A DNA stretch of 36,159 nucleotides from positions 1 through 36,159 of the forward strand of contig JAAYKE010000011.1 of the NCBI GenBank assembly GCA_012522575.1, read 5' to 3'. The notes beneath the pieces were generated by a model that was not told the DNA's origin, ran no database searches, and was given only the letters and a program-made list of their open reading frames with translations. Every line of letters begins with the position of its first letter. Position 1 is the first letter of the stretch. Positions 1-36,159 of the stretch are shown piece after piece. The DNA is from Armatimonadota bacterium (GTDB lineage: Bacteria > Armatimonadota > UBA5829). Both the position numbers and the translations under genes were made by a program.

Positions 1-15
1 CATGTGGGTCAGGTG

Positions 16-411
16 ATGAAACGTTCGCGTGGTATTTGCCGTTTTGTATTGATTGCGGTTGCATAGGTGTCAATTGCATTGTGCGTTTAATCGTGCTCGT
101 CGTCGCGCACAACTGACCAGGTTGCCGACAGCCTGCCCGCCAAACCCGCTCCGGTCGAAAAAGAACCGGCTGCGGAAAAAGCGACTCCTCCCGCTGAAGA
201 TACAACCGCCGTCCAAAATGATGTTGCCGAAGCGCAAACACAAGCTCAGACGCCTGCGCCGAAAGATGATGCCACACAGGAGGAGCCGACCACAAGGGCA
301 AGCAAGGACACCTCCAACGCCTCGGCCAACAGAAAAGCCTCGCCGACACATAAGCGATATGCCGGGTATCCCGGGGAAGTCGCTTATGTCAAAGGGAGCA
401 ATAAAATCGCA
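16..411 (+). other. Interrupted 5' part of the polysaccharide deacetylase (lipoprotein leader and linker)
   Basis: Reading from ATG 16 in the frame of the downstream NodB domain gives a basic start (MKRSRGICR), a hydrophobic run (FVLIAVA, stop, VSIALCV, stop, SCSSS), and then a Pro/Ala/Glu/Lys-rich linker running straight into the catalytic domain. The frame is broken by TAG at 64-66 and TAA at 88-90. If each stop were one base away from a Leu or Ser codon, the run would be a normal lipoprotein signal peptide, with the lipobox cysteine at codon 94-96. From 91 to 411 the frame is open but has no ATG, GTG or TTG codon, so no ordinary start can replace the lost leader. This is either a genuinely inactivated leader or assembly error. 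The genetic code is not the cause, because TAG and TAA end other genes here. Confidence 0.6.
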
Positions 412-972
412 TTGACTTTCGACGCCGGAGCAAGCGCAGCGCCGACTCCTGATATCCTTAAAGCCCTGAAAGATGCCGACTTGAAGGTTACCTTCTTTTT
501 GACCGGCAAATGGTGCGAAAAGGAGCCTGAGCTTGTCAAAAGAATCGCGGCAGAGGGCCACGAGATAGCAAATCACAGCTACTCACACCCGGACTTCCGA
601 AAGATAAGCGACTCCGCAATAGCCGAACAACTCAACAAAACCGAAAACATCATCGTCAAGCTGACCGGCAACTCGACCAAGCCGTTTTTCAGGCCGCCAT
701 ACGGAGGGCGTGACAAGCGCGTGCTGAGCGTGGCGGGAAATCAGGGATATACCTCGATCTACTCGTCGCTGGATAGTTGGGATGCGTTCAAGAAAGGGAT
801 CACCAGCCAGCAGATCAGGGACCGCATATTAGAGCGCATACAGGGCGGAGATATAGTGTTGATGCACTGCGGAAGCGCGCCAACCGCCAAACAACTCCCC
901 GAATTGATAGAAAAATTGCACCAACGCGGATTTACCATAGTGAAAGTCTCGGAGTTGGTTGCGAGCAATTGA
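412..972 (+). CDS. Polysaccharide deacetylase (NodB domain), 5' end disrupted
   Basis: This is a carbohydrate esterase family 4 / NodB domain, which removes N-acetyl groups from chitin-like or peptidoglycan glycans outside the cell. All five family motifs are visible in order: TFDAG (metal and catalytic Asp; a common variant of TFDDG), HEIANHSYSHPDF (the H-x3-H metal ligands), RPPYGGRD, DSWDA, and VLMHCG near the end. The TTG at 412 is only the first start-type codon in this frame after the stops. It encodes a residue inside the first strand of the domain (IALTFDAG), so it is unlikely to be the natural start. The natural product was probably a lipoprotein starting at 16 (see the 16-411 entry). 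The domain itself is intact, so the loss is recent or an assembly artefact. It converges with the minus-strand gene ending at 981, leaving only 8 bases between them. Confidence 0.8.
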   Translation: MTFDAGASAAPTPDILKALKDADLKVTFFLTGKWCEKEPELVKRIAAEGHEIANHSYSHPDFRKISDSAIAEQLNKTENIIVKLTGNSTKPFFRPPYGGRDKRVLSVAGNQGYTSIYSSLDSWDAFKKGITSQQIRDRILERIQGGDIVLMHCGSAPTAKQLPELIEKLHQRGFTIVKVSELVASN

Positions 973-980
973 TGCGGCGG

Positions 981-3392
981 CTAGGGAACGCCCGCCCACA
1001 GCTTCTCCCAGTCATCTGAGGAATTGGTGAATATGGAGTAGACGTAATAGTCGGTGGGATCCGGCCAGTAGTCCGGGTCTATCAGCTCTGTGCCGAGCAC
1101 TCCCGTCACCGCGATATAATCCCCGACCTGCGGAGTCGAGTTGTATTTGTCCACTATATGCGTGCGGATTCCCCGAACCGGCATAGGCGGCGTGTCCTTT
1201 GTTTTTGTGCCGTCGATGAGAGCGGAGCCGTCGTCGATATAGACCGCTCCGTCCATTGTATCGATCCAGGTCACACGCCCAAACACGCGCACTCTAAGCC
1301 CGACAGTGCAAAGCCCTTCTGATTTGCCGGCCAGCACAGGTTGGTTTGGCCCGGAGCGACCGAGGGAAGTCTGTGACATGCCCAGCGGCTTGGGCAGTGA
1401 TGTTCTCGGGCTGCCAAGTGACCACTGCGACGCATACACGGTGGCCTCCCTGCCGTATATTCCAAGCGCGCCAATAATGGTCAATCCCCGCATCAATTGA
1501 GGAGTCGGACCTGATCCGCCGGGCAGCAGAACCGCTATGCCGGACGCCCGGTTGTCGTCCTCGACATAGACTTTACGGCACATTTTGCCTCCCTCATAGA
1601 CAAGGTGCGGGCTGATGTAGGTGACAACTTTATCCTCTAAGATAGCTCCCAGTTTGTCTTTGGACGCCTTGAGGTCGCCAACGCTGCGCGGAGCCGGGGA
1701 CTCGAAGCGCACCCCGTCAATTGCGGATACGTGCCACTGAAGCGCAAACAGGTGTTCAAATTCGAGAAACACTGTCGCCACTCCCATTTCTCCTGCAGTG
1801 ACAGTGATCGCAGCCGGATGCCAGGTGGCATCGTTGGTGAATGACGAGCCGTGCCACCATACTATATCCTGGCTGCGCGGATCGACTCCGCCATTTGGGT
1901 CCACCCCGATTTTGACCTCGGTATATCCATCCTCTCCGCCGGATTGATATGTCATAAATCGCGCCGACAATGTGTAGAAATCTCCGGGATCGACGTAGAC
2001 GCGCTGGAATACGCCCCCGTTTTTGTAGCCAAGGTTGGCCCCGGCTCCAAGGAAATAGCTGCCGTTATATGCTGTAACCCCGGCCAGCCATTTGGCAGAG
2101 CCGCCGGTCGGATATGGCCCTATCAAGCCATCTATTGGATGATATCCTGACACGCCCTCCTGGGTCGTATATTGAACCCAGGGACTGAGGCTGTGTCCCT
2201 GCCCGGGCTGTGTATCCTCGAAATCTCCGTTGACCAGCCCCCAGCCTATATCCGGCAGAGTCCAGAATGTGGACTTTTGCGATGAGGCGTCCTGATATCC
2301 GGGCCTTCGACTCCATACGCGGAAGTTATACTGCCTGCCATCCGCAAGGGAATTAAGGGTTACCTTGTGCTTCGTTACCAATGACATCAACTCGTCGGTA
2401 AATATATGAGGCCCGTTTTCCAGCCAGTATTCAACCTGCGTGGTCGATGGTGTATCGGTGCGCCACTCTATTACAATAGACCCGTTTGGATCGACCTTTG
2501 TGACGATCTCCGAGAACCATATCGGCGTGGTAAAGGATAAGTCGTCAGACACCCAACTGAGCCTGCCAGGAGCCGCGCTTGTGATTCGATAGTAGTATTG
2601 TGTGGACGGAGTCAGGTTTTCGATTGTGACGCTGTGATATGTAGTCGGCGTCTGCTCGACGGCGGATTGATTGTATGATTTGGTTGTGCCATAATCGATC
2701 TGCGAGGTGGAGGCGACGTTTGTGCTCCATGTGATTATTACGGCTGTGTCCGGATTGGATGGGTCGGCCTCCACTATCGGGCCATAGTCCGTCAGAACCG
2801 GCGGCTGCGGGCTGAAGTCGACTTTATCCCACAGCGTAGACATAACAGCCGACGAATTTGGCTGGTATGATTCGATGAACAGGGTATATGTGCCGGACTG
2901 CGGCACCTCTATTGTTCTGACGCACCAGTCCTGCGACCAGGGGAAATCCTCCCACGACTGCACACTGTCGCGGTTTTGGGTGGTTCCGACGGCCAATCCC
3001 ATTCGAACACGACAGCCGTTGTCATAGGCAGAGCCGTCGTATCTTTCGGAATATGCGCGTGCGGTAACGCTGATGGAAGCGGCTCCTCCTGACCAGGTGA
3101 ACGTCTGGCAGACGCCGCCGTTTCCCGTAGTTTCGTATGACTCGACCCCGCATACGGAGTTGCCATCAGGCGCGCCGACAGGGTCCAAAAGAGTGAATTG
3201 ACAGGAATCGACGCTGACGCATCCCGTCACCGGCTCTGCCGGCTGTGCGCCGGGCGAAGGCTGGTAGGAATAGGTTATCCACGAATCCAGTCCCTGTTCG
3301 AATCCGGGGTTGGAAACAGGGCTTTGGGCGAGCGCCGGCGCGCCGCCCAAAATCGCGCATATACAAATTATGACGCATATCCTATTCGCCAT
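981..3392 (-). CDS. Large exported multidomain protein (carbohydrate-binding-like, FnIII and OB-like modules)
   Basis: An 803-residue exported protein of unknown function. A signal peptide is clear (MANRICVIICICAILGGAPALA, cleavage before QSPV). An N-terminal jelly-roll-like module starts with NPGFEQGLDSW and carries many cysteines. Two fibronectin type III-like repeats follow (about residues 200-290 and 290-380), the first with the usual TWSTNV...SQIDYG...L-P-x-T-x-YYYRI pattern. A second NGDFED-type module lies at about 385-570. The C-terminus has two OB-like segments (about 575-665 and 690-780); the last contains FGRVTWID...YIDDGSALIDG...GDYIAVTGVLG. That segment matches the whole mature part of the small protein at 3492-3962, its upstream neighbour, with which it probably shares a transcript across a 99-base gap. 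Such proteins are usually cell-surface adhesins or glycan binders; no catalytic motif was seen. The start at 3392 has a close GGTGA. Confidence 0.85.
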   Translation of the reverse strand: MANRICVIICICAILGGAPALAQSPVSNPGFEQGLDSWITYSYQPSPGAQPAEPVTGCVSVDSCQFTLLDPVGAPDGNSVCGVESYETTGNGGVCQTFTWSGGAASISVTARAYSERYDGSAYDNGCRVRMGLAVGTTQNRDSVQSWEDFPWSQDWCVRTIEVPQSGTYTLFIESYQPNSSAVMSTLWDKVDFSPQPPVLTDYGPIVEADPSNPDTAVIITWSTNVASTSQIDYGTTKSYNQSAVEQTPTTYHSVTIENLTPSTQYYYRITSAAPGRLSWVSDDLSFTTPIWFSEIVTKVDPNGSIVIEWRTDTPSTTQVEYWLENGPHIFTDELMSLVTKHKVTLNSLADGRQYNFRVWSRRPGYQDASSQKSTFWTLPDIGWGLVNGDFEDTQPGQGHSLSPWVQYTTQEGVSGYHPIDGLIGPYPTGGSAKWLAGVTAYNGSYFLGAGANLGYKNGGVFQRVYVDPGDFYTLSARFMTYQSGGEDGYTEVKIGVDPNGGVDPRSQDIVWWHGSSFTNDATWHPAAITVTAGEMGVATVFLEFEHLFALQWHVSAIDGVRFESPAPRSVGDLKASKDKLGAILEDKVVTYISPHLVYEGGKMCRKVYVEDDNRASGIAVLLPGGSGPTPQLMRGLTIIGALGIYGREATVYASQWSLGSPRTSLPKPLGMSQTSLGRSGPNQPVLAGKSEGLCTVGLRVRVFGRVTWIDTMDGAVYIDDGSALIDGTKTKDTPPMPVRGIRTHIVDKYNSTPQVGDYIAVTGVLGTELIDPDYWPDPTDYYVYSIFTNSSDDWEKLWAGVP

Positions 3393-3491
3393 TCGTCACC
3401 GTGTTTCTTCGAGATATATCCCCGAAGCATATTACGCGACTGTAGGCGGCCAGACGCTGAGAAACATATTTATAAGGTTCGCGGAGATGCC

Positions 3492-3962
3492 TTATAGAAC
3501 AGGGAAGATGTCGTCTTGACATCGCACTCTAAGGTTGGGCTGTATAGCGCCATTGGACGGCGGAACCAGCATCGCGCTGACGATCCCCGTAACTATTACC
3601 CTGTCATTGACCGCGGGCGGGTTAATGGCCGCAACGCCGTCGGCAAGTCCGCCATAGCTGACCCTGATGCCCACCAGAGGGGTTCCCGCGTTCTGTGTTC
3701 CGTCGCGCCTTGCCGAGCCATCATCAATATAAAAATATCGATTGGCAGAGTCGACGAAGGTCACTTTGCCGTAGGTTCGGATAAGCAGGCCGATGTTGTT
3801 TGGCCCTGATCCTCCGCTGACACCCGGAGTATACTGATTGAGCGCCGAACCTCCGATAGCGTTGGCAGAGAGATACAGCGGAGCCGGCGCTTCGCCTGCC
3901 ATCGCAGCACACGCGCAGAACATACATACTATGGCGGCTACGGCGATAATTGCTGATTTCAT
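3492..3962 (-). CDS. Small exported OB-like domain protein
   Basis: A 156-residue exported protein of unknown function. The signal peptide is obvious (MKSAIIAVAAIVCMFCACAAMAG, cleavage before EAPAP). The mature part is essentially one OB-like module: YGKVTFVD, then YIDDGSARRDG, GIRVSYGG, and VNDRVIVTGIVSA. It matches the C-terminal module of the 803-residue protein encoded just downstream (FGRVTWID, YIDDGSALIDG, GIRTHI, VGDYIAVTGVLG), so the two are modular paralogues. ATG 3962 is supported by GAGGTGA about 10 bases upstream. It is probably the first gene of a two-gene minus-strand unit. OB folds of this exported type are often predicted to bind nucleic acid or oligosaccharide, but nothing here proves a ligand. 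Confidence 0.8.
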   Translation of the reverse strand: MKSAIIAVAAIVCMFCACAAMAGEAPAPLYLSANAIGGSALNQYTPGVSGGSGPNNIGLLIRTYGKVTFVDSANRYFYIDDGSARRDGTQNAGTPLVGIRVSYGGLADGVAAINPPAVNDRVIVTGIVSAMLVPPSNGAIQPNLRVRCQDDIFPVL

Positions 3963-4158
3963 TTCTTGTTTTCACCTCAACGTCCGGCCTGAGCCGGAAC
4001 CGGATGCGCTCGATATAGTTGGCGACACCCGCTGCGGATCGACGAGATTTTACACCGATCCCTATTAGCTTTATACCTCATTGCGCGCCGTTTGGCAATA
4101 GGCAGAAGCAATTTTCTGCGGCAAAATACGGTTGAGATTCAAAAGACGACATGTTAAC

Positions 4159-5433
4159 ATGCCGAGAAATGACAACTGTGAGGTCAGCAGATTGAGACTA
4201 CGAGATATTACCATTCGTGCGCGAGTCCTGGAGGCGGTGCGCGAAGCGCGAATCACCGACATCCACACCCATCTGTTTTCGAACAATTTCCCGCAGCTTC
4301 TATTGCGCGGCATAGATGATCTGTTGACCTATCACTACCTGGCTGCGGAGACCCTGCGATGGGGAGTGATCTCACCTGATGGGTTTTGGAAGCGCTCAAA
4401 GAGGGAGCAGGCTGATCTGGTATGGAAAACGCTGTTTATCGACCATTCCCCTGTCAGTGAAGCGTGCAGAGGGGTTCTGACTGTGCTGGATCGCTTTGGC
4501 CTGGATACGGCCTCTCGAGACCTCAACTCCTACCGTAAATTCTTTGACGCCCTGTCCGCTGACGAGCATGTTGACCGGGTCTTTGAGCTTGCCGGGGTAG
4601 ACTCGGTGGTGATGACAAACGATCCGTTTGATGAGACTGAAAGATACACCTGGCAGGCCGACCCGAAAATAGATGAACGATTCAAGCCGGCGCTGAGGCT
4701 GGATTCCATGCTCTATGAATGGGAGTCTACCGAGGACTTTATGCGGGAATGGGGATACAACGTCAGCGATTATGTAGATATTAAAACGTGCAAGGAGGTC
4801 AGGCGGTTTCTCATAAACTGGATCGACAATATGAACCCGGTTTATATAGCCTCGTCGCTGCCCGCGGATTTTGCATTTCCTGATGGATCTGCGCGGTCGC
4901 GGCTGATTTCGGAATGCGTGCTGCCGATTGCCGAGGAGCGCGGCATTCCGGTCGCGCTGATGATCGGCGTCAAAAGACAGGTCAATTCCGAGCTTAAATC
5001 AGCGGGCGATTCAGTTGGCGCTGCGAGCCTGACTTCTGTCGAGCGTCTGTGCCAACTGTATCCGCACAACAAGTTTTTGATCACGATGCTTTCGCGAGAA
5101 AATCAGCATGAGCTGTGCGTTTTGGCCAGAAAGTTCGCCAATCTTATGATATTCGGCTGCTGGTGGTTCCTTAATACCCCGAGCCTGCTGGAGGAAACAA
5201 CGCGCATGCGGCTGGACCTGCTTGGCTTGAGCATGATACCGCAGCATTCCGATAGTCGGGTGCTTGATCAGCTCATATATAAGTGGGAACACTCTAAGGC
5301 TGTCATCGGAGATGCGCTGGCAAGGCAGTATGAGAACCTTGCAGCTACCGGATGGAACGTAACCGACGAAGAAATCCGTCGGGATGTCGCCGATTTGTTC
5401 GGAGGCAATTTTAGCTCATTTGCGGACAGATAG
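4159..5433 (+). CDS. Uronate isomerase-like amidohydrolase
   Basis: A member of the amidohydrolase superfamily closest in pattern to glucuronate/uronate isomerase (UxaC), which converts hexuronates to keto-uronates. Visible signs are the metal-binding DIHTHLF near the N-terminus (H36, H38 from this start), the helical insert after it (LLTYHYLAAE...FWKRSKREQADLVWKTLF), a KFLITML strand, the FGCWWFLNTPSLLEE segment, and the C-terminal DSRVLDQLIYKWEHSK segment. The fit is recognisable but divergent, so the true substrate is uncertain. ATG 4159 is chosen; an in-frame TTG at 4132 would add nine basic residues, and neither start has a good ribosome site. The TAG stop at 5431-5433 is followed at once, in the same frame, by the TTG start of an M14 peptidase, which suggests coupled translation. 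Confidence 0.75.
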   Translation: MPRNDNCEVSRLRLRDITIRARVLEAVREARITDIHTHLFSNNFPQLLLRGIDDLLTYHYLAAETLRWGVISPDGFWKRSKREQADLVWKTLFIDHSPVSEACRGVLTVLDRFGLDTASRDLNSYRKFFDALSADEHVDRVFELAGVDSVVMTNDPFDETERYTWQADPKIDERFKPALRLDSMLYEWESTEDFMREWGYNVSDYVDIKTCKEVRRFLINWIDNMNPVYIASSLPADFAFPDGSARSRLISECVLPIAEERGIPVALMIGVKRQVNSELKSAGDSVGAASLTSVERLCQLYPHNKFLITMLSRENQHELCVLARKFANLMIFGCWWFLNTPSLLEETTRMRLDLLGLSMIPQHSDSRVLDQLIYKWEHSKAVIGDALARQYENLAATGWNVTDEEIRRDVADLFGGNFSSFADR

Positions 5434-6210
5434 TTGGCGAAAAGAAACTACGAAACCCTGATAGACAGACTGCATAATATAGCTGCCAAGCCGAATGCCC
5501 AACTGCTGCAGATCGGTGAGTTCGAGGCGTGCGGAAAATCATATCCCATGTTCTGCGTTCGCATCGGCAAAGATGCCTCGGCGAAAAAGAGAGTGATGAT
5601 CAATGCGGGAATCCACGGCGACGAGCCGGGCGGAGTTGAGGCTGCGTTGGCTTTTATGGATCGCATCGCCACCGCTGATGGACTGCGTGATCGGTTCGAT
5701 TTCACCGTGTTGCCCTGTAATAATCCCACCGGTTGGGAACGTAACACCAGGGAAAATGTGAACGGAATAGACCTTAATCGGGAGTTTAACGCGCCCAAAC
5801 CCGCCCCGGAGGCCGGGATAATATCAAAAACTCTGCAGGGCAAATGCTTTGACTTGATCTTTGAGATGCACGAAGATGTGGACTGTCCGGGGTTTTATAT
5901 GTATGAAATTGCCGAGGACCCGGCTGCATATATCGGAGAGCAGATCATAGAGGCCGCAGAATCGATTGGATGTCCGATAAACAGGGATGAATGCATCGAG
6001 GGAACCCCTGCCGCCAACGGCCTGATCCGACCTAAAATAGTGAAATTTCGCAAGACACGGCTGCCGCTGGCTATATTTGCATGGCGAACCTGCGGCGGCC
6101 ATGTAATCACGCTGGAGCCGCCCGTCACCGGGCTTTCCATTGAAAAACGAGTTCAGATACAGCTTATCGCCCTGACGATTGCCCTCGATTCTTTAGCAGC
6201 AGCGGAATAA
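5434..6210 (+). CDS. M14-family zinc carboxypeptidase / AstE-AspA-like hydrolase
   Basis: A 258-residue metallohydrolase of the M14 type (zinc carboxypeptidase, succinylglutamate desuccinylase/aspartoacylase branch). Zinc ligands and substrate residues are in the expected order: H61 and E64 in AGIHGDEPGG, N115-R116 in GIDLNREF, the third ligand H146 in FEMHEDVD, and a catalytic Glu in VITLEPP (E228). No signal peptide is present, so it should act in the cytoplasm on a small amide or peptide. The start is TTG 5434, directly after the TAG of the uronate-isomerase-like gene and in the same frame. The first in-frame ATG lies well inside the domain, so TTG initiation by re-initiating ribosomes (or readthrough) must be used. 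Its last 47 bases overlap the 3' end of the opposing MFS gene. Confidence 0.8.
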   Translation: MAKRNYETLIDRLHNIAAKPNAQLLQIGEFEACGKSYPMFCVRIGKDASAKKRVMINAGIHGDEPGGVEAALAFMDRIATADGLRDRFDFTVLPCNNPTGWERNTRENVNGIDLNREFNAPKPAPEAGIISKTLQGKCFDLIFEMHEDVDCPGFYMYEIAEDPAAYIGEQIIEAAESIGCPINRDECIEGTPAANGLIRPKIVKFRKTRLPLAIFAWRTCGGHVITLEPPVTGLSIEKRVQIQLIALTIALDSLAAAE

Positions 6211-7366
6211 AAATGGCCAGGTTTATGATCAGCATGGCCACGCACACCCAAAGGGCATTGCGCATGCCTACATGATCCGCCGCCTGACCTATCGCCGGAG
6301 GAAAGATTGCCGCGCCCACCGCTCCCGCCGATACCACCACCGCCAGCACTGTCCCTGACTGCACCGGATGAAGCGCGCTTGCACGACTGACAATGGTCGG
6401 CCAGGCCGGCCCTAATGCAAACCCGAGCAAAATCACAGCCGGCAGCGCAACTGTTTCCGATTGAGTAGTCAACAGCGTGATCTGACAGATGAGAGCGAAG
6501 CCGTGCGCGACTACAATGATCGCATAATCCGACAAATATCTGGCCGTCCAGACGGCGAAATATCGCCCTATGCCGATTCCTCCCCAAAACAACGCCACGC
6601 TTGCAGCAGCCAGAGGCGCGCCGGTTGCCAGGTCTTCTTTGAAATATCGCGCCAGCCAGTTCGCCTGCCCGCTTTCTGCAGCGACATAAAACAGCACGCC
6701 CAGGGACAGCACTATCACCGCGCGATCTTTGAACACCGACCGCCAATCCCCGTGTTGAGCATCCCCAACAGGGCGTTCTTCCCGTTTTCTGATCGCGGCA
6801 AAGATCACCAACGCCGCGATGACGCACAAAGCCGCAGTCAGCACAAATGCCCATCGCCAATAGTCGATATTAATCGCAATCAGCCAGGTCACGGAGAGCG
6901 GCCCCGCGACTGCGCCGAGGGCAAAAAAGACCTGACCGTAGTTCATAATGGAGGTGCGCCGCTTCGGGCTGGTCACATCGGCTATAATTCCTACCGCTAT
7001 CGCCTCGGTAAATCCGCCGCCCGCGCCCATTACTAGGGACATAACGATCGCCATTGGGTAGGTGTTTATGCAGCCAAACCCAAGGCTGCCGAGCGCCATC
7101 AGCAGACATCCGACCATCAGCACAGGCAGCTTGCCGATTGTATCGGAATACTTTCCACCCAAAAGCACACATACGACGAACGCCGCCATTGAGACGCGAA
7201 AAAGCCAGCCGATCAGCGTATCGGAGTCGTGGCAGATAGGGCTGATCTGGTTGAGAGCCGCTGCAAAGATGGTATATACCAGCGCGTAACCAGCCAGGCC
7301 GCCGATTGCCGACACTATCGCGAGTCTGCGATAGCCCGGGGATAGATTATTCGCCGTATCAGTCAA
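6164..7366 (-). CDS. MFS transporter
   Basis: A 400-residue major facilitator superfamily permease with about 12 hydrophobic segments in two halves. The conserved loop 2-3 motif A is visible as GGKYSDTIGK (Gly, Asp and basic residues conserved), and a central cytoplasmic loop carries RKREERP between the sixth and seventh segments. It acts in the inner membrane; the substrate cannot be told, although the nearby uronate-isomerase-like and propeller genes make a sugar acid or other small organic acid possible. The start is TTG 7366, immediately after the TAG of the upstream propeller gene and in the same frame, about 15 residues before the first membrane segment, as expected for the family. The 3' end overlaps the opposing M14 gene by 47 bases. 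Confidence 0.85.
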   Translation of the reverse strand: MTDTANNLSPGYRRLAIVSAIGGLAGYALVYTIFAAALNQISPICHDSDTLIGWLFRVSMAAFVVCVLLGGKYSDTIGKLPVLMVGCLLMALGSLGFGCINTYPMAIVMSLVMGAGGGFTEAIAVGIIADVTSPKRRTSIMNYGQVFFALGAVAGPLSVTWLIAINIDYWRWAFVLTAALCVIAALVIFAAIRKREERPVGDAQHGDWRSVFKDRAVIVLSLGVLFYVAAESGQANWLARYFKEDLATGAPLAAASVALFWGGIGIGRYFAVWTARYLSDYAIIVVAHGFALICQITLLTTQSETVALPAVILLGFALGPAWPTIVSRASALHPVQSGTVLAVVVSAGAVGAAIFPPAIGQAADHVGMRNALWVCVAMLIINLAIFIPLLLKNRGQSSGR

Positions 7367-9307
7367 CTACTTATCCAGTGTCACGGCGTATACATCAACC
7401 CCAGCGGAGATATATAGCTTGCCATCGTTCGAGCACGCCACGTTATTAATCTTTTCCGGGGCAGTAGCGACCACCGAGGTCCTTCCGTTGCGCATATTGA
7501 GCTTAATTATATTCTTATTATGCGGGTAGAAGACAATGCCGTCCCCTGCTGTGGCATAACTTCGTCCGTACCTGCTCGGAGAATCCACCAGAGTCATGAA
7601 CCTGTGTTTGATCGTATCGAACAGGGTCATTTTGCCGTTGACTGTGATCAGCACGCGCCTGGATTTCGCGTCGTATGCGAGCGCCCACACATTAGTGCTG
7701 CCCTCGAATTCCTTTTTGAAGATTACTTCTTCGGTTTTCGGATCAAGGACGCCGAACCTTGGACTTTCTCCGGATTTTGTGGGCAGGCCGTTGCCGCCGA
7801 GTCCTGAGCTGATGTAAACCATGCCATCATCCGCCGGCAATGCGCTGATTATGACCTGCTCGCCGAGCGGGTTTTCTATGACTTTGTTGTCCCCGGTTTT
7901 GAGATCGGTTATGGATACAGCCCCGCCGTATTTGCCGTATTGCGTGTACCAACCGGTATAGAGCTTGCCATCCGGGCCGAGATTTGTGCCCCCTTCCGGC
8001 CTGATGTAGCCTTGTGAGCCGAGGCTTGCAATCACCTTTGCATTTACGCGAATTATCTGAACCCAGTGCTGTGACGGATCGTACTTTACATTGTCGCCGC
8101 GAACGTAGGATACCGCGTAGACCTTGTCGTCGAAGAATGCGACATCATATACCTCTCCTCCGGCATCACATATCCTGTTTGTGCTCACGTATTCCTTTGT
8201 ATCAGGATTCATCCACCAAAGAGTCTGGCCGAAGGTCGGGCCTCCCCACAGCTTGCCATCGGGAGCCACTCTCAGGAACATAGACAGGCGAGGCGCGGAT
8301 TCTACGGGAACCGGCTTCAGTTCAACTTTGGTATCGCCGGGTTTGATCACAAAATAATCCTGCCCGCGCAGTCCTAGCACCCATCCTTTGCTGGTCACTT
8401 GCTGTATTCCGCCGCGATGCATATCAAGATCGCAGATCAGTTTGATGTCTTCGTCGCCGACTGTATAGCTATATAGAGCGCGGCCCTGTGTCATATACGC
8501 CGTTGTCGGGGTCGTCATGCGCGCAAAGGACCATATGCCTTTGTCCGCAGGAGGCGTGGGGAATGGTATGGGTTTGATCTCTTCCAGGGTTTTGCCGTCG
8601 AAAACCTGCCTGCCGGTGACAAAGTTACCGTCGAAATTTGTTCCGAACACTCCGTTGGATATGCCGGGCGGAGCAGACTCGAATTTTTTGGTTTTAGGGT
8701 CGTAAATCAGGCTGGTAGGTTTTTCTGTGTTGAAATAGCATAGTATTCGGCCATCGGGCAGCGCCCATACATATCTGCAATATAGATTGGGAGGCGCAGG
8801 AGCGCCGATGTCCTCTACGGTATAATCATCTAGATTTAGCGCGCCGAGTTTGCCGCCGGGATATGTGCCGCCATAGACCCTGCCGTCGTTGCCCAAAGCA
8901 AGGTTCCAGATGTAGGTCTCGCCGGGAAAGTCCGAAACTTTGATAAACTCCATTTTATTGAGGTCAAAGGTCATAAATACGCCGTCATAAAATGTGCCGA
9001 CGATCATCCTGTCCCCCGGAACTTCGCTGAGCGCCCAGGAACCTGACCCGGCAGGCGCACGATAGGATCGACCTGTGTCGTTTTCAAAGTCTATGAAAAG
9101 AAGCTCGCCGTGGGTGCTTTCGTTCATATCGGAAAGCACAAACAACTCATTGCCGGTTGCGCGATCCTTCACCAGAGCCGTCGCAAGGATATTTTTCGCC
9201 CGACACGGCTGCCCGAGGTGCTTAAATTCTGCCGCTCCCGCGCTTGCCGCAATGGACATCAGGGCTATGCTTGTCAACATCATACCAATAGCTTTCTCCC
9301 AGTTCAT
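7367..9307 (-). CDS. Exported beta-propeller protein
   Basis: A 646-residue exported protein built of repeated beta-propeller blades. ATG 9307 is chosen because GGAGG lies just upstream on the minus strand and because it puts a signal peptide at the N-terminus (MNWEKAIGMMLTSIALMSIA, AASAGA, cleavage before AEFKH); reading further upstream only adds non-signal residues. Blade-like units recur: WALSEVPGDRMIVGTFYDG, WNLALGNDGRVYGGTYPGGK, WALPDGRILCYF, LRVAPDGKLWGGP, LGPDGKLYTGWY, LPADDGMVYISSG, and a final SNDGKLYISAG. The pattern (D-G-K/R/M-L/V-Y-G/S) resembles SMP-30, YncE and two-component-sensor-type propellers. No active site was recognised. It probably acts in the periplasm or at the surface as a binding protein or lyase-like enzyme for the substrate of the in-frame downstream MFS permease; that role is inference. 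Confidence 0.8.
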   Translation of the reverse strand: MNWEKAIGMMLTSIALMSIAASAGAAEFKHLGQPCRAKNILATALVKDRATGNELFVLSDMNESTHGELLFIDFENDTGRSYRAPAGSGSWALSEVPGDRMIVGTFYDGVFMTFDLNKMEFIKVSDFPGETYIWNLALGNDGRVYGGTYPGGKLGALNLDDYTVEDIGAPAPPNLYCRYVWALPDGRILCYFNTEKPTSLIYDPKTKKFESAPPGISNGVFGTNFDGNFVTGRQVFDGKTLEEIKPIPFPTPPADKGIWSFARMTTPTTAYMTQGRALYSYTVGDEDIKLICDLDMHRGGIQQVTSKGWVLGLRGQDYFVIKPGDTKVELKPVPVESAPRLSMFLRVAPDGKLWGGPTFGQTLWWMNPDTKEYVSTNRICDAGGEVYDVAFFDDKVYAVSYVRGDNVKYDPSQHWVQIIRVNAKVIASLGSQGYIRPEGGTNLGPDGKLYTGWYTQYGKYGGAVSITDLKTGDNKVIENPLGEQVIISALPADDGMVYISSGLGGNGLPTKSGESPRFGVLDPKTEEVIFKKEFEGSTNVWALAYDAKSRRVLITVNGKMTLFDTIKHRFMTLVDSPSRYGRSYATAGDGIVFYPHNKNIIKLNMRNGRTSVVATAPEKINNVACSNDGKLYISAGVDVYAVTLDK

Positions 9308-9513
9308 CAGAGTCCTCCAGTTTGCCTGACCTATGTTAACTGAAATTGCACGGGCCGTAAAGACGCTTCTCTGCAATAAGCAGCTTTTAAGGCCGGCGGC
9401 AATGAAAATCACAGACTTTTGAGACCATTGCAAAGCGGGTAATCTGTGCCAATGAGGCGAGAGATGATATAATATTGCCGTTGGGCGATTGGGCTGATAA
9501 AAATTGCCCGAAG

Positions 9514-9525
9514 TGACCTAAGTCA
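9514..9525 (+). promoter_or_regulatory. CRP/FNR-type palindromic operator upstream of hcp
   Basis: A perfect 12-base inverted repeat, TGAC-CTAA-GTCA, flanked by A/T. The half-site and spacing (TGA-N6-TCA) are those of CRP/FNR-family regulators; HcpR, the FNR-like regulator of hybrid cluster protein genes in several anaerobes, is reported to use a TTGAC-N4-GTCAA-like site. Its centre (9519.5) is 41.5 bases before the start point predicted from the TATACT at 9549-9554, the standard class II activator position. Confidence 0.6.
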
Positions 9526-9548
9526 AATTTAACGCCCATATATAGCGA

Positions 9549-9554
9549 TATACT
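9549..9554 (+). promoter_or_regulatory. -10 element of the hcp promoter
   Basis: TATACT, five of six bases of the sigma-70 consensus. The bases 17 upstream (AATTTA) are a poor -35, as expected if the operator at 9514-9525 supplies activation. Predicted start near 9561 gives a leader of about 36 bases with AGGAG at 9584-9588. Confidence 0.5.
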
Positions 9555-9596
9555 ATTGGTGTAGACTGTTAATAGGCTCAGAGAGGAGATCGTTTT

Positions 9597-11246
9597 ATGA
9601 GTATGTTTTGCTATCAATGCGAGCAGACCGCCAAAGGCTCCGGCTGTACGGCCGTTGGCGTATGCGGCAAGGATGCATCAACCGCAACGCTGCAGGACTT
9701 GCTGTTATATGCGGCCAAAGGCATATCGATGTATGCCCACAGGGCACGACAATTCGGCGCTTCCGATATCGATGTCGATATTTTCGTTATCAAAGCGCTG
9801 TTCGCGACGGTAACAAATGTGGACTTCGACCCGGAGCGCCTGCAGGGGATGCTCATTGAAGCTGCCAGCCTGCGTGACAAAGCAAAGGCTGTTTATGAGG
9901 ACGCCTGCGCAAAAGCCGGCAAAACCCCCGATCGATTGGATGGAGCCGCGCAGTGGAAACCCGAAAGCTCCATTGACGGCCTGATCGCACAGGGCGCTGA
10001 AATCTCGATTGTAAAGCGGATGACATCGCTTGGCGATACGATTGCGGGCTTGCAGGAACTGGTCACTTATGGGTTGAAGGGCGCGGCTGCGTATGCCGAC
10101 CACGCTCACATATTGGGCGTTCACAGCGACGAGCTATATGCGCTGTTCCATGAGGCAATGGACTTTCTGACCAAGCCGGACCCTACCCTCGATGAACTTC
10201 TGGGCTGGGCGCTTAAGACCGGCGAGATTAATATGAAGGCGATGGAGATTCTGGATGCGGCCAACACGGGCGCATACGGCCATCCCGTGCCGACTCAGGT
10301 GCGCGTGGAGCCGCTGAAAGGCAAGGCTATAGTGGTCTCCGGGCACGATCTCAAAGACCTCGAAGAGCTGCTCAAGCAAACCGAGGGCAAGGGAATCAAC
10401 ATCTACACCCACGGCGAAATGCTGCCGGCGCATGGTTATCCTAAGCTGAAAGCATACAAGCACCTCGTGGGCAACTTTGGCGGCGCGTGGCAAAACCAGG
10501 TCAAGGAATTCAACCAGTTCCCCGGTGCGATTTTGATGACCACCAACTGTATCCAGAAGCCGCGGGAATCTTATAAAGGCCGCATATTCACATCCGGTCT
10601 GGTTGCGTGGCCCGGAGTTGAGCATGTGCATAACTCCGACTTCAGCAAGGTCATTGAGGCCGCGCTGGCTGCGCCGGGCTTTGAAGAGGATGGCCCGGAC
10701 AAGGAAATCACGGTAGGATTTGGCCATAACGCGGTTATGAGCGTGGCTGGACCAGTGATTGATGCGGTCAAATCGGGCGCGATCAAGCACTTCTTCCTGG
10801 TAGGCGGTTGTGATGGCGCGAAGCCGGGTCGCAACTACTACACCGATTTTGCGCAGCAGGTTCCTAAGGACTGCGTGATTCTGACCCTTGCATGCGGCAA
10901 ATATCGCTTCAACAAACTCGAATTCGGGGACATCGGAGGAATTCCGAGGTTGCTCGATATCGGTCAGTGCAATGACGCATATTCTGCAATTCAGATTGCG
11001 GTCGCGCTGGCAGAGGCGTTTGGAGTGGGCGTAAATGACCTGCCGCTTTCGCTGATTTTGAGCTGGTATGAGCAGAAGGCTGTCGCGATTCTGCTGACCC
11101 TGCTTTACCTTGGGATCAAAAACATCCGCCTTGGGCCGACCTTGCCGGCGTTCGTGACACCGGACGTGCTCAATGTGCTGGTGGAGAAATTCAATATTAT
11201 GCCGATCTCGACTCCCGAAGAGGATTTGAAGGCTATATTGGGCTGA
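9597..11246 (+). CDS. hcp: Hydroxylamine reductase / hybrid cluster protein
   Basis: A 549-residue hybrid cluster protein. The family carries an N-terminal cubane cluster and a 4Fe-2S-2O hybrid cluster; it reduces hydroxylamine in vitro and NO to N2O in vivo, and is linked to nitrosative-stress defence in anaerobes. The N-terminal ligands are C5, C8, C17 and C23 (C-x2-C-x8-C-x5-C), the spacing of the strict-anaerobe class I proteins. Hybrid cluster segments are also clear: GHDLKDLEELL, YTHGEMLPAHGYP, TTNCIQKP, VGGCDGAKPGRNYYTDF, LACGKYRFN, and DIGQCNDAYSAIQIA. AGGAG at 9584-9588 is eight bases before ATG. It is a single-gene unit, with an FNR-type operator before it and a terminator after it. 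No NADH-dependent reductase (Hcr) is adjacent. Confidence 0.97.
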   Translation: MSMFCYQCEQTAKGSGCTAVGVCGKDASTATLQDLLLYAAKGISMYAHRARQFGASDIDVDIFVIKALFATVTNVDFDPERLQGMLIEAASLRDKAKAVYEDACAKAGKTPDRLDGAAQWKPESSIDGLIAQGAEISIVKRMTSLGDTIAGLQELVTYGLKGAAAYADHAHILGVHSDELYALFHEAMDFLTKPDPTLDELLGWALKTGEINMKAMEILDAANTGAYGHPVPTQVRVEPLKGKAIVVSGHDLKDLEELLKQTEGKGINIYTHGEMLPAHGYPKLKAYKHLVGNFGGAWQNQVKEFNQFPGAILMTTNCIQKPRESYKGRIFTSGLVAWPGVEHVHNSDFSKVIEAALAAPGFEEDGPDKEITVGFGHNAVMSVAGPVIDAVKSGAIKHFFLVGGCDGAKPGRNYYTDFAQQVPKDCVILTLACGKYRFNKLEFGDIGGIPRLLDIGQCNDAYSAIQIAVALAEAFGVGVNDLPLSLILSWYEQKAVAILLTLLYLGIKNIRLGPTLPAFVTPDVLNVLVEKFNIMPISTPEEDLKAILG

Positions 11247-11259
11247 TCGGCTGGATAAC

Positions 11260-11289
11260 GGATGGGGTCTGCGGATCCCATCCTTTTTT
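11260..11289 (+). terminator. Intrinsic terminator of hcp
   Basis: GGATGGG (11260-11266) pairs exactly with CCCATCC (11277-11283) around a 10-base loop and is followed by six T (11284-11289). It lies 13 bases after the hcp stop. Confidence 0.9.
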
Positions 11290-11326
11290 ATGTCTGCAAA
11301 TTAGAAAATCGGGGCTGGATGTGCGA

Positions 11327-11938
11327 CTACGGCTCAATGCCAATGAGCACCAGCGGGACCGCAGGAACGCCTCGGCCCTGACGAATTACATTGTAGAATT
11401 CCCCTTCGTAGTAGGAAGGGCCGGAACTCATCTCACGCTGCAGCGACTTCATCGGCATAATCTCAATGCCTACATCGATCCGATCACCCACATAAAATGC
11501 CAGATGCTTTACGAAAAGATCGTACGCAACAAATGAGTATTTACCAAATTGCACTTCTATTGCCACGCGATCTTTCACAAAATCGGTCTGATTATAGCTG
11601 AAGATGGCCTCCTGACCTGCTTGTTCAATCGCCTGTTTCTGTTCTTCAGGCGGCAAACTTAGCGTCTCGCGGATCAGTTTCTCATCTTTTGTAACCCAAT
11701 AATTTACTCGGCTCTCTGCCCATTGGGCTTCACGCAGTTTTTCAGCAAAAGATGCATTCAAGTCAACAGGGCTATAGAGCATCTTTCCCAGCATATTGCG
11801 TTCTCTGGACACTTTAGTTCTGCAAGCCTCCGCGTCAACAGCTCCAATGATATTTATGATTTCGTCATAAAGCTTCGGCTTGTGCACGAGCAAAAACTCA
11901 TAGCCGTTAAGATGAGAATGCATTGCGGCTATTTTCAT
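11327..11938 (-). CDS. BglII/BstYI-type type II restriction endonuclease
   Basis: A 203-residue protein with the BglII/BstYI endonuclease pattern: an N-terminal helical region, then QTDFVKDRVAIEVQFGKYSFVAYDLFVKHLAFYVGD split by D119, E128 and Q130. The D-x8-E-x-Q spacing equals the D84/E93/Q95 active site of BglII, and the length equals that of BstYI as I recall it. Family members cut after the first base of AGATCT or RGATCY; which applies cannot be read from the sequence. The ATG at 11936-11938 overlaps the stop of the methyltransferase gene by four bases (ATGA), so protective methylation is translated first and the two are coupled. Expected to act on unmodified incoming DNA in the cytoplasm. 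Confidence 0.85.
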   Translation of the reverse strand: MKIAAMHSHLNGYEFLLVHKPKLYDEIINIIGAVDAEACRTKVSRERNMLGKMLYSPVDLNASFAEKLREAQWAESRVNYWVTKDEKLIRETLSLPPEEQKQAIEQAGQEAIFSYNQTDFVKDRVAIEVQFGKYSFVAYDLFVKHLAFYVGDRIDVGIEIMPMKSLQREMSSGPSYYEGEFYNVIRQGRGVPAVPLVLIGIEP

Positions 11939-12882
11939 TCTGATTCCTCATTTAATGATATCTGAGTGTTGGAACCGTCAGTCCACGGCGGACTAACGAG
12001 CGTTTTGCCGGCTTTTGATGGATCGAAAACAGGTCGATCCATCGGTCGCGTGCGCAGATCGCCGTCAATCTCTTGTTGTATCCGCTGTTTGGCCAGTTCA
12101 ATATATTTAGGGTGAATCTCCACGCCGGCTCCGCGCCTGCCGTGGCGAATTGCAGCAATGATACTGGTTCCTGAGCCAAGAAATGGGTCAAATACCAGAT
12201 CGCCCTCGTTTGTCATAGAAAGCACAAGGCGTTCGATTAACTCGACGGGAAACTGGCAAGGATGCTCAGTCTTCTCAACGTGATTACTTTTTACGTTCGG
12301 TATGATCCAAAGATCGCCCGGGTTCTTGCCCAGCGGGTTACACGAATATTGTCCGGCTTTCGGGCCTTTGAAGTGCTTCTTTCCGGGGTATTTTTGCGGC
12401 ACTCTCACAGGATCAAGGTTAAATACATAGTCATTTCCCTTGGTAAACCACATAATTGTCTCGTAGCGACCGGAAAATCTCCGCGAACAGTGCAGGCCGT
12501 GCTCGAAATGCCAGATTATGCGGTTGCGCATTATCAGCCCTGAATCGACAAACACGGAATAGAGCAGCGCATCCAGCGGAACTACGCTACCATCTTCTAC
12601 AAAATTGCCGACCTGCCAGCATATACTCCCGGCGGGCTTCAGAATTCTTACGCACTGCTCTATCACCGCAGACTGCTGGGCGATGTAGTCACGCAACTCC
12701 ATCTTCTTCTCGTATTCCTTGCCGATGTTGTATGGAGGAGAAGTGACGACAAGCTGCGCGGATTCATCTGGAAAGTCATTCAAATGCTCCAGGCAATCGC
12801 CTTCGAATAAAACATACTCCGGAGGGCGCGCGGCATTTGACCGTTGATCTGAGAATAGGGCCAAGTTCCCTTGAGCAGGCAT
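11935..12882 (-). CDS. Type II DNA methyltransferase (beta class, N4-cytosine or N6-adenine)
   Basis: A 315-residue amino-methyltransferase. The catalytic motif IV TSPPYNIGKEYE (SPPY at 48-51) precedes the AdoMet-binding motif I DPFLGSGTS (FLGSG at 234-238) and GVEIHPKYIELAKQR, so the motif order is IV before I, the beta class. SPPY is typical of N4-cytosine enzymes, matching what is known of BglII-type modification, but N6-adenine cannot be excluded. A predicted target-recognition stretch lies between the motifs, with NRIIWHFEHGLHCSRRFSGRYE and LWIIPNV. GGGAG lies about eight bases upstream of ATG 12882. It is the first gene of a two-gene unit with the endonuclease. No controller (C) protein or Vsr-type nuclease is adjacent. 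Confidence 0.92.
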   Translation of the reverse strand: MPAQGNLALFSDQRSNAARPPEYVLFEGDCLEHLNDFPDESAQLVVTSPPYNIGKEYEKKMELRDYIAQQSAVIEQCVRILKPAGSICWQVGNFVEDGSVVPLDALLYSVFVDSGLIMRNRIIWHFEHGLHCSRRFSGRYETIMWFTKGNDYVFNLDPVRVPQKYPGKKHFKGPKAGQYSCNPLGKNPGDLWIIPNVKSNHVEKTEHPCQFPVELIERLVLSMTNEGDLVFDPFLGSGTSIIAAIRHGRRGAGVEIHPKYIELAKQRIQQEIDGDLRTRPMDRPVFDPSKAGKTLVSPPWTDGSNTQISLNEESE

Positions 12883-12970
12883 ATCAACTCCCTGATTTGT
12901 GCTGAGGGTATTGTACAGCAGACAATTTCACCGGTCAACCGCAACAACGGCCTGCGAATGCGCCTTGCTT

Positions 12971-13765
12971 TTATAAGCCCAGCAGCCTGCTTGCGTTTCC
13001 GCCGAGCACTGCCTCGATTTCGTCTGATGTGAGGTCTAATGCGCGGATGCCTTCGAGTTCAGCGGCTTGATCTGTCCAGGGAGAATCCGTAGCAAACATG
13101 ACGCGATGCAAGCCGTGTGCGCGGATCATCGATGTCATTGATTCCGCTCCCATATCGGTCAGTGAATAGCTGGTATCGAAGTAAAGATCCCGGCCTGTCA
13201 GATACTGATAGACCTCGTCCCAGCATTGATAGCCGCCCATGTGCCCGGCAATTATTGTCAGATTTGATACTTCGTCGAGCACTTTGGCAAGTCTGTCCGG
13301 CGTGCAGTGCACCGGAGGAGGCAAGCCTATATCGACTCCGGCATGAAACAATACTATAAGACCCGCATCGGCCAAGGCTCGATAAATCGGGTTAAGCCGA
13401 GGCTCATCGACGAAAAACAGCTGGTAGTCAGGATGAAACTTGACTCCTTTGACGCCATCGGCAACCAGCATATCGATCTCAGATTGCCAATCGTCCTGAT
13501 CGGGATGGATGCTGCCAAAGCAAATCAGGTCGTCGTTTTCACGAGATACCTCGGCTGCCCAGCGATTGATGCTGCGCACCTGAGAGGGCTTTGTCGCTAT
13601 GGGCGCGATCACCGAGATATCCACGCCGGCACGCCGCATCGATGCGCGAACTCCGGCGCAAGTGCCATCGGTGAACGGTTCTACTTCAGCGCTTGCGCTG
13701 AGCGACTCCATAGCGCGTGGCGCAAGTGCGTCCGGAAAGGCGTGGGTATGCGTGTCTATAATCAT
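12971..13765 (-). CDS. Amidohydrolase family 2 metal-dependent hydrolase
   Basis: A 264-residue TIM-barrel hydrolase of the Amidohydro_2 type, the family of ACMSD and related decarboxylases and hydrolases. Metal-site motifs run in order: DTHTH at the N-terminus (D4, H6, H8), GVKFHPDYQ, LFHAGVD, IIAGHMGGY, and FATDSPW near the end with the conserved Asp. ATG 13765 is chosen because it places IIDTHTH directly at the N-terminus, as is typical; the frame continues 30 residues upstream without family-like sequence. No good ribosome site precedes it. It diverges from engB, 115 bases away. The substrate is unknown; no neighbour suggests a pathway. Confidence 0.82.
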   Translation of the reverse strand: MIIDTHTHAFPDALAPRAMESLSASAEVEPFTDGTCAGVRASMRRAGVDISVIAPIATKPSQVRSINRWAAEVSRENDDLICFGSIHPDQDDWQSEIDMLVADGVKGVKFHPDYQLFFVDEPRLNPIYRALADAGLIVLFHAGVDIGLPPPVHCTPDRLAKVLDEVSNLTIIAGHMGGYQCWDEVYQYLTGRDLYFDTSYSLTDMGAESMTSMIRAHGLHRVMFATDSPWTDQAAELEGIRALDLTSDEIEAVLGGNASRLLGL

Positions 13766-13862
13766 AATGACTATATTGTAGCCATTCCTTAAGGCTGGGT
13801 CAATGCCGACGCGAGTATATTTTACAGCAGCCTGCCCTTTAGCGTTTATCGTCAAAGCCGGT

Positions 13863-13868
13863 TATAAT
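13863..13868 (+). promoter_or_regulatory. -10 element immediately before engB
   Basis: A perfect TATAAT. The predicted start (near 13875) is only three to six bases before the first engB ATG, so the transcript would be nearly leaderless, or the GGTGGAG just before ATG is only partly included. No good -35 is seen at 16-18 bases. Confidence 0.4.
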
Positions 13869-13880
13869 GGTGGAGTTATG

Positions 13881-14471
13881 ATGCATATAAAAGCAGAGTT
13901 TGTGACCAGCGTAGCCCGATTGGATCAGCTTCCCGATGAGCCGCTGCCGGAGATCGCTTTGGCGGGCAGATCGAATGTCGGCAAGTCATCGTTGATAAAC
14001 AGGCTTCTCGGCAACTCGAAACTGGCGCGCACATCCAATACTCCCGGACGCACGCAGACTCTGAACTACTATCGCGTAAGCCCGCCCGATATCAGAGCGT
14101 TCTTTCTGGTGGATATGCCGGGATACGGCTATGCGGCTGTTAATCGAGCAAAGCGCTCCGATTGGGGAAATCTCATCGAAGGCTATGCCAGTTCCCGCCC
14201 GACGCTTCGCGGCATCATTCAATTGATCGACCTGCGACATCCGCCGCAGCCGCTGGATCATTCGATGTCGCAGTGGTTGCGAGATCGCCGATTCAACTCT
14301 CTGGTCGTCGGCACTAAGGCCGATAAGGTGGCCAGAACCAAAGTGCCGGAGCTTATGCTCAAAATTGCCGAGAACCTGAATATAGACAGCCGTGACACAA
14401 TGGCGTTCTCCGCTCAGAGCGGATTGGGGCGCGATATGCTTTGGCAGTGGATCGTGGACATGGTGGCATGA
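13881..14471 (+). CDS. engB: Ribosome biogenesis GTP-binding protein YsxC/EngB
   Basis: A 196-residue essential GTPase that assists late assembly of the large ribosomal subunit. All five G motifs are visible: the P-loop GRSNVGKSS (29-37), the G2 region TPGRTQ, G3 DMPGYG, G4 TKAD (145-148) and G5 FSAQS. The length is normal for the family. There are two adjacent ATG codons (13878 and 13881). GGAG at 13872-13875 is five bases before the second and only two before the first, so 13881 is preferred. The frame is open upstream to 13803, but those residues do not look like the family. A TATAAT sits just upstream. The next gene, a coiled-coil membrane protein, starts 109 bases downstream. Confidence 0.93.
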   Translation: MHIKAEFVTSVARLDQLPDEPLPEIALAGRSNVGKSSLINRLLGNSKLARTSNTPGRTQTLNYYRVSPPDIRAFFLVDMPGYGYAAVNRAKRSDWGNLIEGYASSRPTLRGIIQLIDLRHPPQPLDHSMSQWLRDRRFNSLVVGTKADKVARTKVPELMLKIAENLNIDSRDTMAFSAQSGLGRDMLWQWIVDMVA

Positions 14472-14580
14472 TCAGCCGCCTGCCGGCATCATCCGACAAT
14501 AAATAATGAAGGTATGAAGCGATTCGGAGATGAACAATAGTTTACGACCGACAACGCTTTCGAATGGGAGGGAGCAATAA

Positions 14581-15045
14581 ATGTCCACAGAAACCGCGCT
14601 CGGAATAATAGCCATCTGCCAATTGCTTATCACGATTGCAATAATCGCGGGCACGGCAGGGGTGATTATTGCATTAATCATTTTCAAAAAAGTCATCTCC
14701 TCAAAGCTCGACCAACTGATCGGCAGCGTTGAACCGATCCTTGAGCAAACCAGAGACATAGCCGAACAGGCAAAAGAGGCCACCGAGAAGCTCAATACCA
14801 CGGTGGAATCTATTCTCTCCAGGGCGGACGACACCGCAGAAAAACTATCCTCGAGGGTGGACAGCGTCTCGGCCAAAGTTGCGCAGGTAGTAAGCCCTAA
14901 GGTGGCGAGCTATGCCGCGGCGGCCGTCAAAGGATTTGAGCTAATCCAACAGGTCTTTGCAGCACGTCGAGCGGCTGCCACAGCAACCGATGCACCGGAG
15001 GAGACAGAAAAGACAGAGCCGACAGAAGAGCGGCAGGATAGCTGA
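14581..15045 (+). CDS. Membrane-anchored coiled-coil protein (DUF948-like)
   Basis: A 154-residue protein with one N-terminal membrane segment (about residues 8-36, IIAICQLLITIAIIAG and following), then a long amphipathic helix (KLDQLIGSVEPILEQTRDIAEQAKEATEKLN and on, split by heptad-like spacing), an Ala-rich stretch around AAAAVKGFELIQQVFAARR, and an acidic Thr/Glu tail. This is the architecture of DUF948-type proteins (YtxG-like), usually linked to envelope or stress functions, but the assignment rests on shape rather than motifs. A strong GGGAGGGAG lies six bases before ATG 14581. It is transcribed in the same direction as engB, 109 bases away, and converges with the STN-domain gene. Confidence 0.75.
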   Translation: MSTETALGIIAICQLLITIAIIAGTAGVIIALIIFKKVISSKLDQLIGSVEPILEQTRDIAEQAKEATEKLNTTVESILSRADDTAEKLSSRVDSVSAKVAQVVSPKVASYAAAAVKGFELIQQVFAARRAAATATDAPEETEKTEPTEERQDS

Positions 15046-15098
15046 GCTTTAATTTGCTCGGCTAAAATGCTGTGTGCGTTTTGATGGTCGAAACCCGA

Positions 15099-17009
15099 TC
15101 AGCCAGGCTTTTCTGCCGGCTTCTTTTTTACAGGCACATACATTACCCACTCAGGGCCGACGGGTTTGCCGTCTGCGTCTACTCGGAATGTATACACGAT
15201 ATTCTCGCTATATTCCGTTTGGTCGACTATCTCTTTTTTGCACGCGATTGTGACGACATTTGCAGACTCCGTATATTGCGGGCACAGCCTTGATTTAAGC
15301 AGCTTTTCGACCGGGGCATATTGTTCTTCAGTGAGAGTGGCGAGGTCCAACCCTTCGCTCGATGTCATCGCCCGTCGCTGACTGGCGTCGAGGCTGGCAT
15401 ATACTTTTAAAATATCCTGATTGCCAAATTGTCTCACGTTAACGGTTGGCGGGGAAAGTTCATCGTCGGACATTACGTTCTGAATATACTGCTCCTGAGT
15501 GAGTTGCGCTATCTGCGAAAGCCCGTCCAGGCCAATGGTGTCGGTCTTGCTGAGTTCTTTGCGCCAGACCTCCACGCTTGCCTCCGGCAGTTGGCAGGCG
15601 CGCTTTTCGAGCCAGTTACGGTCGCGAAACTCGATAATATCACCCTGCTTGTCCCAATTGTAGAAGTATACGTTCTGAATGGACTTCAGCAGATCTCTTA
15701 ACTCCACTTTCCCGGTTGTGACGGGCAGGGTGGGATTCATCGCGCCGAAATAATCCGAAACCACGTTCAGTTTGGACGCCTTGGCAAATTCGAGTTGAAT
15801 GTCATAGAGCTTCCTGCTCTTCACCTCAAATGTGATTTTTTCTTGTAGCGCAGGCTCTTCGTCGTCATCGTGTTCGATAATCGGTTCTCCCTGCTCGGCC
15901 ACCGCTTCTCTTTCTACTTTTATCGCATTTATAAGCTCAGAAAAGTGAGATCCCACTACCTTTGACATCGGTTGTTTCTGTTCTTCTGAATCCAGCATAA
16001 TTTTGCCAATGCAATTGGCCATTGGGCTTTGGGGGTCGAACAAAGGGATATTGGTTTCACCGCGGCTCCAGTTGGAGGTTTCATCGGCGCCGTATTTAAC
16101 AGACAAATTGCCGATTAATTGGTCGGATATCGAAACACCCAACATATTCCAGGGCGATTCGCTAAAACTGAGGGTTAGCTTTGAGGGGTCGATATGATCT
16201 AACCGTTTAAAAATATCGCTTTCCATTCTCTCCTGCTCGGCTGGCGATATCTCCCGCATAGTGCTCACGCCGCGTATCCTTTGCTCGATGATCGACATCT
16301 CCCGCACAGCGCTTATAAGGCTGTTTTGAGCGCCGACAGACATGTCCGATGCTTTCAAATCCATCCGCTGGCCGCCGGCAATTGCAGCAATCGCGTCCGG
16401 AGATTCTTTGAAGAATTTCCCCAAAGACTTGCCAAGTTCCGACTCGGCAACCCAGGACAAATAGGGATTAGTCTGCCGCAGTTCCTGCAGCGATTCCTTG
16501 CTGAGATCCATCAGTGAAGAATACTGTTCGATGCCTTCCGCTCGCCGTTTGGCTTTTTCGGCCTCGACCTGTTCCTTTTCACGATCCCGCTTATTTTCGG
16601 CCGCCAGCAACGCTTTGGTGTCGGAAGAGAGCCGATATATCCATTTGCCCTCTTCGCCGGATCTCTGCCATTTGAACTTCATCACCCTTGCAATGGAGTT
16701 CATTAAGTGGCTGACAGGGACATCGGTCACCGAAATTGTCATCTTTCGGTCCTGCACCTGCCAATCCAGCCTGTTTATTCCCGCCCTGAACGTTATCCCG
16801 GTGGCCGTGGTGAGATCAGCGAGTATTGCCGAGACGGTGCGCGCAGATGCCGTGTAGGTGATCTTTTGAGCCAGCCGAACATCCTTAATCTCGGTTTCCT
16901 GGCTTTCCTGGTTTGCTCCGGGGACGTTTGGATCGACCGTAACCTTACCGACGGCTCCAAGTGTCAGCGGCAAAGTGAGTAATAGTATTATCAGAATCCA
17001 CGTTCGCAT
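15099..17009 (-). CDS. Exported protein with two STN/secretin-N-like domains
   Basis: A 636-residue exported protein of unknown function. Signal peptide MRTWILIILLLTLPLTLGAVG. Two segments have the beta-alpha-beta look of the secretin/TonB short N-terminal (STN) domain: residues about 40-130 (ITYTASARTVSAILADLTTA, TGITFRAG, MTISVTDVPVSHLMNSIARV, WIYRL) and about 390-470 (ITFEVKSRKLYDIQLEFAKA, LPVTTGKVELRDLLKSIQNV, IIEFRDRNW). Between them lies a charged helical region (RDREKEQVEAEKAKRRAEG). No secretin channel domain or TonB barrel follows, so it is a stand-alone STN-containing protein. AGAGGTG is about six bases upstream of ATG 17009. A TATAAT on the minus strand (17080-17085) is a likely -10. 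The C-terminus (PVKKKPAEKPG) is basic. Confidence 0.8.
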   Translation of the reverse strand: MRTWILIILLLTLPLTLGAVGKVTVDPNVPGANQESQETEIKDVRLAQKITYTASARTVSAILADLTTATGITFRAGINRLDWQVQDRKMTISVTDVPVSHLMNSIARVMKFKWQRSGEEGKWIYRLSSDTKALLAAENKRDREKEQVEAEKAKRRAEGIEQYSSLMDLSKESLQELRQTNPYLSWVAESELGKSLGKFFKESPDAIAAIAGGQRMDLKASDMSVGAQNSLISAVREMSIIEQRIRGVSTMREISPAEQERMESDIFKRLDHIDPSKLTLSFSESPWNMLGVSISDQLIGNLSVKYGADETSNWSRGETNIPLFDPQSPMANCIGKIMLDSEEQKQPMSKVVGSHFSELINAIKVEREAVAEQGEPIIEHDDDEEPALQEKITFEVKSRKLYDIQLEFAKASKLNVVSDYFGAMNPTLPVTTGKVELRDLLKSIQNVYFYNWDKQGDIIEFRDRNWLEKRACQLPEASVEVWRKELSKTDTIGLDGLSQIAQLTQEQYIQNVMSDDELSPPTVNVRQFGNQDILKVYASLDASQRRAMTSSEGLDLATLTEEQYAPVEKLLKSRLCPQYTESANVVTIACKKEIVDQTEYSENIVYTFRVDADGKPVGPEWVMYVPVKKKPAEKPG

Positions 17010-17079
17010 ATCGACACCTCTGACATCTGCTTACTATACTTTTATTCTGTTTTTTTATATGTATTTCCTTGTATGGTTG

Positions 17080-17085
17080 ATTATA
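17080..17085 (-). promoter_or_regulatory. -10 element for the STN-domain gene
   Basis: TATAAT on the minus strand, 70 bases before the ATG at 17009, with an A-rich leader between. The -35 position holds only a T run. Confidence 0.4.
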
Positions 17086-17165
17086 CCCGCCGATTTCGCT
17101 TAAAAAAAGTGCGGGAATAAGCAGATTAATCGCACGGTTTTACAGGGCCGCAACGTTGTTGGCCT

Positions 17166-17199
17166 AAAAAAAAGAGCCAGCCGAATTGAATCGACCGGC
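17166..17199 (-). terminator. Intrinsic terminator of the small acidic protein gene
   Basis: On the minus strand, GCCGGTCG pairs with CGGCTGGC (two G-T wobbles) around an eight-base loop and is followed by TC and eight T. It lies about 18 bases after the stop of the gene at 17217-17495. Confidence 0.85.
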
Positions 17200-17216
17200 A
17201 CACACGATAACACAGC

Positions 17217-17495
17217 TCAACCGACCACTTCAGCGGCGGCGCTGTCATCCCTTACAGGTCCTCGTTTTTTTCTCAGAGGAGCCAGGGTCAGCTCCCGTAT
17301 CCTGCGAGCTCTGTAGTTACGCTCATACCGGGCGAACTGCTGCTCGATTTCGTCCCAATTCTTTCGGGGGCCGACGCCCTCGTGTTCTTCTTCATCGGGT
17401 TCAGTCTCGATCTCGTCCTCTATCCGGTTGTCGTATTCGATTGTCGGTTCGCAGTCAACGGGGGCGTCAAGCAAAACGATTGATTCACCGGTCAT
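17217..17495 (-). CDS. Small acidic protein of unknown function
   Basis: A 92-residue soluble protein with two halves of opposite charge. Residues about 15-45 are very acidic (RIEDEIETEPDEEEHEG) and residues 45-80 are basic (FARYERNYRARRIRE, then LRKKRGPVRDD), with a NWDEIEQQFARYE helix between. No known family was recognised. It is likely real: GGAGGCG lies about seven bases before ATG 17495, a TATAAT lies 75-80 bases upstream, and a good terminator follows the stop, so it is its own transcription unit. The charge pattern could suit a nucleic-acid- or protein-binding regulator, but this is inference. Confidence 0.7.
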   Translation of the reverse strand: MTGESIVLLDAPVDCEPTIEYDNRIEDEIETEPDEEEHEGVGPRKNWDEIEQQFARYERNYRARRIRELTLAPLRKKRGPVRDDSAAAEVVG

Positions 17496-17537
17496 TTTGT
17501 CGCCTCCATTCTTTAATAATCCCTAACACAGACGTAA

Positions 17538-17564
17538 GCTCGGCCAAAGTTGTTCCGGCCGAGC
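17538..17564 (-). other. Stable hairpin in the leader of the small acidic protein gene
   Basis: A perfect eight-base stem, GCTCGGCC with GGCCGAGC, around an 11-base loop. It begins almost at the start point predicted from the TATAAT at 17570-17575 (minus strand). There is no T run, so it looks like a 5' stabilising or regulatory structure rather than a terminator of the upstream gene, though it could also mark the 3' end of that transcript. Confidence 0.5.
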
Positions 17565-17569
17565 AATAT

Positions 17570-17575
17570 ATTATA
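17570..17575 (-). promoter_or_regulatory. -10 element for the small acidic protein gene
   Basis: TATAAT on the minus strand. The hexamer 17 bases upstream (TTTCAA) is a weak -35. The predicted start is near 17563, at the foot of the hairpin at 17538-17564. Confidence 0.45.
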
Positions 17576-17681
17576 TGGCAAGTCCGCCGGAATTGAAACC
17601 TGTTTGACGGCAACAATTGATTTTCACTGATTATTTTGTGAAGTCGGCACAAGGCTTAGCGGATTTCAAGCCGAGCGGGTG

Positions 17682-19331
17682 TTATTTGCTTGCCTGTCTG
17701 CGGTTCGATGAGCGCACCCTTTCCAGCAGTCCCTGGACATCGTGCGGAGCTTTTTTGGATGAGGGGAAAGCCGTTTTTAACATATCCCACCAATCGTAGT
17801 TGCGCGCATAGACGAGGTCAAAGAGCATACAGCCCTGACTGTTTGCCAGGCACTCCGCAACAGCCTTGGCAAACGCCTGAGGTCGGCGCTGATACTGCAG
17901 CAGATACAAGCTTGCATATACAAACGTATCGTCCTTGACGGCGTTGACCGACTCCTGCGCCGCTGCCTCCACACTCATCCACTCCGGATCGCCGACCCTG
18001 GCGGCATCCTTTCGGGACGGATGGGTGTAGTAGCAGCCCGTACACATAAAGTCCACCTGATCGGCATAGCCCGTGGTCTCGTAGCCCTCCGGCCACCATT
18101 CATAATCCGCAGTATTCGATTGGCTGCCCCAGTTTACTCCGACGTCATAATACATCGGATACCACGAGCCGACGTATATGCCCAGTCGCGCGCCCGGTCT
18201 GGCGGATTTGACCACCCCGCGAGCCTCGATAAGAAAATCGCGCATCACCTGGGCGCGGAACTTTAGCCAGTCCTTGAACAGCGGGCCGCGCACCGGATCC
18301 TGATAGCCCACCAGTGTCCTTGCCAGGATATCTCGAGGCCAGTTCTCGACCTCCCTGCCTATGCTTTTCTCGAACTCCTGCCGGGAGATATCGCTGAAGT
18401 CGGCATACAGGCTGGGATAACGCATTCTATCGAGAACTATGCCGTCGATTGGGTAGTCCTCGCAAAGCTCCTTTATTATGCTCAGGGCGTAGTTTCTTGC
18501 CTCCGGGTGGAGCGGATTCACGAATATGGCCTGATGAGCATCTCCGATCTCCCCTACCCTGGCCAGAATATCGCGGGAATCGAGTTGAAATCGTCTGCCG
18601 CTTTGGACTACCTCTCGCAGCCATGCGCCGGCCTCACCCGATCCCAACAGCAGAAAACCATCCTCCGGAGCGGATATCTTGGCCTTGCCGCTGGCCACAC
18701 CGCTTTGAAGTGGCGTGCCATTGGATGCTACCCGCACATAAAATGTATTGGCCGGCATCTTTCCCGCCAACTCCGAGCTATAACCATACAGACAAACCTC
18801 GCCCTTGCGCAAGGCGACGTTGGGCTTGCCCATCACAATGGGTTCTTCTCCCTCAACACTGAGCACATGTTCGATTTCATACTGCACGCACTGCCAGTCC
18901 GGACATTTGTGCGCAGGGCCGCCCGGCAGCGTCTTGGAACCTTCAGAGAACACATTGATGGCGGCATAGACCGGTATCTGCACTTTTCTGGCTTCTTCTA
19001 TTACCGTTTTGAGAAGGTCATAGTCGGCGGGATAGCTTTTGCCTGCCGAGGAGCCTGCTTTAGGCGCAATCTTGCTGTTGTAGAGCGTCATCCCGGAGAG
19101 CGGCTTAACATCCACGATGATCGTATTGATGTTTGCGGACTTGCACTTTTCGACCATATCCGCCACCCCTGCTCTGGTGGAGAGGGTTTTCATGTTGGCT
19201 TCCGCATCGAACCACATAATGCGGGCTTGTGCGTCTTCCTGCTGTGCGAGAACGCCGGCCACGCTGGCGGCGACCGAATTCGAGCTGATAAACATTAGTG
19301 CTATCCCTGCCTGTAGTATCCTGATCAACAT
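17682..19331 (-). CDS. Exported GHL10-type glycosyl-hydrolase-like protein
   Basis: A 549-residue exported protein with the pattern of the glycosyl-hydrolase-like 10 (GHL10, formerly DUF187) TIM barrel. Signal peptide MLIRILQAGIALMFISSNSVAA. Barrel strands are seen in order: ARIMWFD, INTIIVDVKPLSGMTLY, IPVYAAINVFSEG, AIFVNPLHPEARNYALSIIK, DGIVLDRMRYPS, ARLGIYVGSWYPMYYDVGVNW, VDFMCTGCYYT, and MLFDLVYARNYDWWDML at the end. The conserved Asp in GIVLDRMRYP and the aromatic residues after it fit a sugar site. An insert between strands three and four (about residues 140-235) carries an added small domain. The substrate is unknown, probably a polysaccharide outside the cell. Only a weak GGGA precedes ATG 19331. 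Confidence 0.85.
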   Translation of the reverse strand: MLIRILQAGIALMFISSNSVAASVAGVLAQQEDAQARIMWFDAEANMKTLSTRAGVADMVEKCKSANINTIIVDVKPLSGMTLYNSKIAPKAGSSAGKSYPADYDLLKTVIEEARKVQIPVYAAINVFSEGSKTLPGGPAHKCPDWQCVQYEIEHVLSVEGEEPIVMGKPNVALRKGEVCLYGYSSELAGKMPANTFYVRVASNGTPLQSGVASGKAKISAPEDGFLLLGSGEAGAWLREVVQSGRRFQLDSRDILARVGEIGDAHQAIFVNPLHPEARNYALSIIKELCEDYPIDGIVLDRMRYPSLYADFSDISRQEFEKSIGREVENWPRDILARTLVGYQDPVRGPLFKDWLKFRAQVMRDFLIEARGVVKSARPGARLGIYVGSWYPMYYDVGVNWGSQSNTADYEWWPEGYETTGYADQVDFMCTGCYYTHPSRKDAARVGDPEWMSVEAAAQESVNAVKDDTFVYASLYLLQYQRRPQAFAKAVAECLANSQGCMLFDLVYARNYDWWDMLKTAFPSSKKAPHDVQGLLERVRSSNRRQASK

Positions 19332-19389
19332 ATATCAATCCCGGTGTGCGCAAATCGGGCATCACAGTCTGCATCCACACAGCAACACA

Positions 19390-19404
19390 GACCCCGGCGG
19401 GGTC
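19390..19404 (-). other. Hairpin between the Ig-like-repeat and GHL10 genes
   Basis: GACCCC pairs exactly with GGGGTC across a three-base loop, with weaker flanking ACA/TGT pairing. It lies about 50 bases after the stop of the gene at 19451 on the minus strand. No T run follows on the minus strand, so it could be a processing or attenuation site rather than a terminator. Confidence 0.4.
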
Positions 19405-19450
19405 CGTGTCATATTTTCTATCTTCCATATTTCCGGCGTCGCCAATATGA

Positions 19451-21265
19451 TTAAGATCTGACAATGACCGTAGCCGGGTAGTTGGAGCCGGCTAACGGCA
19501 CTGTGATTACCTTACACATCTTCGTCTCACCCGGATTGAGCATAATGCTGTCCAAAGTGACCTCAGTGGGCGGCTGCGCATACTTCACCGGCATAAACTT
19601 GCCGTTCACAATGAACACTCCCGAACACGGGCCTGCGCTGGGATCGAATACTATGCTCACCTTTTTTGCTTCGTCGGTGGGATTATGCACGCGCACATTG
19701 ATGTTGTATGTCACGCCATAGTTGCCATACAGCGTCTTTTGCGCGCTGGAATCAGTGAGCGCGTGCTTGCCTATTGATATAAATGCCCATCGAGACCCCA
19801 CCTGATATTCCGCATCAACCGTTTTAATCGGAGTCGGGTAGATATGCTCGGAAAGCTGCATCACCCGCGCATCGGTGGCTCGCGCAATGCTGCCGCGGGT
19901 TACGTTATCAACTCCAGGCTCCGCAGCGGTGATGCGCAAATAGGTGCTGTTGCCATCCATCTGTTTTAACTGGAGGATGCCGCTGGAGGTCTGCTTGGTC
20001 GACAACAAATCCGACACCAGCACCAGCCGCGATTTAGGAGGAATAGTCTCCAGCACGCTGATATCGTTGGCGCAGTCCCTCATAAATGCGTTTGCCGCGA
20101 CGTGGCCTACATATATGGTATCCACCGACGGCGGAGAAATGCCGCGGAATATCCTCATCTGAGCCGAGGTGTCGTTGGGATTGATCAACTCGACTATCAC
20201 CTGCACCCGCTTAGACATCTCGCTCTGATGGTGGTATAGGATTCTCGTAACTACATCCTGATCAACACGGCCAACATACAATGACTGGTATTTGTGGATG
20301 CTTTCAGGCTCGTTGCTATAAAAAAGTTGGACGGCCTCTTCGCGAGGCAGCGTTATATTGCGAACCTGCACGCTTGCCGTTGCAGAAAATGGGATATAAT
20401 CCCGACCGACGATGCGCACATTCACAGTCGCATTTCTGGTCTTACCGACCCCCAACGACTCGTCGGAACACTTTACTTCCCCTATCTCAATCGCGGACCC
20501 CGGCTCCAAAACGGCATTTTGCGCAACCGCCTGCCGAGCGGCGTAGCAGACCAGTTTACCCGGACACGGATTGCCCGTCACCTGCCCGATGGCCGTGGTC
20601 GGCAGCTTGCCTGCGTATTTCCTGACGTTGACGACCAGCATCGCCCGCTCGCCCTGTATGCTGACTTCCACCAGCGCCCTTCCGAGTTTTTTGGCAAACA
20701 CGGTCAACTGTCTGCCGTCGGGCTGCACCGTAACGCCGGCTATCTCTGCGTCGTCGATGGCAACCGAGACCGGCCCTGATGCCGCTCCCTTTATATCCAC
20801 CTGCCGATTTTCGCCGAGCGGAACGGTAACTTCATTTCGAGAGAGCGCAATTGCGGGCAGCAGCAGAAAAGTGCGAATCTGCGACGCCCATTTGTTGGCG
20901 ACATCGAGCGGTTTGCTGTTCAGAGCCTTTGCATCATTGGCGGTGGCAATGCAGATGAGTTGATCCCCGGCATAAATCCGCGCGGCGTTTTTATCCCCCT
21001 GCACCTTAAGATTAGCAGGATTAAAACCGGAATTGACCAGCGCAATAATTCGATCGGTGGTGATTCGTGCGCGTTCCAGCCCGCTCAGGCCGCCATTAGA
21101 AACCTGAAAACGAACTGCGATTTCGCCATTTATCACAACTGACCCGGTGTTGCCGGACGCCGCAAGGGAGACTCTCGGTTTGAAGTCTGCCTGCGCAGAA
21201 CCGACAACGCACGCCAGCGCAAGGATGACCACCGCACATTTCCACAGCATTCGCCAATTCGACAT
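19451..21265 (-). CDS. Exported protein with Ig-like beta domains, unknown function
   Basis: A 604-residue exported protein with no recognised enzyme motif. Signal peptide with a basic start (MSNWRMLWKCAVVILALAC, then VVGSAQA, cleavage before DFKPR). A segment at about 140-215 (ALSRNEVTVPLGENRQVDI, VAGVTVQPDGR-type strand, ALVEVSIQGERAMLVVNVR) resembles bacterial Ig-like (BIG2) domains. The remainder is beta-rich; the C-terminal part (VRVHNPTDEAKKVSIVFDPS, SIMLNPGETKMCKVITVPLAG) resembles a second Ig-like or CARDB-like fold for extracellular scaffolding. GGGGTGAG lies five bases before ATG 21265. A consensus-like promoter and a nine-base-pair leader hairpin precede it. Confidence 0.8.
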   Translation of the reverse strand: MSNWRMLWKCAVVILALACVVGSAQADFKPRVSLAASGNTGSVVINGEIAVRFQVSNGGLSGLERARITTDRIIALVNSGFNPANLKVQGDKNAARIYAGDQLICIATANDAKALNSKPLDVANKWASQIRTFLLLPAIALSRNEVTVPLGENRQVDIKGAASGPVSVAIDDAEIAGVTVQPDGRQLTVFAKKLGRALVEVSIQGERAMLVVNVRKYAGKLPTTAIGQVTGNPCPGKLVCYAARQAVAQNAVLEPGSAIEIGEVKCSDESLGVGKTRNATVNVRIVGRDYIPFSATASVQVRNITLPREEAVQLFYSNEPESIHKYQSLYVGRVDQDVVTRILYHHQSEMSKRVQVIVELINPNDTSAQMRIFRGISPPSVDTIYVGHVAANAFMRDCANDISVLETIPPKSRLVLVSDLLSTKQTSSGILQLKQMDGNSTYLRITAAEPGVDNVTRGSIARATDARVMQLSEHIYPTPIKTVDAEYQVGSRWAFISIGKHALTDSSAQKTLYGNYGVTYNINVRVHNPTDEAKKVSIVFDPSAGPCSGVFIVNGKFMPVKYAQPPTEVTLDSIMLNPGETKMCKVITVPLAGSNYPATVIVRS

Positions 21266-21290
21266 CTACTCACCCCATGTACGCCAAAAC

Positions 21291-21319
21291 CGGGAAAAGG
21301 CACAACTCGTCTTTTCCCG
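21291..21319 (-). other. 5' leader hairpin of the Ig-like exported protein gene
   Basis: A perfect nine-base stem, CGGGAAAAG with CTTTTCCCG, around an 11-base loop. It lies between the predicted start points and the ribosome site of the gene starting at 21265. No T run follows in the minus direction. Confidence 0.55.
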
Positions 21320-21352
21320 CAGGAGCCGTTCTAATACATTATAACAGGGTTC

Positions 21353-21381
21353 ATTCTATGCGTTAGCCGTTTTTCCGTCAA
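21353..21381 (-). promoter_or_regulatory. Sigma-70-type promoter of the Ig-like exported protein gene
   Basis: On the minus strand TTGACG (21376-21381) and TAGAAT (21353-21358) are separated by exactly 17 bases. A second TATAAT lies at 21338-21343. Predicted start near 21346 gives a leader of about 80 bases holding the hairpin at 21291-21319. Confidence 0.65.
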
Positions 21382-21468
21382 GTTGGGGATATTACTCAGT
21401 TGCGATTGATAATGCAACGTTTCGAGGCCGGTTTGGGCGAAGATTCGGAGATTTTCAGCCATCCCGGA

Positions 21469-22161
21469 TCACAAAGCCAGCCTTCTCCACCAGGACTTTC
21501 GAGGTTGAGGAGCGGCGAGGGTATCTTCCTCGAATTGCCCGTCTTCATTATCGCCGCTGTCAATCGTTGGCTCTTGTTGTGATTCCTGCCTGTTTGTGTG
21601 CTCTATAATAAGATGTATGCCTTCTTCGGGCTGCGACTCTTCTTCGACTATCTCCGCTTGCACCTGAGGCGGCTCCTGGCTTTTGGGGAAGTCCCAGATG
21701 GATTGTTTCTTGTCGAATGCTTCCTGTGACTGTTTTTTCATATCGGAAGCATCGAACACGCTCGCAGTGGCAGTTCCGCTTTCCAGCGCTCCGAGTTCGG
21801 CATCTTGAATACCGGTTTGTTTGAAAAGCTCATTGACCCTTGAGACGCGATCCGCCCACTCGGCTTTCTTGGGTTCGGGCAGGGCTTTTGCCATCTCATT
21901 AAGCTCCATCGAACTGAGAGCCATCGCCTCCTGAGTGCGATTGAGCATAATGTTCGCTCTATTGAGCATAACGTTCAATTCCCGCTGACGCTCCAGCAGT
22001 TCGCCGACAATATCATTTGTGTTTTGCTCTCTGGTTCGGGCGTCTTCATACTGCATTTCCAGCATCTTGCTTTTTTCTCTGAGGCCCGTTGCTCGTCGCA
22101 GCGCGCGATTGAGCTTGTCTTGCAGTGTATTAATTTGCTGCAGCAGTTCTGTTTTTTTCAA
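21469..22161 (-). CDS. Coiled-coil protein of unknown function
   Basis: A 230-residue cytoplasmic-looking protein. Residues about 1-105 form a long coiled coil (KKTELLQQINTLQDKLNRAL, EKSKMLEMQYEDARTREQNT, LLERQRELNVMLNRANIMLN). The second half is low in structure and rich in Glu, Gln and Ser, ending in a basic-aromatic tail (RKSWWRRLAL) that could bind a membrane or nucleic acid. The TTG at 22161 is chosen: GGAGGT at 22171-22176 is nine bases upstream, and the 22 residues in front of it do not look like protein. A candidate promoter lies at 22262-22290. It diverges from hpf. No family was recognised; it is probably first in the minus-strand run towards 15 kb, although each later gene also has its own signals. 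Confidence 0.7.
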   Translation of the reverse strand: MKKTELLQQINTLQDKLNRALRRATGLREKSKMLEMQYEDARTREQNTNDIVGELLERQRELNVMLNRANIMLNRTQEAMALSSMELNEMAKALPEPKKAEWADRVSRVNELFKQTGIQDAELGALESGTATASVFDASDMKKQSQEAFDKKQSIWDFPKSQEPPQVQAEIVEEESQPEEGIHLIIEHTNRQESQQEPTIDSGDNEDGQFEEDTLAAPQPRKSWWRRLAL

Positions 22162-22261
22162 AGACTGACCACCTCCAGACAGGTCTATTATCGGCGTCAA
22201 CAGCCTCCAACGCAACCCCTCAATCAAATACGAATAAGCCGCAGATCTTGTTCCTGCTACT

Positions 22262-22290
22262 TATATAATACATGTGGCGCAGATTTACAA
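22262..22290 (-). promoter_or_regulatory. Candidate promoter of the coiled-coil protein gene
   Basis: On the minus strand TTGTAA (22285-22290) and TATATA (22262-22267) are 17 bases apart. The leader would be about 95 bases. Confidence 0.4.
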
Positions 22291-22330
22291 GCTGTGTGCT
22301 GTTGTCTACAAATAGTGAACGCTTTGCCGG

Positions 22331-22359
22331 TTGACAGGGAGATGTTGGTGTGTTAGACT
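22331..22359 (+). promoter_or_regulatory. Sigma-70-type promoter of hpf
   Basis: TTGACA (22331-22336), a 17-base spacer and TAGACT (22354-22359). The predicted start near 22366 leaves a leader of about 40 bases with AAAGGAG before ATG 22405. Confidence 0.7.
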
Positions 22360-22404
22360 TGATCGGTTTGGTTTTACGAGCCTGCGAAAGGAGTCCCTCA
22401 TACG

Positions 22405-22959
22405 ATGTTGATCCATATTAAGGGCAGAAATGTTGAAGTCACCGAGGCCCTTAGGAGCTATATAGAAAAGAAGCTTCCGAAGCTGGAGAAGTATTTTCTG
22501 GATATACGTGAGGCCAATGTAATCCTCAGCGTGCAACGCGGGATGCAGATGGTGGAAGTCCAGCTTGAGGGCGACGGTATTTTGCTGCGCGGCGAGGAGC
22601 GCCGTGTAAATGATATGTATGCCAGCATCGACGAAGTGGTCGAAAAGCTGGAAGGACGAGTCAAAAAGTTTAAGCGCAAGCGTGATAAGAGCGCGGGAGA
22701 AGGTCCCAAGGCTCGCAACGCTATTCGCGACAAGGCTATGATCGAGGCATTTGGAGCAGAGGAAGACGACTCCGAGGAAATGCCGACTCTGGTTCGCACC
22801 AAGCGATTTGCACTAAAACCGATGACTCCGGACGAAGCTGCCGCGCAAATGGAGCTTTTGCACCACACTTTCTTCGTGTTCCGCAACGCCGAAACCGAAG
22901 AAGTCAACGTTATATATTTGCGCGAGGACGGCAACTACGGCCTTATTGAGCCTGCATAA
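22405..22959 (+). CDS. hpf: Ribosome hibernation promoting factor, long form
   Basis: A 184-residue long-form HPF/YfiA protein. It binds the small ribosomal subunit in the decoding region and, through its C-terminal domain, pairs ribosomes into inactive 100S dimers when growth slows. The N-terminal S30AE domain (about 1-100) shows the typical MLIHIKGRNVEVTEALRSYI and LPKLEKYF, VEVQLEG, and DMYASIDEVVEKLEGRVKKF. A charged linker follows, then the dimerising C-terminal domain (about 125-184) with LVRTKRFALKPMTPDEAAAQ, HHTFFVFRNAET, and VIYLREDGNYGLIEP. AAAGGAG lies about 11 bases before ATG. A near-consensus promoter lies 45 bases upstream, so it heads its own unit, followed by the aldolase gene after 146 bases. 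Confidence 0.97.
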   Translation: MLIHIKGRNVEVTEALRSYIEKKLPKLEKYFLDIREANVILSVQRGMQMVEVQLEGDGILLRGEERRVNDMYASIDEVVEKLEGRVKKFKRKRDKSAGEGPKARNAIRDKAMIEAFGAEEDDSEEMPTLVRTKRFALKPMTPDEAAAQMELLHHTFFVFRNAETEEVNVIYLREDGNYGLIEPA

Positions 22960-23022
22960 ATCCGCTAACCACGCCAGCGACACCGTTGGGACGACGCATT
23001 ATGTCCTGCGAGAGACGGTCGC

Positions 23023-23045
23023 TTCCGGTTTACGGAAATCCGGAA
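23023..23045 (+). other. Hairpin between hpf and the aldolase gene
   Basis: TTCCGG (23023-23028) pairs with CCGGAA (23040-23045) around an 11-base loop. It has no T run. It could be part of the hpf 3' end or of the aldolase leader. A weak TATGCT lies at 23059-23064. Confidence 0.3.
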
Positions 23046-23105
23046 CCGTGGGAAGTGTTATGCTGTACGGCGGCAAGCGGATCACATAAAAGGAGTCACC
23101 ATTAA

Positions 23106-24056
23106 ATGATAGAAACAACCAAACAACTATTTGGAATGGCCTACGGCCAGTACGCTATCGGCGCTTATAACATCAATCACGCCGAGGAGACTATGGGTCT
23201 GTTTCAGGGCAATATGGACTCGAAAGCCCCGTTTATCGTTCAGATTTCCAAGGGTGCGCGCTCATATACCAACAAGCTTATGCTGGAGGGTATGATCCGG
23301 GCGGCAGACGAGATATTCCCGGACGCGGTCTTTGCGGTGCACCTCGACCACGGCGACGAGCAGACCTGCTATGACTGCATCGACAGCGGGTTCTATTCCT
23401 CGGTTATGATCGACGCCAGCCACGAATCGTTCGAAGAGAACATCGCGATCACCAAGCGCGTGGTCGACAAAGCCCATGCTAAGGGCATCAGCGTCGAGGC
23501 CGAACTCGGTCAGCTAGGCGGCGTGGAGGAAGATATAGTGGTCAGCGAGGAGAACGCCAACCTCACCGATCCCAATCAGGCCGCAGAGTTCATCAAGCGC
23601 ACCGGATGCGACAGCCTTGCGTGCGCAATCGGCACCAGCCACGGAGCTTTTAAGTTCTCCGGCAGCCAGGGTCTGCACTTTGACGTTGTAGAGGCAATTC
23701 AGAAGCTGGTCCCCGGTTATCCGCTTGTGCTGCACGGATCAAGCTCAGTGCCGCAGGACGAAGTCGAGCGAATCAATGCAGCCGGAGGCGCTCTCAAGGG
23801 AGCTAAGGGCGTGGATCCTAATCAGTATCTGCCAGCGGCCAAGCTCGGCGTCTGCAAGATCAACATCGATACGGACGGTCGACTTGTGTGGACAAGGGTT
23901 CACAGAGAGTTCTTCCGCGATAAGCCGGAGGTATTCGATTTCCGACCGGTCGGCAAGATATTCCAGGGTGAGTATGCTAAGTTCATCGCCAGCCGCAACG
24001 AGCTCCTCGGCTCTGCGGGTCAGCTTGACGCCGTGCGAAGCGCTCTTAGCAAGTAA
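23106..24056 (+). CDS. Class II ketose-bisphosphate aldolase
   Basis: A 316-residue zinc-dependent aldolase of the fructose-/tagatose-bisphosphate class II family, which splits ketose 1,6-bisphosphate into dihydroxyacetone phosphate and glyceraldehyde 3-phosphate. Active site motifs: AYNINHAEE at the N-terminus, VHLDHGDE (catalytic D81 and zinc ligand H82), SVMIDASHESFEENI, EAELGQLGG (E133), IGTSHGAFKF (H179) and VLHGSSSV (H210), then the phosphate-binding CKINIDTDGR. ATG 23106 has AAAAGGAG nine bases upstream. The following gene is a PfkB-family kinase, so the pair could form a fructose 1-phosphate/fructose bisphosphate or tagatose 6-phosphate route. The alternatives fructose- and tagatose-bisphosphate cannot be told apart by eye, hence no symbol. 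Confidence 0.92.
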   Translation: MIETTKQLFGMAYGQYAIGAYNINHAEETMGLFQGNMDSKAPFIVQISKGARSYTNKLMLEGMIRAADEIFPDAVFAVHLDHGDEQTCYDCIDSGFYSSVMIDASHESFEENIAITKRVVDKAHAKGISVEAELGQLGGVEEDIVVSEENANLTDPNQAAEFIKRTGCDSLACAIGTSHGAFKFSGSQGLHFDVVEAIQKLVPGYPLVLHGSSSVPQDEVERINAAGGALKGAKGVDPNQYLPAAKLGVCKINIDTDGRLVWTRVHREFFRDKPEVFDFRPVGKIFQGEYAKFIASRNELLGSAGQLDAVRSALSK

Positions 24057-24140
24057 GAAGGGAACGCCAAATATCTTGGAGCTTGCCGTCTGCAGCGATG
24101 CGGGCGGCAGTTCCGCATTATAACGGCGGCATTCAATCTA

Positions 24141-25085
24141 ATGATATCATCCATCACACTCAATCCGTGCATCGACAAGACTGTCTACGTCGATAAGCTC
24201 GCCTGCTACGATACCAACCGTATAACCAAGGTGGAAATAGATGCCGGCGGCAAGGGCATAAACTGTTCTCGCATGATCAAGGAGTTGGGCGGAACTACCA
24301 CTGCGCTGGCTTTTTTAGGGGGTGAGACGGGGGATTATGTCAAGTTTGTGCTGGACAGGCGCGGGGTCGGATCGGTGGTCGTGGAAACAGCCGTTGAAAC
24401 CCGCACCAATATATGCATAGAGGAAAAGTCCAACACTCCTCCCACCACTCTCAATGAACCCGGCGGCCCGATTGAACATAAAGAACTGGTGGAGCTTTTC
24501 GAGAGGGCTAAGGATCTGGCGCGTGAGAGCAGCTTTATGGTGATCGGGGGCAGCGTGCCGTTGGGCGTCAACCCGGATGTGAAAAGGGTGCTCATTCAGA
24601 TTGCGATGGCAGGCGGAGCGAAGGCGGTGCTGGATGCGGACGGAGACGCATTTACAGAGGGAATTAAAGCGAAACCGTTTATGATTAAGCCGAACATCGA
24701 CGAGGCGCAGCGGCTGCTGAATAAGACTTTTGAGTCAAAATCCGATGTTGCGAGAGCGGCTCTGGAGCTTTCCAGGACGGGAATCGAGCTGGTGATCATC
24801 TCCCTCGGCAAGCAGGGAGCTGTCGCGTGTTATGAGGGCTCGATATATGATGCCGCGACTCCGCAGGTGGAACCAAAGAGCACGATCGGCTCCGGGGACT
24901 CACTTATCGCAGGGGTCGTGTATGGTCTTGAGCAGGGACTGAAGATAGAGGAATGCCTTGCCCTCGGCTGCGCATCGGGAGCGGCTACGGCTCTCAGCGA
25001 TGGCACTGATATCGGCAAAAAAGAGGACGTCGACCGATTAATAGGAGAAGCCAGGGTCACGAAAATTGAAGTGTCTCAGATTTAG
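24141..25085 (+). CDS. PfkB-family hexose-phosphate kinase (1-phosphofructokinase/tagatose-6-phosphate kinase type)
   Basis: A 314-residue ribokinase/PfkB-family sugar-phosphate kinase of the FruK/LacC branch, making a ketose bisphosphate from ATP. It begins with the branch signature ITLNPCIDKTVYVD, followed by GGKGIN (36-41, first PfkB signature), VIGGSVPLGV, PNIDEAQRLL, and the second signature STIGSGDSLIAGVVYG with the anion hole and catalytic base D253. It ends in TAG. It sits 84 bases after the aldolase gene, whose substrate it would produce. A clear ribosome site is lacking before ATG 24141. FruK, LacC and 6-phosphofructokinase 2 all fit; no phosphotransferase transport genes are nearby, so it may instead serve as the glycolytic phosphofructokinase. 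Confidence 0.9.
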   Translation: MISSITLNPCIDKTVYVDKLACYDTNRITKVEIDAGGKGINCSRMIKELGGTTTALAFLGGETGDYVKFVLDRRGVGSVVVETAVETRTNICIEEKSNTPPTTLNEPGGPIEHKELVELFERAKDLARESSFMVIGGSVPLGVNPDVKRVLIQIAMAGGAKAVLDADGDAFTEGIKAKPFMIKPNIDEAQRLLNKTFESKSDVARAALELSRTGIELVIISLGKQGAVACYEGSIYDAATPQVEPKSTIGSGDSLIAGVVYGLEQGLKIEECLALGCASGAATALSDGTDIGKKEDVDRLIGEARVTKIEVSQI

Positions 25086-25458
25086 AAAGCAACGCGAGGC
25101 CGCCGCATCAAGCCAACCTTCGCCCGGAAAACGCGAAAGCCCGAAAAGAGCGAAATCGCGAAAGATACCTATCCGTAGTTCAGAACGCAGACCTCCCGCT
25201 CTCCCAAATACTGTCATCCTGCGTCAACAAATAGCGTCATCCTGCACGAAGTCGCAGGATCACCCCACAGCTACATGCGGAATGACAAAAGAAATGACAG
25301 GTGATAATATCACATTGCAGCGATATGTGCCGTTTTTTTTCACATCGCCCTGTTTGCCCGGAACATTTGCTGCGATAATGCGGTCGAATGTGTATGTTGA
25401 CTAATAAGTCATCAATCTCTGCCGGCTTTTTCGACAGAAAAGGAAACAGGTGAATGGT
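25086..25458 (+). other. Noncoding stretch with short repeats
   Basis: A gene-free region of 373 bases. The first third is rich in CGAAA and GCGAAA. The middle holds a direct repeat of GTCATCCTGC (25213-25222 and 25236-25245). The second copy forms a seven-base stem, ATCCTGC with GCAGGAT (25239-25260), over an eight-base loop, followed by two ATGACA-type ends. It resembles the dispersed GTCATCCTG...GGAT palindromes found in many bacterial genomes. The last third is a run of T and C, then TGCGATAAT at 25371-25379, a possible extended -10 for the next gene. Confidence 0.5.
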
Positions 25459-26178
25459 ATGAAGAGACTGCTTAAAGTTGCTGCGCCTTTCTTGCTTGTG
25501 GCTTTTCTTACAATCTCACAAGGGCGCGCTCAGAACTTGCTGCCTCCCCCCGTGAAGTTGCCGGATTGTGAACAAAGGATTGCGAAAGCGAAAGCCGCGA
25601 TCTCGGATTATCAAAGCTCGTCGACATCGTGGTCAGGCAGGTGGGACAGGGTAACCGACGTCAAACCTGAATTGAGAAAATATCTCAAGGAGACCTATGG
25701 TTGGACATTTGCGGGAGATGCGAAGACCAGACAGGAGATAGAGGTCACCTTCGCAAAGGACAAGTATGACCTGAAGCTGTCTCGACTCGACGACCAGGGC
25801 AAAGTCCTTGGAACAAGTCGCTTTTCCGGTTCTGATCCGGAGGTAACCGATATTCTGCACAACGTGCAGGATATGGTTATGGCGCGCTGCGTCTATTCGT
25901 GGGACTACTGCGGCGCGGACGATTCCTTTGTATCCTCATCTTCAACAGGATGGTCTGCGTCATATCTGGACCCGACGAAGGGTTATATGCCGATAAAATT
26001 GCTTACGGGCAACTTTAAGCTCGAAGGAGCCGCCTCGACGGTCTTTAGTGACTTCAAGCAGGACACGAAAACCCAACGATGGATACCCTGGAAGATGGTG
26101 GACACAATGCGGGTTCCGGAACAGAACGTGGTGGGCAAGATTATCACCATGAAGTGCCTGGAGTTCGCGTTTGACTAA
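25459..26178 (+). CDS. Exported protein of unknown function
   Basis: A 239-residue exported protein. Signal peptide MKRLLKVAAPFLLVAFLTI, SQGRAQ, cleavage before NLLPP. The mature part has no recognised motif. It is rich in Trp, Tyr and Lys (SSSTSWSGRWDRV, YGWTFAGDAK, WDYCGADDSF, KTQRWIPWKM) with strand-like alternation (EIEVTFAKDKYDLKLSRLDD, then GKVLGTSRFSG), the style of exported proteins of the LolA/LppX-like or DUF1571-like half-barrel type; that is a guess from shape. ATG 25459 is preferred over GTG 25450 because AGGTGA sits seven bases before it. A terminator follows closely. Confidence 0.7.
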   Translation: MKRLLKVAAPFLLVAFLTISQGRAQNLLPPPVKLPDCEQRIAKAKAAISDYQSSSTSWSGRWDRVTDVKPELRKYLKETYGWTFAGDAKTRQEIEVTFAKDKYDLKLSRLDDQGKVLGTSRFSGSDPEVTDILHNVQDMVMARCVYSWDYCGADDSFVSSSSTGWSASYLDPTKGYMPIKLLTGNFKLEGAASTVFSDFKQDTKTQRWIPWKMVDTMRVPEQNVVGKIITMKCLEFAFD

Positions 26179-26207
26179 CGCCTGAGAGTTATTTGCTGCG
26201 AAATGCC

Positions 26208-26238
26208 GGCCTTGGTGAAAATATGCCAGGGCCTTTTT
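26208..26238 (+). terminator. Intrinsic terminator after the exported protein gene
   Basis: GGCCTTGG (26208-26215) pairs with CCAGGGCC (26226-26233), with one T-G wobble, over a ten-base loop, followed by five T. It lies 30 bases after the stop at 26178. Confidence 0.85.
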
Positions 26239-26242
26239 GATT

Positions 26243-27277
26243 TCAGACGCCGGCGTTTAGACCCTCCCCCAACACGGCGATGTAGTTTTGCACGGGCATA
26301 TAATCTGTAAGGGAATTGCCTGTGCCGAGCGCCCAGAACCCATCGGCGAAGCATTTTTCAATCTGATCGCGTGCGTAGGCGCGAACCTCGTCTTCGGCGG
26401 ATCGACATATTATATCGACATCCAGCCCTCCGAGAGCGGTCACACGATCGCCATACATCCTCTTGAACTCTGATACGGGCAGGATCACATCTTCAAATGA
26501 ATGCTTGGCGTCGATTTTGCAGTCGTCGATGAGTTCGTCATAGACCTCGGCTAGATTTCCGCAGGAGTGGAGAATAAATGGTTTGTTCTGAGCATGCGCA
26601 AAAGTGACCATTTTCGTATAAATCGGAAATACCAGCTTGCGCAGAAGCGGCGGACTAAGAAACGTGGAGGTTTTGAACCCGAGGTCATCGCCCTGCCGCA
26701 AGGCTCCGATAAAACCCATTGTAGCAAGCTGCCTGACCGCGCTGATATGCAAACTGCCGATGCGCATAAAGACCTCTTCGACTAGTTCCGGATCGTCAGC
26801 CAGCATATATGACAGTCCGATTGTCCCCAGCATCTGCGACGCCCATTCATACGGCCCGGCGCAGACTCCGCCGACTATCTTTGCGCCATCCGGCAGCATC
26901 GAGGCGACTATCTCGAAGTGGCTGAAATCGATCGGGTCGGACTCCGTCGGCCACGGGTAATTTTCATAATCCTGACGATTGCTAATGACCGCCAGCGCCT
27001 CGCTGCCCTCAGTGACCCCTCCGTGACCTGTGCCGAGCGGGCAGCGCAAGGGGATCTCCACTGGCACGCAGTCAAAACCCATCCCAAGCCAGAAATCGAC
27101 ATAGATGCGCCAGTAGCTGTCTGTGCCGAATGGCATTTTGTCGAAGTTCGTATTGGTTCGGCGGGCGATGAATCCGGGACTGGCGATATGCTCGTAAAAC
27201 GGCAGGTGATCCGGCCTGCCGCTTCTTGTCAGAACCTTCAGGAATTGAGAAAAATCGGGCTGGCGGGACAGTTTCAT
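26243..27277 (-). CDS. Uroporphyrinogen decarboxylase-family protein (methyltransferase-like)
   Basis: A 344-residue UroD-superfamily TIM-barrel protein. It lacks the N-terminal arginine-rich substrate motif of true HemE and has the zinc-site pattern of corrinoid- or thiol-methyltransferases in this family (MtaA/MtbA/CmuA type): LHSCGN (H237, C239) with a distant Cys at 291 (VDIICRS). These enzymes move methyl groups between cobalamin proteins and thiols, so haem synthesis is not its likely job. Other family marks are DYENYPWP, GGVCAGPYEWASQMLG, FGALRQGDDLGFKT-like, and ALGTGNSLTDYMPVQNYIA at the end. No corrinoid protein gene is next to it. ATG 27277 is chosen over the TTG two codons upstream; neither has a ribosome site. 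Confidence 0.85.
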   Translation of the reverse strand: MKLSRQPDFSQFLKVLTRSGRPDHLPFYEHIASPGFIARRTNTNFDKMPFGTDSYWRIYVDFWLGMGFDCVPVEIPLRCPLGTGHGGVTEGSEALAVISNRQDYENYPWPTESDPIDFSHFEIVASMLPDGAKIVGGVCAGPYEWASQMLGTIGLSYMLADDPELVEEVFMRIGSLHISAVRQLATMGFIGALRQGDDLGFKTSTFLSPPLLRKLVFPIYTKMVTFAHAQNKPFILHSCGNLAEVYDELIDDCKIDAKHSFEDVILPVSEFKRMYGDRVTALGGLDVDIICRSAEDEVRAYARDQIEKCFADGFWALGTGNSLTDYMPVQNYIAVLGEGLNAGV

Positions 27278-27318
27278 AGGCAAATGGTAGCAGGTCGATT
27301 GTATTGGCGCAAGAAGAG

Positions 27319-27360
27319 AAGGGAAAAAGCAGATTCCTCGGCGTTCGCCTCGGAATGACG
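27319..27360 (+). repeat. Dispersed intergenic repeat, half unit A
   Basis: A 42-base element running from GAAGGGAAAAAGCAGATT to CTCGGAATGAC, differing at a single base from positions 31564-31605 in the nuoI-nuoJ spacer. Internally, CCTCGGCG...CGCCTCGG gives dyad symmetry. Confidence 0.8.
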
Positions 27361-27380
27361 ATAGCAGGCGGCTATGCTCG

Positions 27381-27414
27381 TTGATGTGGCGATTCGGAGA
27401 TCGCCGCCGATCAA
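27381..27414 (+). repeat. Nested inverted repeat element E (copy 1)
   Basis: TTGAT, GGCGAT, a six-base loop, ATCGCC and ATCAA nest as a hairpin. The core GGCGATTCGGAGATC is found again at 31454-31468 in the nuoI-nuoJ spacer, and GCGATTCGGAGAT recurs at 14519-14531. In both larger copies the element sits near a half unit of the other dispersed repeat. Confidence 0.6.
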
Positions 27415-27498
27415 CTCAACCGACAACCGTAAACCTCATCTTGACGTCGGCTGCTTGGGGGACTATGATTGCCGAGAGGCTTGATGGAGGTTGGCGAT

Positions 27499-29706
27499 AT
27501 GGCTGATTTGAAATGGCATGAGCGTCCGGTGCGGATGATGCGGCTGGATTATCTCGGCGAGATGGACCGGATGAAAAACTGCGACCTGGATGCGCTGGCG
27601 CGAAGCAAGCGCGACGACTGGCATATTAATTGTGAGTGGGTGATGGGGACGCTGGGTTCGGCTCCCGGACTTGCTTATCAGACTACGTTCGATACTCCGA
27701 AGTTCGAGAAAGCTGCTAACCTTGGCGACTTCGACATAATTAGAGAATACCTGCCGTATGCCAGAAAATATGGCCTGAGCGTGCTGGCGTATGTGAATAT
27801 GCACTGGTATTCATTCGATTTCGCGGCCAAACATCCGGGCTGGGAGCAGTTGCTGGCCGATGGGACATCCTACGGCAGCAAACATCCCCTCTACGGCAGC
27901 GGCACTACGCTGTGCGTGAATGGCGGCTGGCGGGACTGGTCGATGGAGATGATCCGGGAGACGATGAAAACCGGCATTGACGGAGTCTTTCTTGATGGGC
28001 CGGTGATCTTCGCGGGCTGCTGTTATTGTGACTCTTGCCGGGAGAAGTTCGCGGCAAAGTATGGAGCGGATTTGCCGACGGTCGAGGATTGGTCCGATGA
28101 TAACTGGCTCAATTTTGTGCAGTTCCGGTCGGATTCGCTGGCGGAGTATCTGCGAGACAGCAGGGAGGCGGCGAGGTCGATTAACCCGGATGCGGTTACC
28201 TTTTTGAACGCGGGAACGTGGCACGCGAACACGTGGCGATATGCCCGGTGCGTCGATGCGGTCAGCGATTTTGAGGACTTCAACGGAGCCGAGGAGTTCT
28301 TCCATCCGGGTCACTCCAATTTCCTTTTGGCGTGGGCCGCTACGGCGAAGTATATGGCGGCGGCCGGCAAGCCGTCCGTAGTTTTCAGCCATCACACCCT
28401 CGGGGCGTGGCATTATATCCCTCTGCCGAACTATGAAGCTCAGTTGGCGATCGCGCAGACTGTGGCGTGCGGGTCGAACCCGTGGTTTGCGGTGTTCGAT
28501 TATGCTCTGGATCATAGTCGGGAAGCCGCAGTGAAGCCTATCAAGGAGATGCAGAGTTTTTTAGCGAGTCACGAGGAATACTACACCCAAACCGAGTCTT
28601 GCGCACAGGTCGCGCTGCTCAATTCATCGCAGACTGCTACCTATTATGTATCGGATAAGGGGCAGTTTTACGGCGAGGCCGGCAGCGGTCTTGAGGTGAA
28701 CCTCGGTGTGGATGCGGGCGGCGAAAAGCGAACGGTGGACTGGAAGGCGCGAAAGGGGACATGCGAAGGGACGGTCAACCAGTCTTATACAGGATATTTC
28801 ACCGCGCTGACTCGTGCTCATATCCCGTTTGACGTGATTCTGGATGGGCAATTATCGGCTGAAGGGCTTGCGGGATATAAGACGCTGATTCTTCCAAATT
28901 CGGCGTGTCTTTCCAATATTCAGATCGAAAATATAAAGGCATTTGTGCGCGGTGGCGGGTCGGTGATCGCGGAGTTCGAGACCGGGGCTTATGACGAGAT
29001 GGGCAGGCGGAGGGAATCCAACCCGCTGCTGGAAGCGCTCGGCGTGAAGAACACCGGGGAGATGATGACCCCGAGAACCGCTGAGGAATATGTCAAAGTT
29101 AAGTCGCAGCATCCGGTTGTGGCAGGATTCAATGTCGGGGAGTTTTTGCCGAGGCCGATATATAGCCTGGAGTGCGAGGCTGCGGCTGGGGCAGAGGTGG
29201 CGTCGGTGTTTATGGGAGTCATCAACGGAAGCTATATGCCTCTGAGCGATGAAACAACCCTGCCGGCTCTGATTGCCAATTCGTACGGCGACGGGCGAGC
29301 GTTGTATGTGCCGTCGCTGATCGGCGATTTCTACGGCCGGTTGAAGATGCCGCAATATCAGAGCTTGATAGAAAACGCCGTCCGCTGGGTGCATTCTGAT
29401 CCGATGCCCATAGAAGTCGAAGCCCCTGCGACGGTGCAGGTGGAACTGCGCCGCAGCGCAGATAAGAGTCAACTGCTGGTTCATATCGTGAATAATACCG
29501 GGGATATGCAACGTCCGATTTCGGAGATTATCCCGATCCGCGATATCAAAATCAGCTTGCCGGGAAAAGACCTGCAACGGGTAAGAGCCTTGAGGGCGGG
29601 TTTGGATCTGGCGGTGGATAAAATCGACGGCGTTTGCACGTTTACGGTGCCGGAGGTGGATGTTTACGAGTTGGTGGCGGTGGATTTATCTGACGATGTT
29701 GGGTAA
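27499..29706 (+). CDS. Glycosyl-hydrolase-like protein with GH42-type trimerisation domain
   Basis: A 735-residue protein without a signal peptide. Residues about 20-330 form a TIM-barrel hydrolase-like domain of the GHL6/GH42 neighbourhood: LSVLAYVNMHWYSFDFAAKH, PGWEQLLADG, CVNGGWRDWSMEMIRETMK, DGVFLDGPVIFAGCCYCDSC (a Cys cluster in the barrel), and SVVFSHHTLGAWHYIPLPNY. Residues about 420-590 form a class-I-glutamine-amidotransferase-like domain of the beta-galactosidase trimerisation type (FDVILDGQLSAEGLAGYKTL, ILPNSACLSN, FVRGGGSVIAEFETG). The C-terminal region is beta-rich (LLVHIVNNTG). ATG 27499 is chosen, as GGAGG lies nine bases upstream; the frame is open ten codons further. It may act on galactosides or another oligosaccharide taken up by the cell. 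It diverges from the UroD-family gene. Confidence 0.85.
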   Translation: MADLKWHERPVRMMRLDYLGEMDRMKNCDLDALARSKRDDWHINCEWVMGTLGSAPGLAYQTTFDTPKFEKAANLGDFDIIREYLPYARKYGLSVLAYVNMHWYSFDFAAKHPGWEQLLADGTSYGSKHPLYGSGTTLCVNGGWRDWSMEMIRETMKTGIDGVFLDGPVIFAGCCYCDSCREKFAAKYGADLPTVEDWSDDNWLNFVQFRSDSLAEYLRDSREAARSINPDAVTFLNAGTWHANTWRYARCVDAVSDFEDFNGAEEFFHPGHSNFLLAWAATAKYMAAAGKPSVVFSHHTLGAWHYIPLPNYEAQLAIAQTVACGSNPWFAVFDYALDHSREAAVKPIKEMQSFLASHEEYYTQTESCAQVALLNSSQTATYYVSDKGQFYGEAGSGLEVNLGVDAGGEKRTVDWKARKGTCEGTVNQSYTGYFTALTRAHIPFDVILDGQLSAEGLAGYKTLILPNSACLSNIQIENIKAFVRGGGSVIAEFETGAYDEMGRRRESNPLLEALGVKNTGEMMTPRTAEEYVKVKSQHPVVAGFNVGEFLPRPIYSLECEAAAGAEVASVFMGVINGSYMPLSDETTLPALIANSYGDGRALYVPSLIGDFYGRLKMPQYQSLIENAVRWVHSDPMPIEVEAPATVQVELRRSADKSQLLVHIVNNTGDMQRPISEIIPIRDIKISLPGKDLQRVRALRAGLDLAVDKIDGVCTFTVPEVDVYELVAVDLSDDVG

Positions 29707-29752
29707 GATTCGAATTGACCGAGAATTGAGAATCTGCAGGGACTGTGACCAG

Positions 29753-29784
29753 AGCCTCGGCATCCTGCCGGGGCTTTGTGATTT
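29753..29784 (+). terminator. Intrinsic terminator after the hydrolase gene
   Basis: AGCCTCGGCA (29753-29762) pairs with TGCCGGGGCT (29766-29775), ten pairs with one T-G wobble, over a three-base loop, followed by a T-rich tail (TTGTGATTTAT). It insulates the hydrolase from the nuo promoter downstream. Confidence 0.8.
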
Positions 29785-29810
29785 ATGGCACAATGTTCGC
29801 ATTCCTATCC

Positions 29811-29839
29811 TTGACGAGGTAATGGGGCAGGAGTATAAT
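29811..29839 (+). promoter_or_regulatory. Near-consensus sigma-70 promoter of the nuoHIJKLM operon
   Basis: TTGACG (29811-29816), exactly 17 bases of spacer, then TATAAT (29834-29839). Predicted start near 29846. The 55-base leader holds a direct repeat of CCGGTG-T/A-CCT (29844-29853, 29856-29865) and an ACCTCCT that equals the 16S anti-Shine-Dalgarno sequence. Confidence 0.8.
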
Positions 29840-29900
29840 TGTGCCGGTGTCCTGACCGGTGACCTCCTACTGACGACCGTCAACAGACAACCTTTTTCAA

Positions 29901-30956
29901 ATGGATCTTCTTGAGTTTGCTAAAGAACTGGGAATCATAACCACCATCGCGGTAGTTGTGCTGCTATTCGTGCTGGTGGTAGTGCTGTATCTGGTTCTTA
30001 AACTGCGCTGGGTTATCGCGCGCATTCAGTCCAGACTAGGGCCTAATCGCACCGGCCCGTGGGGAGTGGCGCAGACGATTGCCGATGCGCTCAAGCTGTT
30101 TCAGAAGGAAGACATCATCCCTCGCGGAGCCGATCGCCTTTTGTTTACCCTGGCTCCTGCGATTGTGTTTATTCCCGCTTATCTGGTGTATGTGGTGATC
30201 CCGTTTGGGGATGGGATGACCCCGCGCAGCCTCAACATCGGCGCGATTTATTTCAGCGCGATATCGAGCATCGGGGTGATCGGGATTATTGTCGCGGGTT
30301 GGGCGTCGAACAACAAATGGTCGCTTTTGGGCGCGTTTAGAGGTGCGAGCCAGCTTATCGCTTATGAAGTGCCGATTATTCTGGCGCTGGCTGCGCCGAT
30401 TCTGATCACCGGCACGCTGGATTTGAACAGGATCGTGCAGGCGCAGGCCGGCGGGTTCTGGCATTGGAACATATTTCAGGGAATGCCTATGCTGCCGCTG
30501 GCGTTTCTGATTATGCTGGTGGCGGGGTTGGCGGAGATAAACGTGGCCCCGTTCGATATTATGGAAGCGGAAAGCGAGTTGGTGGCGGGGTTTAACACGG
30601 AGTATTCCGGGATGAAGTTCGCGCTGTTCTTTTTGGCGGAGTTTGCGGCCAGCTTCACCCTTTCCGCGATCATAGTAACTCTGTTTTTGGGTGGATATCA
30701 GCCGCCGCTGCATATATTGGGCGGGCAGGTGACGGCAAAGCTGTTCGGCGTGATTCCGCTGTTCTCACTTATTTCCCTGTTCTGGTTTTTGTTTAAGTGC
30801 TGGGTGGTGGTGCTTGGGATTATGTGGATTCGATCAACTCTGCCGCGCGTGCGAATGGATCAGCTTATGAACCTTAGCTGGAAGGCGCTGATCCCGGCTG
30901 GATTGGCCAACCTGCTTCTGACCGGCGCTTATGTAGCGTTTTGGATGGCGAAGTGA
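29901..30956 (+). CDS. nuoH: NADH-quinone oxidoreductase subunit H
   Basis: A 351-residue membrane subunit of complex I that, with NuoB and NuoD, forms the quinone pocket at the base of the membrane arm. About eight hydrophobic segments are visible. Conserved loops include RLGPNRTGPWGVAQTIADAL, KLFQKEDIIPRGADR, RGASQLIAYEVP, the acidic loop AEINVAPFDIMEAESELVAG-FNTEYSG, and IRSTLPRVRMDQLM near the end. First gene of the operon. No Shine-Dalgarno site precedes the ATG (the bases before it are CTTTTTCAA), which is unusual next to the other genes here. Its TGA stop overlaps the GTG start of nuoI. Confidence 0.97.
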   Translation: MDLLEFAKELGIITTIAVVVLLFVLVVVLYLVLKLRWVIARIQSRLGPNRTGPWGVAQTIADALKLFQKEDIIPRGADRLLFTLAPAIVFIPAYLVYVVIPFGDGMTPRSLNIGAIYFSAISSIGVIGIIVAGWASNNKWSLLGAFRGASQLIAYEVPIILALAAPILITGTLDLNRIVQAQAGGFWHWNIFQGMPMLPLAFLIMLVAGLAEINVAPFDIMEAESELVAGFNTEYSGMKFALFFLAEFAASFTLSAIIVTLFLGGYQPPLHILGGQVTAKLFGVIPLFSLISLFWFLFKCWVVVLGIMWIRSTLPRVRMDQLMNLSWKALIPAGLANLLLTGAYVAFWMAK

Positions 30957-31426
30957 AGAGCAGACTCGTTAAAGATATTGTGAACTCCTTTGTGAGCATC
31001 GCCAAAGGCTTGTGGGTGACGATGACCAACTGGAGCGTTCTGAGGCCGGCGGTCACGGAGCTTTATCCCGAAGAGTTGCCCAAATTGCCGGACAACTATC
31101 GTGGGTCGCCTACCCTGCCGGTGAACCCGGAGACCGGCAGAAATGGATGCATCGCATGCGGAGCGTGCGCGAGAATCTGCCCTGAGCAAGTGATTACGGT
31201 TGTGATGGATAAATCCGATCCCAAAGACCGCAAGCCCGCTAAATTTGAGATAGACGTGTCGAGGTGCATGTGGTGCGGGCTGTGTATGGAAGTCTGCCCG
31301 ACCAAGTGCCTGCAGCCGGGAAGAGACTTCGAACTGGCATGCTATAGCCGAGGAGAAATGGTATATGACGAGGCTAAGCTGGAGGAAATGGGCGGGGTGA
31401 AGGAAGTGGAGGCGAATCAACCTTAA
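30953..31426 (+). CDS. nuoI: NADH-quinone oxidoreductase subunit I (ferredoxin-type)
   Basis: A 157-residue complex I subunit carrying two 4Fe-4S clusters that pass electrons to NuoB. The clusters are C66-x2-C69-x2-C72-x3-C76 (CIACGACARICPEQ) and C105-x2-C108-x2-C111-x3-C115 (CMWCGLCMEVCPTKCL). An amphipathic N-terminal helix (SRLVKDIVNSFVSIAKGL) sits at the membrane. GTG 30953 is chosen because it overlaps the nuoH stop as GTGA, a standard coupling; the TTG at 30941 would lie deeper within nuoH. A spacer of 257 bases with repeats separates it from nuoJ, which is large for this operon. Confidence 0.95.
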   Translation: MKSRLVKDIVNSFVSIAKGLWVTMTNWSVLRPAVTELYPEELPKLPDNYRGSPTLPVNPETGRNGCIACGACARICPEQVITVVMDKSDPKDRKPAKFEIDVSRCMWCGLCMEVCPTKCLQPGRDFELACYSRGEMVYDEAKLEEMGGVKEVEANQP

Positions 31427-31450
31427 CGATAGTTTTTGATGGGTTATGAG

Positions 31451-31519
31451 GCGGCGATTCGGAGATCTCCGCCTATCGTAGAAGGGACTGGCCGAGACGG
31501 AGATCGGCCACACAAACCA
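31451..31519 (+). repeat. Element E, copy 2, and adjoining hairpin in the nuoI-nuoJ spacer
   Basis: GGCGG (31451-31455) opens a run with core GGCGATTCGGAGATC (31454-31468) and an outer CCGCC, giving an imperfect hairpin around the palindrome CGGAGATCTCCG, which includes an AGATCT. A second hairpin, GGCCGA and TCGGCC, lies at about 31490-31509. The core is shared with 27388-27402. Confidence 0.6.
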
Positions 31520-31520
31520 T

Positions 31521-31605
31521 GTCATTTCGAGCGCAGCGAGAAATCTGCTTTTAAAGAAAACATGAAGGGAAAAAGCAGATTCCTCGGCATTCGCCTCGGA
31601 ATGAC
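31521..31605 (+). repeat. Long imperfect palindrome (full dispersed repeat) inside the nuo operon
   Basis: The left arm (31521-31552, GTCATTTCGAGCGCAGCGAG then AAATCTGCTTTT) and the right arm (31564-31605, ending CCTCGGAATGAC) are imperfect inverted copies, giving a hairpin of about 85 bases with ends GTCATT and AATGAC. The right arm matches 27319-27360 with a single base changed; the left arm, reversed, matches 36100-36132 with a single base changed. This is a REP/MITE-like mobile or structural element without coding capacity, placed between nuoI and nuoJ. Confidence 0.8.
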
Positions 31606-31683
31606 AAAATCGGGCGCGCGGTGCGAGTAATGACGAAATTGAATAGAGGGCTTTAGCAATTCGCCCTTCTGCCTTGAGAGTAT

Positions 31684-32229
31684 ATGCACATTTTTGGGTT
31701 TGAGATAACTGGATACCAACTTGCCTTTGTGGCGATTTCGGGGGTTACCGTTATTGCTGCGCTGGGTGTCGTGCTGGTTCCCAATATCCTGCGGGCTGCC
31801 CTGCTTTTGGGTCTGACACTGATCGGCGTTGCGGGGTTGTTTGTGCTGATGAACGCGCCTTTTCTTGCGGCTGTGCAGATTATGATCTATGTCGGCGCGA
31901 TAACCACTATGATCATTCTGGCCGTGTTTTTATCTAACCAGGTGATGAGAATCGGGTTTTCGCAGGCTATTTATAATCCCATACTTGCAGCAGGAGCGGC
32001 GGGGATTTTATTCGCCTTTTTATTTATTACGGTGGCCAACTCGGTTTGGATCAACGATCCTCGCAATATAATTGCCGCAGGACCTGCCAACAGTGATGTG
32101 GGCGTGGAGGCTATTTCGAGGGCGCTGCTGCAGCCTTATGTGTTCCCGTTTGAGCTGGCCTCGGTGCTGCTGCTGGCGGTGCTGGTCGGCTCGGTAGTGA
32201 TCGCCAAGGAGGATAAACCGGGTGCATAG
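31684..32229 (+). CDS. nuoJ: NADH-quinone oxidoreductase subunit J
   Basis: A 181-residue membrane subunit of complex I with five hydrophobic segments; it lies next to NuoK and helps link quinone chemistry to proton pumping. The conserved third segment is visible (FLAAVQIMIYVGAITTMIIL then AVFL), with the pi-bulge region typical of ND6/NuoJ. GAGAG is four bases before ATG 31684. The 3' end overlaps the GTG start of nuoK by eight bases. Upstream are a 257-base repeat-bearing spacer and then nuoI. Confidence 0.95.
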   Translation: MHIFGFEITGYQLAFVAISGVTVIAALGVVLVPNILRAALLLGLTLIGVAGLFVLMNAPFLAAVQIMIYVGAITTMIILAVFLSNQVMRIGFSQAIYNPILAAGAAGILFAFLFITVANSVWINDPRNIIAAGPANSDVGVEAISRALLQPYVFPFELASVLLLAVLVGSVVIAKEDKPGA

Positions 32230-32545
32230 CGCTTATGGGATTCCGATATGGTGGTTTTTGACCGTGGGTGCGATGCTGTTTTGTATCGGGCTGATGGGAA
32301 TGATGATTCGCCGAAGCGCGGTCGGGATGCTGTTGTCCATCGAACTTATGCTGAACGCTGCCAACATTAACCTCGTCGCGTTTGGATCATATCTGAAAAC
32401 ACCCGTAATAGCGGGACAGATATTCACGATTTTTGTTATTACACTCGCTGCTGCCGAGGCCGCTGTCGGGCTTGCGATAGTGATAAACATATACCGCCTG
32501 GAGCAGCATATCGACGCGGATAAGATAACCGCGATGAAGCTGTGA
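32222..32545 (+). CDS. nuoK: NADH-quinone oxidoreductase subunit K
   Basis: A 107-residue membrane subunit of complex I with three hydrophobic segments. The family Glu residues of the proton path are seen in SIELMLNAANINLVAFG (segment 2) and in the helix ending AAAEAAVGLAIVINIYR. The GTG at 32222 overlaps the end of nuoJ by eight bases, and AAGGAGGA is eight bases upstream, inside nuoJ, so nuoJ and nuoK are translated together. The N-terminal MHSAYGIPIWWFLTVGAMLF is usual for this family. Confidence 0.96.
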   Translation: MHSAYGIPIWWFLTVGAMLFCIGLMGMMIRRSAVGMLLSIELMLNAANINLVAFGSYLKTPVIAGQIFTIFVITLAAAEAAVGLAIVINIYRLEQHIDADKITAMKL

Positions 32546-32554
32546 TGTTGATTT

Positions 32555-34597
32555 ATGACTGAAATTGCCTGGCTGATACCAATAATACCGGTTATTGCGT
32601 TCGTGATGATAATCGCGTTCGGGCGCAGGCTGCCCGGCGAAGGCGCTTATATCGCGATTGCTGGTATGCTGGCGTCGCTTGGGATGTCGATTGCACTGGC
32701 GGGGCAGTGGTTTGCGCAAGCTCATACGGAGCCGTTCAGCAAATCGGCGAACTGGATGCCGGGGCTGAGCGTGAATATGGGCTACAGCGTCGATGCGCTT
32801 AGCTGCGTGATGCTGCTGGTGGTGACAATTGTCGCGTCGATGGTGATGATCTACTCCATCGGATATATGCACGGCGATAAAAGATTTCCGCGATATTTTG
32901 CCTATCTTTCTCTTTTTGCGGCGGCGATGCTGACGCTGGTGATCGCCAATAATATCCTGCTGATGTTTATGGCCTGGGAACTGGTCGGGCTGACGTCGTA
33001 TCTGCTGATCGGGTTCTGGTTCGAGAAGCGGTCGGCGATGCGGGCGGCGAAAAAGGCGTTTCTGGTGACCAGGGTCGGGGACGTCGGATTTCTTGCCGGT
33101 CTGGTATTGCTGTATCTGCACACCGGCTCGTTCGATTTGTTCGGTGCGACGGGGATATTTGAAAATCTAAGCAAAATGCAAGTGATCGGCCCGCTGGGAC
33201 TTAGCCTGGCAGGGCTGGCTGGGTTGCTGCTGTTCTGCGGAGCAATAGGAAAGAGCGCTCAGTTCCCGCTGCATATCTGGCTGCCGGATGCGATGGAAGG
33301 CCCTACGCCGGTGTCGGCGCTGATCCACGCGGCTACGATGGTGGCGGCGGGCGTATATCTGGTTGCGAGAATGTATCCGGTGTTTCTTGCGGATACGAGT
33401 CATATTGCGCTGAATGTGGTCGCTTATGTGGGAGCGTTCACTGCGCTGTTCGCGGCCTCGATAGGCATCGCGCAAAACGACATAAAGCGCGTGCTGGCGT
33501 ATTCCACGGTGAGTCAGCTTGGATATATGATTATGGCGCTGGGCGTGTTGGGTTATGTCGCGGCGATATTCCACCTGATGACCCATGCGTTCTTTAAGGC
33601 GCAGCTCTTCCTCGGATCGGGCAGCGTCATTCACGGAACCGGCACGCAGGACATACGGCAGATGGGTGGCCTGCGCAAAAAGATGCCGTGGACCTATTGG
33701 ACTTTTCTTATCTCGACACTGTCGCTGTGCGGAATCCCGTTCACTGCGGGCGGATTCAGCAAGGAAGAGATACTTACCGTCGCGTTTGCCAACAACCCCA
33801 TCATCTTCTTCGCGGGCACACTTGGCGCATTTATGACCGCGTTTTACATGTTCCGATTGGTCTACAAGACCTTCCACGGTGAACCGCGGAATAAGGACGT
33901 TCACGCGCACGAGTCCCCGAAGGTGATGCTCGTGCCATTGGGGATTCTGGCGGGTTTGGCGATTGTCGCCGGATTCGTCGGCACGCCGTTTAATAATCTG
34001 TTTGAACACAGCATGATCCCAGTGCTGGGCGCACAGTTCGCAGGTGAGCTGGAGCGTTCGATGAACGGTTTTGCGCCGGGGTTCAATCTGATTGTGTTCG
34101 CCATTGCTACAACCGCTGCGCTAGGCGGAATCGGACTGGCGACGATCATCTGGCTGGTACCGATTCTGAAAATTGAGAAGCTTGAGAGGCCATTCGGGTG
34201 GCTGGCAAAGCTGGTCGAGAACAAGTACTATATCGATGAATTTTACAACGCGACGATTATCCGCGCACTGATGATCTCGGCGGCGGTGGCGTATTGGTTC
34301 GATAGGTGGGTGATCGACTATCTGATCGTGAACGGTGTCGGTTATCTGACGCTGGTCGCATCGGCGGCTTGGAGTTGGTTTGACAGGAACGTTGTGGATG
34401 GGCTGGTGAACCTGGTGGCGTGGACCACCGGGTTTGTCGGTCGCAGTATTCGATATTTGCAGACCGGAGTCACGCAGCAGTATATGTTCTTGCTGGTGGT
34501 TTCGGTTTTGATAATCAGCCTGGCTGTGCTGGGCGTTGCGATGTTGAGCGGTGACAGGGCGGAGGCAGCATGGATTCACTTATCCTTCCGATTTTAA
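32555..34597 (+). CDS. nuoL: NADH-quinone oxidoreductase subunit L (antiporter-like)
   Basis: A 680-residue complex I proton-pumping subunit of the Mrp antiporter type, with about 16 hydrophobic segments and a long lateral helix at the C-terminus. Conserved Glu and Lys of the channel are seen in MFMAWELVGLTSYLLIGFW and in GKSAQFPLHIWLPDAMEGPT, with ALIHAATMVAAGVYL, VLAYSTVSQLGYMIMALG, and HAFFKAQLFLGSGSVIHGT following. Mildly longer than the usual size, mainly at the C-terminal end after the lateral helix. It starts nine bases after nuoK stops. Its last 28 bases overlap the start of nuoM. Confidence 0.97.
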   Translation: MTEIAWLIPIIPVIAFVMIIAFGRRLPGEGAYIAIAGMLASLGMSIALAGQWFAQAHTEPFSKSANWMPGLSVNMGYSVDALSCVMLLVVTIVASMVMIYSIGYMHGDKRFPRYFAYLSLFAAAMLTLVIANNILLMFMAWELVGLTSYLLIGFWFEKRSAMRAAKKAFLVTRVGDVGFLAGLVLLYLHTGSFDLFGATGIFENLSKMQVIGPLGLSLAGLAGLLLFCGAIGKSAQFPLHIWLPDAMEGPTPVSALIHAATMVAAGVYLVARMYPVFLADTSHIALNVVAYVGAFTALFAASIGIAQNDIKRVLAYSTVSQLGYMIMALGVLGYVAAIFHLMTHAFFKAQLFLGSGSVIHGTGTQDIRQMGGLRKKMPWTYWTFLISTLSLCGIPFTAGGFSKEEILTVAFANNPIIFFAGTLGAFMTAFYMFRLVYKTFHGEPRNKDVHAHESPKVMLVPLGILAGLAIVAGFVGTPFNNLFEHSMIPVLGAQFAGELERSMNGFAPGFNLIVFAIATTAALGGIGLATIIWLVPILKIEKLERPFGWLAKLVENKYYIDEFYNATIIRALMISAAVAYWFDRWVIDYLIVNGVGYLTLVASAAWSWFDRNVVDGLVNLVAWTTGFVGRSIRYLQTGVTQQYMFLLVVSVLIISLAVLGVAMLSGDRAEAAWIHLSFRF

Positions 34598-36081
34598 CAT
34601 TTTTCCCGCTGCTCGGTGCGGTGATACTACTTTTTATGCCGAAAGAGAAACCGGGCGCGATCAAACTGACGTCGATTCTGGTCAGTCTGGCTCCGCTGGC
34701 GATCTCGATTTGGCTCTGGATTGCCTATGACCGCACCGCGGCGGCGTTTCCAAATGGAAGTCAGTTTGGGATAAATGCGGCGTGGATTCCCTCGCTCGGC
34801 GTTTCGTTCAAGATGGGCGTGGACGGCCTGAGCATACCCCTGATCTTCATCACGACCCTGCTGACCACGTTGAGCCTGATCTACTCGACCTTTATCGACC
34901 TGCGGCCAAAGGAATTCTTCTGGATGTTCCTGCTGTTGGAAACCGGGATGCTGGGCGTATTTACCGCGCTGGACTTTGTGCTGTTTTTCGTATTCTGGGA
35001 GGTCTCGCTGGTTCCGATGTATTTCCTGATCGGCATTTGGGGCGGGCCGCGCAGGGAATATGCCGCGATCAAATTCTTTATTTACACGATGGTGGCCAGT
35101 ATGGCTATGCTGCTGGCTATTTTGGGGCTGTATTTCACGAGCGGAAACACGTTTGACATGCAAAAGATCGCCCTGGCGAACCCGTTTGCATCTCCGTCGC
35201 TGATCGGGTCGCTGGTATTCTGGGGATTGTTTCTGGGGTTCGCGGTCAAGACTCCGATGTTCCCGTTCCATACGTGGCTGCCCGATGCGCACGTCGAAGC
35301 TCCTACCGCAGGCTCGGTGATTTTGGCAGGGGTTCTGCTTAAGATGGGGACTTACGGGTTTATGCGAATCCTGATGCCTATAATGCCGCAACAGTTCCAG
35401 CAGTACTGGTGGATAATCGCGCTGGTTTCGGTGGTATCGATAAAATATGGCGCGTCTGTCCCGATGGCGCAAAGCGACCTCAAGAAGCTGATCGCGTATT
35501 CGTCGATGAACCACATGGGATATGTGACGCTGGGTTGTGCGGTTGCAGGGGCGGGCGTGGCCGGAGTCAGCGAACATGCGCGGACTCTTGCTCTCAACGG
35601 AGCACAGATGCAGGCGTTTAGCCACGGCCTGATCACGGGCGCGTTGTTCTTTTTGGTCGGCATATTGTATGAGCGCGCGCATACCCGCAACCTCGCTGAT
35701 TTCGGAGGACTGGGAGCGAAGATTCCTATATATACGGGAATGCTGGCGTTTTGCAGCTTTGCATCGTTGTGGCTGCCGGGTATGACCGGGTTTATAGCCG
35801 AGCTTTCGGTGCTGGTTGGAACCTATAACATAAGCCCGCTGTTCGCAGGGCTGGCGCTGATCGGGATTGTGATGACGGCGGCTTATATGCTGTGGATGAT
35901 GCAACGGGTGTTGCTTGGGCCGCTTAATCCGAAGTGGGAAAATATGCCGGATGCTGACGGCAGGGAGATCGTGAGCCTCGCGCCGCTGATGGCTCTTATG
36001 CTGCTGTTTGGTGTCCTGCCCGGCCCGCTGTTTGCGTTTTTCTCGAATGCGTCCGGGGCTATTTTGGGGCTGTTTCATTAG
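34570..36081 (+). CDS. nuoM: NADH-quinone oxidoreductase subunit M (antiporter-like)
   Basis: A 503-residue complex I proton-pumping subunit with 14 hydrophobic segments. The channel motifs are seen in FKMGVDGLSIPLIFITTLL, FFVFWEVSLVPMYFLIGIWG, KTPMFPFHTWLPDAHVEAPT, LAGVLLKMGTYGFMRI, and KKLIAYSSMNHMGYVTLG, with the conserved Glu and Lys in the expected places. GGAGG lies four bases before ATG 34570, inside nuoL, in another reading frame, so translation is coupled. It ends in TAG 18 bases before a dispersed repeat half unit; nuoN would be expected next but is not in the window up to 36159. Confidence 0.97.
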   Translation: MDSLILPILTFFPLLGAVILLFMPKEKPGAIKLTSILVSLAPLAISIWLWIAYDRTAAAFPNGSQFGINAAWIPSLGVSFKMGVDGLSIPLIFITTLLTTLSLIYSTFIDLRPKEFFWMFLLLETGMLGVFTALDFVLFFVFWEVSLVPMYFLIGIWGGPRREYAAIKFFIYTMVASMAMLLAILGLYFTSGNTFDMQKIALANPFASPSLIGSLVFWGLFLGFAVKTPMFPFHTWLPDAHVEAPTAGSVILAGVLLKMGTYGFMRILMPIMPQQFQQYWWIIALVSVVSIKYGASVPMAQSDLKKLIAYSSMNHMGYVTLGCAVAGAGVAGVSEHARTLALNGAQMQAFSHGLITGALFFLVGILYERAHTRNLADFGGLGAKIPIYTGMLAFCSFASLWLPGMTGFIAELSVLVGTYNISPLFAGLALIGIVMTAAYMLWMMQRVLLGPLNPKWENMPDADGREIVSLAPLMALMLLFGVLPGPLFAFFSNASGAILGLFH

Positions 36082-36099
36082 CCCGGGAATCGTCAATCG

Positions 36100-36132
36100 A
36101 AAAAGCGGATTTCTCGCTGCGCTCGAAATGAC
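36100..36132 (+). repeat. Dispersed intergenic repeat, half unit C
   Basis: AAAAAGCGGATTTCTCGCTG and CGCTCGAAATGAC together are the reverse complement of the left arm of the 31521-31605 palindrome with a single base changed. Located 18 bases after the nuoM stop, before the end of the window. Confidence 0.75.
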
Positions 36133-36159
36133 GACAGATATTATTTGCAACTAATACTA

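Follow-up and report, generated by a model that had tools for sequence, protein, structure and literature searches.

The hcp locus and its upstream region

The window, i.e., the whole analysed stretch of 36,159 nt, is contig C79 of a genome of 3.06 Mb (G000). It carries the gene of a hybrid cluster protein (hydroxylamine reductase), which was recognized by PRK05290 with 830 bits (cut-off 367), by TIGR01703 with 761 bits, and by Pfam Prismane. The features of the gene and of its promoter region are as follows:

9513-9526 (+), extended operator GTGACCTAAGTCAA, with centre at 9519.5, that is, at -41.5 from the predicted start
9514-9525 (+), CRP/FNR-type operator core TGACCTAAGTCA
9549-9554 (+), -10 box TATACT, 22 nt 3' of the 14-base operator
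9561 (+), predicted transcription start (G), placed from the -10 box
9584-9588 (+), AGGAG, ribosome-binding site of hcp, recognized by its sequence
9597-11246 (+), hcp, coding for a protein of 549 aa
11260-11283 (+), terminator-like hairpin with T run just 3' of hcp (one found, 0.2 expected from shuffles)

The hairpin and T run directly follow hcp, and the gene is therefore probably transcribed alone. Directly 3' of hcp there is also a restriction-modification pair (11327-12882, - strand), composed of an endonuclease of the BglII type (PF09195) and a DNA methyltransferase similar to NF008572, with a score under the model cut-off. AGATCT occurs four times in the window, with 7.5 occurrences expected from base composition. 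The divergent gene at 7367-9307 (- strand) codes for a 646-aa protein with no Pfam match, and no such protein adjoins hcp in the 11 relatives' loci checked. A second half-site near this gene, CTGACCTATGTTAA (9326-9339, 8 of 10 positions), was treated as a chance match; it has no counterpart in genus mate G001, where the 400 bases before hcp hold no site scoring at least 8 apart from the operator.

The earlier note placed the operator at exactly -41.5, and this was borne out by the distance between 9519.5 and 9561; the start is a prediction, and the sequence itself fixes the 22 nt that separate the 14-base operator from the -10 box. A good -10 and a bad -35 had also been described, and both were found at this promoter: TATACT is in place, and no -35 box is present, as the hexamers at spacers of 16, 17, and 18 nt match TTGACA at two, one, and zero of six positions, respectively. 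The palindrome TGAC-N4-GTCA, reported as perfect, is so in its 8-base core; the extended site is one position short of TTGAC-N4-GTCAA, as its distal half starts with G. Compared with the published HcpR consensus ATTTGACCNNGGTCAAAT (PMC545781), positions 9511-9528 agree at 13 of 16 positions and represent the top 18-mer on the + strand of the window.

The bare palindrome was rejected as a measure of significance on its own, as its frequency is near the background genome-wide. TGAC-N4-GTCA occurs twice in the window against 0.44 expected, and five of 100 shuffles reached two. In the complete genome there are 39 occurrences versus 27 for the reversed control, and TTGACNNNNGTCAA (TTGAC-N4-GTCAA) with at most one mismatch is found 87 times versus 81 in the control. 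Within 200 bases upstream of hcp, the top-scoring 14-mer agrees at 9 of 10 positions, a value reached by 0.6% of 500 dinucleotide shuffles. Because the 8-base core is common, support for the operator has to come from comparative evidence, i.e., from its conservation.

Conservation of the hcp promoter in related genomes

Hcp was sought in 61 genomes, and matches were obtained in 30. Eleven genomes with a match belong to the same family (G000, G001, G002, G003, G004, G007, G009, G010, G011, G013, and G014). An operator-like site of 8 to 10 of 10 positions precedes hcp in 8 of the 11, and TANNNT lies exactly 22 nt 3' of it in all eight, although sites in related genomes share ancestry and such counts are non-independent trials. 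Each of the other offsets between 8 and 39 has TANNNT in one of the eight at most. Among the eight genomes, the spacer has a mean identity of 33% over its first 20 bases, as compared with 76% and 86% for the half-sites, which served to select the sites, and 74% for the -10 box, which played no part in the selection. The -35 position agrees with TTGACA at zero to three of six bases. The weakest of the eight sites have a score of 8, which is reached by 4.6% (G011), 5.8% (G007), and 9% (G004) of shuffles. A constant gap through an unconserved spacer is a requirement of class II promoters, and the predicted geometry, recurring in each family genome with the site, supports the class II promoter with a CRP/FNR-family protein that the earlier note had proposed.

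Within the family, the operator largely co-occurs with a regulator. The one CRP/FNR-family protein found in G000, described below, has a match in seven of the eight operator-bearing family genomes, with the gene cut by the contig end in G010 and with one stop codon in the aligned stretch of G007. Genomes G002, G009, and G013 are without the hcp operator and without a regulator match. In G004, the operator and the -10 box are retained despite the regulator being a remnant (L241:1076-1240), a 54-codon open frame that comprises the DNA-binding end only; no other significant regulator piece was found in 2.5 kb around it with four relatives as queries. Outside the family, G015 and G020 code for the regulator (47% and 43% identity, respectively) and have intact ferredoxin sites, but the operator is absent upstream of their hcp, and the link to hcp is therefore not universal. 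The hcp footprint was scored at loci with the N-terminus of hcp; L118 and L120-L127 were thereby excluded, and among them are G022 and G023, in each of which the regulator has a match.

An alternative start of hcp transcription was considered at GTGCCA-16-TATAAT (9446-9473, + strand), a sigma-70-like element with its -10 TATAAT at 9468-9473, TG before the -10, and agreement with the consensus at 10 of 12 positions. If hcp were transcribed mainly from there, with the start near 9480, the palindrome would be located at about +40 and would be a repressor or roadblock site. G001 also carries TGGTATAAT upstream of its operator. However, 0.5 such promoters are expected by chance in the region, and with the same criteria, the 200 bases directly preceding hcp were free of such promoters in the other seven family genomes, including G001. 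The exact TATAAT upstream of the operator is restricted to G000 and G001 among the eight, and its distance to the operator differs, while the -10 box at offset 22 is kept in all of them. Main transcription from the upstream element is considered improbable. The element itself could be a second promoter of hcp or the promoter of the divergent gene.

The candidate regulator

The regulator gene had been said to be outside the window, and it was indeed located on another contig, C96. A search of the genome for a CRP/FNR-family gene, on which the earlier reading depended, returned one protein (G000:C96:8729-9499), and both HTH models used, PF13545 (HTH_Crp_2) and PF00325 (Crp), matched the same gene. 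The protein consists of a cNMP-type sensor domain and an HTH. The closest solved structure is DNR of Pseudomonas (PDB 3dkw) with 92 bits, followed by the next one with 76 bits. When a profile of 16 relatives was used, DNR scored 187 bits, an unnamed cyclic-nucleotide-binding protein 161 bits, 3d0s/3r6s-like CRP/FNR regulators about 135 bits, CRP 118 bits, and FNR 114 bits. No placement was obtained with NCBIfam, where the top model was FtrB (95 bits, cut-off 211), and Fnr and CRP scored 61 and 60 bits, respectively.

The oxygen sensor FNR has a set of four cysteines as ligands of its [4Fe-4S] cluster. There are three cysteines in the G000 protein, and therefore a cluster of this type cannot form; widely recurring cysteine columns among the relatives are only 35 (10 of 16) and 71 (14 of 16). 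The absence of the FNR cysteine motif is a feature of HcpR-type regulators, according to the cysteine rule in the available text of PMC1274295. The recognition helix has Gly and Glu where the CRP/FNR protein aligned to the regulator, against which positions 180 and 181 were numbered, has Arg-Glu. The pair Gly-Glu is found in G000, G001, G011, G014, and G003, and Asn, Ser, or Pro with Glu in eight further rows of the alignment; deviating pairs are Leu-Glu in one row and Arg-Asp in two distant rows. In the same source, the loss of Arg180 with Glu181 kept is connected with TTGAC-type sites, and by this rule Gly-Glu fits the TTGA half-site.

In HcpR regulons, proximity of the regulator gene to hcp is common but not obligatory. 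In G000, the regulator gene is not near hcp, as the two are on separate contigs (C96 and C79). Genes of related regulators lie at up to about 2 kb from hcp in G028, G035, G042, and G056, and in nine of the best 80 hcp loci listed. Regarding possible autoregulation, strict TTGAC-N4-GTCAA scoring up to about 1.5 kb from the regulator gene gave no site of 9 or 10 of 10 positions in six genomes (L128-L133); scattered sites of 8 are present in five of the six, in L131 one of them directly before the gene. Control of hcp by NsrR was rejected, as there were no matches to Rrf2 (PF02082) in the genome and the same search was positive in 13 of 14 control genomes.

The ferredoxin promoter and the extent of the predicted regulon

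Fifteen genomes were searched with a strict composite pattern, composed of TGAYNNNNRTCARA and, at the fixed distance, TANNNT. The pattern occurs 17 times, versus four times for the reversed control, with zero to two matches per genome. Five matches precede hcp (G000, G001, G003, G004, and G007), three a ferredoxin gene (G000, G001, and G018), two a gene of an NnrS-like protein (G016 and G018), and one, in G017, another CRP/FNR homologue with 28% identity. The remaining six have no evident link to the circuit, and five of them are in genomes without a regulator match. The pattern is present at two places in the 3.06 Mb of G000 (control one) and at two in G001 (control zero), in both genomes at hcp and ferredoxin. 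The search for the palindrome upstream of other genes, suggested in the earlier note, led to a ferredoxin gene of G000 that is preceded by the strict composite of operator and -10 box. The ferredoxins have 251 to 254 residues (251 aa in G000) and Fer4 domains, and are frdX-like by kind of protein.

The ferredoxin footprint was scored in 250 bases before the gene against TTGAY-N4-RTCAA at 28 loci, of which the one without the N-terminus was dropped; L218 and L219 were not among the 28. An operator of 9 or 10 of 10 positions was found in all 16 scanned genomes counted as having the regulator, a number that includes G025 with a 52-residue regulator match and G010 with its cut regulator. TANNNT lies at offset 22 in 13 of the 16, the exceptions being G003, G007, and G023. 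Among the seven genomes without a regulator match, none has a ferredoxin operator of at least 9, and two have a site of 8. Where distant regulator homologues only were present, the operator was found in two of four genomes (G035 and G048), and the homologue adjoins the ferredoxin gene in G048 and hcp in G035. The footprint scan also recovered ferredoxin sites of G016 and G017 that the strict composite misses. The ferredoxin is encoded in 24 of the best 80 hcp loci listed and lies beside hcp in G026 and G027; in L033, L069, and L085, the genes of the regulator homologue, the ferredoxin, and Hcp are consecutive and have the same orientation.

The ferredoxin site of G000 is a perfect TTGAT-N4-ATCAA FNR box, and the -41.5 geometry of class II promoters is used by FNR as well. 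Both would agree with a real operator read by an oxygen-sensing activator of the FNR type, with hcp simply induced by anoxia. Against this stand the three cysteines of the regulator, too few for the four-cysteine cluster, and its higher score with DNR than with FNR; an FNR-type reader is judged unlikely, marginally more so than the upstream promoter. That the hcp palindrome is a chance match, as the near-background frequency of its core (39 vs. 27) might suggest, is hardly credible given the spacing fixed in 8 of 8 genomes, the co-occurrence with the regulator, and the fact that both strict composite matches in G000 are at known HcpR core targets.

The relaxed pattern TGAYNNNNRTCA-N23-TANNNT occurs seven times in G000 and six times in G001, versus two and one for the reversed control. 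An extended regulon in G000 was nevertheless rejected, as three of the five extra matches are inside open frames of 520 to 671 codons and two are repeat copies. The repeat is an apparently non-coding element with TCAAGTTTCGTGGCC (L234 and L238 in G000, L233 in G001), and its similarity to the relaxed operator pattern is a chance match. The NnrS-like proteins preceded by the composite begin at position 220 of L175 (G016) and at position 156 of L186 (G018), and are at least 491 aa long, as they are cut by the locus ends. The one from G016 matches PF05940 with 62 bits (cut-off 28), and its N-terminus resembles the hybrid-cluster-protein-associated domain TIGR03980 with a score below the cut-off. 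The G000 genome also has a 403-aa open frame of cytochrome c nitrite reductase (nrfA). This gene was rejected as a target, as the sole perfect site in the 5.2-kb stretch falls inside another open frame, and no operator with at most one mismatch was found in the 1.7 kb before nrfA.

Survey beyond the family

In a wider survey, the best 80 hcp loci listed were used, and the 79 with enough upstream sequence were scored. An hcp operator of at least 9 was found in 12 of these 79, versus 0.4 expected. Their records carry the names Lentisphaerae, Verrucomicrobia, Kiritimatiellales, Acidobacteria, Planctomycetaceae, and one other bacterium. When these 12 are taken together with G035, five of the 13 sites outside the eight family genomes have TANNNT at offset 22, and no other offset between 8 and 39 accounts for more than two. 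In a cross-phylum test of 26 genomes, 9 of the 11 that have an hcp operator of at least 9 also have a regulator homologue with E <1e-38, as do 2 of the 15 that lack the operator (Fisher p 0.00095). The E threshold was chosen after viewing the list and is narrowly missed by G067 and G074, both without the operator. The 15 operator-less genomes came from 16 picked by the authors out of 67 such loci; L049 and the operator-bearing L053 were not among the 26 genomes. Owing to common descent, these counts, too, are not independent trials.

Proposed mechanism and its meaning

The hcp palindrome is with good confidence interpreted, on the basis of the sequences compared here, as an operator through which a DNR/HcpR-like and probably NO-responsive regulator activates a class II promoter. 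This interpretation draws on features read directly from the genomes: the operator, the -10 box, the missing -35 box, the spacing across relatives, the single candidate regulator, and its co-occurrence with the operator. By analogy with the protein families concerned, a homodimer of the C96 protein would bind TGAC-N4-GTCA centred at -41.5, substitute for the missing -35 contact, and recruit RNA polymerase to TATACT. The trigger is probably NO, or nitrite yielding NO, with the signal presumably received through heme; Hcp would then be made and NO removed. The frame of cytochrome c nitrite reductase makes exposure to nitrite, and hence to NO, plausible. The same regulator would drive one other strongly predicted promoter, that of the 251-aa frdX-like ferredoxin, which has the same 22-nt geometry.

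HcpR-type control of hcp, as put forward in the earlier note, agrees with the motif and with the target set of hcp and frdX-like ferredoxin, and the regulator may be an HcpR orthologue, a member of the DNR branch, or another relative. It is tentatively suggested, as a possibility and not as the probable case, that the sole CRP/FNR protein, from a DNR-like branch, is an activator dedicated to nitrosative stress and took over HcpR targets (hcp and the ferredoxin, and in sister families NnrS with an N-terminal hybrid-cluster-associated domain), with a regulon of two class II promoters at one geometry that is lost as a unit together with the regulator. The palindrome is very probably a true binding site of the one CRP/FNR-type protein found in the genome, at the position from which such proteins activate genes, and the locus is a persuasive, though expected, case of a defence circuit against nitric oxide that is already known. 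With one regulator and two promoters, the NO-response circuit is well supported and open to testing in a lineage represented here by a fragmented assembly. It also shows that the -41.5 geometry and the targets of the HcpR type are retained where the regulator gene is located away from hcp. The strict composite is rare (zero to two matches per genome in the 15 genomes) and can therefore be used to flag the regulon in relatives, with some sites missed.

Comparison with known systems

In class II promoters of E. coli CRP and FNR, the site is centred at -41.5, overlaps and replaces the -35 box, and is combined with a good -10 box. The hcp operator has the same predicted position in place of the -35 and also a good -10. 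Unlike E. coli CRP, the regulator has no Arg at position 180 and is assigned another half-site, and unlike E. coli FNR, it has too few cysteines for an Fe-S cluster.

DNR of Pseudomonas (3dkw) is the closest solved relative of the regulator. According to the available text of PMC1274295, it reads the FNR-like TTGAT-N4-ATCAA, to which the ferredoxin site of this genome is an exact match. DNR controls denitrification genes, whereas the predicted targets here are hcp and ferredoxin.

The HcpR (HcpR1) regulon is similar in its consensus, ATTTGACCNNGGTCAAAT or wyTTGACnnnnGTCAArw, and in its targets, hcp and the ferredoxin frdX, as well as in the helix, where position 180 is not Arg and 181 is Glu (PMC1274295). 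Moreover, the hcp site analysed here is almost the same as that of D. psychrophila hcp1, TTGACtTAGGTCAA. This likeness is one of motif and target kinds, with the ferredoxin matched to frdX by kind of protein only. The differences from HcpR are the regulator gene away from hcp, G for the first T in the hcp site, and only two strict composite sites in the genome. Among published examples, two HcpR proteins share out the work in D. desulfuricans (PMC5701242), heme binding and a response to NO are reported for HcpR of P. gingivalis (PMC12750200), and hcp and frdX of C. difficile are induced about 200-fold by NO in the wild type, an effect absent from the hcpR mutant (PMC12915319), as far as the available portions of these sources go. 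The literature found on HcpR or Crp-Fnr control of hcp contains, in its available portions, no mention of Planctomycetes. The motif, both targets, and predicted positive control are already described for HcpR in delta-proteobacteria (PMC545781 with its Table 10; PMC1274295), and the additions made here are the lineage, a single regulator encoded apart from hcp, a regulon of two promoters, and the strict spacing.
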